Assembly: GCF_004134905.2 (NCBI RefSeq)
Contig: NZ_SDPQ02000003.1
Coordinates: forward strand, 806,001-870,000
Reading direction: 5' to 3'
DNA length: 64,000 nucleotides
Source: Aeromicrobium ginsengisoli
GTDB lineage: Bacteria > Actinomycetota > Actinomycetes > Propionibacteriales > Nocardioidaceae
Shown: one piece after another, positions 1 to 64,000 of the stretch
How positions within the stretch are numbered: position 1 is the first letter of the stretch
Layout of the letters: every line of letters begins with the position of its first letter
Notes under the pieces: model-generated
The model's database searches: none
Seen by the model: the letters and a program-made list of their open reading frames with translations, nothing else
Told to the model about the DNA's origin: nothing
Program-made: the position numbers and the translations under genes

Positions 1-2
1 GG

Positions 3-476
3 GCTGCCGGCGGTGGGCACAGCCTGCACGTCGTCGCGGACCTCACGCTCGCCTCGGCGGAGCACGCGAAGTTCAAGCAGACTGACGCCGACGTCGGCTC
101 GTTCGACGGCGGCTACGGCTCGGCGTACCTCGCGCGTCAGGTCGGCCAGAAGTTCGCCCGCGAGATCTTCCTGCTCGGTGACGAGTACTCCGCAGCCGAC
201 GCGCACCGCATGGGCATGGTCAACAAGGTCGTCCCGCACGCCGAGCTCGAGGCCGAGGCGCTCGACTGGGGCCGCAAGATCAACGCGAAGTCGCCGACGG
301 CGCAACGGATGCTGAAGTACTCCTTCAACCTGATCGACGACGGCCTCGTCGGGCAGCAGGTGCTGCTCGGCGAGACGACCCGGTTGGCCTACATGACGGA
401 CGAGGCCCAGGAGGGCCGAGACGCGTTCCTCGAGAAGCGCGACCCCGACTTCACGCCGTATCCCTGGTACTACTGA
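3..476 (+). CDS. menB: 1,4-dihydroxy-2-naphthoyl-CoA synthase, C-terminal part (5' end outside window)
   Basis: The reading frame is open from the first bases and stops with TGA at 474-476, so about 157 C-terminal residues are visible. The fragment has the crotonase-fold signature of MenB: a Gly-rich stretch followed by HSLHVVADLTLAS, then FDGGYGSAYLARQVGQKFA and the typical aromatic end TPYPWYY. MenB closes the second ring of menaquinone by a Dieckmann-type condensation of o-succinylbenzoyl-CoA in the cytosol. The GYGSAYLARQVG segment is what separates MenB from ordinary enoyl-CoA hydratases. The rest of the menaquinone cluster would lie to the left. Confidence 0.88.
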   Translation, partial: AAGGGHSLHVVADLTLASAEHAKFKQTDADVGSFDGGYGSAYLARQVGQKFAREIFLLGDEYSAADAHRMGMVNKVVPHAELEAEALDWGRKINAKSPTAQRMLKYSFNLIDDGLVGQQVLLGETTRLAYMTDEAQEGRDAFLEKRDPDFTPYPWYY

Positions 477-497
477 GCGCCATCCCGGCCGACTGAG

Positions 498-1991
498 TCA
501 GCCCGCGGCGCGGCACTCCGCGGCGTACCCCTGGACCTGCCGTACGACCTCAGGGTCGTCCGCCCCGAACTTTGGATTGCTCAGGTCGGCGATCGAGAAC
601 TCCTTGATGAGCCGGTCCGCGAAGCAGCGGGCGACGTGGGGAGAGGCGCCGGCCTTGACGACGCTGGCACCGGCGTAGCCGCGGGTTGCCACGAGCTGGA
701 GTGCCTTCTCGGACGCGTCGTTCGTCAGCTTGGCCTTCTTGCCGGGATCGCACGACTCGAAGCGGGCTCGCGCGCCGTCGTGGGAGATCGTCGCCGAAGA
801 TCCTGGCGCAGCAGTGATCCAGTCGTCGAACGCCGCCGCCAACCGGGTCGCACCTGCGGCGGACCTCATCTGGTAGTCCACGCGGGCGCACAGGACGCCC
901 TTGCGCTTGAAGCCGAGGTACGCGTCGCCGTTCCACGAGTCCGCGACGGCCAGCGCCTCCCGCAAGGGGATCCGCTCAGCCACCATCAGATAGGTGACGA
1001 GGGCACCGACCTGGCCGGAGTCGAACTTCTTCTCGCCGTCCTCGGCCTTCGGGATCTTCACGTCGGTGCCGTCGCCCAGGTCGCCGAGGGCCTTGAGTGG
1101 ATCGAGCAGGACCGAGTCGTCGGGTGGCGGGTCCTCGAACAGCTCGTCGATCTCGTCGTTGCCGCCGGACGCGACGGCCTCGGTGACCGCTTGGCCGAGC
1201 GCGTACGGCGAGCTGATCAACGTCACGACGACCTTGGGTACGCCCTTGAGGCCCTCGGTGGCCTTGTCCGAGTCGCCCTTCTCCGCCTTCTCGAGCGCGG
1301 CGCGGTCCTCCTTGCTCAACGTCGCTCGGTAGAGATCGGCCACGCGTTCTGCATCGCCCTCCACGATGGCCTTGAAGGCATCACCCTCGGTGCTGGGTTC
1401 GCCGTCGGACGACTTCTTGCCGAGCTTCTTGCTGCGGCTGGAGATGTCGAATCGCTGGTCCTGGAGCGCGTGGGTGAGCTCGTGCACCAAGGTGGCGCGC
1501 GAGGCCAGGGCGAGCGTCTTGCCACGGACCGTGATGCTCTTGTCGTCGAACGAGTAGTAGGCGAGCGTGCCGGACCCGCGGGCGTCGTTGAACGCCTTGA
1601 ACAGGTCGACGTCGCCCGAGATCAAGCCGAACGCGCGGAACAGCGACGTCGTCTCCTGGATCTCCCGGCGATCGTCCTTGTCGAGCTCCTTCTCGTCGGT
1701 CCGTACGGTCTTCTCGAACGCCTTGTCGTCGAGGAACCGCACGTTGACGGGGTGCTTGAACGTCAGCCCGCGCTGCTCCTCGACGATGTCGACGTATGGC
1801 TTGATGCGTGAGTCCCACTCCTTCGGGTACGACGTGTCGTCGTCGCGCAGCACGACGAACGCACCAGCCCCGGCGCCCGCGACCAGCACGACGAGCGCGA
1901 TGACCGGCACGAGCCAGCGGCGTCGCCTCGGCGACGGTGCCGGGGGAATCGGCGGCAGCCCGAGCGAGCGCGCAGACATGTCGTCACTCAT
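498..1991 (-). CDS. membrane-anchored protein with HExxH zinc-peptidase-like motif
   Basis: This is a protein of about 497 residues starting at the ATG at 1991 (MSDDMSARSLG). A longer frame runs upstream but has unlike codon use. A proline-rich N-terminus is followed by RRRR and one hydrophobic segment (VPVIALVVLVAGAGAGAFVVL, broken here only as description, roughly residues 27-47), so the rest should lie outside the membrane. Near residue 165 there is LVHELTHALQDQ, an HExxH motif as in gluzincin-type metallopeptidases. The C-terminal half is rich in Asp, Lys and Glu. I do not recognise a named family; an extracytoplasmic zinc peptidase is an inference from one motif. It is divergent from the next gene. 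Confidence 0.7.
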   Translation of the reverse strand: MSDDMSARSLGLPPIPPAPSPRRRRWLVPVIALVVLVAGAGAGAFVVLRDDDTSYPKEWDSRIKPYVDIVEEQRGLTFKHPVNVRFLDDKAFEKTVRTDEKELDKDDRREIQETTSLFRAFGLISGDVDLFKAFNDARGSGTLAYYSFDDKSITVRGKTLALASRATLVHELTHALQDQRFDISSRSKKLGKKSSDGEPSTEGDAFKAIVEGDAERVADLYRATLSKEDRAALEKAEKGDSDKATEGLKGVPKVVVTLISSPYALGQAVTEAVASGGNDEIDELFEDPPPDDSVLLDPLKALGDLGDGTDVKIPKAEDGEKKFDSGQVGALVTYLMVAERIPLREALAVADSWNGDAYLGFKRKGVLCARVDYQMRSAAGATRLAAAFDDWITAAPGSSATISHDGARARFESCDPGKKAKLTNDASEKALQLVATRGYAGASVVKAGASPHVARCFADRLIKEFSIADLSNPKFGADDPEVVRQVQGYAAECRAAG

Positions 1992-2167
1992 CCCGCGACC
2001 GTACCCGCCGCCTGCTCGGGCTGCGGGCGTTTTCCTCGATCGATCGGAGGAGGTTCGTCGCCCAACGGGCGGGCGTGGCGGAAGGGCGTATCGTGAAAGA
2101 GCCGAGGGTTTGTCGTACGTAGGTTTCTTTGCTCCGTCGTTTTCGGTGGACGTCACTATCTGGCCGC

Positions 2168-2902
2168 ATGGCCGGGGGCGGGCCGAACATGTCGGCTGTT
2201 CAAGAAGTGGTGCTCGATCGAGAGCTCGCCGAGCCACCGGCGATGCCGTGCATCAGCGCGATCGTCGGGCGCGTGGCGGTGAGCCTGTCGACCGCTGTCG
2301 TCGGCCCGGCCGTCCTGTTCGCAGCGGTCGTGGTGCTCGTGAACGTCCCCACCGCGATGATCGTCGCGCTGGCCTGGGTGGTCGGGGCCATCTCGTGGCG
2401 CGGCGCAACGGGACGAGCCGTCTCGGGACTTCTCGTCCTGACACTCGTGATCATGACGGTCAAGACCACGATCACGTTCGCGACGGGCAACACCTTCCTC
2501 TACTTCGTGCAGCCGGTCCTGGTCGATGCCGTGGTCGCCGCCGTCTTCCTCAGCTCGTTGCGCACGGACCGGCCGTTCGTCGCACGCCTTGCGCCGGACT
2601 TCTGCCCCATGGACGCCGCCCTCTCCGCGCGGCCGGGGATCTGCCGGCTGTTCCGAGGACTCACCCTCATGTGGGGACTGGTCATCCTGGTCAAGGGCGG
2701 CGTGACGCTGTGGCTGTTGCTCTCGCTGTCGACCGTTGACTTCATCCTGGTCAAGAGCGGCACGATCCTGACGCTGACGATGGTGACCACCGCCGTCACC
2801 ATCGCGTGGTCGGTCATCGTCTGTCGCAAGGAGGGCCTGCTCGGGGTGCCGAGGCCCGACAAGTCCGGGTTGGCACCGGTGCTGAGCTCCGCCATTCAGT
2901 GA
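2168..2902 (+). CDS. VC0807-like polytopic membrane protein
   Basis: About 244 residues from the ATG at 2168; a second ATG at 2189 preceded by a G-rich stretch is an equally possible start. The protein shows five or six hydrophobic segments, including AVSLSTAVVGPAVLFAAVVV, a pair in the middle and two near the C-terminus (LMWGLVILVKGGVTLWLLL). The central stretch FLYFVQPVLVDAVVAAVFL followed by a short RTDRPFV loop resembles the VC0807/DUF3159 group of small membrane proteins, whose function is unknown. It stands alone upstream of the transhydrogenase genes. The family call is by pattern only. Confidence 0.6.
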   Translation: MAGGGPNMSAVQEVVLDRELAEPPAMPCISAIVGRVAVSLSTAVVGPAVLFAAVVVLVNVPTAMIVALAWVVGAISWRGATGRAVSGLLVLTLVIMTVKTTITFATGNTFLYFVQPVLVDAVVAAVFLSSLRTDRPFVARLAPDFCPMDAALSARPGICRLFRGLTLMWGLVILVKGGVTLWLLLSLSTVDFILVKSGTILTLTMVTTAVTIAWSVIVCRKEGLLGVPRPDKSGLAPVLSSAIQ

Positions 2903-2957
2903 GACGCGAGTCTCACCGGGTGGTCGGGGTGGGTTACGAACAGATAACGTTCGCCGA

Positions 2958-4523
2958 ATGAGCGACGGACAGCAAGAGAGCCCGCCGGCTGCGGTGATCG
3001 GTGTCGTTGCCGAGTCGAGTCCAGGTGAGAACCGGGTCGCCGCGACGCCCGCGACCGTACGTCAGCTGGTCGACCTCGGCTATGTCGTGGCGGTCGAGCC
3101 CGGCGCGGGTGAGAAGGCGAGCTTCACCGACGAGGCGTACGCGGAGGCCGGTGCGGTGATCGCCCCCGCCGCCGACGTGTGGCGCAGCGGTGTGGTGTTC
3201 AAGGTCAACGCACCCTCGCCCGAGGAGATCGGCAAGCTCGCCGACGGTGCGACGCTGATCAGCATCATCAGTCCCGCCCTCAACCCCGACCTCGTCGAGG
3301 CGCTGGCTCAGCGCCCGATCACGGTGCTGGCGATGGACGCCGTGCCCCGCATCTCCCGCGCGCAGTCGATGGACGTGCTGAGCTCGATGGCCAACATCGC
3401 GGGCTACCGCGCGGTGATCGAGGCGGCGCACGTGTTCGGCCGGTTCTTCACCGGGCAGATCACCGCGGCGGGCAAGGTCCCGCCGGCCAAGGTCCTGGTC
3501 GCCGGTGTCGGCGTTGCCGGCCTGGCCGCGATCGGCACCGCGAACAGCATGGGCGCGATCGTCCGTGCGACGGACCCGCGGGCCGAGGTCGCCGACCAGG
3601 TCGCGTCGCTCGGTGGCGAGTACCTGCCGGTCGACGTCGAGACCGAGCAGAGCACCGACGGATACGCCAAGGCGACGTCGGAGGACTACGACCGGCGCGC
3701 CGCTGAGATCTATTCGGAGCAGGCCGCCGACGTCGACATCATCATCACGACCGCGCTGATCCCGGGCCGTGCGGCGCCGGTGCTGATCACCGCGGCGGAC
3801 GTCGCGAGCATGAAGGCCGGCAGCGTCATCGTCGACATGGCCGCGTCCAACGGCGGCAACGTCGAGGGCTCGGTCGCCGGCGAGGCGATCGTCACCGACA
3901 ACGGCGTCACGATCATCGGTTACACCGACCTGGCCGGCCGGCTCCCGACGCAGGCGTCGCAGCTCTACGGCACCAACCTGGTCAACCTGATGAAGCTGCT
4001 GACCCCCGGCAAGGACGGTCAGCTGGTCCTGGACCTCGAGGACGTCGTGCAGCGCACCATCACGGTCGTACGCGATCGGGAGACGCTGTGGCCACCACCA
4101 CCGGTGCAGGTCTCGGCCGCGCCGGCTGCGGCAGTCGACAAGCCCAAGGCCGAGCCCAAGCCCGAGAAGCAGCCGATGTCGGCGACTCGCAAGCTGACGT
4201 TGATCGGCATCGGCGTGCTCGCCCTGTTCCTCGTCAACGCGTACGCGCCCGAGCCGCTGCCGGAGCACTTCACGGTCCTGGTCCTGGCGATCGTGATCGG
4301 CTACTACGTCATCGGCAAGGTGCACCACGCGCTGCACACTCCGTTGATGTCGGTGACCAACGCGATCTCCGGCATCATCGTCGTCGGCGCGATGCAGCAG
4401 GTCGCCGCCGATGACGGCGTGATCCGTACGCTCTCGTTCATCGCGATCCTGCTCGCCAGCATCAACGTCTTCGGCGGCTTCGCCGTGACCCGACGCATGC
4501 TCAGCATGTTCTCGAAAGGCTGA
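2958..4523 (+). CDS. pntA: NAD(P) transhydrogenase subunit alpha
   Basis: This 521-residue protein starts at ATG 2958. Residues 1 to about 370 are the soluble NAD(H)-binding domain I, with VVAESSPGENRVAATP at the N-terminus and a Rossmann segment VLVAGVGVAGLAAIGTA. A Pro/Lys/Ala-rich linker (PPPPVQ to KPEKQ, about 378-403) leads to four membrane segments at the C-terminus. This is the E. coli-type layout in which the alpha-1 and alpha-2 parts are fused; many actinobacteria keep them as separate genes. With PntB it couples proton re-entry to hydride transfer from NADH to NADP, supplying NADPH. The gap to pntB is 6 nt, so both are one operon. Confidence 0.93.
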   Translation: MSDGQQESPPAAVIGVVAESSPGENRVAATPATVRQLVDLGYVVAVEPGAGEKASFTDEAYAEAGAVIAPAADVWRSGVVFKVNAPSPEEIGKLADGATLISIISPALNPDLVEALAQRPITVLAMDAVPRISRAQSMDVLSSMANIAGYRAVIEAAHVFGRFFTGQITAAGKVPPAKVLVAGVGVAGLAAIGTANSMGAIVRATDPRAEVADQVASLGGEYLPVDVETEQSTDGYAKATSEDYDRRAAEIYSEQAADVDIIITTALIPGRAAPVLITAADVASMKAGSVIVDMAASNGGNVEGSVAGEAIVTDNGVTIIGYTDLAGRLPTQASQLYGTNLVNLMKLLTPGKDGQLVLDLEDVVQRTITVVRDRETLWPPPPVQVSAAPAAAVDKPKAEPKPEKQPMSATRKLTLIGIGVLALFLVNAYAPEPLPEHFTVLVLAIVIGYYVIGKVHHALHTPLMSVTNAISGIIVVGAMQQVAADDGVIRTLSFIAILLASINVFGGFAVTRRMLSMFSKG

Positions 4524-4529
4524 TCCCGG

Positions 4530-5915
4530 ATGACTTCGCAAAGCGTCGCCACCGCGGCATACCTCGTCGCGGCATTGCTGTTCATCCTCAGCCTCGCCGG
4601 ACTCTCCAAGCACGAGTCGTCCCGCCAGGGCGTGCTCTACGGCATCGTCGGCATGGCGATCGCGCTCGTCGCGACGTTCATCGTCGTGGCCGACGTCTCG
4701 GACGCCACCGGCATCGTCCTGCTGCTGGTCGCGGTCGCGATCGGCGCGGCGATCGGCCTGTGGCGCGCCCGCGTCGTCGAGATGACCGGCATGCCCGAGC
4801 TGATCGCGCTGCTGCACTCGTTCGTGGGTCTCGCCGCCGTGCTCGTCGGCTGGAACGGCCACCTCGAGGACAACCACCTCACCGGTTCGCTGGAGGACAT
4901 CCACAACGCCGAGGTGTTTGTCGGCGTCTTCATCGGCGCGGTGACGTTCACCGGCTCGATCGTCGCGTTCCTCAAGCTGTCGGCCCGCATCAAGTCGGCG
5001 CCGCTGATGCTGCCGGGCAAGAACTACCTCAACATCGGCGCCCTGGTGGCGTTCGCCGCCCTGACGATCTGGTTCGTCATCACCCCCAACCTCGCCCTGC
5101 TGATCGCGGTCACCGTCGTCGCGCTGGCGCTGGGCTGGCACCTCGTCGCGTCGATCGGCGGCGGCGACATGCCGGTCGTGGTGTCGATGCTCAACTCGTA
5201 CTCGGGCTGGGCCGCAGCGGCGTCGGGCTTCCTGCTCAACAACAACGCGCTGATCGTCACCGGCGCGCTCGTCGGGTCCTCGGGTGCCTACCTGTCCTAC
5301 ATCATGTGCCAGGCGATGAACCGTTCGTTCATCTCCGTCATCGCCGGCGGCTTCGGCATGGAGGCCTCGGTGGCCGATGACACCGACTACGGCGACTACC
5401 GCGAGATCAACGCCGCCGACACCGCGGAGCTGCTCAAGAACGCCTCGTCGGTGATCATCACGCCCGGCTACGGCATGGCCGTCGCGCAGGCGCAGTATCC
5501 CGTCGCCGACCTGGTCAAGAAGCTCCGCGAGCGCGACATCGAGGTGCGCTTCGGCATCCACCCCGTCGCGGGTCGCCTGCCGGGCCACATGAACGTGCTG
5601 CTCGCCGAGGCCAAGGTCCCGTACGACATCGCCTTGGAGATGGACGAGATCAACGACGACTTCGACGGCACGTCGGTCGTGCTTGTCATCGGCGCCAATG
5701 ACACGGTCAACCCGGCCGCGACCGAGGACCCCTCCAGCCCGATCGCCGGCATGCCGGTGCTGCGGGTCTGGGAGGCCGACAACGTCGTGGTGTTCAAGCG
5801 GTCGATGGCTGCGGGCTACGCCGGCGTGCAGAACCCGCTGTTCTTCCGCGACAACGCCCAGATGCTCTTCGGCGACGCCAAGGAACGGGTCGAGGACATC
5901 CTCCGCGAGCTCTGA
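4530..5915 (+). CDS. pntB: NAD(P) transhydrogenase subunit beta
   Basis: A 461-residue protein. The first about 275 residues carry eight or nine membrane segments (domain II, the proton channel), including the conserved stretch [16 protein letters not shown] and the GGADMPVV-like [18 protein letters not shown] region. The last about 180 residues are the NADP(H)-binding domain III, with [13 protein letters not shown], the [18 protein letters not shown] loop and the terminal [17 protein letters not shown] segment. The length matches the family. It is translated right behind pntA. NADPH made here could serve the many flavin monooxygenases and reductases of the steroid region, although the two are not co-transcribed. 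Confidence 0.95.
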
Positions 5916-5976
5916 GCCGGCGTGACGCCTGCAGGCGCCATTCGTTGTTGATGTCGACCGATCCTTTGGAGGACCG

Positions 5977-6096
5977 ATGGACAAGCCTGAGTACGACCGG
6001 CCGGACGACAAGGAATCAGCGGGCAGCAAGGCCGTCGTGTTCCTCGTCCTGGCGATCGTCGTCGTCGCGATCTTCTACTTCGGCATCTACCGCTAA
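5977..6096 (+). CDS. 39-residue single-span membrane protein downstream of pntB
   Basis: A short reading frame starts with ATG at 5977 behind a very good ribosome binding site (TTTGGAGGACCG) and ends at TAA 6094-6096. It encodes a charged N-terminus (MDKPEYDRPDDKESAGSK) followed by one hydrophobic helix (AVVFLVLAIVVVAIFYFGIY) and a final Arg. The strong binding site, the clean layout of charged tail plus membrane helix, and its position 61 nt after pntB support a real gene. It could be an accessory subunit of the transhydrogenase or an unrelated small membrane protein; I know of no named family. Confidence 0.7.
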   Translation: MDKPEYDRPDDKESAGSKAVVFLVLAIVVVAIFYFGIYR

Positions 6097-6140
6097 GGTC
6101 ACCGCTGGTTGAGGTGCGCGTACAGACTCAGCACCTCGCC

Positions 6141-6266
6141 GGTCGAGTAGCCGGCCGAGCTCTGCGAGCAGGCGTATCGAGACCAAGTGTGACGAGATGC
6201 TCGCGTTTTCGAGGCATCTCTCGGGGTCTCGACACAGCTGGCGGCTTCGCCGCGCTCCACTCGACC
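6141..6266. repeat. inverted pair of 44-nt REP-like elements between pnt genes and upp
   Basis: The gap between the 39-aa gene and upp holds two related elements. The first (6141-6184) begins GGTCGAGTAGCC and ends TATCGAGACC. The second (about 6225-6266), read on the minus strand, begins GGTCGAGTGG and ends GTCGAGACC, so they face each other across about 40 nt. A third copy lies at 10856-10899. The arrangement at a convergent gene junction is like the REP/BIME elements of other bacteria and could fold into a large hairpin acting on transcript ends. No gene is visible in this gap. Confidence 0.65.
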
Positions 6267-6295
6267 TGTCGTGGTCGTTCGGGCCCTGAACGCCC

Positions 6296-6937
6296 TCAGC
6301 CCACGACGCCGTAGAGACGGTCGCCCGCGTCGCCCAGGCCCGGGACGATGTAGCCGAGGTCGTTGAGCTTCTCGTCGAGCCCGGCCGTCACCAACGCCAC
6401 CGGCACGTCGATCGTGGCGAGCTCGGACTCGAGGCGGGCGATGCCCTCGGGTGCTGCGAGCAGCGTGATCGCCGTGATGTGGTCGGCGCCGCGCTGGACC
6501 AGGAAGTCGATCGCCGCGGCGAGCGTGCCGCCGGTCGCGAGCATCGGGTCGAGCACGTAGCACTGGCGACCCGTCAGGTCGTCCGGGAGCCGTTCGGCGT
6601 ACGTGACGGCCTCGAGCGTCTCCTCGTTGCGGACCATGCCGAGGAACCCGACCTCGGCCGTCGGCAGCAGTCGCTGCATGCCTTCGAGCATGCCCAGGCC
6701 GGCGCGGAGGATCGGCACGACGAGCGGCGGCGGGTCCGACAGGCGTACGCCCCGGGCCACGGCCACGGGGGTCGTGACGTCGACTGCCTCGACGCGCACG
6801 TCGCGGGTGGCCTCGTAGGCCAGCAGCGTCACGAGCTCGTCGGCGAGCCGCCGGAAGGTCGGTGAGTCGGTCCGTTCGTCGCGAAGCACCGTCAGCTTGT
6901 GCGAGATCAACGGGTGGTCGGCGACGTGTACCTGCAT
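6296..6937 (-). CDS. upp: uracil phosphoribosyltransferase
   Basis: 213 residues, the usual length of Upp. It converts uracil and PRPP to UMP for pyrimidine salvage in the cytosol. The PRPP-binding loop is [16 protein letters not shown], and the N-terminal [14 protein letters not shown] and C-terminal [11 protein letters not shown] (uracil-binding region) are characteristic. The ATG at 6937 begins [15 protein letters not shown]. It stands alone on the minus strand, convergent to the pnt operon and divergent from the tadA locus, so a divergent promoter region lies in 6938-7010. Confidence 0.95.
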
Positions 6938-7010
6938 GTCAGCAGACTAGCGGTGCGTACGGGACGTCTGTCACCATCGCAGTGGAGCCCGTCCGACAGG
7001 AGGTGCGCAC

Positions 7011-7478
7011 ATGGCTGAAGACGACGTCGACTTCGCTGTCGCCGCCTATCGGGACGAGGGCGAGTGGCAGGTGGTCGAGCTCAAGCGGAGCCTCGGCGAG
7101 GACGTCGAGGAGCTCAGCCTCGCCCTCGCGCGATTCCCCTCCGATGTCGGCGTGCTGGGTCTGGTGTCGATGAGCGACGACTTCTCCGTGATCCTGCGCC
7201 GCTCGGGCACCCAGGTGCGGGCGATGCTGTCGGACATCACGGCGGTGACGGACTGGCCGCTCGCCGTCGGCGTCGCCGACCTGCTCGACCTGCCGAACCC
7301 CGACGACGAGGACGAACCGCAGGCCGGCGGCGACCTCGAGCTCCTGAGCGACCTCGGCATGCCGGCGATGGACCTGGGCGTGCTGTGCGACGACGACGAC
7401 CTCTATCCCGACGACATCCTGCGCGATGTCGCCGACCGGCTCGGGTTCGGCGATGCCTTCGAGGCCGTCATCGGGTGA
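7011..7478 (+). CDS. tRNA adenosine deaminase-associated protein
   Basis: 155 residues, strongly acidic, starting at ATG 7011 behind an AGGAGG-type site (GACAGGAGGTGC). The sequence matches the actinobacterial family that always sits directly before tadA (EDDVDFAVAAYRDEG, then VSMSDDFSVILRR, and an acidic C-terminal half with LPNPDDEDEP). Its biochemical role is not known. The stop codon overlaps the GTG start of tadA by four nucleotides (GTGA), which suggests coupled translation and a joint role in tRNA wobble editing. Confidence 0.85.
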   Translation: MAEDDVDFAVAAYRDEGEWQVVELKRSLGEDVEELSLALARFPSDVGVLGLVSMSDDFSVILRRSGTQVRAMLSDITAVTDWPLAVGVADLLDLPNPDDEDEPQAGGDLELLSDLGMPAMDLGVLCDDDDLYPDDILRDVADRLGFGDAFEAVIG

Positions 7479-7930
7479 CGTACGAACACGAGATGGCGGA
7501 GGCGCTGCTCCTCGCCGAGTCGGCGCTCGCCGACGATGACGTGCCCGTCGGTGCGATCGTCCTGGATGCGACCGGCACGATCATCGGCCGGGGGCGCAAC
7601 ACCCGCGAGCGTGACGGCGATCCGATGGGGCACGCCGAGATCGTCGCGATCCGTGAAGCCGCAGCCGCGCGCGGCGGGTGGCGGCTCGAGGGCTGCACGC
7701 TCGTCGTGACCCTCGAGCCCTGCACGATGTGCGCGGGCGCGATGGTGTCGGCCCGTCTTGAAAGACTGGTGTTCGGCGCGTTCGACGACAAGGCCGGAGC
7801 GGTGGGCTCGCTCTGGGACGTCGTGCGCGATCGCCGGCTCAACCATCGCCCGCAGGTCGTCAGCGGGGTGCTCGCCGAGCAGTCCACGGCGATGCTCCAG
7901 AGGTTCTTCGCCAGTCACCGGAAGGAATGA
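7475..7930 (+). CDS. tadA: tRNA-specific adenosine deaminase
   Basis: 151 residues from the GTG at 7475. It deaminates the wobble adenosine (A34) of tRNA-Arg(ACG) to inosine. The zinc site is intact: HAEIVAIREA with the catalytic Glu, and the PCTMCAGAMV pair of cysteines. The length fits bacterial TadA. It overlaps the preceding gene by GTGA and the following one by ATGA, so three genes form a tight operon. The longer upstream extension in this frame is a shadow of the previous gene. Confidence 0.93.
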   Translation: MTYEHEMAEALLLAESALADDDVPVGAIVLDATGTIIGRGRNTRERDGDPMGHAEIVAIREAAAARGGWRLEGCTLVVTLEPCTMCAGAMVSARLERLVFGAFDDKAGAVGSLWDVVRDRRLNHRPQVVSGVLAEQSTAMLQRFFASHRKE

Positions 7931-9006
7931 ACACCATCAGCTTCACGATCGAGGAGATCCAGGTCCCGGAGACGATCGAGGGCGCAGGGTGGGAGGTGTT
8001 CGAGGAGTACGTGACGGTGCGCGACGCGGTCGAGTCCCACACGATGGGCACCGACCTGCTGGAGCTGCCACTGGCCGACGTCTGGTCGGAGTACCGCGAC
8101 AACCCGCACCGCACCCGACGGCACTTCGCGGTCTGGCAGGACGGCGGGATCATCGGGCGCGGCATCGTCACGTTGCGACCGCACCAGCCCGAGATCGGTT
8201 CGCACCTGATGGCCGACATCCTGCCCGAGCATCGCCGCCAGGGCATCGGCAACGCCCTGTTCGAGGTCGTCGAGCGGGTCGCGATCGAAGCCGGAGCCCC
8301 GGTCCTCAAGGTCGTCCTGCCGCACACCACCACGGCCGGCGGCGAGCGAGTCGCGCCGCCGACAGGTTTCGGTGACCTCTCGGCCGACGACGACGGCGTG
8401 CGGTTCCTGATCTCCCACGGCTACGCGCTCGAGCAGATCAGCCGCATCAGCCTGCTGGAGACCGCTGGCCTGGCCGAGCGCCTGGACCCGTTGCGCGAGG
8501 CGTCAGCCAAGGCTGCAGGCGACGACTATCGGGTGGTCACCTGGACCGGCCTCACGCCTGAGCGCTGGACCCGCGACCTCGCCGAGCTGCGCACGCGCAT
8601 GAGCACCGACGCCCCGTCCGCCGGACTGGTGATGACGGTCGACGAGTGGGACGTCGAGCGGGTCCGCGAGCACGACGCCCGGATCGCGGAGAGCGGCCGC
8701 ACGATCCTGACCTCGGCTGCGGAGCACGTGGCGTCCGGGTCACTCGTCGCGTTCTCCGAGCTCGTTCTGTCAGACGGCAAGCCGCTCGCCACCCAGGAGG
8801 ACACGCTGGTGCTGCGCGACCACCGTGGTCACCGGCTCGGCATGCTGGTCAAGATCGCGGCGGCCGACCTGCTGCTCGAGCAGGCGCCGGAGCGCGAGGC
8901 GATCGTCACGTGGAACGCCGAGGAGAACCGGCCCATGCTCGACGTCAACGAGGCGCTGGGGTTCCGTGCGATCGGCTACGAGGGTGGCTGGCAGAAGCGG
9001 GTGTGA
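7927..9006 (+). CDS. GNAT-family N-acetyltransferase, two-domain
   Basis: 359 residues, starting at ATG 7927 and overlapping the tadA stop (ATGA). The N-terminal half has the acetyl-CoA-binding pattern of GNAT enzymes (HLMADILPEHRRQGIGNALFEVVERVA, with RRQGIG as the pyrophosphate loop). The C-terminal half repeats the fold with TLVLRDHRGHRLGMLVKIA and ends NEALGFRAIGYEGGWQKR, another GNAT hallmark. Tandem-GNAT proteins of this type are common in actinobacteria, with amines or antibiotics as possible substrates; the substrate here cannot be read from sequence. Confidence 0.85.
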   Translation: MNTISFTIEEIQVPETIEGAGWEVFEEYVTVRDAVESHTMGTDLLELPLADVWSEYRDNPHRTRRHFAVWQDGGIIGRGIVTLRPHQPEIGSHLMADILPEHRRQGIGNALFEVVERVAIEAGAPVLKVVLPHTTTAGGERVAPPTGFGDLSADDDGVRFLISHGYALEQISRISLLETAGLAERLDPLREASAKAAGDDYRVVTWTGLTPERWTRDLAELRTRMSTDAPSAGLVMTVDEWDVERVREHDARIAESGRTILTSAAEHVASGSLVAFSELVLSDGKPLATQEDTLVLRDHRGHRLGMLVKIAAADLLLEQAPEREAIVTWNAEENRPMLDVNEALGFRAIGYEGGWQKRV

Positions 9007-9033
9007 GCGGGGAATAGCGACTGTGCTAATCTA

Positions 9034-9047
9034 GTTGAACATTCAAC
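9034..9047. promoter_or_regulatory. MarR-type palindromic operator before the luciferase-like gene
   Basis: GTTGAA-CA-TTCAAC is a 6-bp inverted repeat with a two-base spacer, inside ctagTTGAACATTCAAcaag. TTGAA-type palindromes are the usual targets of MarR-family repressors. It lies about 36 nt upstream of the ATG at 9083, right after the possible -10 hexamer TAATCT (about 9027-9032). No marR gene is in the neighbourhood, so the regulator would be encoded elsewhere. Confidence 0.55.
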
Positions 9048-9082
9048 AAGTCCATGGAACGGTCTTGGCGAAGGAGAAGCAG

Positions 9083-10240
9083 ATGACCAGCATGCAGTTC
9101 GGACTCTTCACGGTCGGTGATGTCACCCCCGACCCCGTGAACAAGACGATCCAGACCGAGCACGAGCGCATCAAGAACACGATCACGATCGCCAAGAAGG
9201 CCGAGGAGATCGGCCTCGACGTGTTCGCGACTGGCGAGCACCACAACCCGCCGTTCGTGCCGTCATCGCCGACGACCACGCTGGCCTACATCGCCGCGCA
9301 GACCGAGAAGCTGATCCTCTCGACGTCGACGACGCTGATCACGACCAACGACCCGGTCAAGCTCGCCGAGGACTACGCGACGCTGCAGCATCTCTCTGAC
9401 GGCCGCATGGACCTCATGCTGGGCCGCGGCAACACCGCACCGGTCTACCCCTGGTTCGGCTACGACGGCAGCAAGGCCGTCGAGCTGACGATCGAGCACT
9501 ACCAGCTGCTGCGCCGGCTGTGGGACGAGGAGGTCGTCGACTGGGAGGGCCAGTTCCGTACGCCGCTGCAGGGCTTCACCGCGACGCCGCGGCCGCTCGA
9601 CGGGGTGCCGCCGTTCGTGTGGCACGGCAGCATCCGTACGCCCGAGGTCGCCGAGCTGGCCGCGTTCTACGGCGACGGCTACTTCGCCAACAACATCTTC
9701 TGGCCCAAGGAGCACTACATCCGGCTGATCAACTTCTACCGGCAGCGCTACCAGCACTACGGCCACGGCGAGCCGGAGCAGGCGATCGTCGGGCTCGGCG
9801 GCCAGTTCTTCATCCGCAAGAACAGCCAGGACGCCGTACGCGAGTTCCGTCCCTACTTCGACAACGCACCGGTCTACGGTCACGGTCCGTCGCTCGAGGA
9901 CTTCACCGCGCAGACCCCGTTGACGGTGGGGAGCCCGCAGGAGTTCGTGGAGAAGACGCTGACGTTTGCCGACTACTTCGGTGACTACCAGCGCCAGCTG
10001 TTCCTCGTGGACCACGCCGGGCTGCCGCTCAAGATCGTCCTCGAGCAGCTCGACCTGCTCGGCGAGGTGCTGCCGACCCTGCGCGCCGAGTTCGACGCGC
10101 GCAGGCCGGCGAACGTACCGGATGCTCCGACGCACGCGGCTCGGGTCGCGGCCCGGAATGCAGCGGCGTCCTCGCTGGTTGAGCCTGTCGAGACCACCGA
10201 CGGCTCGCTCGTTGAGCCTGTCGAAAGGATGAACGCATGA
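9083..10240 (+). CDS. CE1758-family FMN-dependent luciferase-like monooxygenase
   Basis: 385 residues from the ATG at 9083, chosen because AAGGAG lies seven bases upstream; the frame is open further up across the operator. The fold is bacterial luciferase-like (MQFGLFTVGDVTPDP, FATGEHHNPPFVPSSPT, LILSTSTTLITTNDPV, DGRMDLMLGRGNTAPVYPWFG), matching the CE1758 group. It would use reduced FMN supplied by the reductase encoded directly downstream (ATGA overlap). The last about 25 residues are a low-complexity tail in which SLVEPVE occurs twice, coming from a 33-nt tandem duplication of a dispersed repeat. The physiological substrate is unknown. Confidence 0.88.
   Translation: MTSMQFGLFTVGDVTPDPVNKTIQTEHERIKNTITIAKKAEEIGLDVFATGEHHNPPFVPSSPTTTLAYIAAQTEKLILSTSTTLITTNDPVKLAEDYATLQHLSDGRMDLMLGRGNTAPVYPWFGYDGSKAVELTIEHYQLLRRLWDEEVVDWEGQFRTPLQGFTATPRPLDGVPPFVWHGSIRTPEVAELAAFYGDGYFANNIFWPKEHYIRLINFYRQRYQHYGHGEPEQAIVGLGGQFFIRKNSQDAVREFRPYFDNAPVYGHGPSLEDFTAQTPLTVGSPQEFVEKTLTFADYFGDYQRQLFLVDHAGLPLKIVLEQLDLLGEVLPTLRAEFDARRPANVPDAPTHAARVAARNAAASSLVEPVETTDGSLVEPVERMNA
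10172..10228 (+). repeat. dispersed GTTGAGCCTGTCGA repeat, two in-frame copies 33 nt apart
   Basis: GTTGAGCCTGTCGA occurs at about 10178-10191 and again 33 nt later at 10211-10224, each preceded by CTCGCT. The period is 11 codons, so both copies are translated without a frameshift at the end of the luciferase-like protein (SLVEPVE twice). Related cores lie at 15626-15643, 37650-37661 and 39126-39138 (reverse orientation). The family is a short mobile or slippage-derived repeat that has entered coding sequence. Confidence 0.75.
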
Positions 10241-10836
10241 CCAGGATCGTGGCGATCTCAGCCGGGCTGAGCGACCCGTCGACGACGCGCATGCTCGCGG
10301 ACCGGCTGGTCGAGTCCGTCGAGCGGCAGTCCGGCGACGTGTCCGTCGAGGTCGTGTCGCTGCGCGAGCTGGCGCACGAGATCACCGACGCCACGCTGAC
10401 CGGGTTCGCGTCGCCGAGGCTGCAGGACGCGATCGACAAGGTCGTCGCGGCCGACGGGTTGATCGCGGTCACGCCGATCTTCAAGGCGTCCTATCCCGGG
10501 CTGTTCAAGTCGTTCGTCGACGTGCTCGAGGCCGACGCGCTGATCGGCAAGCCCGTGCTGCTCGCCGCGAGCGGCGGCACCGCCCGTCACTCGCTGGCGA
10601 TCGACCACGCACTGCGGCCGCTGTTCGCCTATCTGCAGGCGCTGATCGTGCCGACTGGCGTGTTCGCCTCGCCCTACGACTGGGGCACGGACGGGACCAA
10701 CGCGCTGGGCCAGCGCATCGACCGCGCCGCCGGCGAGCTGGTGAGCCTGCTCAAGGGCGCCGGCACCGGTCGCGGCCCGTCAGACGACATCGACCTGTTC
10801 AGCGACACGTTCCTGTCGATCTCCCAGCCTCACTGA
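10237..10836 (+). CDS. CE1759-family NAD(P)H-dependent FMN reductase
   Basis: 199 residues, overlapping the monooxygenase stop by ATGA. It has the flavodoxin-like reductase pattern: an N-terminal beta strand with IVAISAGLSDPSTTRMLAD for phosphate binding, ITPIF-like AVTPIFKASYPGLFKSFVDVL for the flavin ring, and LLAASGGTARHSLAIDHALRPLFAYL. This is the partner family of CE1758-type luciferase-like enzymes, so it probably supplies FMNH2 to the upstream gene product. Both act in the cytosol. Confidence 0.9.
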   Translation: MTRIVAISAGLSDPSTTRMLADRLVESVERQSGDVSVEVVSLRELAHEITDATLTGFASPRLQDAIDKVVAADGLIAVTPIFKASYPGLFKSFVDVLEADALIGKPVLLAASGGTARHSLAIDHALRPLFAYLQALIVPTGVFASPYDWGTDGTNALGQRIDRAAGELVSLLKGAGTGRGPSDDIDLFSDTFLSISQPH

Positions 10837-10855
10837 GCCCCCGACGGACTCTGCG

Positions 10856-10899
10856 GGTCGAGAGCCGGACGAGCTCTGCGAGTTCGGCGTATTGAGACC
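10856..10899 (+). repeat. third copy of the 44-nt REP-like element
   Basis: This element begins GGTCGAGAGCCGGACGAGCT and ends GGCGTATTGAGACC. It matches the element at 6141-6184 over its length with a few substitutions and two compensating one-base indels. It again lies between convergent gene ends (FMN reductase and the kinase of the minus-strand operon), where a transcription end is needed. The 78-nt gap 10837-10914 contains nothing else. Confidence 0.65.
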
Positions 10900-10914
10900 G
10901 GCGAACGCGGCTTG

Positions 10915-11553
10915 TCAGATGAGGGCGCCGTCGACCACGAGGTCGGCGGCGCTTCGTCGTGCCACGATCCGGCGGGCGTTCGGCTCGTCGACGTGTGCGA
11001 CCCAGGCCCGCGCCTCCGGGTCCGGCTTGCCGAACTCGACGTGGCGACGCACGAGACGCTCGACGCGTACGTCATCCGGCACCTCGACGAACCACGTCTC
11101 GTCGAGCGCGGCGCGGACCTCGGGCCATGCGTCCCGCTCGTCGAGCAGGTAGTTGCCCTCGGTCACGACCAGCCGGTCCTGCGGGCGCACGCTGATGGCG
11201 CCCGCGATCGGCTGCTCCAACGTACGTTCGAAGTCGGGCGCGAGGACGTCGTGGTCCAGCTCCGTGCGCAGGCGCCGCAGCAGCGCGAGATAGCCGTGCA
11301 CGTCGAACGTCTCGATCGCCCCCTTGCGATCGAGGATGCCGCGCTCGACCAGCGCCGCATCGGCCAGGTGGAAGCCGTCCATCGGCACGTGCGCGACAGC
11401 GACGCCGTCGGCCCGCAGACGTTGGACGAGGGCGACCGCGAGCGTGGTCTTGCCCGCACCGGGCGCCCCGGTGATGCCGAGCAGCGCGCGGCGTTCGTCG
11501 GTGACCAGGCCTCGGGCACGCGCGGCGAGGTCGTTGAGCAGGGCGGGCTCCAT
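10915..11553 (-). CDS. nucleoside/nucleotide kinase-like P-loop protein
   Basis: 212 residues from the ATG at 11553. The Walker A loop is ITGAPGAGKTTLA, followed by VPMDGFHLADAALVERG, where the Asp sits as in uridine kinase and pantothenate kinase relatives, and RLVVTEGNYLLD as the Walker B region. The family phosphorylates small hydroxyl compounds (nucleosides, pantothenate or sugars); the substrate here is not evident. It is the last gene of the nine-gene operon, with an ATGA overlap to the methyltransferase, so its substrate may come from the imported peptide or cell-wall material. Confidence 0.8.
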   Translation of the reverse strand: MEPALLNDLAARARGLVTDERRALLGITGAPGAGKTTLAVALVQRLRADGVAVAHVPMDGFHLADAALVERGILDRKGAIETFDVHGYLALLRRLRTELDHDVLAPDFERTLEQPIAGAISVRPQDRLVVTEGNYLLDERDAWPEVRAALDETWFVEVPDDVRVERLVRRHVEFGKPDPEARAWVAHVDEPNARRIVARRSAADLVVDGALI

Positions 11554-12203
11554 CAGCCGGCTTCGCGGACGAACTCCGCCGCCCACCGGCTGATGGTGGG
11601 GTCCACGGCGTCGGTGATGCGGTCGAGTGAACGGACGACCAGCCCGGTGCCGAACGTCTCGACCTCCGCGCGATCGAGCGGCCACGGTGGGCCGTCGGTC
11701 TCCTCGCCGTCGTCCCGCGCCACCGCCATGACGAACAGCGTGCCGCCGGGTGCGACCAGACTGCGTACGCCGGCGATCGCCGCCCGGCGGAGGGCGACGG
11801 GCAACGCCTGCACGTTCATGCTCTCGACCACCAGGTCGAAGGCGCCACGCCACTCCTCGGGCAGCGCAAACAGGTCGGCGACCTGATAGTCGACGGGCGA
11901 GCCGGTATGCCGCTGCCGGGCCGCGCCGATCGCGGTCGGCGAGATGTCGAAGCCCGTCGTGCGATAGCCGTGGCGCGCGATCAGCTCGGCGTCGCGGCCG
12001 TAGCCGCATCCCACGACGACCGCTGACCGGTCACTGCCGTCGGGACGTGCAGTGACCCACTCCTGCACCAGCTGCGAGGGCGCTTCGCGGTCCCACGGGA
12101 CGGTGGCCAACCCGTCGGCGGCCTCGGCATACAGCTCCTCGAACCAGGCCGTCGGTTCGCCGGCGGCAGCGAGCTCGCGGGTGCGCGCGTCGGGGTCGCT
12201 CAT
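11553..12203 (-). CDS. class I SAM-dependent methyltransferase
   Basis: 216 residues starting at ATG 12203. The SAM-binding motif I is [17 protein letters not shown], followed by [14 protein letters not shown] (acidic loop after strand 2) and [14 protein letters not shown] (motif IV region). The general shape, with an N-terminal WFEELYAEA helix, resembles thiopurine methyltransferase/TehB-like enzymes acting on small molecules. It overlaps the dipeptidase and kinase genes by ATGA on both sides. The substrate is unknown. Confidence 0.82.
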
Positions 12204-13267
12204 CGCGATCCGTCCGCTGTCGCATCGAGGACGCGCAGGATGTTGTCGCCCATGAGCTTGGCCAGGTCGAGGCTCGACCAGCCGCGCTCGGCGAGCCGGT
12301 CGATCAGCAGCGCGTGCCCCGTGACGTCGCCCATCCCTTCGGGGAATGCCGCGACGCCGTCGTAGTCGCTGCCGAGCCCGATGTGGTCGATGCCCGCCAC
12401 CTCGCGCGCGTGCTCGACGTGGGCGACGACGTCATCGACGGTCGTACGCGGTGCGGGGGTCGAGCGATCGCCGAACGACCAGTCGGCCGAGTCCTGGTTC
12501 ACGAAGTAGGGCACGTACGCGACCATCAGGACGCCGCCGTTGACGGAGAGCCGGGCGAGGACGTCGTCCGACACGTTGCGCGGATGATCGGTGACCGCCC
12601 GGCACGACGAGTGGCTGAAGATCACCGGTGAGGTCGTCACATCGAGCGCATCGCGCATCGTCGTCGCCGCCACGTGCGACAGGTCCACGAGCATGCCGAG
12701 CCGGTTCATCTCCGCGACGACCTCGCGCCCGAAGTCGGTCAGGCCGCCGTGCACCTCGTCGTCGGTCGCCGAGTCGGCCCACGGCGTGTTGTCGTTGTGG
12801 GTCAGCGTCATGTAGCGCACGCCGAGCCGGGCGAAGTCGCGCAGCACCGCGAGCGAGCCGTCGATGCTGTGCCCGCCCTCGGCGCCCAGCAGCGACGCGA
12901 TGCGGCCGGACCGCCAGGCGCGCCGTACGTCGTCGCCGCTCCAGGCGTATGAGAGCTCGGCGGGATAGCGAGCGATCAGGCGGTGCACGAAGTCGATCTG
13001 CTCGAGCGTGTAGGTGACGGCGTCCGCGCCACGCCGCTCGCACGGCGCATAGACCGACCAGAACTGCGCGCCGACTCCGCCGCGACGCAGGCGGGGGAGG
13101 TCGGTCTGATAGACGCCGGTCAGGTCGGTGTCGAGGTCCTCGACGGAGTATGCGCGCTGGTCGCGGGCCTCCCAGGCGAGGTCGTTGTGGCCGTCGACCA
13201 GGGGTGCGAGGCCGAGCGCCTCGATCGCCGCCGGCTGTCCGACCAGCACGGAGGAGTGGTCAGTCAC
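12200..13267 (-). CDS. membrane-dipeptidase family (M19) zinc dipeptidase
   Basis: 355 residues from the GTG at 13267 ([12 protein letters not shown]), a start that overlaps the stop of the SIS gene by eight nucleotides. The metal ligands of M19 enzymes are present: [19 protein letters not shown] (bridging Glu), [12 protein letters not shown] and [11 protein letters not shown]. The later [12 protein letters not shown] motif is also typical. M19 enzymes hydrolyse dipeptides and tolerate a D-residue at the C-terminal position, which suits murein-derived dipeptides. Despite the family name no signal peptide is visible, so it should act in the cytosol on peptides brought in by the transporter of the same operon. 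Confidence 0.9.
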
Positions 13268-13913
13268 GGTAGAGCCCGAGCTCCGATGCGAGGCGCTGGC
13301 GCTCGGCGAACCGTCGGTTGGCGCCCTTGGCGCTGGCGGTCGACAGCGTCGCGAGGAGGTCGATGACCAGCGCGACGACGGGCGGCGAGACCTCGGGGGT
13401 CTCGGGGTGCATGCTGAGGTCCTCGTCGACGTGGGCGTAGCCGGCGGTGTCATCAGGGCCGATGACGATGACCTCGGTCGCCCGCGAGGCGAGCGGATTG
13501 GTGTCGGAGTCGGTGATCAGCACGAGCAATCCGCCGGCGTCGACGAACGGCAGTGCGGTGTCGATCGTGTAGCCGCGGAACCGCCGGAACGACAGCACGA
13601 TCATGACGTCGCTCGCGCGTACGTCCGAGAGGATGTCGAGCGGGCGGACGATCGTGCCGTCGACCAGGGTCACCTGGGCCAGCGAGTTGCTGAGCTTGGC
13701 CGCGAGCAGCGAGGCGTACGTGAACGAGGTGGCCGCGCCGAGCACGAACCGCCGCCGGGCGCCGGTGATGCGGGCCGCGGCGGCCTCGACCATGGGGTCG
13801 GTGAGCGCCCACTCGAGGCCGGCTTCGAACTCCTGGCGGTGCGCGTCGATCAGCCGCGACTTGAGGATCGTGGCAGAGCGAGGAGCTCGGCTCGTGTCTG
13901 GGCGTACGGTCAT
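13260..13913 (-). CDS. SIS-domain protein, RpiR/MurR-like without the HTH domain
   Basis: 217 residues from the ATG at 13913. The SIS (sugar isomerase) fold is clear: [41 protein letters not shown], and [23 protein letters not shown]. RpiR-type regulators carry an extra N-terminal helix-turn-helix of about 75 residues, which is absent here; only about 45 residues precede the SIS core. It may therefore sense or isomerise a phosphosugar, such as a MurNAc-6-phosphate derivative, or act as a regulator with a partner. It overlaps LD-carboxypeptidase (ATGA) and the dipeptidase (8 nt). Confidence 0.75.
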
Positions 13914-14857
13914 GGGCTCAGCCTTCCTGACGACGTGAGGGAATGTGAGGTCGGGTCCCGAGGGACGAGCTGCAACGCCGGGGAATCTCCGGCGAGCAGG
14001 ACGCCGGGGACGCCGAGCGGGATGCTCTGGGCACCGGGTCCGTGGCCGAAGCCGAGCTCGCCGACGACCGGGATGCCGAGCGGGCCGAGCAGCTCGACGC
14101 ACAGGGCGTGGATCTCGTCGACCGGCGAGCACCTGGCCCAGCTGCCCAGGGCGACGCCGGTGACGCCGTCGAACCAGCCCGAGCGCAGCAGCGTGTGCAG
14201 ATAGCCGTCGATCCGGTAGGTCGACTCGGTGAAGTCCTCGAGCAGCGCGATGCAGCCGGTGTTGTCGAGCCGCGGCCGGCCGCGAGCGCCGGTGGTCATC
14301 GAGAGCAACGAGAGGTTGCCGCCGATCAGCCGGCCCTCGGCGCGACCTTCGACGAGGGTGACGGCGTGGTCCGACGTCCACGCGCGGACCGAGTCGGGGT
14401 CGAGCACCGCGGTGCGCAGTGCGTCGAGCGACACCTGATCCGTGACCAGGCTGGGGATGCTCAGCATCGGGGTGAACCAGGTCGGCACGCCGAGCTGCTC
14501 GCGCATCCATTCGTGCAGTGCCGTGACGTCCGAGCTGCCGTACAGCGGCTTGGGCTCGGCGGCAGCCATCGCGTCGCGGTCGAGCAGGTCGAGGATGCGT
14601 ACGGCGCCGTAGCCGCCGCGGATGCAGAAGATGCCGGCGATGTCCGGATCGCACCACGCCTGCTGGACGTCGTCGGCGCGTACGCGGTCGTCGCCCGACA
14701 GGTAGTGGGCGCGGGTGTGTGCGGCGGTCGCACTGGGATAGGTCACGGGTCGCAGCCCCCACGACTCGACCATGCCGACGGCCACGGCCAGGTGCTCGCC
14801 GGGCGCCGGGCCTGCGGGAGCGACGAGTGCGACCCGGTCGCCGGGCTGGATCCTCAT
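13910..14857 (-). CDS. LD-carboxypeptidase (peptidase family S66)
   Basis: 315 residues from the ATG at 14857. Family S66 enzymes cut the L,D bond that releases the terminal D-Ala from murein tetrapeptides in the cytosol. The Ser nucleophile lies in YGSSDVTALHEW (about residue 109), the Glu in CIALLEDFTEST, and the His in ELGFGHGPGAQSIPLGVPG. CIRGGYGAVRILDLLD is also typical. The ATGA overlaps on both sides place it inside the transporter operon and point to recycling of wall peptides. Confidence 0.9.
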   Translation of the reverse strand: MRIQPGDRVALVAPAGPAPGEHLAVAVGMVESWGLRPVTYPSATAAHTRAHYLSGDDRVRADDVQQAWCDPDIAGIFCIRGGYGAVRILDLLDRDAMAAAEPKPLYGSSDVTALHEWMREQLGVPTWFTPMLSIPSLVTDQVSLDALRTAVLDPDSVRAWTSDHAVTLVEGRAEGRLIGGNLSLLSMTTGARGRPRLDNTGCIALLEDFTESTYRIDGYLHTLLRSGWFDGVTGVALGSWARCSPVDEIHALCVELLGPLGIPVVGELGFGHGPGAQSIPLGVPGVLLAGDSPALQLVPRDPTSHSLTSSGRLSP

Positions 14858-16488
14858 CGCAGGCCCAGCTTGGACGGCACGACCGCGAGCAGCGACTTGG
14901 TGTAGTCGTGCTGGGGGTCGAGCAGGACCTGTTCCACCGGACCATTCTCGACGATCTGGCCACGGTGCATCACGACGACGCGGTCGGCGATGTTCCATGC
15001 CAGGCCGAGGTCGTGCGTGATGACGAGTGCGCCGAGCCCCAGGTCGCGGCGCAGCTGCAGGAGCAGCGCGAGGATCTCACCGCGTACGGACGCGTCGAGG
15101 CTCGCGACAGGCTCGTCGGCGACGAGATAGGTCGGGTCGAGCGCGAGAGCCCCGGCGATCACGACGCGCTGGCGCTGCCCGCCGGACAGCTCCTGCGGGA
15201 TCGCGGCGAAGAAGCGCTCGGGCGGTGTCAGCTCTGCACGCGTCAGCGCGCGGATGACCCGCTCGCGCTCATCGTCCAGCCCGTGGATGCGAATGCCCTC
15301 GGCGACCGCCTCATAGACCGTGTGCTTGGGGTTGAGCGACGCCGTCGGGTCCTGCAGGACGTACTGCACCTGGCGCCGGTACGCCTTGAGGGCCGCGCGC
15401 CGATGCGGCAACGGCTTGCCCTCGTGGAGCACCTGTCCGCTCGTCGGCTTCTGCAGGCCCAGGATCGTACGCGCGAGGGTCGTCTTGCCCGAGCCGGACT
15501 GACCGACGAGCGCGACGATCTCGCCGGCGCCGCACGACAGGTCGACGTGGTCCACGGCGCGTACGTGCTGGCCGCGCGACCGGAAGTCGACCGTGAGGTC
15601 GCGGACCTCGAGGACGACCCCGCCCGTTGAGCTTGTCGAAACGCTCAAGGAGCTGTGGTCGCTCAAGGAACCGGGGTCGCGGCCCACGACGAGGCGGGAC
15701 GACGGGTCGCCGATGATCGGGAACGCGGCCGCGAGCTCCTTGGTGTGCTCGTGCGTCGGAGCCGCGAGGATCTGCTGTGCCTTGCCCTGCTCGACGATGC
15801 GGCCGTCCTGCATCACGACGATCCGGTCGCACACCGCGGCGAGCACCGCGAGGTCGTGGCTGATCATCACGAGCGTCAGCTCGCGGTCGCGGACGAGACC
15901 GTTGAGCACATCGAGCACCTGGGCCTGCACGACGACGTCGAGGGCGGTCGTCGGCTCGTCGGCGATGATCAGCTCGGGGTCGCAGGCCAGCGCCATCGCG
16001 ATCATGACGCGCTGGCGTTGACCGCCGGAGAGCTCGTGCGGATAGGCGCGACCCTTGGCCGGCGTCAGGTCGACCAGCGCCAGCAGCTCGTCCACGCGCC
16101 GCAACCGGGCCGCCGAGTCGGGGAACTCCTTGGTGCTGTGCAGCGCGAGCGCCTCGGCGACCTGATGGCGTACCTGCCGGACGGGGTTGAGCGAGTGCAT
16201 CGCGCCCTGGAACACGATCGCCGCCTCGGTCCAGCGGACCGCCCGCAGCCGGCCCCAGGTCATGCCGGCGACTTCTTCGCCCTGCAGCACGATGCGACCT
16301 TCGATGCGCGCCGAGCGAGGCAGCAGGCGCAGCACCGACATCGCGAGCGTCGACTTGCCGCAGCCGGACTCGCCGGCGAGGCCCACGGTGCCGCCGCGCT
16401 CGACCTCGAGGCTGACGCCGTCGACCGCGACGTTGCCGCCGGCGTACGTGATGCGGACGTCGTCCCAGACGAGTGTCGGCTCGGTCAT
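14854..16488 (-). CDS. dipeptide/oligopeptide ABC transporter, fused double ATP-binding protein
   Basis: 544 residues from the ATG at 16488. Two complete ABC ATPase domains are joined: the first with Walker A GLAGESGCGKSTLAM and signature ELSGGQRQRVMIA, the second with LVGQSGSGKTTLAR and ELSGGQRQRVVIA. They correspond to DppD and DppF. The linker (about residues 270-295) contains SLSVSTSSTGG, encoded by a copy of the dispersed GTTGAGCTTGTCGAA repeat at 15626-15643. The protein powers import through the two permeases encoded upstream in the operon. ATGA overlaps on both sides. Confidence 0.92.
   Translation of the reverse strand: MTEPTLVWDDVRITYAGGNVAVDGVSLEVERGGTVGLAGESGCGKSTLAMSVLRLLPRSARIEGRIVLQGEEVAGMTWGRLRAVRWTEAAIVFQGAMHSLNPVRQVRHQVAEALALHSTKEFPDSAARLRRVDELLALVDLTPAKGRAYPHELSGGQRQRVMIAMALACDPELIIADEPTTALDVVVQAQVLDVLNGLVRDRELTLVMISHDLAVLAAVCDRIVVMQDGRIVEQGKAQQILAAPTHEHTKELAAAFPIIGDPSSRLVVGRDPGSLSDHSSLSVSTSSTGGVVLEVRDLTVDFRSRGQHVRAVDHVDLSCGAGEIVALVGQSGSGKTTLARTILGLQKPTSGQVLHEGKPLPHRRAALKAYRRQVQYVLQDPTASLNPKHTVYEAVAEGIRIHGLDDERERVIRALTRAELTPPERFFAAIPQELSGGQRQRVVIAGALALDPTYLVADEPVASLDASVRGEILALLLQLRRDLGLGALVITHDLGLAWNIADRVVVMHRGQIVENGPVEQVLLDPQHDYTKSLLAVVPSKLGLR
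15626..15643 (+). repeat. in-frame copy of the dispersed TTGAGCTTGTCGAA repeat
   Basis: GTTGAGCTTGTCGAAACG lies inside the double ATPase gene, at the linker between the two domains, and is read in the opposite direction as part of SLSVSTSSTGG. The related core is also found near the ends or linkers of two other proteins (10178-10224 and 39126-39138), where extra residues are tolerated. Confidence 0.65.
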
Positions 16489-17381
16489 CAGCGGGACCTC
16501 AGCGTCGGGTTGAGCACGGCTTCCAGGGCGCGGCCCACGAGCGTGAAGCACAGCACGACGATGACGATCGCGACGCCGGGAGCCAGCACGAACCACCAGT
16601 AGCCGGCCGTCGCCGCGCCGGTGTCGAGGGCGGTCTTGAGCATCGAGCCCCACGAGAACGTCGTCGGGTCGCCGAGGCCGAGGAACGCCAGCGTCGACTC
16701 CAGGATGATCGCCGAGCCGACCGTCAGGGTCGTGTTGGCCATGACGAGCGGCATGACGGCCGGCAGGACGTGCTTGCCGATGATGTGCCGGTCGCCGGCG
16801 CCGAGAGCGCGGGACCGTTCGATGTAGGGGCGGGTCTCGATCGTCAGGGTCTGTGCGCGGACGACCCTGGCGGTCTGCGCCCACGACGTCACGCCGATCG
16901 CGATGACGATCGTCGACAGGCCGCGGGACAGCACGGTCGACAGGACGATCGCCAGCACGAGGCTCGGCACGACGAGGAAGAAGTCGATGATCCGTAGCAC
17001 GACGGCACGGGTCAGTCCGGTGAAGTGCCCGGCGGCCATGCCGAACACCGTGCCGATGACCATCGCGATCGCCGTGGCCGAGAACCCGACGAGCAGCGAG
17101 GCGCGGGAACCCCAGAGCAGCAGGCCGAGCACGTCCCGACCAGACGGGTCGGTGCCGAGCCAGTGGCCGCCGCTCGGCGACTCGTTGCCATGGGCGGTGA
17201 TCTTGGTGACGTCGAGCCGGTCCATCGGCATCAGCACCGGAGCCAACAGCGCCAGCACGACGATGAGGAGCAGCAGCCCGGCGCCGATCAGGGCCGACGG
17301 GTGTGAGGCGATCTCGCGCACGACCTCGGTGAACCGTGCCCTGCGGCGTGCGCGGATCGCCGCCTGTCCTGACGTGGTCAT
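16488..17381 (-). CDS. ABC transporter permease, DppC type
   Basis: 297 residues starting at ATG 17381. After a basic N-terminus there is a first membrane segment (IGAGLLLLIVVLALLAPVL), the DppC-typical HWLGTDPSGRDVLGLLLWGSRASLLVGFSA motif, and four or five further membrane segments. The EAA loop is represented by YIERSRALGAGDRHIIGKHVLPAVMP. It forms the membrane channel with the DppB-type permease, whose gene overlaps its start (ATGA). Confidence 0.92.
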   Translation of the reverse strand: MTTSGQAAIRARRRARFTEVVREIASHPSALIGAGLLLLIVVLALLAPVLMPMDRLDVTKITAHGNESPSGGHWLGTDPSGRDVLGLLLWGSRASLLVGFSATAIAMVIGTVFGMAAGHFTGLTRAVVLRIIDFFLVVPSLVLAIVLSTVLSRGLSTIVIAIGVTSWAQTARVVRAQTLTIETRPYIERSRALGAGDRHIIGKHVLPAVMPLVMANTTLTVGSAIILESTLAFLGLGDPTTFSWGSMLKTALDTGAATAGYWWFVLAPGVAIVIVVLCFTLVGRALEAVLNPTLRSR

Positions 17382-18397
17382 GACGACTTCAGCCGGGGGT
17401 CGAGGACGCGATAGAGCAGGTCGGCGATGAAGTTCATGACGATCACCGCGGCCGAGAACACCACGAAGGTGCCCTGCACGAGCGGGAAGTCAGGGGCGCT
17501 GAGTCCCTTGTAGGTCAGGTAGCCCAGGCCGGGCCACGAGAAGACCGTCTCGACCGTCACGGTGCCGGCGATCAGGAGGCCGAGGGTCAGGAAGATCAGC
17601 GTGACGGTCGGCAGCAGCGCGTTGGGCACGGCGTGCCGCGTACGTACGAGGTCCTCGCGCAGGCCTTTGGCGCGGGCCGTCGTGAGGTAGTCGGCCGACA
17701 TCTCCTCGAGCACCGAGGCGCGCATGACCATGAGGTACTGCGCATAGATCACCGCGACCATCGTGACGACCGGCAGCACGAGGTGGTGGGCCACATCGAG
17801 GACGTGCGCGATGCCGGTGTCGGTCGATGCGGCCGTGCTCATGCCGCCCGTGGGGAACCAGCCGAGGCCACCGCCGAACACCAGGAGCAGCAGGAGGCCG
17901 AGCCAGAACGTCGGCACGGACCAGAACACCAGCGCGACACCGGTGTGGATCTTGTCGAACCAGCTGCCACGCCGCCAGGCCGCCTTCTGCCCGAGCCACA
18001 GGCCGAGGACGACCGAGATGATCGCCGCCGTGCCGGTGAGCAGCAGCGTCGGGCCGATGTAGTCGCCGATCAGCTCGGTCACGGGGCGCCGATAGACGTA
18101 CGAGGTGCCGAGGTCACCCGTGAACAGGTCGCGGACGAAGCGCCAGAACTGGACGAGCAGCGGCTGGTCGAGGCCCATCTCCTGGCGCAGGCGCTCGACC
18201 TCGCCGGGGCTGACCTGGCGGCCGCGCGTCATGTTGATCGCGGGATCGCCGGGGATGATCCGGAACATGAAGAACCCGAGCACCACGACCAGCGCGAGGC
18301 TGATGAGCGCGCCGCCGGCCTTGAGCGCGAGGTACCGCGGCAGCGAGGACCCCCTCGTGTCCTCGCTGTCCGCGGGGACCGTCTCGATGACGGTCAT
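17378..18397 (-). CDS. ABC transporter permease, DppB type
   Basis: 339 residues from the ATG at 18397. The N-terminal membrane helix is followed by FRIIPGDPAINMTRGRQVSPGEVERLR, the DppB/OppB signature, and by five more membrane segments. The EAA-like cytoplasmic loop is YLTTARAKGLREDLVRTRHAVPNALLPTVT. It pairs with the DppC-type permease. The gap to the substrate-binding protein gene upstream is only 3 nt. Confidence 0.92.
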   Translation of the reverse strand: MTVIETVPADSEDTRGSSLPRYLALKAGGALISLALVVVLGFFMFRIIPGDPAINMTRGRQVSPGEVERLRQEMGLDQPLLVQFWRFVRDLFTGDLGTSYVYRRPVTELIGDYIGPTLLLTGTAAIISVVLGLWLGQKAAWRRGSWFDKIHTGVALVFWSVPTFWLGLLLLLVFGGGLGWFPTGGMSTAASTDTGIAHVLDVAHHLVLPVVTMVAVIYAQYLMVMRASVLEEMSADYLTTARAKGLREDLVRTRHAVPNALLPTVTLIFLTLGLLIAGTVTVETVFSWPGLGYLTYKGLSAPDFPLVQGTFVVFSAAVIVMNFIADLLYRVLDPRLKSS

Positions 18398-18400
18398 GTC

Positions 18401-20215
18401 TCACTCCCTGTCTTCACCCGTGCTGCGCCGGCGCGACGCGACGATGGCGCCTCCGGCCGCCGCGAGCACCACGATGGCACCCACCGGGATGACCCAGCCG
18501 GGCAGACCGCCGTCGTCGTCGGACGACGCGCTGTCGGAGCTCACGGGCTTGGCGCCGTAGAGGCCCCAGTAGCCGTTCTGGTTGAGGATCACGCCACCCT
18601 TCTCGGGCTGCAGGCCGAAGCCGGTGAAGTGGTCGCTGCGGTAGGCCTCGAGCGGCTTGATGTACCAGATCGGGTCGCTGACGTACGCGTCGTAGAGGAT
18701 GCTGAACGCCTTCTTGACCAGCTCCTGGCGCTTGCCCTCGTCGAGCTCGGCATGCTGGGCCTTGAACGCCGCGTCGAACTCCGGCGAGCACCAGTTGTTC
18801 TCGCTCGTGTTGCCCGAGCCATCGGCATTGGGTCGCGAAGCACAGGTGTTCATCGCCAGCTGATTGTCGGGGTCGGGACCGAGGCTCCAGCCGGTGAAGT
18901 AGAGGTCGTAGTTGCCGAGCGTCGAGTCCTCGTTGACCTTGTCGGGCGTGACCATCGAGACATCGAGCGCGATGCCGATGTCCTTGAACCAGCTCGTCAG
19001 GAAGTCGGCCATCTGCGCGTGCGCCGGCTCGGTGTTGCGACCCATGAGGCGGAGCTTGAGCGGCTTGCCGTCCTTGTCCTCGCGGATGCCGTTGGCGCCC
19101 TTCTTGTAGCCGGCCTCGTCGAGCAGCTTGTTGGCGCCGTCGAGGTCGAAGGGCACCTCCTCGTACCCCTCGGCGAAGCCGAAGTACTTCTCGTACGACT
19201 TGGGCACCTCGGTCTGCCCGAGGTCGCCGAGTCCCTGCAGCACGCGGTCGAGCAGCGTCTTCTTGTCGACCGCCATGAAGATCGCCTCGCGGAGCTTGGG
19301 GTCCTTGAGCGCGGGGTTGCCGTCGCCCATGGGCTTGCCGTCGATGTCGATCGCGCCGGGGTTGATGGCCAGCGCCTGGTAGCGGCGGCCGATGCCGGCG
19401 TGGCGGGTGATGTTCTTGGCGCCCTTGAGCGAGTCGTACTGCGCCGGCGTCAGGCCGTCGGCGATGTCGACCTCGCCGGACTTGAGGCCTTGCACCGCGG
19501 CGTCGGAGTTCTTGTAGGCCACGTACGTCACGCCGGAGACCTGGGGCTTGCCGCGCCAGAAGTGCGGGTTGGCCTTGAGCTCGACGGACTGGCCGGTCTT
19601 GTAGGTCGTGATCGTGAACGGGCCGGAGCCGACGACGTCCTTGTCGGCGGCGAACTTCGCCGGGTCCTGCTTGTCCCAGATGTGCTTGGGGACGATCGGG
19701 ATCTCCTGGCCGGGGTTGGGGGCCTGCGCGGACTTGAGCGTCATGACGACGGTCTGCGGATCGGTGGCCTTGACGTCGGCGATGTTGGTGACGAGTCCGC
19801 CGTTGGCCGCCTGCAGCGCGGAGGTCTTCATGATCGACGTGTAGGTGTAGACGACGTCGTCGGCGGTGATCGCCTTGCCGTCGGACCACGTGCGGTCCTT
19901 GGGGATGTGGAACGTCCAGGTGATGCCGTCGTCGCTGGTGTCCCACGTGTCGGCGATGCCGGCGTCGGGCTCGCTGTTGCGGCCGTAGCCGACGAGCGCC
20001 TCGTACTGGTAGCGGTTGATGCCGGTGCTCTGCAGCAGGACCGCGGTGAACGGGTTGAACGTGTCGATGTCGTTGAACATCGCGACCTTGATGGGCTTGG
20101 AGTCGTCGGCTGCGTGCGCCGGTGTCGTCACGGCGAGCCCGGCGAGGGTGAGGAGTGCGGCCGCCGCGACCCCGGTGAGTGCCCGGAGGAAGCGTGGGCG
20201 AGACGTGGTGATCAT
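18401..20215 (-). CDS. ABC transporter substrate-binding protein (family 5) with C-terminal membrane anchor
   Basis: 604 residues from the ATG at 20215 behind a GGGGACCC site. A classical signal peptide ends AHAADD near residue 35 and has no lipobox Cys. The body is an SBP_bac_5 oligopeptide-binding protein (FNDIDTFNPFTAVLLQSTGINRYQYE, then FHIPKDRTWSDGKAITADDVVYT, and MAVDKKTLLDRVLQG). Instead of a lipid anchor, the C-terminus has GLPGWVIPVGAIVVLAAAGG, a hydrophobic helix followed by RRRS. This would hold the protein on the outer face of the membrane. It is the first gene of the operon. Confidence 0.9.
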   Translation of the reverse strand: MITTSRPRFLRALTGVAAAALLTLAGLAVTTPAHAADDSKPIKVAMFNDIDTFNPFTAVLLQSTGINRYQYEALVGYGRNSEPDAGIADTWDTSDDGITWTFHIPKDRTWSDGKAITADDVVYTYTSIMKTSALQAANGGLVTNIADVKATDPQTVVMTLKSAQAPNPGQEIPIVPKHIWDKQDPAKFAADKDVVGSGPFTITTYKTGQSVELKANPHFWRGKPQVSGVTYVAYKNSDAAVQGLKSGEVDIADGLTPAQYDSLKGAKNITRHAGIGRRYQALAINPGAIDIDGKPMGDGNPALKDPKLREAIFMAVDKKTLLDRVLQGLGDLGQTEVPKSYEKYFGFAEGYEEVPFDLDGANKLLDEAGYKKGANGIREDKDGKPLKLRLMGRNTEPAHAQMADFLTSWFKDIGIALDVSMVTPDKVNEDSTLGNYDLYFTGWSLGPDPDNQLAMNTCASRPNADGSGNTSENNWCSPEFDAAFKAQHAELDEGKRQELVKKAFSILYDAYVSDPIWYIKPLEAYRSDHFTGFGLQPEKGGVILNQNGYWGLYGAKPVSSDSASSDDDGGLPGWVIPVGAIVVLAAAGGAIVASRRRSTGEDRE

Positions 20216-20267
20216 GGGTCCCCGATCCTGGTGTGCCTGGGTGCCGAGTCGTCGCGGCACCCTTCGC

Positions 20268-20296
20268 ACTGTTCAGCAGCCCTGTCTCGATGTCAA
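20268..20296 (-). promoter_or_regulatory. candidate sigma70-type promoter of the peptide-transport operon
   Basis: Read on the minus strand, TTGACA (20296-20291) is followed after 17 nt by AACAGT (20273-20268), which keeps the second-position A and the final T of a -10 box. The predicted start would fall about 45 nt upstream of the ATG at 20215. The -35 match is perfect and the spacing ideal. The divergent gap 20216-20441 also contains TGTGGTACACA (near 20380-20390), a short palindrome that could be an operator for either direction. Confidence 0.45.
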
Positions 20297-20441
20297 TGAT
20301 TTTCGTGGGATACGTAACACAACTTTCACACATCGAGTGCTGCTGAGCGTAGAACTGGACCGATCCGCCCGGTGTGGTACACAGTAGGCAGCCTGATGTG
20401 TTCCGCAAATCTGCGGACATCGCTAGGGGAGGGAGACTGCC

Positions 20442-21764
20442 GTGGCCGAGCGCCCTGACGTCGTCTCCCTGCTGCAGACGCTGCTGAGGTTCGACACCAC
20501 CAACCGAGCGCCCGGGGATGCCGAGGGCGAGCTCGCGGCAGCGATGTGGATCCACGACCTCCTGGTGGGCGCTGGCCTCGAGCCGGTCCTGCTGGCGCGC
20601 GAGGACGCCCCGGACCGGGCCAACGTGGTCGTACGCGTTCCGGGCACCGACCCGTCGCTCGAAGGGCTGCTGGTGCACGCGCACCTCGACGTCGTACCGG
20701 CGGAGCCCGAGCAGTGGAGCTTCGACCCGTTCGGCGGCGACCTCGTGGACGGCTACGTCACCGGTCGCGGCGCGATGGACATGAAGGACATGGCCGCGAT
20801 GACCTTGGCGGTGCTGCTCGACTGGGCTTCGTCGGGGGAGCGGCCGCGGCGCGATGTCGTCGTCGCGTTCGTCGCCGACGAGGAGACCGACGGGGCGTAC
20901 GGCGCACAGTGGCTCGTCGAGGCGCACCCCGAGCTGTTCGCCGGCGTGGCCGCCGGGATCGGCGAGTCCGGCGGTGTCGTCGAGTCGCACGTTGGCGCCG
21001 GCGGGCCGGTGCGCCTGGCCCGGATCGCGGCCGGCGAGCGCGGCACGCTGCACCTGAAGCTCACCGCGACCGGCAGCTCGGGGCATGCGTCGCGGCCCAC
21101 CGAGGGCAGCGCGGTCCTGGCTCTCGTCGACGCACTCCATCGCATCGGGCACCACGACTGGCCGCTGCACATGTCGCCGTTGGTGCGGGCGCAGCTCGAG
21201 CAGACGGCTGCCGCGTTGGGGGTCGACGCCGACCTCGATGACGACGACGGGGTGCTGCGGACGATCGACGCCCTGGGCGATGCGGCCGATGTCGCGCTCT
21301 TCACGGTGCGCGCCTCGACGACGCCGACGGTCGTCCGCGCCGGCTACAAGGTCAACGTCATCCCCGGCCTCGCCGAGGCGGAGATCGACGTACGCTGCCC
21401 GCCGGGGTTCGAGGACGAGCTGCTGGCCGCGTTGCCGGAGCTCGTCGGCGACGGGGTCACGTTCGAGCACTCGGTGCGCGAGCCGTCGGTGCAGGCGCCG
21501 ATCGACGGGCCGTGGTTCGACGCGATGGTCGCCTCGATCCAGCACGTCGACCCGTCTGCCGTCGTCGTCCCGGGCTGCCTCGGCGGTGGCACCGATGCCA
21601 AGGCGTTCAGCCTGCTCGGCATCGCCTGCTACGGGTTTGTGCCGGCGACCGCCGACCCCGAAGGCCGCCGCCGGTCGGGCCTGCACGGGGTCGATGAGCG
21701 GGTGCCGGTGTCATCGCTCTGCGGTGGCCTGGAGATCCTGGCGCACTTCCTCGCTACGGTGTGA
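20442..21764 (+). CDS. M20/M25/M40-family metallopeptidase
   Basis: 440 residues from the GTG at 20442, preceded by AGGGGAGGGAGA. The metal ligands of the family are in GLLVHAHLDVVPAEPEQW (His and catalytic Asp), GRGAMDMKDMAAM (bridging Asp), FVADEETDGAYGAQW (catalytic Glu and Glu ligand), and GGGTDAKAF near the end. M20 enzymes cleave dipeptides or N-acyl amino acids in the cytosol. It is transcribed divergently from the peptide-uptake operon and lies 3 nt before the serine hydrolase gene, so it probably works on the imported peptides. Confidence 0.92.
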   Translation: MAERPDVVSLLQTLLRFDTTNRAPGDAEGELAAAMWIHDLLVGAGLEPVLLAREDAPDRANVVVRVPGTDPSLEGLLVHAHLDVVPAEPEQWSFDPFGGDLVDGYVTGRGAMDMKDMAAMTLAVLLDWASSGERPRRDVVVAFVADEETDGAYGAQWLVEAHPELFAGVAAGIGESGGVVESHVGAGGPVRLARIAAGERGTLHLKLTATGSSGHASRPTEGSAVLALVDALHRIGHHDWPLHMSPLVRAQLEQTAAALGVDADLDDDDGVLRTIDALGDAADVALFTVRASTTPTVVRAGYKVNVIPGLAEAEIDVRCPPGFEDELLAALPELVGDGVTFEHSVREPSVQAPIDGPWFDAMVASIQHVDPSAVVVPGCLGGGTDAKAFSLLGIACYGFVPATADPEGRRRSGLHGVDERVPVSSLCGGLEILAHFLATV

Positions 21765-21767
21765 CGC

Positions 21768-22574
21768 GTGCGCCTGCCACCGCTGTCCGACGACGTCGAG
21801 TGGTCGGTGTGCGTACGGGATGCGGCGTCGTCTCGTGTGTTGGCTTCGCTTTCCCCTGATCGCGTCCTGCGTACAGCCAGCATCGGCAAGCTGTTCCTGC
21901 TGATCGAGATCGCCCGCGCCGCTGCTGCTGGTGAGCTCGACCTCGGTGAGGAGCTGCGGCGTACCTCCGACGATGCGGTTGCCGACTCCGGCCTGTGGCA
22001 CCTGATGCGGCGCGACGCGTTCACGATCGATGACCTCTGCTGGCTGGTCGGCGGGTTCAGCGACAACCTCGCCACCAACGTCCTCACCCGTCGCATCGGG
22101 ATCTCCGCTGTTGGTGCGACCTCTGCGTCGCTGGGCTTCGTACGCTCGGCATTGCTCGACCGGGTGCGTGACGATCGCTCACCGGAGGATCCCTGGACCC
22201 TGTCCGCCGGCAACGCCGACGAGCTCTCCGACCTCATGGCCCGCCTGCACCGCGGCGACATCGGCTCTGCGTCGGTGAGCTCCCGCGTGCTCCGCTGGGT
22301 CGCCGCCAACGCCGACCTCTCGATGGTCGCTGCCGCGTTCGGCCTCGACCCGCTGGCGCACGCGGAGCCCGATCGCGGTGTCACGCTGGTCAACAAGACC
22401 GGCACGATCAGCACCGTTCGCGGTGACGTCGGCGTCGTCACCGGCCCTGCGGGTTCCGTCGCGTACGCGGTCCTGGCGAGCTGGCCCGACGATGCGGCCG
22501 AGGATCCCCGAGACCGCGTCCTCGCCGAGATGGCAGCGATCGGCGCCACCATCCGTACGCACATCGGGGCCTGA
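21768..22574 (+). CDS. class A beta-lactamase-fold serine hydrolase
   Basis: 268 residues from the GTG at 21768. The three active-site motifs of the beta-lactamase/penicillin-binding fold are visible: SIGK (38-41), SDN (98-100) and KTG (210-212, NKTGTIST). No signal peptide is seen, unlike true secreted beta-lactamases. Together with the upstream M20 peptidase and the opposite LD-carboxypeptidase and dipeptidase, a role in hydrolysing a D-amino-acid peptide or a related cell-wall product is more likely than drug resistance. That is an inference from context. Confidence 0.82.
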   Translation: MRLPPLSDDVEWSVCVRDAASSRVLASLSPDRVLRTASIGKLFLLIEIARAAAAGELDLGEELRRTSDDAVADSGLWHLMRRDAFTIDDLCWLVGGFSDNLATNVLTRRIGISAVGATSASLGFVRSALLDRVRDDRSPEDPWTLSAGNADELSDLMARLHRGDIGSASVSSRVLRWVAANADLSMVAAAFGLDPLAHAEPDRGVTLVNKTGTISTVRGDVGVVTGPAGSVAYAVLASWPDDAAEDPRDRVLAEMAAIGATIRTHIGA

Positions 22575-22619
22575 GGGCCGGATTCGGCTGGCGTCACGGC
22601 TTCCGGTAACCTCGTCCGC

Positions 22620-22706
22620 GGTGGCGTGTCCGAGCGGCCGAAGGTGCATCACTCGAAATGATGTGTGGGCTCAAACCCACCGTGGGTTCAAATCCCACCG
22701 CCACCG
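22620..22706 (+). tRNA. tRNA-Ser(CGA)
   Basis: The acceptor arm GGTGGCG (22620-22626) pairs with CGCCACC (22699-22705), followed by the discriminator G; CCA is not encoded. The anticodon arm has stem CATCA/TGATG and the seven-base loop CTCGAAA, giving anticodon CGA (22654-22656). A long variable arm (GTGGGCTCAAACCCAC region) and the T arm GTGGGTTCAAATCCCAC are present, as expected for a class II serine tRNA. The 3' end is the likely insertion point of the island to the right. Confidence 0.95.
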
Positions 22707-22711
22707 CACGA

Positions 22712-22760
22712 TGAAGACCCCCGATTTTCGCTGGAATCCCAGTGATATCGGGGGTCTTCA
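22712..22760 (+). terminator. strong hairpin directly after tRNA-Ser
   Basis: TGAAGACCCCCGAT (22712-22725) is perfectly complementary to ATCGGGGGTCTTCA (22747-22760), with a 21-nt loop. The 14-bp stem is followed by CTTTCTC, a weak T-containing tail. It begins six bases after the tRNA 3' end, so it most likely ends the tRNA transcript. It also shields the island from read-through. Confidence 0.75.
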
Positions 22761-22778
22761 CTTTCTCACAATGTCCGC

Positions 22779-22799
22779 TTTGGGCACATTTTGGGCACA
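22779..22799 (+). repeat. tandem TTTGGGCACA boxes at the left island edge
   Basis: The decamer TTTGGGCACA occurs at 22779-22788 and 22790-22799, an 11-bp period that places both on the same face of the helix. Close to an attachment site in a tRNA gene this resembles arm-type binding sites of tyrosine integrases; a repressor operator is the alternative. The remaining gap to 22990 shows no gene. Confidence 0.5.
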
Positions 22800-22990
22800 C
22801 TTTTCTCACGATGCGGATGAGACAGGGCCGCGAAACGAGAGCCGGAAGGGCCTGATCCGAGGCTTGACATTGCACCCAATCGAGCCGGAACAGGCGCGAA
22901 TCGATATGGGCCTTACCGCCAAGCCGCCGAAGATGTCCTAGGCCCCGATCTGCGACGTAGGCGCCGCCCGACATCGTAGGGTCTTGTGAC

Positions 22991-23935
22991 ATGAGCGACA
23001 CCCTGCTTCAGTCACTGCGTGAGCGTCTGATGGATGAATCCGAGCCGCTATCTGGTCTGCTCCGTAAGTGCTTGATGCTCGGCGCGGAGACTGGCTCAGA
23101 CTCGCTGCGCGATTGGGCGCGTCGCGAGCTGAACGGCTACGGAGACGAAGACGAGGTGCCCAGGTACCGCCGACTCCACAGCCCGCCCATCTCAGCCGAT
23201 TCGCAGAGTGGCCCAACGTGGGTGCAGGGTCAAATTCTCGATCGTCTCCAGATACCTCCGAAGGCACGAGAGTACGTCTCCGAAACGATCCCCATGAAAC
23301 AGCCAATCGAGGAACTCGAGCAGCTCGCTGGGCAGAAGAAGCTGTCATTTAGCTCACCAGGCCTCGCGGCTGCGATGTCAATCTGGAATCGCGAACTTGG
23401 TCCCTTCCAGAGCGTCAGCAGCCTCTCGTACGTCATGTCTGGTTCTCACGTCGCGGGGATCCTCGGCCAGGTTCGGACCAACCTCGTTGAGATCGTTGCG
23501 GATCTTACGTCCGGCACGCCATTGACCGAGCTTCCGGGAAAGGACAAGGTCGATGCGGCCGTCGACCAGCGGGTGGGTCAAGTTGGCGACGTCTACAACA
23601 CGACGATCCACGAAGCCAAGGGTGCAATTGCCGTCGGCACTAAAGCAAGCGCCACGTTTGAGGGCTTGACCGTTGAAGATGTGCTGGCCCTCCTCGACAA
23701 GTTGCAGGAGATGACGGGGGATCTCGAACCCGACCACCGAGAAGAGTTGATGCAGGCGGTGGGCGACTTGCGATCGGCGGTCGAGAAGGACGTGCCCGAC
23801 ACGGGTGATGTGGTCAAGAAGGCAGGCAAGTTGCGGGCTCTCGCCTCGAAGCTCGGCGTTCCGGCGCTAACTGCAGCGGCAGGGGGGATCGCGGAGGCAG
23901 TCGCGAGCCTGGCGCTTTCGGGCGCGTTCGGGTGA
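22991..23935 (+). CDS. AbiTii-domain abortive infection protein
   Basis: 314 residues from the ATG at 22991. Residues 8 to about 60 match the AbiTii N-terminal domain: LRERLMDESEPLSGLLRKCL, GSDSLRDWARRELNGYG and DEDEVPRYRRL. The middle carries an NTTIHEAKGAIAVGTKA stretch, and the C-terminus is helical and ends in a small-residue hydrophobic segment (VPALTAAAGGIAEAVASLAL), which could insert in a membrane. AbiTii domains are associated with phage-triggered growth arrest; the mechanism is not established. TAGGGT eight bases before the ATG may be a -10 for a leaderless transcript. The stop overlaps the next gene (GTGA), and codons are less GC-rich than in the flanking genes. Confidence 0.8.
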   Translation: MSDTLLQSLRERLMDESEPLSGLLRKCLMLGAETGSDSLRDWARRELNGYGDEDEVPRYRRLHSPPISADSQSGPTWVQGQILDRLQIPPKAREYVSETIPMKQPIEELEQLAGQKKLSFSSPGLAAAMSIWNRELGPFQSVSSLSYVMSGSHVAGILGQVRTNLVEIVADLTSGTPLTELPGKDKVDAAVDQRVGQVGDVYNTTIHEAKGAIAVGTKASATFEGLTVEDVLALLDKLQEMTGDLEPDHREELMQAVGDLRSAVEKDVPDTGDVVKKAGKLRALASKLGVPALTAAAGGIAEAVASLALSGAFG

Positions 23936-25098
23936 GCGGGCTTCCCGGAGCAGAGGAAGCAGCCGCGCGGCTTCGCGAGACGGCGCTCCGCAACTTCGGT
24001 CCGCCTCTCCCGTTCGAAGATCGGAAGGGCAAGACGTACAAGTTGCCTCTCGCTGCCCGCGAGACGCCAGTTCCACGACTGATCCGCTACGCATTAAGCC
24101 TCGTAGGCCTTGAAGCGAGCGGCCCGGGAGAGAAGGTCGCGTGGTGGGTTGACTGCACCTTTCGGGGTGAACCATGCGAGGTGGCCCATCAGAAGTTTGG
24201 CGTCAGAATCTATGTACGTACTGAGGCTGGCGAGGCCGAGGCGCAGAAGACACTTCGGCAGATTCACAAGCAAATTACCTCAGCGATGAGGACAGTCGAG
24301 AAGGTAGTACTGGCGGCTGCGCCGGCGATCCTAGGTCGGGGGAACGCCACGGTGGTCAATCAACATCGCCAGCTCCGCCGAGCGTATGAGTACTTCAGGG
24401 AACGAGCCGAGAGCCCCGCGATTATCGAGGACGAGCGTACTGAGCTCGACCCCGTTCCGCCGTTCATCCTCGGCGGCACGTCATTCAAGAGTGGCCAGAT
24501 GCAGATGGACATGAACGCCTTTCATGACCTCGTTGCTGCGATCACGGCATACCTGAGCCTCTTAGAGCACGACCTTGTGCTCGCCCTCGCGTTTGCCGAC
24601 TTCGACCCGGACGGTGATGACCTGACGAAGATGATTGGGTCGAGGTGGGGCGAAAAATGGGCCCGGGTGCTTGGCACTCGAGGGGTGGAGGCATCAAGAT
24701 TCCGCGACCGTCTTGGCAGCGTTATCGAGCGATGGCGGAACCCCTACTCGCATGGTGGATTCGAGAAGGGGCATGGGGCGACCATCTACTTGCAGGCCCC
24801 CGGGGTAGGCGCAGTCCCGGTGGGAATGACCTCAGTCACGAACAGCCCACACTTCTCGTTCATACCCGCGAACGAGACCGACATCGCTGAGGTCTTCGCA
24901 CTGTTCGATGAGTTGGACCTCTGGCTCAAGTCCACGCTCTACTATGCGTTCGAGTGGATAGAAAGCGATCTGGCGGTTCGTTTCGACGAGGGCTTCCGGG
25001 CTCAAATTCGCTTGGCGATCGAGAGTCCCGAAGCGTTCAATGACTTCCTGGAGTACCACGGTTACTTGCACGACCAAGCAGTCAATATGGACTTCTAA
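23932..25098 (+). CDS. unrecognised island protein with an RX4H (HEPN-like) motif
   Basis: 388 residues from the GTG at 23932, which overlaps the AbiTii stop by four nucleotides. I do not recognise a family for most of the protein. Near residue 269 it reads RFRDRLGSVIERWRNPYSHG, which contains R269-N-P-Y-S-H274. Arg and His four residues apart, at the end of a helix, is the catalytic signature of HEPN ribonucleases; many of these are RNA-cutting toxins in defence systems. A second helix-rich stretch before it (NAFHDLVAAITAYLSLLEHD) could be the preceding HEPN helix. The translational coupling suggests joint function with AbiTii. The HEPN call rests on this motif alone. Confidence 0.65.
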   Translation: MSGLPGAEEAAARLRETALRNFGPPLPFEDRKGKTYKLPLAARETPVPRLIRYALSLVGLEASGPGEKVAWWVDCTFRGEPCEVAHQKFGVRIYVRTEAGEAEAQKTLRQIHKQITSAMRTVEKVVLAAAPAILGRGNATVVNQHRQLRRAYEYFRERAESPAIIEDERTELDPVPPFILGGTSFKSGQMQMDMNAFHDLVAAITAYLSLLEHDLVLALAFADFDPDGDDLTKMIGSRWGEKWARVLGTRGVEASRFRDRLGSVIERWRNPYSHGGFEKGHGATIYLQAPGVGAVPVGMTSVTNSPHFSFIPANETDIAEVFALFDELDLWLKSTLYYAFEWIESDLAVRFDEGFRAQIRLAIESPEAFNDFLEYHGYLHDQAVNMDF

Positions 25099-25219
25099 GC
25101 AGAGCTTGGCCCGGCCTTCGCGTGCTGTTAAGGCCCGCCCATCTCCCTGAATGGCACGGTCCGATAGGCCGCTGCACGGGCCGGGAGCTGGCCAACCATA
25201 GGTCAGGAGCAGTTACGGT

Positions 25220-25234
25220 GGGTTGCATCAACCC
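25220..25234. promoter_or_regulatory. palindrome GGGTTG-CAT-CAACCC before the DUF3644 gene
   Basis: A perfect 6-bp inverted repeat with a three-base loop ends 11 nt before the GTG at 25246, directly upstream of the ribosome binding site GAGGAG. It may be an operator for a repressor, or form a small hairpin that limits translation. The whole 147-nt gap 25099-25245 otherwise shows no gene and is long enough to hold a separate promoter for the third island gene. Confidence 0.4.
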
Positions 25235-25245
25235 GAGGAGCTGCC

Positions 25246-26334
25246 GTGGCGCGCCCGAGACGACACTGGCCCATGGTGCAGGCTTCCCGGGATGAAGCTT
25301 GCCTCGCGGTTCGCCTATACAACGACCCAGCTGAAGTGCGGTCTTTCGAAGGTTTTGTTGTGCACATGCACATGGCGTGGCTCTACCTGCTCCATGCGGA
25401 GTTCACCAGAGACGATGTCGATTACCGCTACTGGCAACAGGCAAACCCCCGCCGTCTGGAGAAGATTGACGGCGAGCCAAAACGCTGGGAGCTTGCGAGA
25501 AGTGGTCTGCAGAGGTGGCCAAACCCTCAAGATCCCGTTCGAGCAAACTTGGAGTTCTTTATCGGTCTCCGCAACAAGGTCGAGCACCGGTTTGCCAGCG
25601 AACAGCAGGCTCTGTCGGCCGCTGTAAGCGGTCAGGCGCAGGCGCTTCTATTGAACTACGAGTACGAACTGACCACGCAATTCGGCGTGAGCTCCACGCT
25701 CGCGACCAGGCTGAGATTTCCAATCTTCGTCGGATCGTTCACGGACGAGGGCGAGAAGGCCCTTCTCCGGCTGCGTCGGCGACTGCCGTCGTCCGTCCGT
25801 AAGTTCATCGCAGAGTACGCGGCGCATCTCGACGAGTCCGTCGCTGGTGATCCACGCTATGAGCTCCGACTCCGTGTCTTTCAGGAACTTGCGCCAAAGG
25901 ATCCCGAGGCGTTGGCGATCCAGTACACCCGCTACGACGATTTGAGTGACAAGGATCGGCTTGCTGTGGAAGCGCTCGGGCGTAAAGGCAAGGTGATCGT
26001 TCGCGAGCGGGTCAGGAATGTTGTAGGAGCGGATGAACTCCGTCCCACCCATGTGGTCGAAGCAGTCAAGTCGAGAATTCCGTATCGATTCACCTCTGAC
26101 GACTTTCAGCGTGCTTGGAAGAAGCTCAACGTGCGGCCAGAGACCAATTCTTCTACGCCGGAACGTACAGACGAGAGATACTGCACCTACGACAAACGCC
26201 ACGGGGACTACGGGTACAAACCTGCCTACGTAGAGAAGTTGGTCCGAGAATGCTCAACGGCCAAGGGCTACACAAGGTTGACGGGGAAACCGCCCCGAGA
26301 TGCAGTGACTGGACTCCTTGTGGACCCAAGCTGA
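25246..26334 (+). CDS. DUF3644-domain protein with HEPN-like RX4H motif
   Basis: 362 residues from the GTG at 25246, with GAGGAG upstream. The N-terminal 120 residues match DUF3644: EACLAVRLYNDPAEVRSFEG, HMAWLYLLHAEFTRDDVDYRY, KIDGEPKRWEL and VRANLEFFIGLRNKVEHRF. R109-N-K-V-E-H114 is an RX4H motif at the end of a helix, as in HEPN nucleases. The C-terminal part (about 230-362) includes a KSRIPYRFTSDDFQRAWKKL helix region that may recognise a target. DUF3644 proteins occur in phage-defence and mobile contexts, and this copy lies beside an AbiTii gene and an integrase remnant. The function is inferred. Confidence 0.8.
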   Translation: MARPRRHWPMVQASRDEACLAVRLYNDPAEVRSFEGFVVHMHMAWLYLLHAEFTRDDVDYRYWQQANPRRLEKIDGEPKRWELARSGLQRWPNPQDPVRANLEFFIGLRNKVEHRFASEQQALSAAVSGQAQALLLNYEYELTTQFGVSSTLATRLRFPIFVGSFTDEGEKALLRLRRRLPSSVRKFIAEYAAHLDESVAGDPRYELRLRVFQELAPKDPEALAIQYTRYDDLSDKDRLAVEALGRKGKVIVRERVRNVVGADELRPTHVVEAVKSRIPYRFTSDDFQRAWKKLNVRPETNSSTPERTDERYCTYDKRHGDYGYKPAYVEKLVRECSTAKGYTRLTGKPPRDAVTGLLVDPS

Positions 26335-26361
26335 GTCCGCGTAGACCCAATTGACCCGCAT

Positions 26362-26377
26362 TGAGGCAGACGCCTCA
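26362..26377. terminator. short bidirectional hairpin between island gene and integrase remnant
   Basis: TGAGGC (26362-26367) and GCCTCA (26372-26377) form a 6-bp stem with a 4-nt loop. It lies at the convergent junction of the DUF3644 gene and the integrase remnant, and includes the TGA stop of the latter. The stem is short and has no T run, so the terminator call is weak. Confidence 0.35.
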
Positions 26378-27190
26378 GCGCGTCGCGAGAGCGCGGACCG
26401 CCGCTTCATTCATCGCCACTGCGACCGCGTCGAGGTCATCTTCGAAGAGGTCGGCGTAGACGTCGAGGGTCATGGCGGCGGACTTGTGGCCGAGCATGCG
26501 CTGGACGGCCTTGGCGTTCGCGCCGGACGAAATCGCCAGGGACGCGGCGGTGTGGCGGAGGTCGTGCGGAGTGACACGGGGGATGCCGGCGCAGTTCGCC
26601 GTCGGGACCGGGGAAGAGGAGTGCCTCGGGCGCCTTGCCGGCGCGCGCCTTCTCGAAGAGCGGGTCGAGCATCTGGATGTACGGCACCGAGCGAGGTTCG
26701 TGGTTCTTCGGCGTACCCATGTGGATCTCGGTGCCGACCTCGACGGCGTTGCGTTCGATCGAGAGGCGGCGCCGGGAGGTGTCGACGTCGCGGACGCGGA
26801 GCGCGATCATCTCGCCCCAGCGGATTCCGGTGTACGCGAGAACCAGGACGACGCCGGCTGCGTCTCCGGCTTCGCGGGCGAGGCGATCGACCTGTCGGTG
26901 GTTGAAGTAGACGCGGCCGCGCATGCCCTTGCGCTTGGTCTTCACGCCCTTGGCCGGGTGGCGATGATGCGTCGGTCGTCGACGGCGTCGTCGAGGATGG
27001 ATGACAGGACGCCGAAGGCGCGCTTGACCGTCGTGGCGGACCGGTCGGCACCGAGCGCAGCGACCCAGTTCTGGATCGTCGTCCGGCTGATGTCGCTGAC
27101 CCGTACGTCACGCCAGCGCGGCTCGACGTGGACGCGCCACCCGATCTCGAGCGCGATCGCTGGTCCGCGAACTCGCGGCGGCTCCGCTTA
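26375..27190 (-). pseudogene. tyrosine recombinase (phage-type integrase), broken in three frames
   Basis: Three collinear pieces of one integrase lie in different frames. Piece 1 (about 27190-26960) is the core-binding domain, with WRDVRVSDISRTTIQNWVAA and TVKRAFGVLSSILDDAV. A one-base frameshift near 26958 leads to piece 2 (to about 26600), with NPAKGVKTKRKGM, LAYTGIRWGEMIALRVRDVD (catalytic Arg) and EALLFPGPDGE. A deletion plus frame change near 26595 leads to piece 3 (AGIPRVTPHDLRHTAASLA, QRMLGHKSAAMTLDVYADLF), which holds the remaining His, Arg and Tyr residues. The segment normally lying between LFPGPDGE and VTPHDLRHT, about 30-40 residues, is missing. The gene is dead, so the island is fixed. 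Confidence 0.88.
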
Positions 27191-27314
27191 GTCGCGCAAC
27201 CGCGCTGCGGCCGACGCGTGCGTCACGGAGGCGAACGCGTGGTTCGGCATCCATCGCACCCTCACCGGTTTCGCCCCTGGGAAGGACCGGGGCGCTTGAG
27301 CTCGTCGACCTCCC

Positions 27315-28103
27315 CTAATCGGGGACGGGGTCGAGCGCCGTCTGTTCCGGGATGACCTCCCGTGAGTCGACGTCGGCGTGGCTCACCGCGAGGTACGCGA
27401 CCAGGACGGCGAAGATCAGCAACGCGATGCCGGTAACCGTGCCGTCGCCCCACCCGAGGCCGCCCGACGCGTGCGGCTTGCCGAGCCAGTCGGCGACCGA
27501 GGCACCGAGCGGGCGGGTCAGCACGTACGCCGACCAGAACGCGGCGGTGGCGTTCAGCCCGACTCGCCACAGCGCGTACGGCACGAGGATGAGGACCCCG
27601 AACAGCACGATCGACCACCGGAAGCCGAGGCCCACCTCGATCGCTGTCGTGTCGCCGAGTGCCGTGCCGAGGCCGAACGTCAGCAGGACCGCACCCCAGT
27701 AGAACCGCTCTCGGCGGCTCGAGGTGATCGAGTGGACCGACAGCGTGCCCTCGCTCTGCCGCCACCAGACGAGCAGCCCGCCCAGCAGGACGAGGTAGAC
27801 CGCGGAGTCGACGGCGTACGGCGTGCCGAGCGCGACGTGCGGGCCATCAGCGATCATCGTGCCGAACAACGCGACGCTCAGCACGGTCAGCCAGTAGCGG
27901 ACGGGGTGATAGCTGTCGGCCCGCAGCTGCAGCCACAGGACGACGAAGAAGCCACCGATGCCGATCGCAGCGGCCAACGGGATGCTGACGGCGCCGAGGA
28001 AGTCCGACCCCGCCTCGCCCATCCCGGTCGTGAGCAGCTTGACGACCCAGAACAGCAGGAAGACCTCAGGGACCTTGGGCGCGCGGAAGGTACGGGTGAG
28101 CAT
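27315..28103 (-). CDS. COG4705-like polytopic membrane protein
   Basis: 262 residues from the ATG at 28103. Seven or eight hydrophobic segments are visible, with characteristic inner motifs EVFLLFWVVKLLTTGMGEAGSD, DTTAIEVGLGFRWSIVLFG and FWSAYVLTRPLGASVADWLG. These repeated motifs place it in the COG4705/DUF347-like group of bacterial membrane proteins, reported around metal stress and still of unclear function. It lies just outside the island and shows the host's codon use. The gap 27191-27314 holds no gene. Confidence 0.72.
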   Translation of the reverse strand: MLTRTFRAPKVPEVFLLFWVVKLLTTGMGEAGSDFLGAVSIPLAAAIGIGGFFVVLWLQLRADSYHPVRYWLTVLSVALFGTMIADGPHVALGTPYAVDSAVYLVLLGGLLVWWRQSEGTLSVHSITSSRRERFYWGAVLLTFGLGTALGDTTAIEVGLGFRWSIVLFGVLILVPYALWRVGLNATAAFWSAYVLTRPLGASVADWLGKPHASGGLGWGDGTVTGIALLIFAVLVAYLAVSHADVDSREVIPEQTALDPVPD

Positions 28104-28159
28104 GCCATCAGACGCTAGGCGCGATCACCTGACCGCCACCTGACCTCCGCTGCGGGAGC

Positions 28160-28999
28160 TCACTCAGCGGGCTTGCGGCTGCCGTCGTCCTCGAACTCGA
28201 CGTCGCCGAAGTCGATCGGCCGCGCGGCGTTGGCCAACGCGGTGACCATGGCGGTGCCCAGCGGCCCGGCGCGGTCGAAGACCTCGACGGTGCCGACGGC
28301 GATGCCGTCGTACTCGACGCGGTCGGTCACCGACAGGCCGATCTCGCGGCTGACGGGAGGGCGGGCGAGGGCGAGCGTGATGTCGGTGTTGATGAACTTG
28401 ACGCCCTCGGTGCCCCAGTTGACGACCATGCTGGTGCCGTCGGCGATGCTCGCGACCGACTGGAACGGCGTACCCTCCTCGCCGTCGACGACGGGCAGGC
28501 CGGCCTGCCAGGTCTGCTTGCGGCCGGAGTTCTGGTGGTCGGGGAACGACTGCGACCATGGCGAGTCGCTGATGAAGTGCGGCACGCGGGGCTCGTCACT
28601 CGGCGGCACGAGGTTTTCCGGCGGCGGCTTCGGCCGGTCGACCGGCGACCAGACATCACCCTTGGGTGTCTCAGTCGCCAGCAGGAAGATGCAGCTCGCC
28701 CGGGCCACGCGTACGCCCTCCTGCATCAGCGACGCATCGATCAGGCAGATGCGCTTGCCCTCGCGCACGACCTCGGTCTCGACCGTGCACGGCGCCATCG
28801 TGGCGGGCTGGAACAGGTCGACGGTGTAGCGCGCGGGGTGCAGGTCGGTGCGGCCCAGCTCGACGAGCCGGAGCTCCAGCGCCCGGGCGAGCGCACCGCT
28901 GACGGCGACGCCATGCATCTGGTCGTGCTTCCACATGCTGCGGGCGATCTCGGCGGGCACGAGCCGGTCGCCGTCGAGGGTGAACATGGCCAGGGACAT
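28160..28999 (-). CDS. acyl-CoA thioesterase-like double hotdog protein
   Basis: 279 residues from the ATG at 28999. Two hotdog-like halves can be seen: the first around HDQMHGVAVSGALARALELRL and RYTVDLFQPATMAPCTVETEVVREGKR, the second around VVNWGTEGVKFINTDITLALARPPVSREIGLSVTDRVEYDGIAVGTVEVFDRAG. This matches the actinobacterial thioesterase-family proteins found in lipid and steroid gene sets, which hydrolyse or bind acyl-CoAs. A KstR operator lies in the divergent gap to the SDR gene, so it is probably part of the steroid regulon. Confidence 0.72.
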   Translation of the reverse strand: MSLAMFTLDGDRLVPAEIARSMWKHDQMHGVAVSGALARALELRLVELGRTDLHPARYTVDLFQPATMAPCTVETEVVREGKRICLIDASLMQEGVRVARASCIFLLATETPKGDVWSPVDRPKPPPENLVPPSDEPRVPHFISDSPWSQSFPDHQNSGRKQTWQAGLPVVDGEEGTPFQSVASIADGTSMVVNWGTEGVKFINTDITLALARPPVSREIGLSVTDRVEYDGIAVGTVEVFDRAGPLGTAMVTALANAARPIDFGDVEFEDDGSRKPAE

Positions 29000-29052
29000 G
29001 GGTTAAGCCTGTCAGGTGCGTCAGGCAACCGGTCCGCCTGGTAGCCAAAGAC

Positions 29053-29066
29053 TAGAACGTGTTCCA
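29053..29066. promoter_or_regulatory. KstR-type operator between thioesterase and SDR genes
   Basis: TAGAACGTGTTCCA fits TnnAACnnGTTnnA, the KstR recognition motif known from mycobacteria. It lies 23 nt before the ATG of the SDR gene and 54 nt before the thioesterase start. TACTGT at 29076-29081 with seven bases to the ATG suggests a leaderless transcript for the SDR gene, which would place the operator over its -35 region. Confidence 0.82.
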
Positions 29067-29088
29067 GTTTTGCGCTACTGTCCCCGCC

Positions 29089-29889
29089 ATGGTGCTCGAA
29101 AGATTCCGCCTCGACGACCGGGTTGCGGTCGTCACCGGGGCCGGCCGAGGGATCGGCGCTGCCAGCGCCCTCGCGCTCGCCGAAGCCGGTGCCGACGTCG
29201 TCCTCGCTGCTCGTACGGAGGACCAGCTCCGCGAGGTCGCCGCTCAGGTCGAGGCCCTCGGCCGCAAGGCGCTCGTCGTGGCTGCCGACCTGTCCGACCT
29301 CGACCAGGTCGCCGCGCTCGCGCAGACCACGGTCGACGCGTTCGGCCAGCTCGATGTCGTGGTCAACAACGTCGGCGGGTCGATGCCCAAGGAGTTCGTA
29401 CGCACGAACGTGGCCGCGCTCGAGGGGGCGTTCCACTTCAACGTCTCGACGGCGCACGCCCTGACTCGTGCCGCGCTGCCGCGTCTGCTCAAGAGCGAGG
29501 GCGGAGCGGTCGTCAACATCTCGTCGGTCATGGGCCGCGTCAGTGGTCGCGGCTACCTCGCGTACGGGACGGCCAAGGCGGCGCTCGCGCACTGGACCCG
29601 CCTCGCCGCCCGCGACCTCGCGCCCCGCGTACGCGTCAACGCGATCGCCGTCGGCTCCGTGGCGACCTCCGCGCTCGAGATCGTCACCGGCGACGAAGGT
29701 CTCACCGCGCAGATGGAGGCCAACACCCCGCTTCGCCGCATCGGCGAGCCGGACGACATCGCCGCCACCGTGCTGTTCCTCGCCAGCCCCGCCGGTGGCT
29801 ACCTCACCGGCAAGGTACTCGAGGTCGACGGCGGCATCGACCAGCCCAACCTCGACATGGCCCTACCCGACCTGGGAGTCCCAGAATGA
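29089..29889 (+). CDS. short-chain dehydrogenase/reductase
   Basis: 266 residues from the ATG at 29089, with no ribosome binding site but a -10 at the right distance for leaderless translation. The SDR hallmarks are present: [20 protein letters not shown] (cofactor loop), NNVGG, the catalytic Ser in NISSVMG, and YGTAK (Tyr and Lys). It oxidises or reduces a hydroxyl/keto group. Its place behind a KstR operator suggests a steroid-derived or CoA-thioester substrate, as for similar SDRs in mycobacterial KstR regulons; the exact step is unknown. It overlaps the next gene by ATGA. Confidence 0.85.
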
Positions 29890-30950
29890 TCAGAGTCGTC
29901 GCGTGGAGCACGGGCAACGTCGGGCGGCACGTCTTGGCCGGCATCGACGCCCGGCCGGACCTCGAGCTCGTCGGGCTCTGGGTGTCCAACCCCGAGAAGG
30001 TCGGCAAGGACGCCGGGCAGCTCGCGGGGCTCGACCGTGACCTCGGCATCCTCGCGACGAACGACGTCGAGGAGATCCTCGCGCTCCAGCCCGACGCCGT
30101 CGTGCACTCGGCGATGGCCGACGACCGGCTGTTCGAGGCGATGGCCGACCTCGAGCGCCTGCTGCGCGCCGGCATCAACGTCGTCTCGAGCGGCCCCGTG
30201 TTCCTGCAGTTCCCGTCGGGCCCGGTCGTCGAGATGGCCGAGGGTGTCAAGCAGGCGGCCGCGGAGGGCGGCGTCTCCCTGTACGTCAGCGGCATCGACC
30301 CGGGCTTCGCCAACGACTGGCTGCCGCTGTCGCTGACGAGCATCAGTGAGCGCATCGACCAGGTGCGCTGCTCGGAGGTGCTCAACTACAACACGTACGA
30401 CCAGGGCATGATCGTCTTCGACGTCATGGGCTTCGGCAAGCCGATGGACCACGTCCCGATGCTGCTCCAGCCCGGCATCCTGACGATGGCGTGGGGCAGT
30501 GTCGTGCACCAGATCGCCGCCGGACTCGGGGTCGAGCTCGACGACGTCGAGGAGTTCTACGAGCGGCTCCCGGCGACCGAGTCGTTCGACATCGACAGCG
30601 GCCGCATCGAGGAGGGCACCGTCGCGGGCCTGCACTTCGAGGTACGCGGCAAGGTCGGCGACAAGGCGGTCGTCGTGCTGGAGCACGTCACCCGCGTCCA
30701 CGACGACATCGGCCCGGACTGGCCGCAGCCTGCGGGCCATGGCTGCTATCGCGTCGAGATCAAGGGCGAGCCCAACTACACCCTCGACCTGCAGCTGCTC
30801 GGCACCGACGGCGACCACAACACCGCCGGTCTCAAGGCCACGGCGATGCGCCTGGTGAACGCCGTGCCGGCGGTCGTGGGCGCCAAGCCCGGACTCGTCA
30901 CCGCTCTCGACCTGCCGCTCGTCACCGGGCGGGGACTGGTGGTCACGTGA
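29886..30950 (+). CDS. DapB-like NAD(P)H-binding dehydrogenase family protein
   Basis: 354 residues from the ATG at 29886. The N-terminal Rossmann fold reads [42 protein letters not shown], as in dihydrodipicolinate reductase N-domains, and AINVVSS-like [15 protein letters not shown] follows. The C-terminal half is unlike DapB of lysine synthesis. Such DapB-like proteins are frequent in actinobacterial steroid and lipid clusters with unassigned reactions. It is translationally coupled to the SDR gene (ATGA) and to the secreted protein gene (GTGA). Confidence 0.78.
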
Positions 30951-31414
30951 ACGCCCGACTCGGCCGGCTGCTGGCCGCCGCCGCTCTGACTGCGACCCTG
31001 GTCGCCGCCCCGGCGACCGCCCAAGCCGCGACCGGTTGCTCGCAGGCCGGGTCGCAGGCGGCGGCGCAGAAATATCTCGATGCCCTCGTCGACCGCAACG
31101 CCGCCTGGTCGATCCCGCTCGACCCGTTCGTGCTGCGCATCGAGAACGGGCTGCCCACCTCGGTGTCGGCAGCCGACCTCAAGCTGCAGCTCTTCCTGCA
31201 CATCCAGTACTCGGTGTTCACGTCGATCGAGAACGTCGTGTGGACGTGGCAGCCCGACGGCCGCGCCGACGTCATCAACGCGCACTACGACATCCCGGTC
31301 GGACTGGGTGGTGTGTCGCTCGCGAGCTCGACGGTCGACGAGGACTTCACGCTGACCCCGGCCTGCACGATCAAGCGGATCGACGCGACGTTCACGATCG
31401 AACCGGCCGCTTGA
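30947..31414 (+). CDS. small secreted protein of the KstR-controlled SDR operon
   Basis: 155 residues from the GTG at 30947, overlapping the previous stop. The signal peptide has an Arg-containing start, LLAAAALTATLVAAPATAQA, and a likely cleavage after QAA near residue 28. The mature part has two cysteines (GCSQAGSQAAA and TPACTIKR) and a run AAQKYLDALVDRNAAW followed by beta-strand-like segments, which recalls NTF2/SnoaL-like cones. Function unknown; export in a steroid operon might mean substrate binding at the cell surface. Confidence 0.68.
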   Translation: MNARLGRLLAAAALTATLVAAPATAQAATGCSQAGSQAAAQKYLDALVDRNAAWSIPLDPFVLRIENGLPTSVSAADLKLQLFLHIQYSVFTSIENVVWTWQPDGRADVINAHYDIPVGLGGVSLASSTVDEDFTLTPACTIKRIDATFTIEPAA

Positions 31415-32133
31415 CCGAGTCCGCCGTGCACGTGACGCCGGACCGAGCCGAGGTGCTGGCCCTCGTACGTTCGTCGCCCGCGTACGTCGCGGTGCACGAC
31501 AAGGTCGGCTGGGTCGGCATCTTCGGGCAGGAGCACGTGGTCGAGGATCCCGTCGGCGCGCGGCCCGTACGGTCGCAGGACTCGTGCGCGCTGGAGCGGT
31601 TCTGGGACACGTTCATCGCGCCGAACGACATCGTGTTCGAGGTGGCACAGGACTGGGTCGACGGTTTCGACGTGGTCCGCGACGCGACGATCGTGACGAC
31701 GCTCGCGCCAGGTGTCGTGGTGCGCACGCCGGCGCACCTGATCTACCAGACCGGCTACGAGGACGGTGAGCTCAAGGTGCGGCGCATGGCGGCGTACTGG
31801 GAGCCCCGCCCGGTCTACCTCCAGCTCATGCGGCCGCGGCGGGCGTACGTGGTGGCGGCCGTCAGCCAGTTCGCGCACATGTTCCGCACGCTTGGCGTCG
31901 TGGCGGCGCTGCAGTTCGTCGGCGCAGCCCGATACGTCGGGCGGCATCGTCGCCGCACCCTGCTCACCAAGCTCGCCGTCAGTGGCATCCGTGACGTGTC
32001 CAAGGTCATCGTCTCGGGCAACAGCGTCACGGCGTCAGGGACGCTCGACGGTGCGCCGGTCGCCGTGATCGCCGACTTCGCGCCGCGATCGCGGGCGTTC
32101 CGCAGCCTGAAGACGTACGGGGATCCGGCGTGA
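31411..32133 (+). CDS. NTF2/SnoaL-like protein
   Basis: 240 residues from the TTG at 31411, whose TTGA overlaps the previous stop; GTG codons at 31426 and 31432 are alternative starts. The sequence shows a cone-fold pattern of the NTF2/ketosteroid-isomerase superfamily (ALERFWDTFIAPNDIVFEVAQDWVDGFDVVRDATIVTTLAPG and LIYQTGYEDGELKVRRMAAYWEP). The C-terminal third adds a helical region rich in Arg. It is the last gene before kstR, whose stop faces its own within 5 nt. The role in steroid breakdown is not known. Confidence 0.65.
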   Translation: MTESAVHVTPDRAEVLALVRSSPAYVAVHDKVGWVGIFGQEHVVEDPVGARPVRSQDSCALERFWDTFIAPNDIVFEVAQDWVDGFDVVRDATIVTTLAPGVVVRTPAHLIYQTGYEDGELKVRRMAAYWEPRPVYLQLMRPRRAYVVAAVSQFAHMFRTLGVVAALQFVGAARYVGRHRRRTLLTKLAVSGIRDVSKVIVSGNSVTASGTLDGAPVAVIADFAPRSRAFRSLKTYGDPA

Positions 32134-32138
32134 CCGGC

Positions 32139-32732
32139 TCAGCGCAGCAGCAGCTTGACCGCGACGTCCATCGACTTGGTGACGTCGTCGGCGGACGTAC
32201 GGCCGGTGACCCAGCCCATGAGCGCCGACAGCCACACGTCGCCGATGACCCGGACGATCGCCATGTCCTCGTCGGTGGGCTCACGCGCCTCGTCGGTGCC
32301 GTCGATCGCGTGCGTGATCATCGCGGTCAGCTTGACGCCGACGACGTGGATCTCCTCGGCGACCGACGCGTCGGCGAACATGAACGCGCGCGTCAGGGCC
32401 TCGGTGAGCTCGGGCTGCTTCTGCAGCGCCGTCGTGGTGACGCCGAGCACGTGCATGACGCGCTGGTGGGCGGTGTCGCCGGGCACCACGCGCGTACGCG
32501 ACTGGGCCTCGGCCCGCTCGAACTCACGACCGAGAGCGGTGACCAGGAGATGGATCTTGGACGGGAAGTAGCGGTAGAGCGTGCCGAGGGCGACATCGGC
32601 GTTGTCGGCGACGGCGCGCATCTGCACGGCGTCGTAGCCGCCGGAGTCCGCCAGCGCGATCGTGGCGTCGAGGATGCGGCGTCGGCGTTCGCGCTGGGCG
32701 TTGGAGCCGGGCGTCTCCGTCGTGCTGGTCAT
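32139..32732 (-). CDS. kstR: TetR-family repressor of steroid catabolism KstR
   Basis: 197 residues from the ATG at 32732. The DNA-binding domain RRILDATIALADSGGYDAVQMRAVADNADVALGTLYRYFPSK and the ligand domain (LLVTALGREFERAEAQ, LTEALTRAFMFADASVAEE, VIGDVWLSALMGWVTGR) follow mycobacterial KstR along the whole length. KstR is released from its operators by 3-oxo-cholestenoic acid-type CoA thioesters. The gene is divergent from the FadE34-type gene, as in Mycobacterium, and a KstR operator lies between them, so autoregulation is likely. Seven matching sites are found in this window. Confidence 0.92.
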   Translation of the reverse strand: MTSTTETPGSNAQRERRRRILDATIALADSGGYDAVQMRAVADNADVALGTLYRYFPSKIHLLVTALGREFERAEAQSRTRVVPGDTAHQRVMHVLGVTTTALQKQPELTEALTRAFMFADASVAEEIHVVGVKLTAMITHAIDGTDEAREPTDEDMAIVRVIGDVWLSALMGWVTGRTSADDVTKSMDVAVKLLLR

Positions 32733-32794
32733 CCGGCATCGTCTCCTGTCCGCGGTCCGTTGCTCGAGGTGACCTCGCCGACCGTCGCTATGAT

Positions 32795-32808
32795 TGAAAC
32801 ACGTTCTA
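32795..32808. promoter_or_regulatory. KstR-type operator between kstR and fadE34
   Basis: TGAAACACGTTCTA fits TnnAACnnGTTnnA. It lies 17 nt before the ATG of fadE34 (32825) and 63 nt upstream of kstR, the same position as in the mycobacterial kstR-fadE34 gap. It would control both genes, giving KstR autoregulation. Confidence 0.85.
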
Positions 32809-32824
32809 GATTCGGAGGCGACAG

Positions 32825-34948
32825 ATGCCCATCGGCGTGACACGTGACGATCTAGAACTGAGTACCAGTTTACGGGCCTGGGCCTCTGGACTGAGTGGCC
32901 CGGTCGCCCTCCGAGACGTCGAGACCGATCCGTCGGCGGCATTCGCGAAGACGTGGCAGGCGGTCGTCGAGGCGGGGCTGCCCGCCATCGGCATCGACGA
33001 GCACCACGGCGGGGGCGAGGGCTCGCTGCTCCATCAGGCGATCGCGCTGGAGGCTGCGGCGTACGCGTTGGTGCCCGGCCCGCTGCTCGGCACGGTGCTC
33101 GTCGGCCAGCTCACCGAGGACGGTGACGTGCTGGCCGGGATCGCCGGCGGTGCGAGCGCAGCGGTGGCCTTGTCAGGTGCGGTCACGGTCGACGCCGATG
33201 GCGCTCGAGCAGACTTCGACGTCGTGCTCGATGTGGTCGAGGCGCGCTGGCTGCTCGCCCGTACGACCGACGACGCGTGGGTGTTGATCGGTGCCGACGG
33301 CTGGCGCGCAGAGCCCGAGGTCGGGCTCGACCTGTCGCGGCGGGGCGGGCGCGTGCGTGTGGAGGCGACGACCGATCAAGTCGTGCCGCTGCCGGGCGTC
33401 GACCGCGACGCGGTGCTGCGGGTTCTCGTGGCGCTGGCCGCCGCGGAGGCTTCCGGTGTCGCGCAATGGTGCCTGGACACCGCTGTCGACTACGCCAAGG
33501 TGCGCGAGCAGTTCGGCGCACCGATCGGGTCATTCCAGGCGATCAAGCAGCTGTGCTCGCAGATGCTGGAGACGACGGAGTCGATCGCGGCCGTCGCGTG
33601 GGATGCCGCCACGACCGCACGGTCGGACGTACCGGCGGGGGAGGCGCAATATGCCGCCGATGTCGCCGCGACGGTGGCGTTCGACGGCGCGGTGTCGGTT
33701 GCGCAGGACTGCATCCAGGTGCTCGGCGGCATCGGGTTCACGTTCGAGCACGATGCGCACCTCTACCTGCGGCGGGCGATCGCGCTGCGGGCCGTCGTGG
33801 AGGCGTTCGCGGGCAGCTCGGAGCAGTCGGCGGCTCGCCTGGCCCGCCGGGCCGGCACCGGGCAGCGCCGGGTGCCCGAGATCGACTTCGGCGGCACGGA
33901 CGAGGAGTTCCGCGCCGCGACGCGCACGGCGATCGAGGGGATCGCTGCGTTGCCCGAAGACCAGCAGCGTGCGGCGCTCGTGGAGTCCGGCTACCTCATG
34001 CCGCACTGGCCGCAGCCCCATGGGCTCGACGCCGGCCCGGTCGAGCAGCTCGTGGTCGACGAGGAGCTGGCGCGTGCCTCGCTCGTACGCCCTGACATCG
34101 CGATCGGCGGCTGGGCCGTGCCGACGATCATCGACCACGGCACCGCGGAGCAGGCTGAGCGCTTCGTCCTGCCGACGCTGCTCGGCGAGCTGAAGTGGTG
34201 CCAGCTGTTCAGCGAGCCCGGCGCAGGCTCCGACCTCGCCTCGCTCACCACCCGGGCCGTACGCGCCGAAGGTGGCTGGTTGCTGACCGGCCAGAAGGTG
34301 TGGACCTCGCGGGCGCGCGAGGCGGACTGGGGCATCTGCCTGGCTCGCACCGACCGCGACGCCCGCCATCGCGGCATCACGTACTTCCTCGTCGACATGA
34401 CCTCCGCCGGCATCGACATCCGGCCGCTGCGCGAGCTGACCGGCGACGCGATGTTCAACGAGGTGTTTCTCGACGAGGTCTTCGTGCCCGACGAGTGCGT
34501 CGTGGGCGAGGTCAACGAGGGCTGGAAGCTCGCCCGCACGACGCTGGCCAACGAGCGCGTCGCGATGGCCGGCAGCAAGCTCGGCATGAGCACGGAGCGG
34601 GCCGTCGAGCTGTTGGCCGGGCGCGAGTCGGAGACCGACGCGGCGCGAGTCGGCCACCAGGTCGCGCTGGCCTCGGTGTGCCAGCTGCTGGGCGTACGTT
34701 CGACGCTGCGGTCGATCGCCGGGCGTGGTCCCGGCCCGGAGTCGAGCGTGGCGAAGCTGTTGGGCGTACGCAATCGGCAGGACGCCTCTGGGCTCGTCGT
34801 CGACCTGCTGGGTCCTGCGGCGCTGTTCACGCCCGACGATCCCGACGTGCACGAGATGCTGCTGACGCGCTGCCTGTCGATCGCGGGCGGGACGACGCAG
34901 ATCCTGCGCAACGTCGTCGCCGAACGGGTGCTCGGCCTGCCCCGCTGA
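32825..34948 (+). CDS. fadE34: two-domain acyl-CoA dehydrogenase, FadE34 type
   Basis: 707 residues from the ATG at 32825 behind GGAGGCGAC. The chain consists of two acyl-CoA dehydrogenase units. The first (about 1-340) has GIDEHHGGGEGSLLHQAIALEAAA and an AQDCIQVLGGIGFTFEHDAHLYLRRA segment. The second (about 350-707) has CQLFSEPGAGSDLASLTTRAVR, GQKVWTSRAREADWGICLARTD and a final SIAGGTTQILRNVVAERVLGLPR. Length and location beside kstR match mycobacterial FadE34 (ChsE3), which dehydrogenates the C5 side chain of steroid CoA thioesters with FAD. Its stop is one base from that of the convergent hydrolase gene. Confidence 0.88.
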   Translation: MPIGVTRDDLELSTSLRAWASGLSGPVALRDVETDPSAAFAKTWQAVVEAGLPAIGIDEHHGGGEGSLLHQAIALEAAAYALVPGPLLGTVLVGQLTEDGDVLAGIAGGASAAVALSGAVTVDADGARADFDVVLDVVEARWLLARTTDDAWVLIGADGWRAEPEVGLDLSRRGGRVRVEATTDQVVPLPGVDRDAVLRVLVALAAAEASGVAQWCLDTAVDYAKVREQFGAPIGSFQAIKQLCSQMLETTESIAAVAWDAATTARSDVPAGEAQYAADVAATVAFDGAVSVAQDCIQVLGGIGFTFEHDAHLYLRRAIALRAVVEAFAGSSEQSAARLARRAGTGQRRVPEIDFGGTDEEFRAATRTAIEGIAALPEDQQRAALVESGYLMPHWPQPHGLDAGPVEQLVVDEELARASLVRPDIAIGGWAVPTIIDHGTAEQAERFVLPTLLGELKWCQLFSEPGAGSDLASLTTRAVRAEGGWLLTGQKVWTSRAREADWGICLARTDRDARHRGITYFLVDMTSAGIDIRPLRELTGDAMFNEVFLDEVFVPDECVVGEVNEGWKLARTTLANERVAMAGSKLGMSTERAVELLAGRESETDAARVGHQVALASVCQLLGVRSTLRSIAGRGPGPESSVAKLLGVRNRQDASGLVVDLLGPAALFTPDDPDVHEMLLTRCLSIAGGTTQILRNVVAERVLGLPR

Positions 34949-34949
34949 C

Positions 34950-36185
34950 TCAGCTCGCCGGCTTCTGGTTCCTTGCCCGGTGCCATTGGAGCCAGCGTTG
35001 GACGGCGGCGATCGTGTGCTGGCTGCGGATCGACGAGAACACCTCGAACGCGTGCTGCGCTCCGGGCAGCTCGGCGTACGTGACGGAGGCGTCCGACTTC
35101 TCCCGGAGCGCGGTGACGAAGGCCCGGGCCTGCTTGACCGAGACGACGGTGTCGTTGCTGCCGTGGATCACGAAGAAGTCGGGCGTGTGCTCGGTGACCT
35201 GCGCCAAAGGCGACGCCTGCACGAACTCGTCGAGGTGCGTGCGCGGGCTCTTGCCGAAGACGCGTGGGCCGAGGAACTTGTCGCGCATGTCGATCGCGGA
35301 TCGCTGCTCGGTGATGCCGCCGAGGTCGTAGACGCCGTAGAACGGGACGCATGCCGACACCGACGTGTCCGAGTTCTCGAAGCCGGGCTGATACGCGGCC
35401 AGGCCCGGGGTCAGCGCTGCCAACGAGGCGAGGTGTCCGCCGGCCGATCCGCCGGTGACGACGACGTACGAGGGGTCGCCGCCGTAGTCGGCGATGTTCT
35501 CGTGCACCCAGGCGATCGCGCGCTTGACGTCGACGATCTGGGTCGGGAAGCGGTAGCGCGGCGCGAGCCGATAGTTGGCCGACACACACACCCAGCCCTC
35601 GCGCGCCATGCGGTTCATCAGCAGCAGGCCCTGCTGCTCCTTGTTGCCGATCGTCCAGCCGCCGCCGTGGACCTGGATCAGCACCGGGGCCTTGCTCAGG
35701 TCGGGGTCCTTGGGTCGGCGGATGTCGAGGTGCGCCTTGCGGCCGCCCTCGGTGTAGGGCACGTCGCGCAGCACCTCGATGTCACGCGCGCGGAAGCTGA
35801 ACGGCCGGACAACCGATCCGCGAGGGAGTCGCAGGTCGAGGGGGCCGGGCAGGTCGATCTCGTCGAGGTAGCCGTCGCCGATGCCTTCACGCAGCGCCTC
35901 GTCGAGCTGGGTGCCCGTACGTCGAGCGCCCGCGATCGTATGTGCCAGGAGCCCCGCGGCGGCCGCGGCGGCGAGCAGCCCGATGCGGGACGGCTTGGAC
36001 CGACGGATCGTGAGCTCGGCCGCCGTGTCGATCGCCGCGGCGCCCAGCAGGTGCGGGGCGAGCTCGCTCGTCGGCCAGCCGAGCGCGAAGCTCGGGAGCG
36101 CCGACCAGCCGCGAGTCAGCGGACGTACGGCGTTGACGGCGAGTGCGACGAGCGCGAGCTGGCGTCGGGCATACCCCGCAGACAT
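34950..36185 (-). CDS. alpha/beta hydrolase, hormone-sensitive-lipase type
   Basis: 411 residues from the ATG at 36185. The first about 90 residues form hydrophobic stretches (LALVALAVNAVRPL and GLLAAAAAAGLLAHTIAG), probably membrane-associated. The catalytic domain has HGGGW (173-177) for the oxyanion hole, GGSAGG with Ser247 as nucleophile, and a C-terminal GSNDTVV with the Asp and GAQHAFEVF with the His. This is the HSL/LipN-type esterase family. A perfect KstR operator lies 23 nt upstream, so hydrolysis of a steroid ester is plausible. An in-frame ATG seven bases upstream cannot be excluded as the start. Confidence 0.85.
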   Translation of the reverse strand: MSAGYARRQLALVALAVNAVRPLTRGWSALPSFALGWPTSELAPHLLGAAAIDTAAELTIRRSKPSRIGLLAAAAAAGLLAHTIAGARRTGTQLDEALREGIGDGYLDEIDLPGPLDLRLPRGSVVRPFSFRARDIEVLRDVPYTEGGRKAHLDIRRPKDPDLSKAPVLIQVHGGGWTIGNKEQQGLLLMNRMAREGWVCVSANYRLAPRYRFPTQIVDVKRAIAWVHENIADYGGDPSYVVVTGGSAGGHLASLAALTPGLAAYQPGFENSDTSVSACVPFYGVYDLGGITEQRSAIDMRDKFLGPRVFGKSPRTHLDEFVQASPLAQVTEHTPDFFVIHGSNDTVVSVKQARAFVTALREKSDASVTYAELPGAQHAFEVFSSIRSQHTIAAVQRWLQWHRARNQKPAS

Positions 36186-36208
36186 CTGGATGAGCTCCCT
36201 CAGACCGG

Positions 36209-36222
36209 TAGAACATGTTCTA
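36209..36222. promoter_or_regulatory. KstR-type operator between lipase and acyltransferase genes
   Basis: TAGAACATGTTCTA is a perfect 14-bp palindrome fitting TnnAACnnGTTnnA. It sits in the 57-nt divergent gap between the lipase gene (36185, minus) and the wax ester synthase/DGAT gene (36243, plus), so a single site should control both. Confidence 0.88.
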
Positions 36223-36242
36223 TGCAGGACTAGGATACGGCC

Positions 36243-37634
36243 ATGGATCGACTCAGCGGGCTCGATGCGAGCTTCCTCTACCTCGAGAGCGGCGCCCAGC
36301 TCATGCACGTCTGCGGGTTGATCGTCGTCGATCCCGCGACGATGCCCGGCGGCTACGACTTCCAGACGTTCAAGGAGCAGCTGTCCGGACGCGTCTCCGA
36401 CGTGGCGATGTTCAACCGCAAGCTCAAGTTCGTGCCGGGTCAGATCGACTTCCCGGTGTGGGTCACCGACGACGAGTTCGACATCGACCGGCACGTGCAC
36501 CGGCTCGCCGTGCCGTCGCCCGGCGGTGAGCGCGAGGTCACCGAGGTCGCTGGCCACCTCGCAGGCATACCGCTCGACCGCGCTCGTCCGCTCTGGGAGA
36601 TGCACGTGCTCGAAGGCCTGGCCAACGGCAAGATCGCGGTGTTCTCCAAGATGCACCACGCCTCGGTCGACGGGGTCTCGGGCTCCAACATGATCTCGTA
36701 CCTGTGCAGCCTCGAGCCGGATGCGCCGCCACTGGACACCAGCGCCGGCGAGCACCTGCGCGCGCCGTCGGACCTCGAGCTGTTCGGCCGTGGCGTCGTC
36801 TCGACCGTGGCCAAGCCGTGGCAGCTCGCCCGGCTCGCCGCCCCGACCGTGCGCACGCTGGTCGAGACCTCGCGTCGTGCGCGCAAGGGGACCGCGATGG
36901 CCGCGCCGCTGACCGCACCGCGTACGTCCTTCAACGGCACGATCACGGGACACCGGTCGATCGCGTACACCGACGTCGCGCTCGACGACATCAAGGCGAT
37001 CAAGAAGGCCGTGCCCGGTGCGACGGTCAACGACGTCGTGCTGGCGCTCAGCGGTGGGGCGCTGCGCCGCTACCTGATGGATCGCGGCGAGCTGCCCGAC
37101 TCGTCGCTGCTCGCGAGCGTCCCGGTGTCGGTGCGCAACGAGTCGACGCGCACGGGTGGTCGCAACAAGGTCTCGTCGATCTTCTGCCGGCTCGGCACCG
37201 ACGTCGAGGACCCGCTCGAACGGATCACCGAGATGGCGGTGGCCAACGCGCACGCCAAGGACCACCACTCGGCCGTACCCGCAGACACCCTGCAGGAGTG
37301 GGCCGAGTTCGCCGCGCCGAGGACGTTCGGGCTGGCGGTCCGCATGGTCTCGGACCTGCGGCTGGCCGAGCGCGCCCCGGTGATCCACAACCTCGTCATC
37401 TCGAACGTGCCGGGCCCGCCCGTGCCGCTCTACTTCGTCGGCTCGCGGATCGACGCGCTCTATCCGCTCGGCCCGATCTTCCACGGCGCGGGACTCAACA
37501 TCACGGTCATGAGCAACAACGGCGAGATGCACATCGGCGCCATCGCGTGCAGCGAGCTGATGCCGGGCGTGTGGGACCTGATCGACCAGTTCCCCATTGA
37601 GCTCGAGGCGATGAAGAAGTCAGTCCTGGGCTAG
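36243..37634 (+). CDS. wax ester synthase/diacylglycerol acyltransferase (WS/DGAT)
   Basis: 463 residues, a normal length for the family. The catalytic HHxxxDG motif is HHASVDG at 138-144, preceded by LSGLDASFLYLESGAQLMHVC, the usual N-terminus. The C-terminal ISNVPGPPVPLYFVGSRIDALYPLGPIF is the second conserved block. The enzyme joins an acyl-CoA to an alcohol or diacylglycerol to make storage lipid at the membrane. Its KstR operator suggests that acyl-CoA from sterol breakdown is stored, or that sterols are esterified. Divergent from the HSL-type esterase gene, it might form a store-and-release pair with it. Confidence 0.9.
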   Translation: MDRLSGLDASFLYLESGAQLMHVCGLIVVDPATMPGGYDFQTFKEQLSGRVSDVAMFNRKLKFVPGQIDFPVWVTDDEFDIDRHVHRLAVPSPGGEREVTEVAGHLAGIPLDRARPLWEMHVLEGLANGKIAVFSKMHHASVDGVSGSNMISYLCSLEPDAPPLDTSAGEHLRAPSDLELFGRGVVSTVAKPWQLARLAAPTVRTLVETSRRARKGTAMAAPLTAPRTSFNGTITGHRSIAYTDVALDDIKAIKKAVPGATVNDVVLALSGGALRRYLMDRGELPDSSLLASVPVSVRNESTRTGGRNKVSSIFCRLGTDVEDPLERITEMAVANAHAKDHHSAVPADTLQEWAEFAAPRTFGLAVRMVSDLRLAERAPVIHNLVISNVPGPPVPLYFVGSRIDALYPLGPIFHGAGLNITVMSNNGEMHIGAIACSELMPGVWDLIDQFPIELEAMKKSVLG

Positions 37635-37649
37635 CCGGCCCTCGGTCAC

Positions 37650-37668
37650 GGAGCTTGTCGAAATGACG
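37650..37668 (+). repeat. partial copy of the dispersed GAGCTTGTCGAAA repeat
   Basis: GGAGCTTGTCGAAATGACG lies in the 34-nt gap between two convergent stops (WS/DGAT and the alpha/beta hydrolase). It is a shortened member of the family seen at 10178, 15626 and 39126. Confidence 0.5.
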
Positions 37669-38613
37669 TCAGGCCGGTTGCGGTTTGCGCATCCTGGCTG
37701 AGGTGGTGAGGGCGGCGTCGAGGAGGGCCGGGACGAACTCCTTGTGCTCCAGCACGCAGCCGGCGTGGCCGCAGGCCGCCTCGTGGATCGTCGCGCCGGG
37801 GATGCGGGCGGCGAGGTCGCGCTGGCGGTCGGGCGGGATCACGTGGTCGTTGGTGGTGACGACGACGGCGGTCGGTACGTCCACCCGCTCCAGCCACAGT
37901 GTCGAGTGATGGCGCCCCAGCGACGCCACGGCCTGGCCGACGGCCCACGGGCTGCTCGACCGCCACTGCTTCAGCGCCCAACCCGCGGTGTCGGAGCTGC
38001 CGGTCTCGATCTCCTCAGCGGCGGCCGTGCTGGCCCGGCGTACGACGCGGGAGCGGGACAGCGTCGCGGTCAGCCCCATGCCCAGAGCCATACCGGTGTG
38101 GAACACGCGCTCCCGGCCATTCGTACGGAAGTGCGCCGTGGTGGCGGCGAGGACGAGTCCACCGACGGCGTCGGGATGCTGGCGCCACACGCGCTGCGCG
38201 ATGACCGAGCCCATCGAGTAGCCGGCGATGATCGGCCGGTCGAGCCCGAGCGTGTCGATCACGGCAGCGACGTCATCGGCGCAGTCGGAGATCAGGAACC
38301 GCTCGGACGTGATGCCCCGCCCGTGCCACCGCTGGTCGAACGCGATGACGCGGTAGTGCTGAGCCAGCACGGGGATCGCCGGGAACCAGGTCAGCTGGCC
38401 CGTGCAGCCCACCGCGTGGAGCAGGACGATAGCGGGTGCATCGGGGGTCGGACCGGGTACGTCCGTCAGCCACGTACGACCGCGCCGGGGGAGGTCCAGC
38501 CAGCGGCCCTCCGGCAGGTCGACGGGCGGCAGGTCGAACAGGTCCCACGTCGACGGGTCGGGCAGGAGGTGCCGCAGCGCCCCCAGGGGCAGCAGCGTGA
38601 CCGGGTTCCGCAC
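37669..38613 (-). CDS. alpha/beta hydrolase
   Basis: 314 residues from the GTG at 38613, preceded by AGGAGGAACC, an excellent binding site. The fold is shown by IVLLHAVGCTGQLTWFPAI (oxyanion region), RVIAFDQRWHGRG, IIAGYSMGSVIAQRV with the nucleophile in GYSMGS, and the late Asp and His in VVTTNDHVIPPD and EAACGHAGCVLEH. It resembles non-haem esterases of lipid degradation. A KstR operator lies 33 nt upstream and is shared with the divergent fadE28-fadE29 fusion gene. The substrate is unknown. Confidence 0.82.
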   Translation of the reverse strand: MRNPVTLLPLGALRHLLPDPSTWDLFDLPPVDLPEGRWLDLPRRGRTWLTDVPGPTPDAPAIVLLHAVGCTGQLTWFPAIPVLAQHYRVIAFDQRWHGRGITSERFLISDCADDVAAVIDTLGLDRPIIAGYSMGSVIAQRVWRQHPDAVGGLVLAATTAHFRTNGRERVFHTGMALGMGLTATLSRSRVVRRASTAAAEEIETGSSDTAGWALKQWRSSSPWAVGQAVASLGRHHSTLWLERVDVPTAVVVTTNDHVIPPDRQRDLAARIPGATIHEAACGHAGCVLEHKEFVPALLDAALTTSARMRKPQPA

Positions 38614-38645
38614 GGTTCCTCCTGTAGGTCGGCCTCCCACGAGAA

Positions 38646-38659
38646 TAGAACACGTTATA
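38646..38659. promoter_or_regulatory. KstR-type operator before the igr-type operon
   Basis: TAGAACACGTTATA fits TnnAACnnGTTnnA with one arm mismatch in symmetry. It lies 40 nt before the GTG of the fused FadE28-FadE29 gene and 33 nt upstream of the divergent hydrolase gene. Confidence 0.83.
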
Positions 38660-38698
38660 GTTTTAGCGGGACGACACCCACCGAAGGAGACGATCTGC

Positions 38699-40882
38699 GT
38701 GGACTCGCTGCTCGACGAGGTGTGCTCGGTCATCGCTGATGTGCTCGACCGAGGCGACGGCTCATGGGGTGCGCTGCAGGAGTCCGGGCTGCTGGCGCTG
38801 GCCGCTCCCAAGGAGCTCGGCGGTGAGGGACTCGGCCTGGCCGAGGTCGCCGTGCTGTTGCACGAGGTCGGTCGCCGCGCTTCGGACCTGCCGGTGTGGG
38901 AGACGCTGGCCTGCGGGCTGCTGCCCCTCGTCCGTACGGGCGACGACGCGTTGCAAGCCGACCTCGTCCCCCAGGTGCTCTCGGGTGACCTGCTCCTCGC
39001 TCCGGCACTCGGTGAGCTCGGCTCCGCTCTGCCGCGTGAGCCCGCCACGACGTACGACGGACAGGGCGTGACCGGCACCAAGATCGGCGTGCCGGTGCTG
39101 GACGGGAAGACCTTGCTGCTGGTCCCTTCGACAAGCTCAGGGAGCGGTGAAGTCGGCGTCGTCATCGTCGATCCCGACGGACCCGGCGTGACCCGGGTCG
39201 AGACCGCGACCTCGCGCGGCACCACCGAGGCGACGTACACCTTCACCTCGGCGCCCGCGCTTGGGACGCTCGACGCCGACGTCGTCCGCAACCACGCGAT
39301 CGCGGGGCTGGCCGCCCTCGGCGCCGGTCTCGTCGAGGGGGCGCGTGACCTGACCGCGGGCTACATCCGCGATCGCCGGCAGTTCGGCCGCTCGCTGGCG
39401 GAGTTCCAGGCGGTGGCGCAGCAGATCGCCGACGTCTACGTCGCCTCGCGGACGTTCACGCTGACCGCAGCCGAGACCGTACGCCGCCTCGATGCCGGTG
39501 ACCCCGCCGCTGACGACCTGGCCGTCGCTGCGCACTGGTTCGCCGATCGGGCGTCGACCGTGTTGCAGACCTGCCAGCACCTGCACGGCGGCATGGGCGT
39601 CGATGTGACCTATCCGCTCAACGGCTACTTCTCGGGCGTACGCGATGTGGCCCGTCACCTCGGTGGGCCGGCCGCGCTGGCCGAGGTGCCGGTCGCGGAG
39701 ACCGCCGGCAAGAACGCCGAGCTGACGGCTGAGGAGCGCGCGTTCAAGGAGGAGGTGCGCGCCTATCTCACCGGCCTGGCGACCGATGCCGACCGCGACG
39801 AGATGCGTCACGACCGGCACGGCCCGGCGTACCACCGCGTCATCAAGCAGATGGGCGCCGACGGGTGGATGGGTGTCGGCTGGCCCAAGGAGTACGGCGG
39901 CCAGGGTCGCGGCGTCATCGAGCAGCAGGTGTTCGTCAACGAGGCGGCGCGTGCGGACGTGCACCTGCCGTCGGTGACCCTGCAGACCGTCGGGCCGACC
40001 CTGCAGGCGTACGGGACGCAGAAGCAGAAGGACATGTTCCTCGCCGACATCGTGACCGGCGACGTGCACTTCGCGATCGGCTACAGCGAGCCCGACGCCG
40101 GCACCGACCTCGCGTCGATGCGCACCAGCGCCCGGCGCGACGGCGACCACTACGTCGTCAACGGGCAGAAGATGTGGACGACCGGCGGCCATGCTGCGGA
40201 CTACGTGTGGCTTGCCGTCCGCACCGATCCGGATGCGCCGCCGCACCGCGGCATCTCGGTGCTCATCGTCGACACCCGTGACCCCGGCTTCTCGTGGACG
40301 CCGATCACGACGAGCGACGGCTCGCACCACACCAACGCGACGTACTACAACGACGTACGTGTGCCGGTCGACATGCTGGTCGGCGAGGAGAACCGCGGTT
40401 GGCAGCTCATCACGACGCAGCTCAACCACGAGCGGGTCATGCTCGGGCCGGCCGGTCGCGTCGAGGGGCTGCGCGACCTGGTGCGAGCCTGGGCCGAAGG
40501 TCGCGAGGGTCCGGGCGGCGTGCCGCTGCTCGAGGTGCCCCAGGTGCGCGACGTGCTGGCGCGGGCGACGGCGTCGTTCCGGGTCAACGAGCTGATCAAC
40601 TGGGCGGTCGCGCGGGGTGCGTCGTCGGATCGTGCTGCGGTGGCTGACGCGTCGACGTCCAAGGTGTTCGCCAGCGACGAGGTGCAGCGGCTCGGGCTGG
40701 CGCTGATGGACGTCGTCACGACGTACGGCGATCCGGCCGATCCGGCGACGGGACGGCTCGTGGAGTATCTCGACGCGACCAGCAAGCGCAACCTCGTGCT
40801 CAGCTTCGGCGGCGGGGTCAACGAGGTGCAGCGTGAGCTGATCGCGATGTTCGGCCTGGACCTGCCGCGGGTGCCGCGATGA
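38699..40882 (+). CDS. fused FadE28-FadE29 type acyl-CoA dehydrogenase (ChsE1-ChsE2)
   Basis: 727 residues from the GTG at 38699, behind GAAGGAG. Residues 1 to about 335 resemble FadE28 (LDEVCSVIADVLDR, GLVEGARDLTAGYIRDRRQFGRSLAEFQAV, LQTCQHLHGGMGVDVTYPL). From about 340 the chain resembles FadE29 (ELTAEERAFKEEVRAYL, WPKEYGGQGRGVIEQQVF, GYSEPDAGTDLASMRTSARRDG, GQKMWTTGGHAADYVW). In mycobacteria these are two proteins forming a heterotetramer that desaturates the propionyl side chain of 3-OPC-CoA. Here the order is the same but in one chain. A dispersed repeat adds LVPSTSSGSGE inside the first half. Confidence 0.85.
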   Translation: MDSLLDEVCSVIADVLDRGDGSWGALQESGLLALAAPKELGGEGLGLAEVAVLLHEVGRRASDLPVWETLACGLLPLVRTGDDALQADLVPQVLSGDLLLAPALGELGSALPREPATTYDGQGVTGTKIGVPVLDGKTLLLVPSTSSGSGEVGVVIVDPDGPGVTRVETATSRGTTEATYTFTSAPALGTLDADVVRNHAIAGLAALGAGLVEGARDLTAGYIRDRRQFGRSLAEFQAVAQQIADVYVASRTFTLTAAETVRRLDAGDPAADDLAVAAHWFADRASTVLQTCQHLHGGMGVDVTYPLNGYFSGVRDVARHLGGPAALAEVPVAETAGKNAELTAEERAFKEEVRAYLTGLATDADRDEMRHDRHGPAYHRVIKQMGADGWMGVGWPKEYGGQGRGVIEQQVFVNEAARADVHLPSVTLQTVGPTLQAYGTQKQKDMFLADIVTGDVHFAIGYSEPDAGTDLASMRTSARRDGDHYVVNGQKMWTTGGHAADYVWLAVRTDPDAPPHRGISVLIVDTRDPGFSWTPITTSDGSHHTNATYYNDVRVPVDMLVGEENRGWQLITTQLNHERVMLGPAGRVEGLRDLVRAWAEGREGPGGVPLLEVPQVRDVLARATASFRVNELINWAVARGASSDRAAVADASTSKVFASDEVQRLGLALMDVVTTYGDPADPATGRLVEYLDATSKRNLVLSFGGGVNEVQRELIAMFGLDLPRVPR
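39123..39149 (-). repeat. in-frame dispersed repeat inside the FadE28-like half
   Basis: CCCTTCGACAAGCTCAGGGA is the reverse orientation of the TTGAGCTTGTCGAA family. It is translated as VPSTSSGSG at about residues 142-150 of the fused dehydrogenase, probably in a surface loop, and keeps the frame open. Confidence 0.65.
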
Positions 40883-40970
40883 GCGAGCGCCAGCGAGCGA
40901 ACAATCGGCGCACCATCGAGGTGCCGCCGTACTCTTTGCCCTTCATTACGGCGGTGCCGCGATGAGCGAG
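40870..40970 (+). repeat. 18-bp direct repeat flanking a short insert between fadE and chsH genes
   Basis: GGTGCCGCGATGAGCGAG occurs at 40870-40887 and again at 40953-40970, 83 bp apart. The second copy contains the start codon of the hydratase gene, the first contains the stop of the dehydrogenase gene as an ATGA overlap. Removing one unit would restore the usual overlapping stop and start. The insert begins TGAGCGAGCGCCAGCGAGCG, which matches another stop-codon-associated repeat at 59340-59361. Confidence 0.7.
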
Positions 40971-42248
40971 AGCGAGATCATCGCGCGGACCGACGAGATC
41001 AAGGCGCGCGGCAAGAGTCCGGCCCGCGTGGCCCCGGATCCCGTGAACGTGCCGATGATCCGGCACTGGGCCGAGGCGATCGGCGACACCAACCCGCGGT
41101 GGGCGCCCGGCCCCGACACCGAGGCGCCGCCGGCGATGGCGCAGGTGTGGACGATGTACGGGCTCAACCCCGAGCGCATGCCCGGCGACCCGCTGCCCGA
41201 CACGATGCAGGTCCTCGACGACGCCGGCTTCACGTCGGTGCTGGGCACCAACTGCGACCAGACCTACGCGCGTACGTTGCGGCCCGGCGAGGTGCCGAGC
41301 ATCAGCACGTACCTCGCAGACGTCGTCGGCCCCAAGAAGACCGGTGTCGGCGAGGGCTGGTTCATCACGACCAAGAGCGTGTGGACCGTCGGCGACGAAG
41401 AGGTCGCGACGATGACGTTCCGCGTGCTCAAGTTCAAGCCCGGCACGGGCCGCCCCGCGGTGGACCCGACGAAGACGCTGCGTCCGGTGGTCAACCGCGA
41501 CACCGAGTTCTTCTGGGCGGGCACCGCTGCCGGCGAGCTGCGCATCCAGACGTGCAACGCGTGTGGCGAGCTGCGGCACCCTCCGGGGCCGGTGTGCCCG
41601 GTGTGCCACGCGATGGATCGCGGGTACGTGGTGGCGTCGGGTCGCGGCAAGGTGCACTCGTTCCTCGTGCACCATGCGCCTGCTGTGCCGGGCAAGCGGC
41701 TGCCGCTGACGCTGGCGCTGGTCGAGCTCGACGAGGGCGTCCGCATGGTCGGCGAGGTCGACGGAGACGTGGCGATCGGCGACGCCGTCGAGGTGTGGTT
41801 CGACCGCATCGACGACGACCTCACGCTGGCGAAGTGGCGCCCGGTTGGGGCACCGGTGCCGTCAGTCGCGTCGGAGCCGGAGTCCGACCTGCCGGTCTGG
41901 GAGCTGCCGATCACGCCGACGCTCGTCGTGTCGACGGCGCTCGCCACCCGCGACTTCCAGGACGTCCACCACGACCGTGACCGGTCGATCGGCCACGGCA
42001 GCAAGGACATCTTCATCAACATCCTCAGCACGACCGGTCTGGTGCAGCGGTATGTCACCGACTGGGCCGGCCCGCAGACGCAGATCCTGTCGTGCGCGCT
42101 GAGGCTCGGCGCGCCCGCGCATCCGTACGACACCTTGCGGTTCACCGGCACGATCGTGTCGGAGGCCGACGGGGTGACGACCCTCGACGTGAGGGCCGAC
42201 GTCTCGATCGGCACGCATGCCAACGCCCGACTGGAGATCCGCCGATGA
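40962..42248 (+). CDS. fused ChsH2-ChsH1 type steroid enoyl-CoA hydratase (MaoC-DUF35-MaoC)
   Basis: 428 residues from the ATG at 40962. Residues 1 to about 170 are a MaoC-like half (VPMIRHWAEAIGDTNPRWAP). About 180-300 form a DUF35 domain with a zinc ribbon of four cysteines (C198, C201, C212, C215). About 315-428 are a second MaoC domain with the hydratase residues D331 and H336 in RDFQDVHHDRD. In Mycobacterium, ChsH2 (MaoC-DUF35) and ChsH1 (MaoC) are separate subunits of the hydratase acting after ChsE1-ChsE2; their summed length is close to this fusion. DUF35 also docks Ltp2, whose gene follows with an ATGA overlap. Confidence 0.87.
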   Translation: MSESEIIARTDEIKARGKSPARVAPDPVNVPMIRHWAEAIGDTNPRWAPGPDTEAPPAMAQVWTMYGLNPERMPGDPLPDTMQVLDDAGFTSVLGTNCDQTYARTLRPGEVPSISTYLADVVGPKKTGVGEGWFITTKSVWTVGDEEVATMTFRVLKFKPGTGRPAVDPTKTLRPVVNRDTEFFWAGTAAGELRIQTCNACGELRHPPGPVCPVCHAMDRGYVVASGRGKVHSFLVHHAPAVPGKRLPLTLALVELDEGVRMVGEVDGDVAIGDAVEVWFDRIDDDLTLAKWRPVGAPVPSVASEPESDLPVWELPITPTLVVSTALATRDFQDVHHDRDRSIGHGSKDIFINILSTTGLVQRYVTDWAGPQTQILSCALRLGAPAHPYDTLRFTGTIVSEADGVTTLDVRADVSIGTHANARLEIRR

Positions 42249-43408
42249 CCTTTTCCGGCGCGGCGTCGATCGCCGGGATCGGCGCGACCGAGTTCTCCAA
42301 GGAGTCCGGCCGCTCCGAGCTCCAGCTGTCAGCCGAGGCGACGATCGCTGCGCTGGCCGACGCCGGGCTGACGGCGCCCGACGTCGACGGCCTGGTCACG
42401 TTCACGATGGACACCAGCTCCGAGATCGCCCTGGCGCGAGAGCTCGGGATGGGCGAGCTGCGCTTCTTCAGCCGCATCAACTACGGTGGTGGCGCGGCCT
42501 GCGCGACGGTGCAGCAGGCGGCGATGGCGGTGGCGACCGGCATGGCCGACGTCGTCGTGGCTTATCGCGGGTTCAACGAGCGATCCGGCCAACGCTTCGG
42601 CCAGGTGTCGCTGGGTGCGGCCACGCAGGTCAACACCAACGGGCTCGACAACGCATGGACGTACCCGCACGGGCTGTCGACGCCCGCAGCCACCGTGGCG
42701 ATGCAGGCGCGGCGCTACATGCGCGAGTACGGTGCGACGTCGGCCGACTTCGGCGCGGTTGCCGTGGCGGACCGCAGGCACGCAGCCACCAACCCCGCGG
42801 CGTTCTTCCACGGCAAGCCGATCACGATCGAGGACCACCAGAACAGCCGGATGATCGCCGACCCGTTGCGGCTGCTCGACTGCTGCCAGGAGAGCGACGG
42901 GGCCGTCGCGATCGTCGTCACGTCGACCGAGCGCGCCCGCGACCTGCGAGCCGGCGCCGTGCCGATCGTCGCCGCCGCGCAAGGCAGCGGCGCCGACCAG
43001 TTCGTCATGACGTCGTACTTCCGCGACGACCTCGGCATCCCCGAGATCGGCGTCGTCGGCCGCGACCTGTGGCGGCAGTCCGGGCTGACACCCGACGACA
43101 TCCAGACCGCGGTGCTCTACGACCACTTCACGCCATACGTGCTGATGCAGCTCGAGGAGCTGGGCTTCTGCGGTCGTGGGGAGGCCAAGGACTTCATCGC
43201 CGACGGCGCGATCGAGCTCGGCGGTCGGCTGCCGCTCAACACGCACGGCGGCCAGCTCGGCGAGGCGTACATCCACGGCATGAACGGCATCGCCGAGGCG
43301 GTGCGTCAGCTGCGCGGCACCTCGGTCAACCAGGTCGACGGCGCCGAGCATGTCCTGGTCACCGCCGGCACGGGCGTCCCGACGTCCGGCCTGATCCTCG
43401 GGCAATAG
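42245..43408 (+). CDS. ltp2: steroid side-chain aldolase/thiolase-like lipid transfer protein Ltp2
   Basis: 387 residues from the ATG at 42245. The fold is a thiolase relative (IAGIGATEFSKESGRSELQLSAEA, NYGGGAACATVQQAAMAVATG, HGGQLGEAYIHGMNGIAEAVRQLRG) without the usual catalytic Cys pair. Ltp2 carries out the retro-aldol step that releases propionyl-CoA and the 17-keto steroid, and works in complex with the DUF35 domain of the hydratase. Both partner domains are encoded directly upstream, so the operon covers the full last round of side-chain removal. Confidence 0.88.
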   Translation: MTFSGAASIAGIGATEFSKESGRSELQLSAEATIAALADAGLTAPDVDGLVTFTMDTSSEIALARELGMGELRFFSRINYGGGAACATVQQAAMAVATGMADVVVAYRGFNERSGQRFGQVSLGAATQVNTNGLDNAWTYPHGLSTPAATVAMQARRYMREYGATSADFGAVAVADRRHAATNPAAFFHGKPITIEDHQNSRMIADPLRLLDCCQESDGAVAIVVTSTERARDLRAGAVPIVAAAQGSGADQFVMTSYFRDDLGIPEIGVVGRDLWRQSGLTPDDIQTAVLYDHFTPYVLMQLEELGFCGRGEAKDFIADGAIELGGRLPLNTHGGQLGEAYIHGMNGIAEAVRQLRGTSVNQVDGAEHVLVTAGTGVPTSGLILGQ

Positions 43409-43435
43409 GCGTTCGCTGGGGCATGTAGCGGCCGA

Positions 43436-43966
43436 TCAGTGCGGGCCCGCCCAGGCCGCCCGGGCGTTCCGTGATCTGGCGCGGTGGACCAGGATCGCGC
43501 CGACTGCGGTGCCGATCGAGACCAGAAGTCCGACGCACGCACAGACGAGGAACACGGTCGCCAAGACCTGGTCCTCGTTGCTCCCCTCCGGGCGCACCTC
43601 GGTGAGGTCATCGGGGTCGTAGGTGATCATGACCTCGTCGTGGACTTCCGGGACGTCGAAAGGCATCCACAGCAGGTCTGCGGTGACCAGCCGGCCACTC
43701 GCTGTCGTGAAGTCCAGGGTGACGTCGTCGCCATCGACCTCGGTGACCACCGCTCTCGCACTGACCCCCTCGGTGTCCATGTGATGGTCGACCCAGAACC
43801 CGTATCCGGCCAAGGTTCCGCACACCAGCGTGCCGAGCAGGCTGACGCCGGCGACGATCCACAAGCACACAGCCCAGGCGACGGACGGTCCCGTTGGAGG
43901 AGTCCTGTAGGGGCCAGGGGCAGGGTGCCAGTACTGAGGTGCCGGCGGAGTGGGGGACGAGCTCAC
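43436..43966 (-). CDS. DUF3592-like membrane protein
   Basis: 176 residues from the GTG at 43966 (VSSSPTPPAP). A proline-rich N-terminus leads to membrane segment one (VAWAVCLWIVAGVSLLGTLV), an extracytoplasmic beta-rich segment (VTEVDGDDVTLDFTTASGRL, EVMITYDPDDLTEVRP) and membrane segment two (VFLVCACVGLLVSIGTAVGA). Two helices flanking such a region is the layout of DUF3592 proteins, whose function is unknown. It is convergent to ltp2 and has no visible KstR site. Confidence 0.68.
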   Translation of the reverse strand: MSSSPTPPAPQYWHPAPGPYRTPPTGPSVAWAVCLWIVAGVSLLGTLVCGTLAGYGFWVDHHMDTEGVSARAVVTEVDGDDVTLDFTTASGRLVTADLLWMPFDVPEVHDEVMITYDPDDLTEVRPEGSNEDQVLATVFLVCACVGLLVSIGTAVGAILVHRARSRNARAAWAGPH

Positions 43967-44022
43967 GCTCCCATGATCGCGCAGTTGTGGCCCGGCCGAG
44001 GTCGGTTTGCCAGGGCGGGCGG

Positions 44023-44310
44023 TCAGGCCTCGGTGACGTTGCCGGTGTAGACCGTGTACGTCGTGTCGCAACCCTCGGCGTGCTTGCGGGTCGCGGCCAT
44101 CTCGGGAGTCGCGGCCGAGACCTTGTAGGCGTCCTCGCTGGGCCAGAACAGCTCGGCGACGAGGTACGGTGCGCCGCCTTGCGGGTGACTGAGCTGGAAC
44201 CCGGCCAGCCCGGGCACGGCTTTGACGAGGGGGACGTGCTCGTCCGTGTAGCGGACGTCGAAGGCGTCCTTGTCGGCCGGCTCGTCGTAGCTCACGGTCA
44301 GTCGGTACAT
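44023..44310 (-). CDS. EthD-domain protein
   Basis: 95 residues from the ATG at 44310. The EthD-type dimeric alpha/beta barrel is shown by MYRLTVSYDEPADKDAFDVRYTDEHVPLVKAVPGLAGFQLS, with the paired HVPL and PGL elements, and by AELFWPSEDAYKVS. EthD proteins are small companions of oxidative degradation pathways with poorly defined activity. The gene sits between kstD/chsH3 and the DUF3592 gene on the same strand, so it might be the last gene of the kstD transcript, although 104 nt separate them. Confidence 0.78.
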   Translation of the reverse strand: MYRLTVSYDEPADKDAFDVRYTDEHVPLVKAVPGLAGFQLSHPQGGAPYLVAELFWPSEDAYKVSAATPEMAATRKHAEGCDTTYTVYTGNVTEA

Positions 44311-44414
44311 CGGCAGTCGTCACCCTTCGGTGTCGAACACAGGTCTGTCCGTCCAAGGATCCACGATGGATGCCCCGCGGCGATTCGCTAGGCGTCCTCG
44401 CTGGGCCAGCAGTG

Positions 44415-45281
44415 TCAGCCGCGGCGGGTGACGAGGCAGCCGGCCAGGGCCGGCCGGTCGCCGACCGTCGCGGACACGACGATGCCCTCGGGCTCGTCCC
44501 ACGCGTCGATCGACAGCGTCTCGCCGGGGAACACGACACCGGCGAACCTCGCGGCATACCCGCTGACGGCATGCGCGTCGCCGCCGAGCATGAGGTCGAT
44601 GACCTCGCGGAGCACGATGCCGTACGTGCACCGGCCGTGCAGGATCGGCGCCGGGAAACCGGCCGCCTTCGCGAACTCAGGGTCGGCGTGCAGCGGGTTG
44701 CGGTCGCCGCAGAGCCGGTAGAGCAGCGCCTGCTGCGGCGTCACGGTGTACGTCGTGGAGCCGTCGGGCGAGCGGTCGGGGACCGCCACCGCCGTGCTCT
44801 CGCCGCGGTTGCCGCCCCAGCCGCCCTCACCCTTGACGAAGATCGACGAACGTACGCGCCACAGCTCGGTGCCGCCGGGAGCCGTGGCGACGCCTTCCTG
44901 CCAGATCACGGCCGCCTTGCCCTTGTCCCAGATGTCGGTGATGCGCGTCGTCAGCCGGGCAGAGCCTGACGTCGGCAGCGGGCCGATGACACGCATCTCC
45001 TGGGCCCCGTGCACGACCTGCGCCAGGTTGATGTCGCAGCCGGGCAGGTCGAGCGATGGCGGGTTGGTCTCGTGGAACGACGGCGCGACGACGCCGAAGC
45101 TCGGCAGCACCTGCAGGCGGTCGCCGTCGAGCGTCCAGCGCAGCGCGTCGGCCGAGACGTTGTCGCCCGCGCGGGAGCCGGCGCCGACGGCGAGGTGGTA
45201 GAGCAGTACGTCGCTGGCCTTCCAGGAGAACTCCTGCGTGCCGGTCTCCGCGCCGATGGCGACGCTGGGGTCGATCGGCAT
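44415..45281 (-). CDS. MaoC-type enoyl-CoA hydratase, ChsH3/Hsd4B type
   Basis: 288 residues from the ATG at 45281. It is a double hotdog: an N-terminal half (DVLLYHLAVGAGSRAGDN, LPSFGVVAPSFHE) and a C-terminal half with the hydratase-2 motif LYRLCGDRNPLHADPEFAKAAGFPAPILHGRCTYG, containing the catalytic Asp and His. The N-terminal YHLAVG start and its place directly after kstD match mycobacterial Rv3538 (ChsH3), which hydrates the side-chain enoyl-CoA. It overlaps the kstD stop by one base (TGATG) and should be co-transcribed from the kstD promoter. Confidence 0.87.
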   Translation of the reverse strand: MPIDPSVAIGAETGTQEFSWKASDVLLYHLAVGAGSRAGDNVSADALRWTLDGDRLQVLPSFGVVAPSFHETNPPSLDLPGCDINLAQVVHGAQEMRVIGPLPTSGSARLTTRITDIWDKGKAAVIWQEGVATAPGGTELWRVRSSIFVKGEGGWGGNRGESTAVAVPDRSPDGSTTYTVTPQQALLYRLCGDRNPLHADPEFAKAAGFPAPILHGRCTYGIVLREVIDLMLGGDAHAVSGYAARFAGVVFPGETLSIDAWDEPEGIVVSATVGDRPALAGCLVTRRG

Positions 45282-46948
45282 CAGTCGGTGCCCCCGGCTC
45301 GTGCGATGTCCTCGGCGGCGAGGTAGCCGAACGTCATCGCCGGGCCGATCGTCGCGCCGGGACCGGCGTACGTACGACCCATGACCGCCGACGAGCAGTT
45401 GCCGGCGGCATAGAGCCCTTCGATGACCGAGCCGTCGGGGCGCAGCGCGCGGGCGCGCTCATCGGTGACGATGCCGCCCTTGGTGCCGAGGTCGCCCGGG
45501 ACGATCTTGACGGCATAGAACGGGCCGTGGTCGATCGAGTGCAGCGACGGGTTGGGCTTCACGCGAGGGTCGGCGTAGTAGCGGTCGTACGCGCTCTCGC
45601 CGCGGTGGAAGTCCTCGTCGATGCCGGACTCGGCGAAGCCGTTGAACCGGCGGATCGTCTCCTCCAGCGCGTCGGCGGGCACCTCGATCTCGGCCGCGAG
45701 CTTGGCCAGTGAGTCGGCCTTGCGGACCGTGCCGAACTTGTACCAGCGGCCGGGGAACGGCTGGCGCGGCGAGAGCCCGGCGAACAGGTAGCGGTTGCGG
45801 TAGCGCTGATCCATGACGAGCCACGCCGGTACGTGCGGGACACCCGTCGCCTCGCCCTCGTAGATCGCATGCGTCGCCTCGACGTACGGCAGCGCCTCGT
45901 TCATGAACCGCTGACCTGCGGAGTTGACGATGATCGAGCCGGGGAGGTTGCGCTCGGCGAGGCAGAACCACGGGCCGGACGGCAGCGGGATCGTCGGGCC
46001 CCACCAGGCGTCGTCCATCAGGTCGGTGGCGGCGCCGACGGCGACGCCGGCCTCGATGCCGGCACCGGTGTTGGTGGCCGCGCCGGTGCTCCAGCCCGCT
46101 TCGGTGGGGGTCGGCAGGAACTTCTCGCGCAGGGCGTCGCTCTTCTCGAACCCTCCGGAACCGAGGATCACGCCACGGCGGGCGCGGATGACGACCTCGG
46201 CCCCCTCGTGCTCGGCGCGTACGCCGACGACTCGGCCGCCCTCGATGACGAGTCCGGTCAGCGGCGTCTCGTAGTGCACCGGCACGCCGGCGTCCATCAG
46301 GCCCTTGCGCAGGCTGATCGTGAGCGCGTTGCCCATGGCGTACATGCGGCGGCCGCGCAGCGAGCTCAGCACGCGCTTGAGCATCACGCGCATCATCGTG
46401 AGCGGGCCGCGGAGCGTGCGCACGCCGAGGCTGATCTTGCGGAAGTCGGCCTGCGTGACGATGAGGTTGGCGGGCGCCTTGGCGTACGGCGGGTGCAGCC
46501 GGTCGAGCTCAGCGCCGAGGATGCGGCCGTCCATCGGGACGGGCTCGACGCTGCGACCGCGAGGCCGGCCGCCGGGCTGCTCGGGGAGGTAGTCGGCGTA
46601 CTCCGGGACCCACTTCAGCTGCACGGGGGTGTTGTCGAGGAGGAAGTCGATGACCTCGGGTCCGCGGTCGAGGAAGGTGTCGCGGCGCTCCTTGGGGACG
46701 ACGTCGCCGACGATCGAGTCGAGGTACGTCCGCGCCTGCTGGGCATCGTCGGCCTCGACCTGGCCGGCCTTGCGGAGCGCGCGGTTGCCGGGGATCCACA
46801 CGCCACCGCCGGAGCGGGCCGTCGAGCCGCCGAAGTAGGCGCTCTTCTCGATCACCACGGTGTCCAAACCGTGCTTCGCGGCGGCAAGAGCCGCCGTCAT
46901 TCCGGCGCCTCCGGCACCCACGACGATGACGTCACACGTCTGTTCCAT
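45281..46948 (-). CDS. kstD: 3-ketosteroid delta1-dehydrogenase
   Basis: 555 residues from the ATG at 46948. The FAD-binding motif is VIVVGAGGAGMTAAL (GxGxxG at 11-16), followed by IEKSAYFGGSTARSGGGVWIP, the KstD-type signature, and the C-terminal GLYAAGNCSSAVMGRTYAGPGATIGPAMTFG. KstD removes the 1 and 2 hydrogens of ring A of 3-keto-4-ene steroids, and together with 9-alpha-hydroxylation causes ring B opening. A KstR operator is placed 33 nt upstream, shared with divergent hsaE. Confidence 0.93.
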   Translation of the reverse strand: MEQTCDVIVVGAGGAGMTAALAAAKHGLDTVVIEKSAYFGGSTARSGGGVWIPGNRALRKAGQVEADDAQQARTYLDSIVGDVVPKERRDTFLDRGPEVIDFLLDNTPVQLKWVPEYADYLPEQPGGRPRGRSVEPVPMDGRILGAELDRLHPPYAKAPANLIVTQADFRKISLGVRTLRGPLTMMRVMLKRVLSSLRGRRMYAMGNALTISLRKGLMDAGVPVHYETPLTGLVIEGGRVVGVRAEHEGAEVVIRARRGVILGSGGFEKSDALREKFLPTPTEAGWSTGAATNTGAGIEAGVAVGAATDLMDDAWWGPTIPLPSGPWFCLAERNLPGSIIVNSAGQRFMNEALPYVEATHAIYEGEATGVPHVPAWLVMDQRYRNRYLFAGLSPRQPFPGRWYKFGTVRKADSLAKLAAEIEVPADALEETIRRFNGFAESGIDEDFHRGESAYDRYYADPRVKPNPSLHSIDHGPFYAVKIVPGDLGTKGGIVTDERARALRPDGSVIEGLYAAGNCSSAVMGRTYAGPGATIGPAMTFGYLAAEDIARAGGTD

Positions 46949-46980
46949 CGGACCTCCGGTCGGGCTGACTACCGCAAAAC

Positions 46981-46994
46981 TGTAACAGGTTCTA
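46981..46994. promoter_or_regulatory. KstR-type operator between kstD and hsaE
   Basis: TGTAACAGGTTCTA fits TnnAACnnGTTnnA. It overlaps TAGTAT (46993-46998), a -10-like hexamer located six bases before the GTG of hsaE, so hsaE is probably leaderless and the operator blocks its promoter directly. The same site should control kstD on the other strand. Confidence 0.83.
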
Positions 46995-47004
46995 GTATGG
47001 CGAG

Positions 47005-47820
47005 GTGACCTTCACCAAGGCTGATCCCGCTGCCGTCGCCGCGGCGACCGAGCGGCTTGCGCAGGCTCTGGAGACGCGAGTGCCGTGCGCCGCGGTCCGC
47101 GACCTGATCGGGACCGACGACCTGCCTGCGGCGTACGCCGTGCAACAGGGACTCGTCCAGAAGCGGCTCGACGGGGGCGTGACGGTCGTCGGCCGCAAGA
47201 TCGGCGCCACCTCGAAGGCGGTGCAGGACCAGCTCGGTGTCGACCAGCCCGACTTCGGCTACCTGCTCAGCGACATGGACGTCAGCCACGGCACGGACGG
47301 CACGCCGATCTCGATGCGCACCCTCCTGCAGCCCAGAGTCGAGGCGGAGGTCGCGTTTCGGCTCAGCCGTGACATCGACGTGCCCGAGGAGCAGATCACG
47401 ATCGACCTGGTCCGCGAGGCCGTCGACGTGGCGATCCCGGCGCTGGAGATCGTCGATTCGCGCATCGAGGGCTGGGACATCACGTTCACCGACACGGTCG
47501 CCGACAACGCCTCCAGCGGCCTGTACGTCGTGGGCGATGCGGGGCTCCCGCTGAGCGACATCGAGCCGCGCGACGTCGAGATGAGCCTGACGATCAACGG
47601 CGACGTGCGCTCGTCCGGCAACGGCGCCGCCTGCCTGGGCGACCCGCTGGAGGCCCTGCGCTGGCTCGCGGTCCAGGCCGCCCGCTTCGGCGACCCGCTG
47701 CGTGCGGGCAACCTGATCCTGTCCGGGGCCCTCGGGCCCTTCGTACCGTTCGCCGCGGGTGACCGCGTCACGGCTTCCATCAGTGGGTTCGCACCCCTGA
47801 CCGTCTCCTTCGAGGAGTAA
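47005..47820 (+). CDS. hsaE: 2-hydroxypenta-2,4-dienoate-type hydratase HsaE
   Basis: 271 residues from the GTG at 47005. The family pattern is clear: [58 protein letters not shown] and [13 protein letters not shown] (metal-binding Glu residues). The enzyme adds water to 2-hydroxyhexa-2,4-dienoate made by HsaD cleavage, giving the substrate of the aldolase HsaF. It is the first gene of hsaE-hsaG-hsaF, separated by 4 nt from hsaG. Confidence 0.9.
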
Positions 47821-47824
47821 GAGA

Positions 47825-48721
47825 ATGAGCAAGAAGGTCACCGCCGCGATCGTCGGGCCGGGCAACATCGGCACGGATCTGCTCTACAAGCTGCTCCGCA
47901 GCGACACGATCGAGCCCCGCTGGATGATCGGCGTCGACCCGGCGTCCGAGGGCCTGAAGCTCGCGAGTGATCGCGGCGTCGAGGCGTCGCACGAGGGGGT
48001 CGACTGGCTGCTCAAGCAGGACGAGCTGCCCGACCTGATCTTCGAGGCCACCTCGGCGTACGTGCACCGCGAGTACGCCCCGCGCTACGCCGAGGCCGGC
48101 ATCCGGGCGATCGACCTGACCCCGGCCGCCGTCGGACCCGCCGTCATCCCGCCGGTCAACGGCGAGGCGCACCTCGACGCCGACAACGTCAACATGATCA
48201 CGTGCGGCGGGCAGGCCACGATCCCGATGGTCCACGCCGTCTCGCGAGTGACCCCCGTGCCGTACGCCGAGATCGTCGCGTCGGTCTCCAGTGCGTCGGC
48301 GGGCCCGGGCACCCGCGCCAACATCGACGAGTTCACGCGGACGACCAGTGCGGGCGTCGAGACGATCGGCGGCGCCGAGCGCGGCAAGGCGATCATCATC
48401 CTCAACCCCGCCGAGCCGCCGATGATCATGCGCGACACGATCTTCTGTGGGGTCAGCGCCGACGCCGACCGCGACGCGATCTCCGAGTCCGTCGTACGCA
48501 TGGCGCGGCAGGTGCAGGAGTACGTACCCGGCTATCGACTGCTCCAGGACCCGCAGTTCGACGACGCCTCACCGGCGACCAAGGGGATGACCAAGGTCAG
48601 CATCTTCGTCGAGGTCGAGGGTGCCGGCGACTACCTCCCGCCGTACGCCGGCAACCTCGACATCATGACCGCCGCGGCGACCCGCGTCGGCGAATCGATC
48701 GCCAAGGAGATCCTTCGATGA
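47825..48721 (+). CDS. hsaG: acylating propionaldehyde/acetaldehyde dehydrogenase HsaG
   Basis: 298 residues from the ATG at 47825, with AAGAGA upstream. The Rossmann start [21 protein letters not shown], the catalytic Cys in [14 protein letters not shown], and the terminal [33 protein letters not shown] are typical of the BphJ/HsaG family. It oxidises the aldehyde released by HsaF to the acyl-CoA, with substrate channelling through the HsaF-HsaG complex. It overlaps hsaF by ATGA. Confidence 0.92.
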
Positions 48722-49818
48722 CTGCCGCTCCCGTCTCCGGTGTCGACTCGTCCGTCGACGCGCTCGCCCGTACGTGGTCGCAGACCGACCCGTCGAGTGA
48801 CCTCGACCTCCGCCTGACCGACACGTGCCTGCGCGACGGCTCGCACCACAAGCGCCACCAGTTCGTGCCGCAGGAGGTGCGCGACATCGTCGGCGCCCTC
48901 GACGAGGCCGGCATCCCGGTCATCGAGGTGACGCACGGCGACGGCCTGGGCGGCTCGTCGTTCAACTACGGCTTCTCCGCGACGCCCGAGCAGGAGCTCA
49001 TCAAGCTCGCCGCCGAGACCGCGAAGCGCGCCCGCATCGCGTTCCTCATGCTGCCGGGCGTCGGCACCAAGGACGACATCCGAGCCGCGCAGGACAACGG
49101 CGGGCAGATCTGCCGCATCGCCACGCACTGCACCGAGGCGGACACCTCGGGACAGCACTTCGGCCTCGCCCGCGAGCTGAGCCTGGAGACCGTCGGCTTC
49201 CTCATGATGAGCCACACCCAGTCGCCCGAGGTGCTGGCCAAGCAGGCCCGCATCATGGTCGACGCCGGCTGCCAGTGCGTGTATGTCGTCGACTCCGCCG
49301 GTGCACTCGTCATGGAGGGCGTCGCCGACCGGGTGTCCGCCCTCGTCGCCGAGATCGGCAACGAGGCGACGATCGGCTTCCACGGTCACGAGAACCTCGG
49401 CCTCGGCGTCGCCAACACCGTCATCGCCGCCCGTGCGGGTGCCACGCAGATCGACGGGTCCGTTCGCCGCTTCGGTGCCGGCGCCGGCAACACGCCGCTC
49501 GAGGCGTTCATCGGCGTCGCCGACAAGCTCGGCTGGAAGACCGGCGTCGACTTCCTCCAGATCGTCGATGCCGCTGAGGACGTCGTACGCCCGGCGATGC
49601 CCGAGGAGTGCACGCTCAACCGGATGACGCTGATGATGGGCTATGCCGGGGTCTACTCCTCGTTCCTCAAGCACGCCGGCAACGCCGCCGAACGCTATGA
49701 CGTCTCGGGCGCCAAGATCCTGCTCGAGGCCGGCCGGCGCAAGCTGATCGGCGGCCAGGAGGACCAGCTCATCGACATCGCCCTGATGCTCAAGGCGAAG
49801 GCCGACGCCAACGCGTAA
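48718..49818 (+). CDS. hsaF: 4-hydroxy-2-oxovalerate-type aldolase HsaF
   Basis: 366 residues from the ATG at 48718. The catalytic segment is [19 protein letters not shown] (Arg, Asp and His), followed by the metal-binding [14 protein letters not shown] region and [18 protein letters not shown]. The enzyme splits 4-hydroxy-2-oxohexanoate into pyruvate and propanal, which HsaG then converts. It is the end of the hsaEGF operon; the next gene begins 118 nt later behind its own operator. Confidence 0.92.
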
Positions 49819-49857
49819 CGGCGGCCAGGCAGCCCCTTCGGAACTTTCCGAAGATCA

Positions 49858-49884
49858 GGGTTGACCTTGACGCAACGTCAACCC
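49858..49884 (+). promoter_or_regulatory. MerR-type operator/promoter of the efflux operon
   Basis: GGGTTGAC (49858-49865) and GTCAACCC (49877-49884) form an 8-bp perfect inverted repeat, with a nested TTGACG-CAA-CGTCAA. The left arm contains a -35 TTGACC, and a -10-like CACACT follows about 20 bases later. An over-long spacer filled by a palindrome is the mark of MerR-activated promoters. A merR gene ends the operon, so autoregulation is likely. Confidence 0.75.
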
Positions 49885-49936
49885 TGCACACTCTCGTGGT
49901 GGCCCATTTCGGCCACCTGACGAGAGGCAGGACGAC

Positions 49937-50275
49937 ATGCCGAAGTGGCGTGAAGAGAAGAAGCGTTACAAGCAGTACAAGGCCCGCAAGGCGCAGCTCC
50001 CCGCGAGCTATGGCGAGACGATCGACGCCGTCGAGAGGTACGCCCTGCGGTTCGGTCCGGCGACGGGTGAGTCGGTCGTGGCGATGCTCGAGGAGCTCAT
50101 CGAGATCATCGAGAAGGGCCAGAAGGACAACGTCACGGTCCGCGAGATCGTCGGCGACGACCCGGTGCGGTTCGCCGACGAGCTCCTCAAGCGCTATCCG
50201 ACCAACCCGTGGGCCGCCAAGGAGCAGCAGCGCCTGGCCGACACCGTCAACCACGTGGCTCGATCGGAGGCCTGA
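49937..50275 (+). CDS. DUF1048-domain protein
   Basis: 112 residues from the ATG at 49937. A basic start (PKWREEKKRYKQYKARKAQLP) is followed by helical segments ESVVAMLEELIEIIEKGQKDNVTVREIVGDDPVRFADELLKRY, which match the DUF1048 family. Such proteins are typical neighbours of small regulators and ABC-2 transporters; their role is not established. It is the first gene of a four-gene operon behind the MerR-type promoter, with 4 nt to the ATPase gene. Confidence 0.82.
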   Translation: MPKWREEKKRYKQYKARKAQLPASYGETIDAVERYALRFGPATGESVVAMLEELIEIIEKGQKDNVTVREIVGDDPVRFADELLKRYPTNPWAAKEQQRLADTVNHVARSEA

Positions 50276-50279
50276 CGAG

Positions 50280-51068
50280 ATGACCGACCACGTGCACGAC
50301 CCCACCATCCGGGTGCAGGGGCTCGAGAAGTCGTTCAAGGACGTCCACGTCCTGCGCGGCGTCGATCTCGAGATCGCCCACGGCAGCATCTTCGCCCTGT
50401 TGGGTGCCAACGGCTCGGGCAAGACGACGACCGTGCGAATCCTGTCGACGCTCCTCAAGGCTGACGCGGGAACCGCGACGATCAACGGGTACGACGTGGC
50501 GACCCAGGCCGCCGAGGTGCGCGAGTCGATCAGCCTGACCGGTCAGTTCGCTGCCGTCGACGAGATCCTGACCGGTCGGGAGAACCTCGTCCTGATCGCC
50601 AGGCTCCGGCACCAGCGGGAGCCTGCACGCATCGCCGACGACCTGCTCGAGCGCTTCTCGCTCACCGACGCCGGCAGCCGCAAGGTCGCTGACTACTCCG
50701 GCGGCATGCGGCGGCGGCTCGACATCGCGATGAGCCTGATCGGCAACCCGCCGGTCATCTTCCTCGACGAGCCGACCACCGGCCTCGACCCGCAGTCACG
50801 CCTTGAAGTGTGGAGCACGATCAAGGACCTCGCTGATCACGGCACGACGGTGCTGCTCACGACGCAGTACCTCGACGAGGCCGAGCACCTCGCCGACCGG
50901 ATCGCGATCCTCCACGAGGGCACGATCATCGTCGACGGCACGCTCGCCGAGCTCAAGGCGCTGCACCCGTCCGCCGAGGTCGAGTACATCGAGAAGCAGC
51001 CGTCCCTCGAGGACATCTTCCTTGCCATCACCGGCAAGCCGACCGCCGCCAGCGGCGCAGAGAGCTGA
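50280..51068 (+). CDS. ABC transporter ATP-binding protein, DrrA type
   Basis: 262 residues from the ATG at 50280. Walker A is ALLGANGSGKTTTVR, the signature is DYSGGMRRRLDIA, Walker B is PVIFLDEPTTGLDP, and the C-terminal part is short with SLEDIFLAITGK, as in daunorubicin-resistance (DrrA) type ATPases. With the ABC-2 permease it should export a hydrophobic compound. It is separated by 8 nt from the permease gene. Confidence 0.9.
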   Translation: MTDHVHDPTIRVQGLEKSFKDVHVLRGVDLEIAHGSIFALLGANGSGKTTTVRILSTLLKADAGTATINGYDVATQAAEVRESISLTGQFAAVDEILTGRENLVLIARLRHQREPARIADDLLERFSLTDAGSRKVADYSGGMRRRLDIAMSLIGNPPVIFLDEPTTGLDPQSRLEVWSTIKDLADHGTTVLLTTQYLDEAEHLADRIAILHEGTIIVDGTLAELKALHPSAEVEYIEKQPSLEDIFLAITGKPTAASGAES

Positions 51069-51076
51069 GGACCACC

Positions 51077-51841
51077 ATGACCAGATACTTCTTCACCGAC
51101 GTCACCACGTTGCTCGGACGGTCCCTGCGCCACATCGGCCGCAGCCCCGACACGATCATCACGACGGCGATCACGCCGATCGCCATGATGCTGCTGTTCG
51201 TGTACGTCCTGGGCGGCGCGATCGAGACCGGCGGCCAGGGCAAGTACGTCGACTACCTGCTGCCGGGCATCCTGCTCATCACGATCGCGTCGGGGATCGC
51301 CTACACGGCGTACCGCATCTTCCTCGACATGAAGGGCGGCATCTTCGAGCGGTTCCAGTCGATGCCGATCGCGCGCTCGGCGGTGCTGTGGGCGCACGTG
51401 CTGACCTCGGTCGTGGCGAACCTGATCTCGCTGGTCGTGGTGATCGTGGTCGCGCTGATCATGGGGTTCCGCTCGGGTGCGAACGTCCTGGACTGGCTGG
51501 CGGTCGCCGGCATCCTGTTCCTCTTCACGCTGGGCCTGACCTGGCTCGCCGTGATCCCGGGACTGACCGCGTCCTCGGTCGAGGGTGCGAGCGCGTTCTC
51601 GTACCCGCTGATCTTCCTGCCGTTCATCAGCTCCGCGTTCGTGCCCACCGACTCGATGCCGGGCCCCGTTCGGGCGTTCGCGGAGCACCAGCCCGTCACG
51701 TCGGTCGTCAACACGATCCGCGGGCTGCTCGAGAACCAACCGCTCGGCAACGACCTGTGGGTCGCGCTCGCGTGGTGCCTGGGCCTCGTGGCGGTCGCCT
51801 ACGTCTTCGCGATGTCGGTCTACCGCAGCAAGATCGCGTGA
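51077..51841 (+). CDS. ABC-2 type permease, DrrB type
   Basis: 254 residues from the ATG at 51077, with GAGGACCACC upstream. Six membrane segments are visible, with the sequence YVDYLLPGILLITIASGIAYTAYRIFLDMKGGIFERFQSMPI typical of the ABC-2/DrrB family (export channel). It pairs with the ATPase encoded just upstream and is probably a drug or lipid exporter in the cytoplasmic membrane. Confidence 0.9.
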   Translation: MTRYFFTDVTTLLGRSLRHIGRSPDTIITTAITPIAMMLLFVYVLGGAIETGGQGKYVDYLLPGILLITIASGIAYTAYRIFLDMKGGIFERFQSMPIARSAVLWAHVLTSVVANLISLVVVIVVALIMGFRSGANVLDWLAVAGILFLFTLGLTWLAVIPGLTASSVEGASAFSYPLIFLPFISSAFVPTDSMPGPVRAFAEHQPVTSVVNTIRGLLENQPLGNDLWVALAWCLGLVAVAYVFAMSVYRSKIA

Positions 51842-51872
51842 CGAGGGTGGAGCGACCGGGCAGGGTGGAGTC

Positions 51873-52637
51873 ATGCTGACGATCGGGCAACTGGCGGCGT
51901 ACGCCGGGGTCACCATCCGCACCGTGCGGCACTACCACCAGGTGGGCCTGCTGCCGGAGCCGGAGCGGGACGTCTCGGGCTACCGGACGTACGGCGCCGA
52001 CGAGGTCGTCCGGCTCATCCGGATCCGCACGCTGGCCGACGCCGGGGTGCCGCTGGCCAAGGTGCAGGAGCTCCTGGCCGCCGACGCCCCGACATTCACG
52101 GAGGCCACTGGCGTGATCGACCGTGACCTGCGCGCCAAGATCCGCGAGCTGCAGGAGCACCGCCGGCGCATCGCCCAGCTGGCCTCGGGCGACTCGCTTG
52201 CGGTGCCGGACGAAGTGGCCGACTACCTCGACCGGCTGCGTGTGATCGGCATGCCCGAGGAGCTGATCGCCGCCGAACGCGACGCCTGGATCCTGGTCGC
52301 GGCTCGCTATCCGGACGAGATCGTCGCATACATGGAAGAGAAGGTTCGCCAGCTCGAGGACCCCAGAGTCGTGCACTTCTATCAGCTCATCAGCCAGATC
52401 CTGGCCGACGACGAGGACCATGGGCACGTCGTCCAGGAGATGGCCGACCTGCTCATCGAGATGCTCGAGGAGGCGGCCGCCAGCGGCCAGCTCGAGCAGC
52501 AGGACCTCAAGATGGACGACAGCACGTTCGTGCAGCTGCTGGACTCGATGGCTGAGGCGCATCCGGTGGTCGTCGAGCTCCAGCAGCTCCTCGCCGAGCG
52601 TGGCTGGACCGGCTGGACCAAGGTCGAGCGCGCCTGA
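51873..52637 (+). CDS. MerR-family transcriptional regulator
   Basis: 254 residues from the ATG at 51873. The winged helix is MLTIGQLAAYAGVTIRTVRHYHQVGLLPEPERDVSGYRTYGADEVVRLIRIR, with the HYHQVGLL motif of the family, followed by a dimerisation helix and a C-terminal domain of about 150 residues. The length and lack of Cys pairs argue for an organic effector rather than a metal, as in TipA/BmrR-type activators. The operator at 49858-49884 is the expected target. Confidence 0.9.
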   Translation: MLTIGQLAAYAGVTIRTVRHYHQVGLLPEPERDVSGYRTYGADEVVRLIRIRTLADAGVPLAKVQELLAADAPTFTEATGVIDRDLRAKIRELQEHRRRIAQLASGDSLAVPDEVADYLDRLRVIGMPEELIAAERDAWILVAARYPDEIVAYMEEKVRQLEDPRVVHFYQLISQILADDEDHGHVVQEMADLLIEMLEEAAASGQLEQQDLKMDDSTFVQLLDSMAEAHPVVVELQQLLAERGWTGWTKVERA

Positions 52638-52644
52638 GCGTCGG

Positions 52645-53448
52645 TCAGCTGAATCGCTGCTGGAACTCGCCGTACGAGATCGCGCCGTCGGCGAAGCTGA
52701 ACGTCCCGTGCTCGAGCATCTCCCGGCCGGCGTTCTCGACGAGGGTCAGTGCCGCGCGGGTCAGCGTGCCGCCGATGCTGATCCTGGCGACGCCGAGCTC
52801 GCGCAGGGTGGCCGCGTCGAGCACCGGCTCGACCAGGCCCGCCACGACATTCACGGGCGCGTCGATCTCGGCGGTCAACCGTCGGATCTCGTCGGCATCA
52901 CTCACGCCGGGCACGAAGATGCAGTCGGCGCCGGCAGCAACGTACTGCTCAGCCCGCCGGATCGTCTCGGCGAACGCGTCAGGGTGATTGGCCATGTACG
53001 TGTCGGTGCGCGCGTTGAGCACGAACGTGCCCTTGGGTGCGCTGCTCCGCGCGGCCTCGACGCGTTCGCGGCCGGCTGCGATCGGGATGAGCTCTCCGGG
53101 CTGGATCGCGTCCTCGAGGTTGCAACCGACCACGCCGACAGCGACGGCTTGGGTGATGGTGTCGGCGACGTCCTCGGCGGTGTCGCCGTATCCGGACTCG
53201 AGGTCAGCAGTCACGGGGCACTCGACGGCGTCGACGATCACGGCGATGCAGTCGAGCATCTCGGCGCCCTCCATGTGTGCGTCGGCGCGGCCGAGGCTGA
53301 ACGCGATGCCGGCACTGGTGGTGGCGATCGCCGAGAACCCGACCTGCTCGAGGATCCGCGCCGACCCCCCATCCCACGCGTTCGGCAGCAGGAACCCAGC
53401 GCCGGGTTGATGCAGGGCGAGGAAGGTGGCGGCGCGGTCATTGGTCAT
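52645..53448 (-). CDS. isocitrate lyase/phosphoenolpyruvate mutase family protein
   Basis: 267 residues from the ATG at 53448. The alpha/beta-barrel signature is LPNAWDGGSARILEQVGFSAIATTSAGIAFSLG, VTADLESGYGDTAEDVADTI (metal-binding Asp and the ESGYG loop), and GCNLEDAIQPG. The family includes 2-methylisocitrate lyase, oxaloacetate decarboxylases and PEP mutase relatives. The KKCGH motif of true isocitrate lyases is absent. A role in propionate use (from sterol side chains) is imaginable but cannot be shown. The gene is convergent to merR with 7 nt between stops. Confidence 0.82.
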   Translation of the reverse strand: MTNDRAATFLALHQPGAGFLLPNAWDGGSARILEQVGFSAIATTSAGIAFSLGRADAHMEGAEMLDCIAVIVDAVECPVTADLESGYGDTAEDVADTITQAVAVGVVGCNLEDAIQPGELIPIAAGRERVEAARSSAPKGTFVLNARTDTYMANHPDAFAETIRRAEQYVAAGADCIFVPGVSDADEIRRLTAEIDAPVNVVAGLVEPVLDAATLRELGVARISIGGTLTRAALTLVENAGREMLEHGTFSFADGAISYGEFQQRFS

Positions 53449-53537
53449 ACCCGCCAGTCTCGCAGCATGGGGGCGGTGACTCACTCGCCTTTCCTCGTCG
53501 GTGTCGGTGAGCTGATCGCCCATCAGGTCGAGGGATA

Positions 53538-53615
53538 GGCGACTGACGCACCGCCCCAAGGTGGACGGCGACTGACGCACCGCCCCCAAAGTGAACGGCG
53601 ACTGACGTTCAGTCC
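53538..53615 (+). repeat. 29-30 bp tandem repeat, 2.6 copies
   Basis: Units beginning GGCGACTGACGCACCGCCCC start at 53538 and 53567; a third, diverged unit starts at 53597 with GGCGACTGACGTTCAG and runs into the stop codon of the oxidoreductase gene. The first two end AAGGTGGAC and AAAGTGAAC. There are no spacers, so this is not a CRISPR array. The rest of the 160-nt gap 53449-53608 holds only a 23-codon frame (53467-53538) whose start MGAVTHSPFLVGVGEL resembles thiolase-type N-termini and may be a gene remnant. Confidence 0.7.
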
Positions 53616-54718
53616 CGCACGCCGCGATACATGCCGCGGCGGACGATCAGGCCCTGCAGCAGGCCGCGGATCGTCCAGGCCGGGAACCGGTACGCCCGAC
53701 CGTTGGGCGCGAACACCTCGAGGCCGTTCGGTTGGACCCCGACGACCGAACCCCACTGCCCGCGCCGCGGCTTGTAGTCGCGCAGCCGTCCGCCCTTGAG
53801 CGAGGCCCGGATGTTGCGCGCCAGCAGCGTGTCAGCACGGTTGCGGGCCGAGGTGCGCAGCGGATCGGTCGCCGCGACGTCACCGACCGCGAAGACGCCG
53901 GGATGCCCCGGCACCCGCAAGCTCGGATCGACGACCACGAAGCCCTGTTCGTCGAGCAGTGCTGGAGGCAGCCACGACGTGTTGGGCCGCACCCGGCCGA
54001 TCGTCCACAACACGGCGTCGGCGGAGTGGGGCGACTGACCGGTGCTCCAGGCGACCGGCTCGCCGGTGATCCGGTCGCAGTCGAACCCTTGCGGCACGAC
54101 GGCGCGGTGTCCCGGGTGCACGCCGACGCCGAGCTCGGTGAGCCGCCGCAGCAACGTACGGGCTGCTCTCGGGTGGTGGTGGGGGAGCAGGCGATCGCCG
54201 GGGAAGAACAGGTCGACCCGCGAGCGCGGCCAGGTGACCGCCGCGTTGAGCGCACTGCTCACCGCCGCCGGACCGCCGCCGATCACCGCGATCGACGACG
54301 CACTCGCCAGCCGCGCGTGGTCCGACGCCAACGAGGCGGCAACCTCATGGGCGGAGACCAACCCCGGCGGCCGCCAGAACCCGTTGGTCACACCGGTCGA
54401 GATCACCAGCACGTCGTACGGCTCGTCGAGCGCCGAACCGTCAGCGGCCACCACCTGAACGCAGCGGCCAGCGAGGTCGACCCCGGCCAGCGTGCCGTGG
54501 ATCGTGCGCACGCGATCGAGGCGGCGATAGCGGTCGAACGCGATCCAGTTGTCGCGCGCCCACTCGTCCGGCTGGGTCAGCCGCGTCCCGAGCTCCTTGC
54601 CGCTGACCAGGCCCGGCCGGGTCGAGATGCCGACCACGTCGGCGTGACGAGAGAGGTGGATCGCGGTCAGGAGTCCGCTGTCGCCAAGCCCGGCGATGAC
54701 GACCCGTGGTCGGGTCAT
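53609..54718 (-). CDS. FAD-dependent NAD(P)H oxidoreductase, NDH-2/FSP1-like
   Basis: 369 residues from the ATG at 54718. The first FAD site is RVVIAGLGDSGLLTAIHLSRHAD, with GxGxxG, and a second nucleotide site is SIAVIGGGPAAVSSALNAAVTW. VFAVGDVAATDPLRTSARNRADTLLARNIRASL is the C-terminal FAD block. The overall layout fits type II NADH dehydrogenase-like or ferredoxin reductase-like flavoproteins. It overlaps the DUF1295 gene (ATGA) and is therefore under the same KstR operator. It may supply electrons to the neighbouring reductase-like membrane protein. Confidence 0.8.
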   Translation of the reverse strand: MTRPRVVIAGLGDSGLLTAIHLSRHADVVGISTRPGLVSGKELGTRLTQPDEWARDNWIAFDRYRRLDRVRTIHGTLAGVDLAGRCVQVVAADGSALDEPYDVLVISTGVTNGFWRPPGLVSAHEVAASLASDHARLASASSIAVIGGGPAAVSSALNAAVTWPRSRVDLFFPGDRLLPHHHPRAARTLLRRLTELGVGVHPGHRAVVPQGFDCDRITGEPVAWSTGQSPHSADAVLWTIGRVRPNTSWLPPALLDEQGFVVVDPSLRVPGHPGVFAVGDVAATDPLRTSARNRADTLLARNIRASLKGGRLRDYKPRRGQWGSVVGVQPNGLEVFAPNGRAYRFPAWTIRGLLQGLIVRRGMYRGVRD

Positions 54719-55611
54719 GCGCCACGCAGACGCCGAGGCGGACGCGGTACGAATCGCGGCACCCGCGCGATCACCGAGGCGTACGCCGGACGGCGCTCCA
54801 GGCTGCGCTGCTCCATCATCGGGATGCTCGCGAGCTGGAACATCGCGTACATGCACGCGGCTCCCGCGAACACCCACCACGCGTCCGGGTCGGCGGCGAT
54901 GCCGAAGATCGCGAGGGAGACCCAGAAGCTGACCTCGCCGAAGTAGTTGGGATGCCGCGACCACGCCCACAGTCCCTGGTCCATGACCTGCCCGGGCTGG
55001 CGCGTCCGGATGAACCGGTGCATCTGGATGTCGGCCGTGAGCTCGATCGCCACCGCACCGACTCCCACGACGACCGCGAGCGCGTCGACCCAACCCAGGT
55101 CCCGGCCCGGGCGCGTCACCACGACGTACGCCGGCAGTGTCCCGAGGAACACCTGCAGCGTCGGGAACACGTGGATGCCCATGAGGTCGACGACGGCCTC
55201 GGCCCTGCCCGCCCGCTCGCGCACCATCGGGTAGCGCCAGTCCTCGTGGTGCAGTCCGGGGAACGTCTGGATCCAGTTGGCGGTGAGCCGCACCGCCCAC
55301 AGCAGGATGACCGCCATCGCGACCCAGCTGCGAGCGTCGTCAGCCGGCGTGCCCGACTCGATCCACCAGGCGAGCATCAGCAGCGGCGGGATGACGCTCC
55401 AGTACGCGTCGTAGAAGCTGGAGTTGTGGTGCATCCGGCTCGCGCCGAAGATCACGAGCGTCGCGATGAGGTCCGCGATCCACCCGTCGAGCCACAACCA
55501 GTCGGTCTCCGGACCCCACGCGAACCAGGCTGCGCCGGCGCCGATCGCCACGGCGTACGCCACGGTGACCCGCACCATCGACTCGGTCCTGCTCGCCTGC
55601 GTTGTGGTCAT
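54715..55611 (-). CDS. DUF1295 membrane protein, steroid 5-alpha-reductase-like
   Basis: 298 residues from the ATG at 55611 (MTTTQASRTESMVRV). About seven hydrophobic segments precede the conserved C-terminal block LWAWSRHPNYFGEVSFWVSLAIFG, the NADPH-binding mark of the steroid 5-alpha-reductase C-terminal family (DUF1295). A KstR operator lies 16 nt upstream, which supports a steroid substrate and makes a 4-ene or related double-bond reduction plausible. It is co-transcribed with the flavoprotein gene. This pair is not part of the mycobacterial KstR set I know. Confidence 0.8.
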   Translation of the reverse strand: MTTTQASRTESMVRVTVAYAVAIGAGAAWFAWGPETDWLWLDGWIADLIATLVIFGASRMHHNSSFYDAYWSVIPPLLMLAWWIESGTPADDARSWVAMAVILLWAVRLTANWIQTFPGLHHEDWRYPMVRERAGRAEAVVDLMGIHVFPTLQVFLGTLPAYVVVTRPGRDLGWVDALAVVVGVGAVAIELTADIQMHRFIRTRQPGQVMDQGLWAWSRHPNYFGEVSFWVSLAIFGIAADPDAWWVFAGAACMYAMFQLASIPMMEQRSLERRPAYASVIARVPRFVPRPPRRLRGA

Positions 55612-55626
55612 GCCGCAGACCGTACC

Positions 55627-55640
55627 TAGAACACGTTCCA
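55627..55640. promoter_or_regulatory. KstR-type operator before the DUF1295 gene
   Basis: TAGAACACGTTCCA fits TnnAACnnGTTnnA and lies 16 nt upstream of the DUF1295 start on the minus strand. A second site lies 54 nt to the right for the hsaA operon, so the divergent gap has one operator per promoter. Confidence 0.85.
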
Positions 55641-55693
55641 GTTCGCCAGCGTTCGGCATATCCGGTCTGCGCACGCTGCGATGGACGTAGCAC

Positions 55694-55707
55694 TAGAACG
55701 TGTTCTA
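55694..55707. promoter_or_regulatory. KstR-type operator before hsaA
   Basis: TAGAACGTGTTCTA is a perfect match to TnnAACnnGTTnnA, with the symmetry extending to ACTAGAACGTGTTCTAGT. It lies 36 nt before the hsaA start codon. It is the most symmetric KstR site of the window. Confidence 0.9.
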
Positions 55708-55742
55708 GTATTGGGGTCAGATCGAACTCCCAAGGAGCTGTG

Positions 55743-56908
55743 ATGACCCAGGCTGTGCTGGACGCCGTACGTGACCTTCTGCCGGCGTTCCGCGAGCGCG
55801 CGGACGAGACCGAGCGCTTGCGGCAGGTGCCCGACGCGTCGGTCAAGGAGCTGGAGGAGACCGGGTTCTTCCGGCTGCTGCAGCCCAAGCGCTTCGACGG
55901 GCTCGAGAGCGATCCGATCGATTTCTACACCGCCGTCAGCCTCATCGCCTCGGCGTGCGGCTCGACCGGCTGGATCTCCTCGGTCCTCGGCGTCCACCCG
56001 TGGCAGATCGCCCTGTTCCACGACGACGCGCAGCAGGCGGTCTGGGGCGAGGACACCGCGACCCGGCTCAGCTCGTCGTACGCCCCGACGGGCAAGGCGA
56101 CCGTCACCGACGGCGGCTACCTGCTGCAGGGTCGTTGGAGCTTCTCCTCGGGCTCCGCTCACGCCACGTGGGTCCTGCTCGGTGGCCTGGTCTCGAACGA
56201 AGAGGGCCAGATCATCGACTTCAAGACATTCCTCGTGCCGCGCGAGAAGTACGAGGTCGTCGACGTCTGGAACGTCGTCGGCCTGTCCGGCACCGGCTCC
56301 AACGACATCGTGGTCGAGGAGACGTTCGTCCCTGACGAGTTCACGCTGTCGATGGGCGACACCGGCCGCTGCCTCGGCCCGGGCCAGGAGCAGAACCCCG
56401 GCGACCTCTACAAGCTGCCGTTCCACTCGCTGTTCACCACGACCATCACGGCGCCGATCGTCGGCATCGCCCGCGGGGCGTACGCCGAGCACGTCGAGAT
56501 GCAGCAGAACCGCGTGCGTGCTGCGTACGCCGGAGAGAAGGCGTCGTCCGATCCGTTCGCTGCCGTACGCGTGGCGCGTGCGTCCAGTGAGATCGACGCC
56601 GCGTGGGCGCTGTGCATGGCCAACATCCGCGAGGAGCAGGCGCTGGTTGCCAAGGGCGAGAAGATCCCGATCTCGTTGCGGCTCAAGGTCCGCCGCGACC
56701 AGGTGCTCGGCACCCAGCGGGCGATCGACGCGATCGACGACCTCTTCGAGGCCTCGGGCGGCCGCGCGCTGGCCCAGGGTACGTACCTCCAACGGGCCTG
56801 GCGCGATGCGCATGCCGGCCGGGTGCACGCTGCGAACGATCCCGAGCGCGCGCTGCAGATGTACGGCATGGCGGAGTTCGGTCACAAGGTCGACCCGGGA
56901 ATGTACTG

Positions 56909-56909
<1 letters not shown>
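55743..56909 (+). CDS. hsaA: 3-HSA monooxygenase, oxygenase subunit HsaA
   Basis: 388 residues from the ATG at 55743, behind CAAGGAGCTG. It has the acyl-CoA dehydrogenase-like fold of group D flavin monooxygenases (LRQVPDASVKELEETGFFRLLQPKRFDGLE, SACGSTGWISSVLGVHPWQIALF, GGYLLQGRWSFSSGSAHATWVLLGG). The enzyme hydroxylates the phenolic A ring of 3-HSA at C4 to the catechol 3,4-DHSA, using reduced flavin from HsaB. The order hsaA-hsaD-hsaC-hsaB is the same as in Mycobacterium, and the stop overlaps hsaD by one base (TGATG). Confidence 0.93.
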
Positions 56910-58689
<1,780 letters not shown>

Positions 58690-58700
58690 GTGGAACGGCG

Positions 58701-59342
58701 GTGGACTCGATGACCGACGCGGACCTACCCGAGGGCATGAGCCCGGACGCTGCGGTGTCCTGGCCGTCCCGCGAGCTGATCGACTCCTACCTCGGCGGGC
58801 ATGACGAGATGTTCGCGTGGCGGCCCGGCGAGGTCGTCCACATCGACGGCGAGGCTGCGCAGGCCGCCGCTCGTACGTATCGCGATGTGCTCGGCCAGTA
58901 CGCCAGCGGCGTCACGGTCGTCACGACACTGATGGGTGATGTGCCGGTCGGGATGACCTGCCAGTCGTTCACGAGCGTGTCGCTCGACCCGCCGCTCGTC
59001 GCGTTCCTGCCGATGAAGACCTCGCGGGCGTTCGCGGCGATCCGCAAGACCCGGCGGTTCTGCGTCAACTTCCTCGCCGCCGAGCAGGCCGAGGTCTCCA
59101 ACGGCTTCGCGTCGCAGGCCGAGGACAAGTTCGCCGGCGTCGACTGGGAGCCAACGGACTCCGGCATGCCGCGGCTCGGCGGCATCGTCGGCTGGGTCGA
59201 CTGCGTCGTCCACGACGTGCACGAGGCCGGCGACCACTACCTCGTCATCGGCCGGGTCGAGGACCTCGGGCACGGCGACGGAGAGAAGCCTCTGCTGTTC
59301 CACCGCGGCCGCTACCGCACCGCAGGCGAGGCCTCGGAGTGA
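58701..59342 (+). CDS. hsaB: flavin reductase HsaB, partner of HsaA
   Basis: 213 residues from the GTG at 58701; the ATG at 58710 (MTDADLPEGM) is an equally good start. The flavin-reductase domain begins near residue 50 (RTYRDVLGQYASGVTVVTTLMGDVPVGMTCQSFTSVSLDPPLVAFLP) and includes RKTRRFCVNFLAAEQ and GDHYLVIGRVEDL. It passes FMNH2 to HsaA. The N-terminal about 45 residues are longer than in mycobacterial HsaB. A dispersed repeat overlaps the stop codon (59340-59361). Confidence 0.9.
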   Translation: MDSMTDADLPEGMSPDAAVSWPSRELIDSYLGGHDEMFAWRPGEVVHIDGEAAQAAARTYRDVLGQYASGVTVVTTLMGDVPVGMTCQSFTSVSLDPPLVAFLPMKTSRAFAAIRKTRRFCVNFLAAEQAEVSNGFASQAEDKFAGVDWEPTDSGMPRLGGIVGWVDCVVHDVHEAGDHYLVIGRVEDLGHGDGEKPLLFHRGRYRTAGEASE

Positions 59343-59361
59343 GCGAGCGCAGCGAGTGAAC
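59340..59361 (+). repeat. stop-codon-associated repeat TGAGCGAGCGCAGCGAGTGA
   Basis: TGAGCGAGCGCAGCGAGTGAAC begins exactly at the stop of hsaB. A near-identical sequence (one extra C, one substitution) begins exactly at the stop of the fused fadE gene at 40880. Two copies in register with a TGA suggest an element that enters or spreads through stop codons. Confidence 0.6.
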
Positions 59362-59375
59362 ACTATGGATCGGGC

Positions 59376-60851
59376 ATGACCCTCGGGCGTACGGCCGTCG
59401 TGATGGGCGGCAGCGTCGCCGGGCTGTGTGCCGCCGGCGCCGTGGCGCTGTACTTCGACGACGTCGTCGTCCTTGAGCGTGACGAGCTGCCGGCCGACGC
59501 CCGCCACCGTCGCGGCGTACCGCAGAGCAAGCACCCGCACTTCCTGCTCAACTCGGGGCGTCGTGCGGTCAACGCGTTGTTCCCCGGCTTCGAGGAGGAC
59601 CTCGTCGCCGCCGGCGGCCTGCACCTGACGGCGTCGATGGACACCGCGTACCTCGAAGGTCCGGGCTGGACGCCGCGCAAGCAGGGGGCGCTCGACATGG
59701 TCTACGGCTCGCGCATCCTCATCGAGCGGGTGCTGCGCGATCACGTGCGGCAGCTGCCCAACGTGACGATCCGCGAGGGCACCTCGGTCAACGGCATCGA
59801 CACGGCCGAGGGCCGGGTGACCGGCGTACGTTTCAGCGCTCCCGGTGGGGACGAGCAGGTCGCCGCCGACCTCGTCGTCGACGCGATGGGTCGCGGCTCG
59901 TCGGTCGCCGACTGGCTCGTCGCGGCCGGCTGGCCCGAGGTGCCGGTCAAGACGCTCGACGCCAAGGTGACGTACGTGTCGCGGTGGTACGACCTGCCGT
60001 CGGCGGAGGAGCGTTCGCCGAGCTGGTGGTGGCAGCACATGGTGATCATGCCGACGCAGGACAAGGGTGAGCACCCGCCCGAGCACGAGTTCCTGGTCAA
60101 CTTCTTCCCGATGGAGGGCAACCGCTCGATCGCCTGCATGGGGTCGTGGGGCATCGACATGCCGCGCACGGTCGAGGACTTCACGGCGTCGGCCGAGCGC
60201 CTGCGGACCCCGCAGTTCGCCGCTGCGATGGCCGCGTCGACGCCGACCTCCGAGGTGCACCTGACGCGGTCGACGGGCAACAAGTGGCGCCGCTACGACC
60301 TGCTCCCGAAACCACCCGAAGGCGTCGCGTTCGTCGGCGACGCGATCTGCGGGTTCAACCCGTTCTACGGCCAGGGCATGAGCGCTGCCGCGATGTCCGC
60401 CGTGCTGCTGCGTGACGCGTTGGCGTCGGCATCCGCGGTGGACCAGGCGTTCGCCAAGCGGCTGCTGGCCGCGCAGCGCAAGAACCTCAAGGTCGCCTGG
60501 GGCATGGCGATGGCCCGTGACCGGGGCTACGAGTGCGCGACGGGCACCGAGACCGTACCGGCGTGGCAGCGCAAGGCCCTCGCCGCGATGACCTGGCCGA
60601 TGTTCAACCTCATCACCGGCGCTTCGCGGGAGTACCCGGTCGTCGACGAGCACTTCGCCCGTGTCTTCAACCTCGACGAGTCGATCGGCGCGATGATGCG
60701 CAACCCGCGCGTGCTCTGGGCGCTGCTGCGCTTCAAGGTGCGGGCGACGCTGGGCCGGCTGACCTTCCCGTACGGCTTCGACTCGCAGCTCGAGCCCCCC
60801 GGCACTGACTGGACCCCCGGCGCCGCCGCGCGTGAGGGAGTTGTCGCGTGA
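59376..60851 (+). CDS. FAD-dependent oxidoreductase (p-hydroxybenzoate hydroxylase/geranylgeranyl reductase-like)
   Basis: 491 residues from the ATG at 59376. The FAD site is RTAVVMGGSVAGLCAAGAVALYFDDVVVLERD, with ADLVVDAMGRGSSVADWL as the second block and FVGDAICGFNPFYGQGMSAAAMSAVLL as the GD motif. This is the group of flavoproteins that includes geranylgeranyl reductases and aromatic monooxygenases. It lies 33 nt behind hsaB and overlaps the next gene (GTGA), so it may be an added member of the hsa operon. The substrate is unknown; a ring C/D or polar steroid intermediate is conceivable. Confidence 0.8.
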   Translation: MTLGRTAVVMGGSVAGLCAAGAVALYFDDVVVLERDELPADARHRRGVPQSKHPHFLLNSGRRAVNALFPGFEEDLVAAGGLHLTASMDTAYLEGPGWTPRKQGALDMVYGSRILIERVLRDHVRQLPNVTIREGTSVNGIDTAEGRVTGVRFSAPGGDEQVAADLVVDAMGRGSSVADWLVAAGWPEVPVKTLDAKVTYVSRWYDLPSAEERSPSWWWQHMVIMPTQDKGEHPPEHEFLVNFFPMEGNRSIACMGSWGIDMPRTVEDFTASAERLRTPQFAAAMAASTPTSEVHLTRSTGNKWRRYDLLPKPPEGVAFVGDAICGFNPFYGQGMSAAAMSAVLLRDALASASAVDQAFAKRLLAAQRKNLKVAWGMAMARDRGYECATGTETVPAWQRKALAAMTWPMFNLITGASREYPVVDEHFARVFNLDESIGAMMRNPRVLWALLRFKVRATLGRLTFPYGFDSQLEPPGTDWTPGAAAREGVVA

Positions 60852-61954
60852 GCGCCACGTGCGACGACGCGGCCGAGCAGGTCACCCGCCAGCTGGGCTT
60901 CGACTGCCACGACGTCAGCCCGGTCGTCTCGGTGCACAACCCGTTCGAGCTGGCCAGCTGGACGATGCCGGTCCTCGAGCTGCTGATCATCGGCGGCGCC
61001 GTCTTCGCCCTCGTGCACGCCCTGCGCCGCTTCCGTGAAGGCGATCCGATCAACCTCGCGCTGTGGTTCGCGCCGCTCGTCTATCTCTTCGTCACCGAGC
61101 CGCCGCTGTACTTCCCCGAGTGGTTCGGCCTCGACAAGCAGTTCGGCTTCATCTTCGCCCACAACATCTTCACGGTGCAGTTCATGTGGGACCGCCTGCC
61201 GCTCTACATCATCGCGATCTACCCGGCGCTGACCCAGCTGTCGTACGAGCTGGTGCGGGTCCTCGGGGTCTTCCGCCGCGGCGCCGTCGTCGGTTCCGTC
61301 GCCGTGGCGTTCGTCTGCCAGGTGTTCTACGAGGTCTTCGACCAGCTCGGCCCGCAGCTGAAGTGGTGGGCGTGGAACGACGCCAACCAGGACGTCAACC
61401 ATCCCGCGCTCGCCTCGGTGCCGATGAACAGCATGGTGCTGTTCGCGTCCGTGTCGTTCGGCGTGATGACCTGGCTCGTCGTACGCCTGTGCGGCACGCC
61501 TGAGGGTGGCCAGCCGCGCCGGGGCTGGTCGCTGACCTGGCGCATCGTGCTCGCCGGCGTCCTGGCGCCGCCCGCGATGAGCGTGTTCGGCATCCCGTCG
61601 AGCATCTTCGGCGGTGACACCCCCAACGTCACGGCGCAGGCCTGGGTCCTCGGCATCGAGCTCGGACTGATCTGGCTGGCCGGGGTATGGATCCTGGTCA
61701 CGCACCTGCGCCGCCGCGACGAGTTCGAGCCGATGACGCCGTTCGCGCGGATCTATCCCGTGCTCTACCTCGTCGTCATGGCGGTGCTCTGGCTGACGGC
61801 GCTCCCGGAGTTCCTCGACGCGACCAACGGCGTCACGTCCGACGGCACCCCGATCGGCAGCGGCCTCTACACGATCGCCTGCTTCATCGGGGCAACTGCG
61901 GTCCTGGCAGTGCTCCACACCACCCGCCGGCGCAGCGTCCTCACCGTGGGCTGA
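60848..61954 (+). CDS. polytopic membrane protein coupled to the FAD oxidoreductase
   Basis: 368 residues from the GTG at 60848. About eight membrane segments can be counted, starting with WTMPVLELLIIGGAVFALVHALR and including FAPLVYLFVTEPPLYFPEWFG, LPLYIIAIYPALTQLSYELVRVLG and a last pair near the C-terminus. The family is not one I can name with confidence; similar proteins seem to accompany actinobacterial steroid genes. The start is fused to the stop of the oxidoreductase gene, so the two probably act together, for example as a membrane-bound oxidation step or transporter. Confidence 0.7.
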   Translation: MSATCDDAAEQVTRQLGFDCHDVSPVVSVHNPFELASWTMPVLELLIIGGAVFALVHALRRFREGDPINLALWFAPLVYLFVTEPPLYFPEWFGLDKQFGFIFAHNIFTVQFMWDRLPLYIIAIYPALTQLSYELVRVLGVFRRGAVVGSVAVAFVCQVFYEVFDQLGPQLKWWAWNDANQDVNHPALASVPMNSMVLFASVSFGVMTWLVVRLCGTPEGGQPRRGWSLTWRIVLAGVLAPPAMSVFGIPSSIFGGDTPNVTAQAWVLGIELGLIWLAGVWILVTHLRRRDEFEPMTPFARIYPVLYLVVMAVLWLTALPEFLDATNGVTSDGTPIGSGLYTIACFIGATAVLAVLHTTRRRSVLTVG

Positions 61955-62025
61955 CCCGAACGATAAGGTGACACTCTTTCGGATCCCCGCACGCGGGGTC
62001 ACCGTTCAACTTTCAGGGGAATCAC

Positions 62026-62465
62026 ATGCAGAAGGCACTCTTCGTCGCGACCAGCAGCGTGGCGCTGCTCATGGCGCTCAGCGCACCGGCGTACGCCTCC
62101 AACGTCACGAAGACGGCCTACAGCTCCTCGCCGGTCTACGAGACCAACGCGAACTACACGCCTGCTCCGGTCGACTGGCACTGGGCAGGTCGAGTCAGTA
62201 CGTGGACTCCACCAACAACATCGTGGTGAAGGACTACACGAAGTACCGCGAGTACAAGGTCGTCGTGCGAAACCTGAGCGGGACGGCAGTGTGCTCCATC
62301 GACTCGCAGTCGATCGCGACATACGGGTCGGTGCGCAAGTACTGCTCGAGCCTGGCCGAGGACGTCAAGTACAAGTTGTCGTTCTATTCGCGAAACCAGG
62401 GCTCGTCGAACACGTGGTGGCTCGAGCCCAATGACGGTGCGAACCCGGTGGCGTTCTTCGCCTGA
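62026..62465 (+). pseudogene. small secreted protein gene with a single frameshift
   Basis: The ATG at 62026 follows TCAGGGGAATCAC and encodes a clear signal peptide (MQKALFVATSSVALLMALSA, cleaved after AYA). After about 55 residues (PAPVDWHWAG) the frame runs out at TGA 62227-62229. The coding pattern continues in the next frame from about 62190 (RSSQYVDSTNNIVVKDYTKY, then a two-Cys domain with CSIDSQS and KYCSSLAED) to TGA 62463-62465. Restoring one base gives an exported protein of about 145 residues. Real mutation, sequencing error and programmed frameshift cannot be told apart here; no slippery heptamer is seen. Confidence 0.7.
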
Positions 62466-62560
62466 CCCCAGAGGTCCGCTTCGATCGCGAAGGTGTTGCC
62501 GTCGGGATCCCGGACTGGGTGCACGCCGGCCGCCGCGTCAAGGTCGCGGCGACCAGCGGG
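62466..62560 (-). pseudogene. remnant of a glyoxalase/VOC-family gene
   Basis: On the minus strand this gap reads AAGVHPVRDPDGNTFAIEAD in one frame. RDPDGNTF.IEA is the standard C-terminal end of glyoxalase/bleomycin-resistance (VOC) proteins. No start, no N-terminal domain and no proper stop are seen, and it ends inside the 3' part of the frameshifted secreted-protein gene. It seems to be a leftover of a deleted gene. Confidence 0.45.
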
Positions 62561-62569
62561 CGCTGACCC

Positions 62570-63610
62570 TCAGTTCAGCGTGCTGGCGTCGATGACGAAG
62601 CGGTATCGCACGTCGGAGGCGAGCACTCGCTCGTACGCCTCGTTGATCTGCTCCGCGGCGATGACCTCGATCTCGGACGCGATGCCGTGTTCCGCGCAGA
62701 ACTTGAGCATCTCCTGGGTCGCCGCGATGCCGCCGATCATGGAGCCGGCGAACGAGCGGCGGGCGCCGATGAGCGACATGGCGTCGACCTGGAAGGGCGT
62801 CGGGGGAGCGCCGACGTTGACCAGGGTGCCGTCGACGGCGAGCAGGCCGAGGTAGGCGTTGACGTCGATCGACGCGCTGACCGTGTTGACGATCAGGTCG
62901 AACTGATTGGCGAGGACGGCGAACGTGTCGGGGTCGGAAGTGGCGTAGTAGTGGTCGGCGCCCAGGCGGAGGCCGTCCTCCTGCTTCTTCAACGACTGCG
63001 AGAGCACGGTGACGTCGGCACCGAGGGCGTGCGCGATCTTGACCGCCATGTGGCCGAGCCCGCCGAGACCGACAACCGCGACCTTGGTGCCGGGGCCCGC
63101 GTTCCAGTGCTTGAGCGGTGTGTACGTCGTGATGCCCGCGCAGAGCAGCGGCGCTGCTGCGGCCGGGTCGAGGCCCTCGGGGATCGAGAGCACGAAGTTG
63201 GCGTCCACGACGACGTGGGTGGAGTAGCCGCCCTGCGTCGTGGTGCCGTCACGGTCGGTCATGGCGTACGTGCCGACCATCCCGTTGGTGCAGTACTGCT
63301 CGTCGCCCTGCAGGCAGTTGACGCACTCGCGGCACGCGTTGACCATGCAGCCGACGCCGACACGGTCGCCGACCTGGTGATGGGTCACCCCGGACCCGAT
63401 CTCCGCGACGGTGCCGACGATCTCGTGGCCCGGAACGACGGGGAAGGGCTGCGGGCCCCAGTCGCCGTTGACGGTGTGGATGTCGGAGTGGCAGATGCCG
63501 GCGTACTCGATGGCGATGAGGACGTCGTGCTCTCCGACGGCTCGCCGGTCGATCGTGGTGAGGGCGAGTGGGGCGCCGGCCTCGGGGGCGGCATAGGCGT
63601 TGACGTGCAT
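62570..63610 (-). CDS. zinc-dependent NAD(P) alcohol dehydrogenase
   Basis: 346 residues from the ATG at 63610, with AAGGAGATCC just upstream. The catalytic zinc site is [22 protein letters not shown] and a later Cys; the structural zinc site is [15 protein letters not shown]. The nucleotide-binding loop is [17 protein letters not shown]. The sequence belongs to the cinnamyl-alcohol-dehydrogenase-like (YahK/AdhC) group that reduces aldehydes with NADPH. The merR gene encoded upstream on the same strand ends 67 nt before it, and these two are frequent partners. Confidence 0.9.
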
Positions 63611-63677
63611 GGATCTCCTTGTGGTGATGGAACTCGTGGGGTGGCGTCCGCCGGGTCGGCGGCGCGGTCCGGATGGG

Positions 63678-64000
63678 TCAGTTCTTCGCGCGCCTGAGGG
63701 CGTCGGCGAGCTTGCCGGCCTCATCGCTGATGAGCGCGGCACGCTCGGTGTCACTGGCTTCGACCGCGCGCCAGTAGTCGATCTTGAGACCGACATAGCG
63801 TTGCCGCACGGCGAGGTGCTCGGCCTCTGCTGCAAGCCGTTCTGCCTGGTTCGACAGCAGCTCGATCTGGCCGGAGGCGGCGTCCGGTCCTTGGTGACCG
63901 TTGGCGATGTATCGACGCATGTCGCTGACCGACATGCCGGTGGCCGCGAGGCACGCAATCCACATCAGCTGGTCGAGATCGTCCTCGGCATACACGCGGT
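63678..64000 (-). CDS. MerR-family regulator, N-terminus cut by window edge
   Basis: The visible 107 residues begin in mid-domain ([31 protein letters not shown]), which is the end of the MerR winged helix, and continue with a long dimerisation helix ([21 protein letters not shown] and [16 protein letters not shown]). The frame is open to the last base, so the start and recognition helix lie beyond 64000. It lies directly upstream of the alcohol dehydrogenase gene on the same strand and is probably its aldehyde-responsive activator (AdhR type). Confidence 0.85.

Follow-up and report, generated by a model that had tools for sequence, protein, structure and literature searches.

In Mycobacterium, the acyl-CoA dehydrogenase (ACAD) pair ChsE1-ChsE2 and the hydratase pair ChsH1-ChsH2 of the igr operon are four separate proteins, whereas in the soil-type actinobacterium Aeromicrobium ginsengisoli they are two. 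This raises the question of whether the two long chains are equivalent to the mycobacterial pairs and what their fusion changes. The locus is very probably an igr operon that serves the C3 cycle with single-chain forms of both enzymes; its sequence, gene order, residues, distribution and trees are direct observations, the folds are predicted, and activity, assembly and benefit are deduced from these.

Layout of the operon

The operon, assigned to the C3 cycle, the last of sterol side-chain degradation, occupies positions 38699-43408 of the window, i.e., the whole 64-kb stretch of DNA analysed. Its components are the following:

38646..38659, + strand: predicted KstR-type operator TAGAACACGTTATA, 5' of the operon (motif search)
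38699..40882, + strand: P0001, fused ACAD ChsE1-ChsE2 (FadE28-FadE29 type), 727 aa (ORF, domain and PDB matches, model)
40883..40961, + strand: spacer between the two fused genes, 79 nt (reading frames)
40962..42248, + strand: P0002, fused hydratase ChsH2-ChsH1, MaoC-DUF35-MaoC, 428 aa, ATG start (ORF, domain and PDB matches, model)
42245..43408, + strand: P0003, ltp2 aldolase, 387 aa, ATG start (ORF, NCBIfam and PDB matches)

Reading frames and domain searches gave the domain order and protein lengths (727 and 428 residues, then ltp2) exactly as the first-pass annotation had written them. The start codon of P0001 is the GTG at 38699, with AAGGAG upstream; an alternative GTG at 38402 prolongs the frame, but it sits ahead of the KstR box. 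The ltp2 start overlaps the stop of the P0002 gene as ATGA, and in relatives such as L090, L091, L093 and L094 the two fused genes themselves overlap by 4 nt, with no spacer. The motif TNNAACNNGTTNNA, which we take to be that of the KstR operator, has eight matches in the window versus 0.09 expected (DNA motif search), and the predicted box at 38646-38659 suggests that the operon belongs to the KstR regulon. A 3-oxosteroid 1-dehydrogenase gene and HsaE/F/G-type genes also lie within the window. Since eight further genomes of the genus carry the same two fused ORFs, a sequencing frameshift or artefact was discarded as their source.

Gene order, domains, catalytic residues and the KstR-type operator are like those of the Mycobacterium igr enzymes. 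As in cholesterol-type igr operons, the enzymes of the operon would dehydrogenate and hydrate the last propionyl unit and then remove it by retro-aldol cleavage.

The single-chain enzymes

P0001 shows two Acyl-CoA_dh_N, two Acyl-CoA_dh_1 and one Acyl-CoA_dh_M Pfam stretches, distributed over two halves:

38699..39703, + strand: N-terminal ACAD half, ChsE1/FadE28-like, putatively non-catalytic (best PDB match Tcur3481; model fit)
39719..40879, + strand: C-terminal ACAD half, ChsE2/FadE29-like, with Glu578 (NHER) and FGGG at 703-706 (sequence matches)

Among solved chains, the N half matches Tcur3481 with 160 bits versus 112 bits for 4x28_D, and the C half has a slight edge to 4x28_A (363 bits versus 344 bits for Tcur3483). 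The entry 4x28 is the Mtb ChsE4-ChsE5 complex, its chain A presumably being ChsE4. Glu578, which we take to be the catalytic base, aligns with Glu247, the base of ChsE4, and is retained in all 84 family loci read. P0001 would, by these matches, be a single-chain ChsE1-ChsE2 in which a non-catalytic N half partners a catalytic C half bearing the Glu base. The structure model of the single chain (pLDDT 85.0, pTM 0.88) is weak at 463-474 and 702-705, and its residues 1-338 compare with 6wy8_A at Z 40.8. Most likely, two P0001 chains would come together in a dimer with the four-domain arrangement of the mycobacterial heterotetramer. Neither P0001 nor P0002 scored above the cut-off of any NCBIfam model, and Pfam recognises them at the level of domains only.

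The single chain of P0002 matches, in this order, the ChsH2 MaoC domain (residues 6-169), the ChsH2 DUF35 domain (173-295) and ChsH1 (310-426):

40977..41468, + strand: N MaoC-like domain (ChsH2 MaoC), no His at the inferred catalytic position (PDB match, alignment)
41478..41846, + strand: DUF35 domain, four Zn cysteines Cys198, 201, 212 and 215 (Pfam, PDB match, alignment)
41847..41888, + strand: linker from DUF35 to ChsH1 (gap between alignment matches)
41889..42245, + strand: catalytic MaoC domain (ChsH1), Asp331/His336 (PDB match, alignment)

P0002 is considered a fused variant of ChsH1-ChsH2, which are two separate polypeptides, because it is one 428-aa ORF and because inspection of ORFs and sequence found no internal start led by a Shine-Dalgarno sequence at the junction. 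The column of the N MaoC domain for the catalytic His, placed from the column that is Tyr in ChsH2 of the f4 loci (those grouping with named mycobacteria in the tree), contains W, F or Y in 84/84 family loci. P0002 appears, from its residues, to combine an inert MaoC domain, DUF35 and a catalytic Asp/His MaoC domain. The zinc cysteines are present in P0002, whereas they are absent in 13/13 f4 loci.

The AlphaFold model of P0002 (pLDDT 91.3) agrees with a double hot-dog hydratase that assembles within one chain, DUF35 being an insertion that loops out between the two MaoC domains. A single alignment over residues 9-428 covers both MaoC domains against double hot-dog hydratases (5i7n, Z 26.9; 1s9c, Z 25.3, rmsd 2.5), and the predicted fold has the two MaoC domains pairing as a hot-dog dimer. 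The model shows a disordered linker between MaoC and DUF35 (161-170, mean pLDDT 47) and a middling one between DUF35 and ChsH1 (301-310, mean pLDDT 75). The DUF35 domain aligns with PDB 6ok1 (Z 18.4 over 127 residues), the Thermomonospora curvata Ltp2-ChsH2(DUF35) structure, which was solved without hydratase domains and whose two components are close relatives of P0003 and of the DUF35 domain of P0002. P0002 would be a single-chain ChsH2-ChsH1 whose inert and catalytic MaoC domains make a pseudo-heterodimer, the looped-out DUF35 docking the separate Ltp2.

P0003 is Ltp2, with 692 bits against NCBIfam NF005892 (cut-off 469) and 583 bits against T. curvata Ltp2, 6ok1_A. Its Tyr292 (YDHF) and Tyr342 are present in 84/84 family loci. 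From a two-residue offset, Tyr342 is inferred to be the counterpart of residue 344 of TcLtp2, named together with 294 in the available text of PMC12329534.

Distribution and history of the two fusions

In the Nocardioidaceae, 95 of 245 genomes matched and 84 loci were read, that of the window included. The other 11 gave only C-half matches of at most 362 bits. A split E2, which scores about 460-540 bits in f4, would lie in the range from 362 to 753 bits, and this range was empty for all family genomes. The loci read do not include that of one more g1 genome, G147, whose P0002 match has E 4e-21. Outside the family, 51 genomes matched; 33 loci were read (13 + 20), one of them fused (G890), and the other 18 are represented by the listed match only. 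The named loci are the best 80 of at least 585, biased to joined or in-frame pairs, and were left out of prevalence.

Both fusions had been treated as one trait in the first-pass annotation, but they differ in spread, occur independently of each other and have evolved in different ways, with a stable ACAD junction and a labile hydratase. The E1/E2 junction lies in one ORF in 84/84 Nocardioidaceae loci, including three (L168-L170) where part of the E1 half was not detected or lay in a different frame and one (L171) cut by a contig end, and the linker length is nearly fixed (1-6 aa, extrapolated, in 83 loci). The MaoC-DUF35-MaoC hydratase is one ORF in 16 of these 84 loci, two in 15 and three in 53. 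One-ORF hydratases are found in all nine Aeromicrobium loci examined and also outside the family. Among relatives the DUF35-ChsH1 linker ranges from 9 to 65 aa, and hydratase linkers are lineage-specific and frequently of low complexity.

According to the tree, the ACAD fusion arose at least twice more outside Nocardioidaceae, in Tsukamurella and Mycolicibacter. A single origin was rejected for the ACAD fusion (AU p 3e-51, 26 fused among 60 rows) and, without reversal, for the hydratase fusion (p 3e-34 with all 16 fused rows; 6e-55 minus L127 and L138), these p-values being optimistic because the groups were chosen post hoc, after the trees were seen. On the six-domain tree, the fused and split hydratase states require four changes, an ancestral fusion with later splits and about four fusions being, by our count, equally costly; its deep order differs from that of the E1+E2+Ltp2 tree.

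The fusions would have arisen by loss of boundaries between genes already adjacent or overlapping. This route is suggested by split operons, in some of which E1 and E2 share a frame and only one stop codon separates them, and by the start-stop overlap of DUF35 and ChsH1 in 58/68 family split loci and 13/13 f4 loci. Two joined ORFs were not counted as further fusions because each stems from a single contig of a genome that is fragmented and incomplete, and has partial domains: in L186 (chsH1-ltp2) the chsH1 match stops after 84 residues, and in L187 (chsH2-chsE1) the DUF35 end and the E1 start are missing.

It is quite possible, if short of probable, that the fusions are neutral, boundaries between obligate partner genes drifting with no selected benefit. 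The hydratase fits this well, as it switches among one, two and three ORFs inside one family, its linkers are lineage-specific and often of low complexity, and fused and split states both persist. However, the ACAD pair, in one ORF in every family locus with a linker length that hardly varies and fused at least three times, looks more like constraint than drift. A fixed 1:1 subunit ratio is a plausible outcome, since there is one chain per enzyme pair, and the fusion would keep this ratio with the chemistry unchanged.

Channelling, cycle assignment and known systems

The proposal of the first-pass annotation that fusion may create a direct channel found no support, because Ltp2 is not part of the fused chain, its tie to ChsH2 through DUF35 exists in split operons as well, and a related complex works without significant channelling. 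In that complex, Shy-Sal, 93 +/- 1% of the hydrated product escapes, although channelling by ChsH1-ChsH2-Ltp2 is stated to be open in the available text of the same paper (PMC12329534). That a single-chain hydratase sets a fixed geometry with Ltp2, the tertiary alcohol being channelled from ChsH1 to Ltp2, is quite improbable. Hydration is unfavourable and pulled by the aldolase (available text of PMC8399759), and in TA441 efficient removal is said to need proper formation of each enzyme complex, but both activities are retained there when MaoC and DUF35 are expressed apart (available text of PMC12502768). Moreover, one hydratase linker is disordered and the other middling in the model, the latter varies severalfold in length among relatives, and DUF35 is a separate ORF with no covalent tie in 53/84 family loci. 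It is just as doubtful that the one-chain form, by holding the active site at fixed reach from Ltp2, raises tertiary-alcohol transfer while free-DUF35 relatives release it; if true, one and the same complex would have evolved in tight, loose and untethered forms within the Nocardioidaceae.

With respect to the cycle, separate intact fadE28, fadE29, chsH1 and chsH2 genes elsewhere, which the first-pass annotation had named as the observation that would contradict it, were not found in this 99.94%-complete genome, where a single ChsH2/ChsH1 locus appears at E <= 1e-5. The best paralogous ACAD pair is 44% (E2 half) and 34% identical to the halves of P0001 and looks like FadE26/FadE27 (517.7 bits to 4x28_A versus 377.7 to Tcur3483); a FadE26/27 identity of P0001 was rejected. 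This pair adjoins genes read, from translations only, as a CoA ligase and a Rieske/KshA-like protein. A third ACAD pair (C3:975322-977605, 34-36%) is counted against our explanation. Another ACAD-ACAD protein in the window, P0004 (707 aa, 32825-34948), is a likely FadE34-like candidate and counterpart of CasC/FadE34.

In sequence, P0001 appears to be nearer FadE28/29 than FadE26/27. The choice between FadE29 and FadE26 cannot be made from PDB scores alone, as the C half is slightly better to 4x28_A; operon order and the separate FadE26/27-like pair favour FadE29. The postulated equivalence to FadE28/FadE29, ChsH2/ChsH1 and Ltp2 is borne out by the order, the ACAD being immediately followed by the ChsH2, ChsH1 and Ltp2 domains in 84/84 family loci and 13/13 split f4 operons, by the 59-62% identity of the E2 half to E2 of these syntenic f4 operons, by conservation of the catalytic Glu, the Asp/His pair and the two Tyr in 84/84 family and 14/14 other loci, and by the lack of separate copies.

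Like P0001, FadE34 is a fused two-domain ACAD whose catalytic base lies only in its C half. CasC of Rhodococcus jostii is built in the same way, with two ACAD domains in one chain and the base confined to the C half (available text of PMC8399759); unlike P0001, CasC and FadE34/ChsE3 are C5 side-chain enzymes of another subfamily. That P0001 serves the C8 cycle, as a FadE26/27 type, or the C5 cycle, as a FadE34/CasC type, is very improbable, its C-half edge to 4x28_A and the fused C5 enzymes being outweighed by its operon position, its E2 identity to f4 and the presence of the genome's own FadE26/27-like pair and FadE34-like protein.

ChsH3/CasD/CasQ and MFE-2 hydratase 2 share with P0002 two distinct MaoC domains in one chain (available text of PMC11321319) and the double hot-dog fold of its model; unlike P0002, they have no DUF35 between the domains and act on C5 or longer substrates. 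Fusions of two ACADs, as in CasC, and of two MaoC domains into one hydratase, as in ChsH3 and CasD, are already known, and the Aeromicrobium fusions are a variant on them. Nocardioides (Pimelobacter) simplex has the same operon (KR76_12325-12345) with the hydratase in three ORFs; in another strain, P. simplex ATCC 6946 (named locus L266), E1-E2 are in one ORF. In N. simplex VKM Ac-2033D the operon is in the KstR regulon and four of five genes are phytosterol-induced (PMC7807495, Table 3, in its available text); the ACAD appears in the table under chsE2 alone, and 'fused' and 'fusion' are absent from the main text. Literature searches, largely without subscription papers and hence no proof, listed no account of these fusions, nor any paper on a fused FadE34 or on Tcur3481.

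In homologous operons of Nocardioidaceae the six domains are distributed over three, four or five proteins, and the series of one-, two- and three-ORF hydratases would be a natural test of tethering without engineering. For structural work and steroid biocatalysis, the single-chain forms should be simpler to produce as defined 1:1 complexes. That fusion occurred repeatedly and independently supports, from genomes alone, the side-by-side working of these enzyme pairs.

A steroid-catabolism operon with two fused genes

The genome carrying the window is 4.0 Mb long and 99.94% complete. A search of the window for the KstR operator motif gave 8 matches versus 0.09 expected. The main features are:

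38646-38659, perfect match to the KstR operator (motif search of the window)
38699-43408, three genes 3' of this match, encoding P0001 (727 aa, fused ACAD-ACAD), P0002 (428 aa, MaoC-DUF35-MaoC) and P0003 (387 aa, Ltp2)
44415-45281, double-MaoC hydratase

Since this hydratase is accompanied by a 3-oxosteroid 1-dehydrogenase and HsaE/F/G-type genes, the window is a steroid-catabolism cluster.

In PDB chain searches, the N half of P0001 (E1) scores 160 bits to Tcur3481 and 112 bits to chain D of 4x28, the Mtb ChsE4-ChsE5 complex, and the C half (E2) scores 363 bits to 4x28_A, the ChsE4/FadE26 chain, and 344 bits to Tcur3483. This higher score to ChsE4 is the sole result against a FadE29-type label for the C half; operon order and the 59-62% identity of E2 to the same-position E2 of split operons outweigh it. 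The single chain of P0002 matches the ChsH2 MaoC, the ChsH2 DUF35 and ChsH1, and P0003 matches Ltp2.

The first-pass annotation held that both mycobacterial heteromer pairs are fused here and took better-matching separate copies elsewhere in the genome as its refutation, a check that did not refute it: at E <= 1e-5 the genome yielded neither another ChsH1 nor another full ChsH2, only DUF35 matches (31-37%). The best paralogous ACAD pair is encoded by two separate genes (44% and 34% identity). It is taken as FadE26/27 from the score of its large subunit (517.7 bits to 4x28_A versus 377.7 to Tcur3483) and from its neighbours, CoA-ligase and Rieske/KshA-like genes as read from translations. A third pair shows 34-36% identity.

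A second fused ACAD-ACAD protein (32825-34948, 707 aa) is FadE34/CasC-like. It carries Ala at the first Gly of FGGG, the site altered in the Tcur3483 G363A variant (6wy9), while P0001 and Tcur3483 keep Gly. The spacer between the two fused genes (within 40880-40961) measures 79 nt, as does that of the nearest relative, L089; several relatives have a 4-nt overlap instead. Elsewhere in the genome there are 25 more matches to the sequence beginning at 40880, nearly all of them to its first 22-37 bases. Within the ChsE1 half of P0001, an in-frame 20-base repeat (39125-39144) occurs at 9 genome places including its own (<=2 mismatches; reversed control, 0).

Distribution of the two fusions

Searches covered 245 genomes of the family (Nocardioidaceae), 396 of the phylum and 394 of the class. 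Stretches round the operon, mostly of about 7 kb, were taken for 115 loci plus 20 more, and domain-to-ORF sharing was then called; four further stretches, outside the 115 loci, came from the window's own genome.

The E1/E2 junction lies within one ORF in the window and in 83/83 family loci of the same gene order, these loci having been chosen by their match to P0001; for L168-L170 the upstream portion of E1 either lies out of frame or could not be located, and L171 runs into the end of its contig. None of the 245 family genomes had a P0001 match in the score range that a split E2 should give. The 13 loci read from the mycobacterial-group family (f4) all have split ORFs in the order E1, E2, MaoC-DUF35, ChsH1, Ltp2. 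The other 19 loci contain no one-ORF MaoC-DUF35-MaoC; 14 follow the order E2, H2, E1, H1, Ltp2 (bile-acid, cas type) and the remaining five either lack their own E1 or E2 in the stretch or hold hydratase and Ltp2 only. Two doubtful ORFs among these 14, from fragmented genomes and joining chsH1-ltp2 (L186) and chsH2-chsE1 (L187), are probably the result of a frameshift and of a deletion or chimera, respectively.

A stop-free ACAD fusion was found in none of the 36 other genomes matched by P0001 in the phylum sample. Fifty-one non-family genomes of the class sample were matched and 33 loci read, one of which has E1 and E2 fused (G890), with a linker nearly identical to that of Tsukamurella. Fused ACADs are also present in Mycolicibacter sinensis, M. 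kumamotonensis and Tsukamurella conjunctivitidis, among 80 named loci forming a biased sample.

Hydratase architecture varies within the family. It is encoded by one ORF in 16 of the 84 loci, window included, by two (MaoC-DUF35 and ChsH1) in 15, and by three (MaoC, DUF35 and ChsH1) in 53. The one-ORF form is found in 9/9 Aeromicrobium loci (including the window), 2/3 of genus g23, 5/56 of the Nocardioides group and 0/16 of genus g5. Three-ORF loci comprise four of g5 (L104, L107, L114 and L115) and 49 among L119-L171, and include most loci of the Nocardioides group; their MaoC/DUF35 boundary is an ATGA-type overlap in 45/53. With MaoC and DUF35 on separate ORFs there, nothing links hydratase and aldolase covalently. 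The operon is patchy across Aeromicrobium: at least 20 genomes have no P0002 match, and in one (G136) the sole P0001 match is to the C half, in the FadE26 range.

Outside the family, a one-ORF hydratase occurs in L221 and L223, two of the 16 class-sample loci in which ChsH2 was found. E1 and E2 are split there; each fusion thus occurs independently of the other.

Junctions and history of the fusions

In 58/68 split family loci and 13/13 f4 loci, ChsH1 has a start codon that overlaps the stop of DUF35 at a one-base offset (ATGA/GTGA type); the two genes lie in different frames in all 68 family loci, so that a small indel could join them. E1 and E2 share one frame with a single stop between them in 2/13 f4 loci and in further cases of the class sample; loss of that stop could fuse them.

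The two linkers differ sharply: in 83 loci that of the ACADs has an extrapolated length of 1-6 aa and, in most cases, a K-N-x-E-L motif, and in 15 loci that of the hydratase spans 9-65 aa in lineage-specific forms. The DUF35-ChsH1 linker of L102 (G040) contains an 11-residue repeat (like GLDKLDHREAA) in roughly five or six near-copies, which form a minisatellite within a fused enzyme; the L138 linker is also repeated. A start codon with a Shine-Dalgarno-like site was found at 0/83 ACAD junctions and 1/15 hydratase junctions (L138). Neither window junction has one, which makes a hidden second product unlikely.

On a tree of 60 operons (E1+E2+Ltp2), ACAD fusion requires three changes (Nocardioidaceae, Tsukamurella and Mycolicibacter), and hydratase fusion requires four on a six-domain tree of 97 operons. 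Both trees rejected a single clade of all fused rows, in the second case whether or not the nested pair L127/L138 was included, the groups tested having been named after the trees had been seen. In L127 and L138 the last stretch of the linker resembles the N terminus that unfused ChsH1 has in relatives, consistent with a free gene having been fused late.

Predicted structure, channelling and precedents

The C-half Glu of the ACAD, the Asp/His of ChsH1, both Ltp2 tyrosines and four DUF35 zinc cysteines are kept in all 84 family loci. These cysteines (Cys198/201/212/215 of P0002) are absent from 13/13 f4 ChsH2 loci (L172-L184). Family loci have W, F or Y in the N-MaoC column that is occupied by Tyr in f4 ChsH2 and is taken to be the position of the catalytic His; the His-to-Tyr change is named in an excerpt of PMC11321319.

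The AlphaFold model of P0002 (pLDDT 91.3, 58-row alignment) aligns across both MaoC domains with double hot-dog hydratases (5i7n, Z 26.9; 4v12, Z 26.4; 1s9c, Z 25.3; rmsd 2.5-3.0), and its DUF35 (173-299) aligns separately to 6ok1_B (Z 18.4). According to the model, one chain can thus pair its inert MaoC domain with its active one, leaving DUF35 free for Ltp2 binding. The P0001 model (pLDDT 85.0, pTM 0.88) aligns with Tcur3481 over residues 1-338 (Z 40.8) and with catalytic ACADs over about 333-723 (Z 35-38). We infer the activity and assembly of fused P0001 and P0002, and any benefit of fusion.

A direct channel created by fusion, also proposed in the first-pass annotation, is not supported, because Ltp2 is not fused to the hydratase in the window operon, the P0002 linkers are modelled as disordered (MaoC-DUF35, 161-170, pLDDT 47) or middling (DUF35-ChsH1, 301-310, pLDDT 75), DUF35 is unjoined in those 53 family loci, and related systems argue against it. 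For instance, Comamonas TA441 keeps both activities with MaoC and DUF35 expressed apart, although the authors of that work consider proper formation of each complex necessary for efficient removal (excerpts of PMC12502768). In Shy-Sal, escape of the hydrated product amounts to 93 +/- 1%, and channelling by ChsH1-ChsH2-Ltp2 is termed an open question (excerpts of PMC12329534).

Both kinds of fusion have precedents, since fused ACADs are known from CasC (PMC8399759, in part) and fused double-MaoC hydratases from ChsH3, CasD and CasQ (PMC11321319, in part). The N. simplex operon has been published as KR76_12325-12345, where one ACAD gene is listed under the name chsE2, and the main text of that paper contains neither "fused" nor "fusion" (PMC7807495). 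Within the available portions of the open-licence literature, no published account of a ChsE1-ChsE2 or ChsH2-ChsH1 fusion was found. The value of these operons lies mainly in the natural series of one-, two- and three-ORF hydratase architectures.
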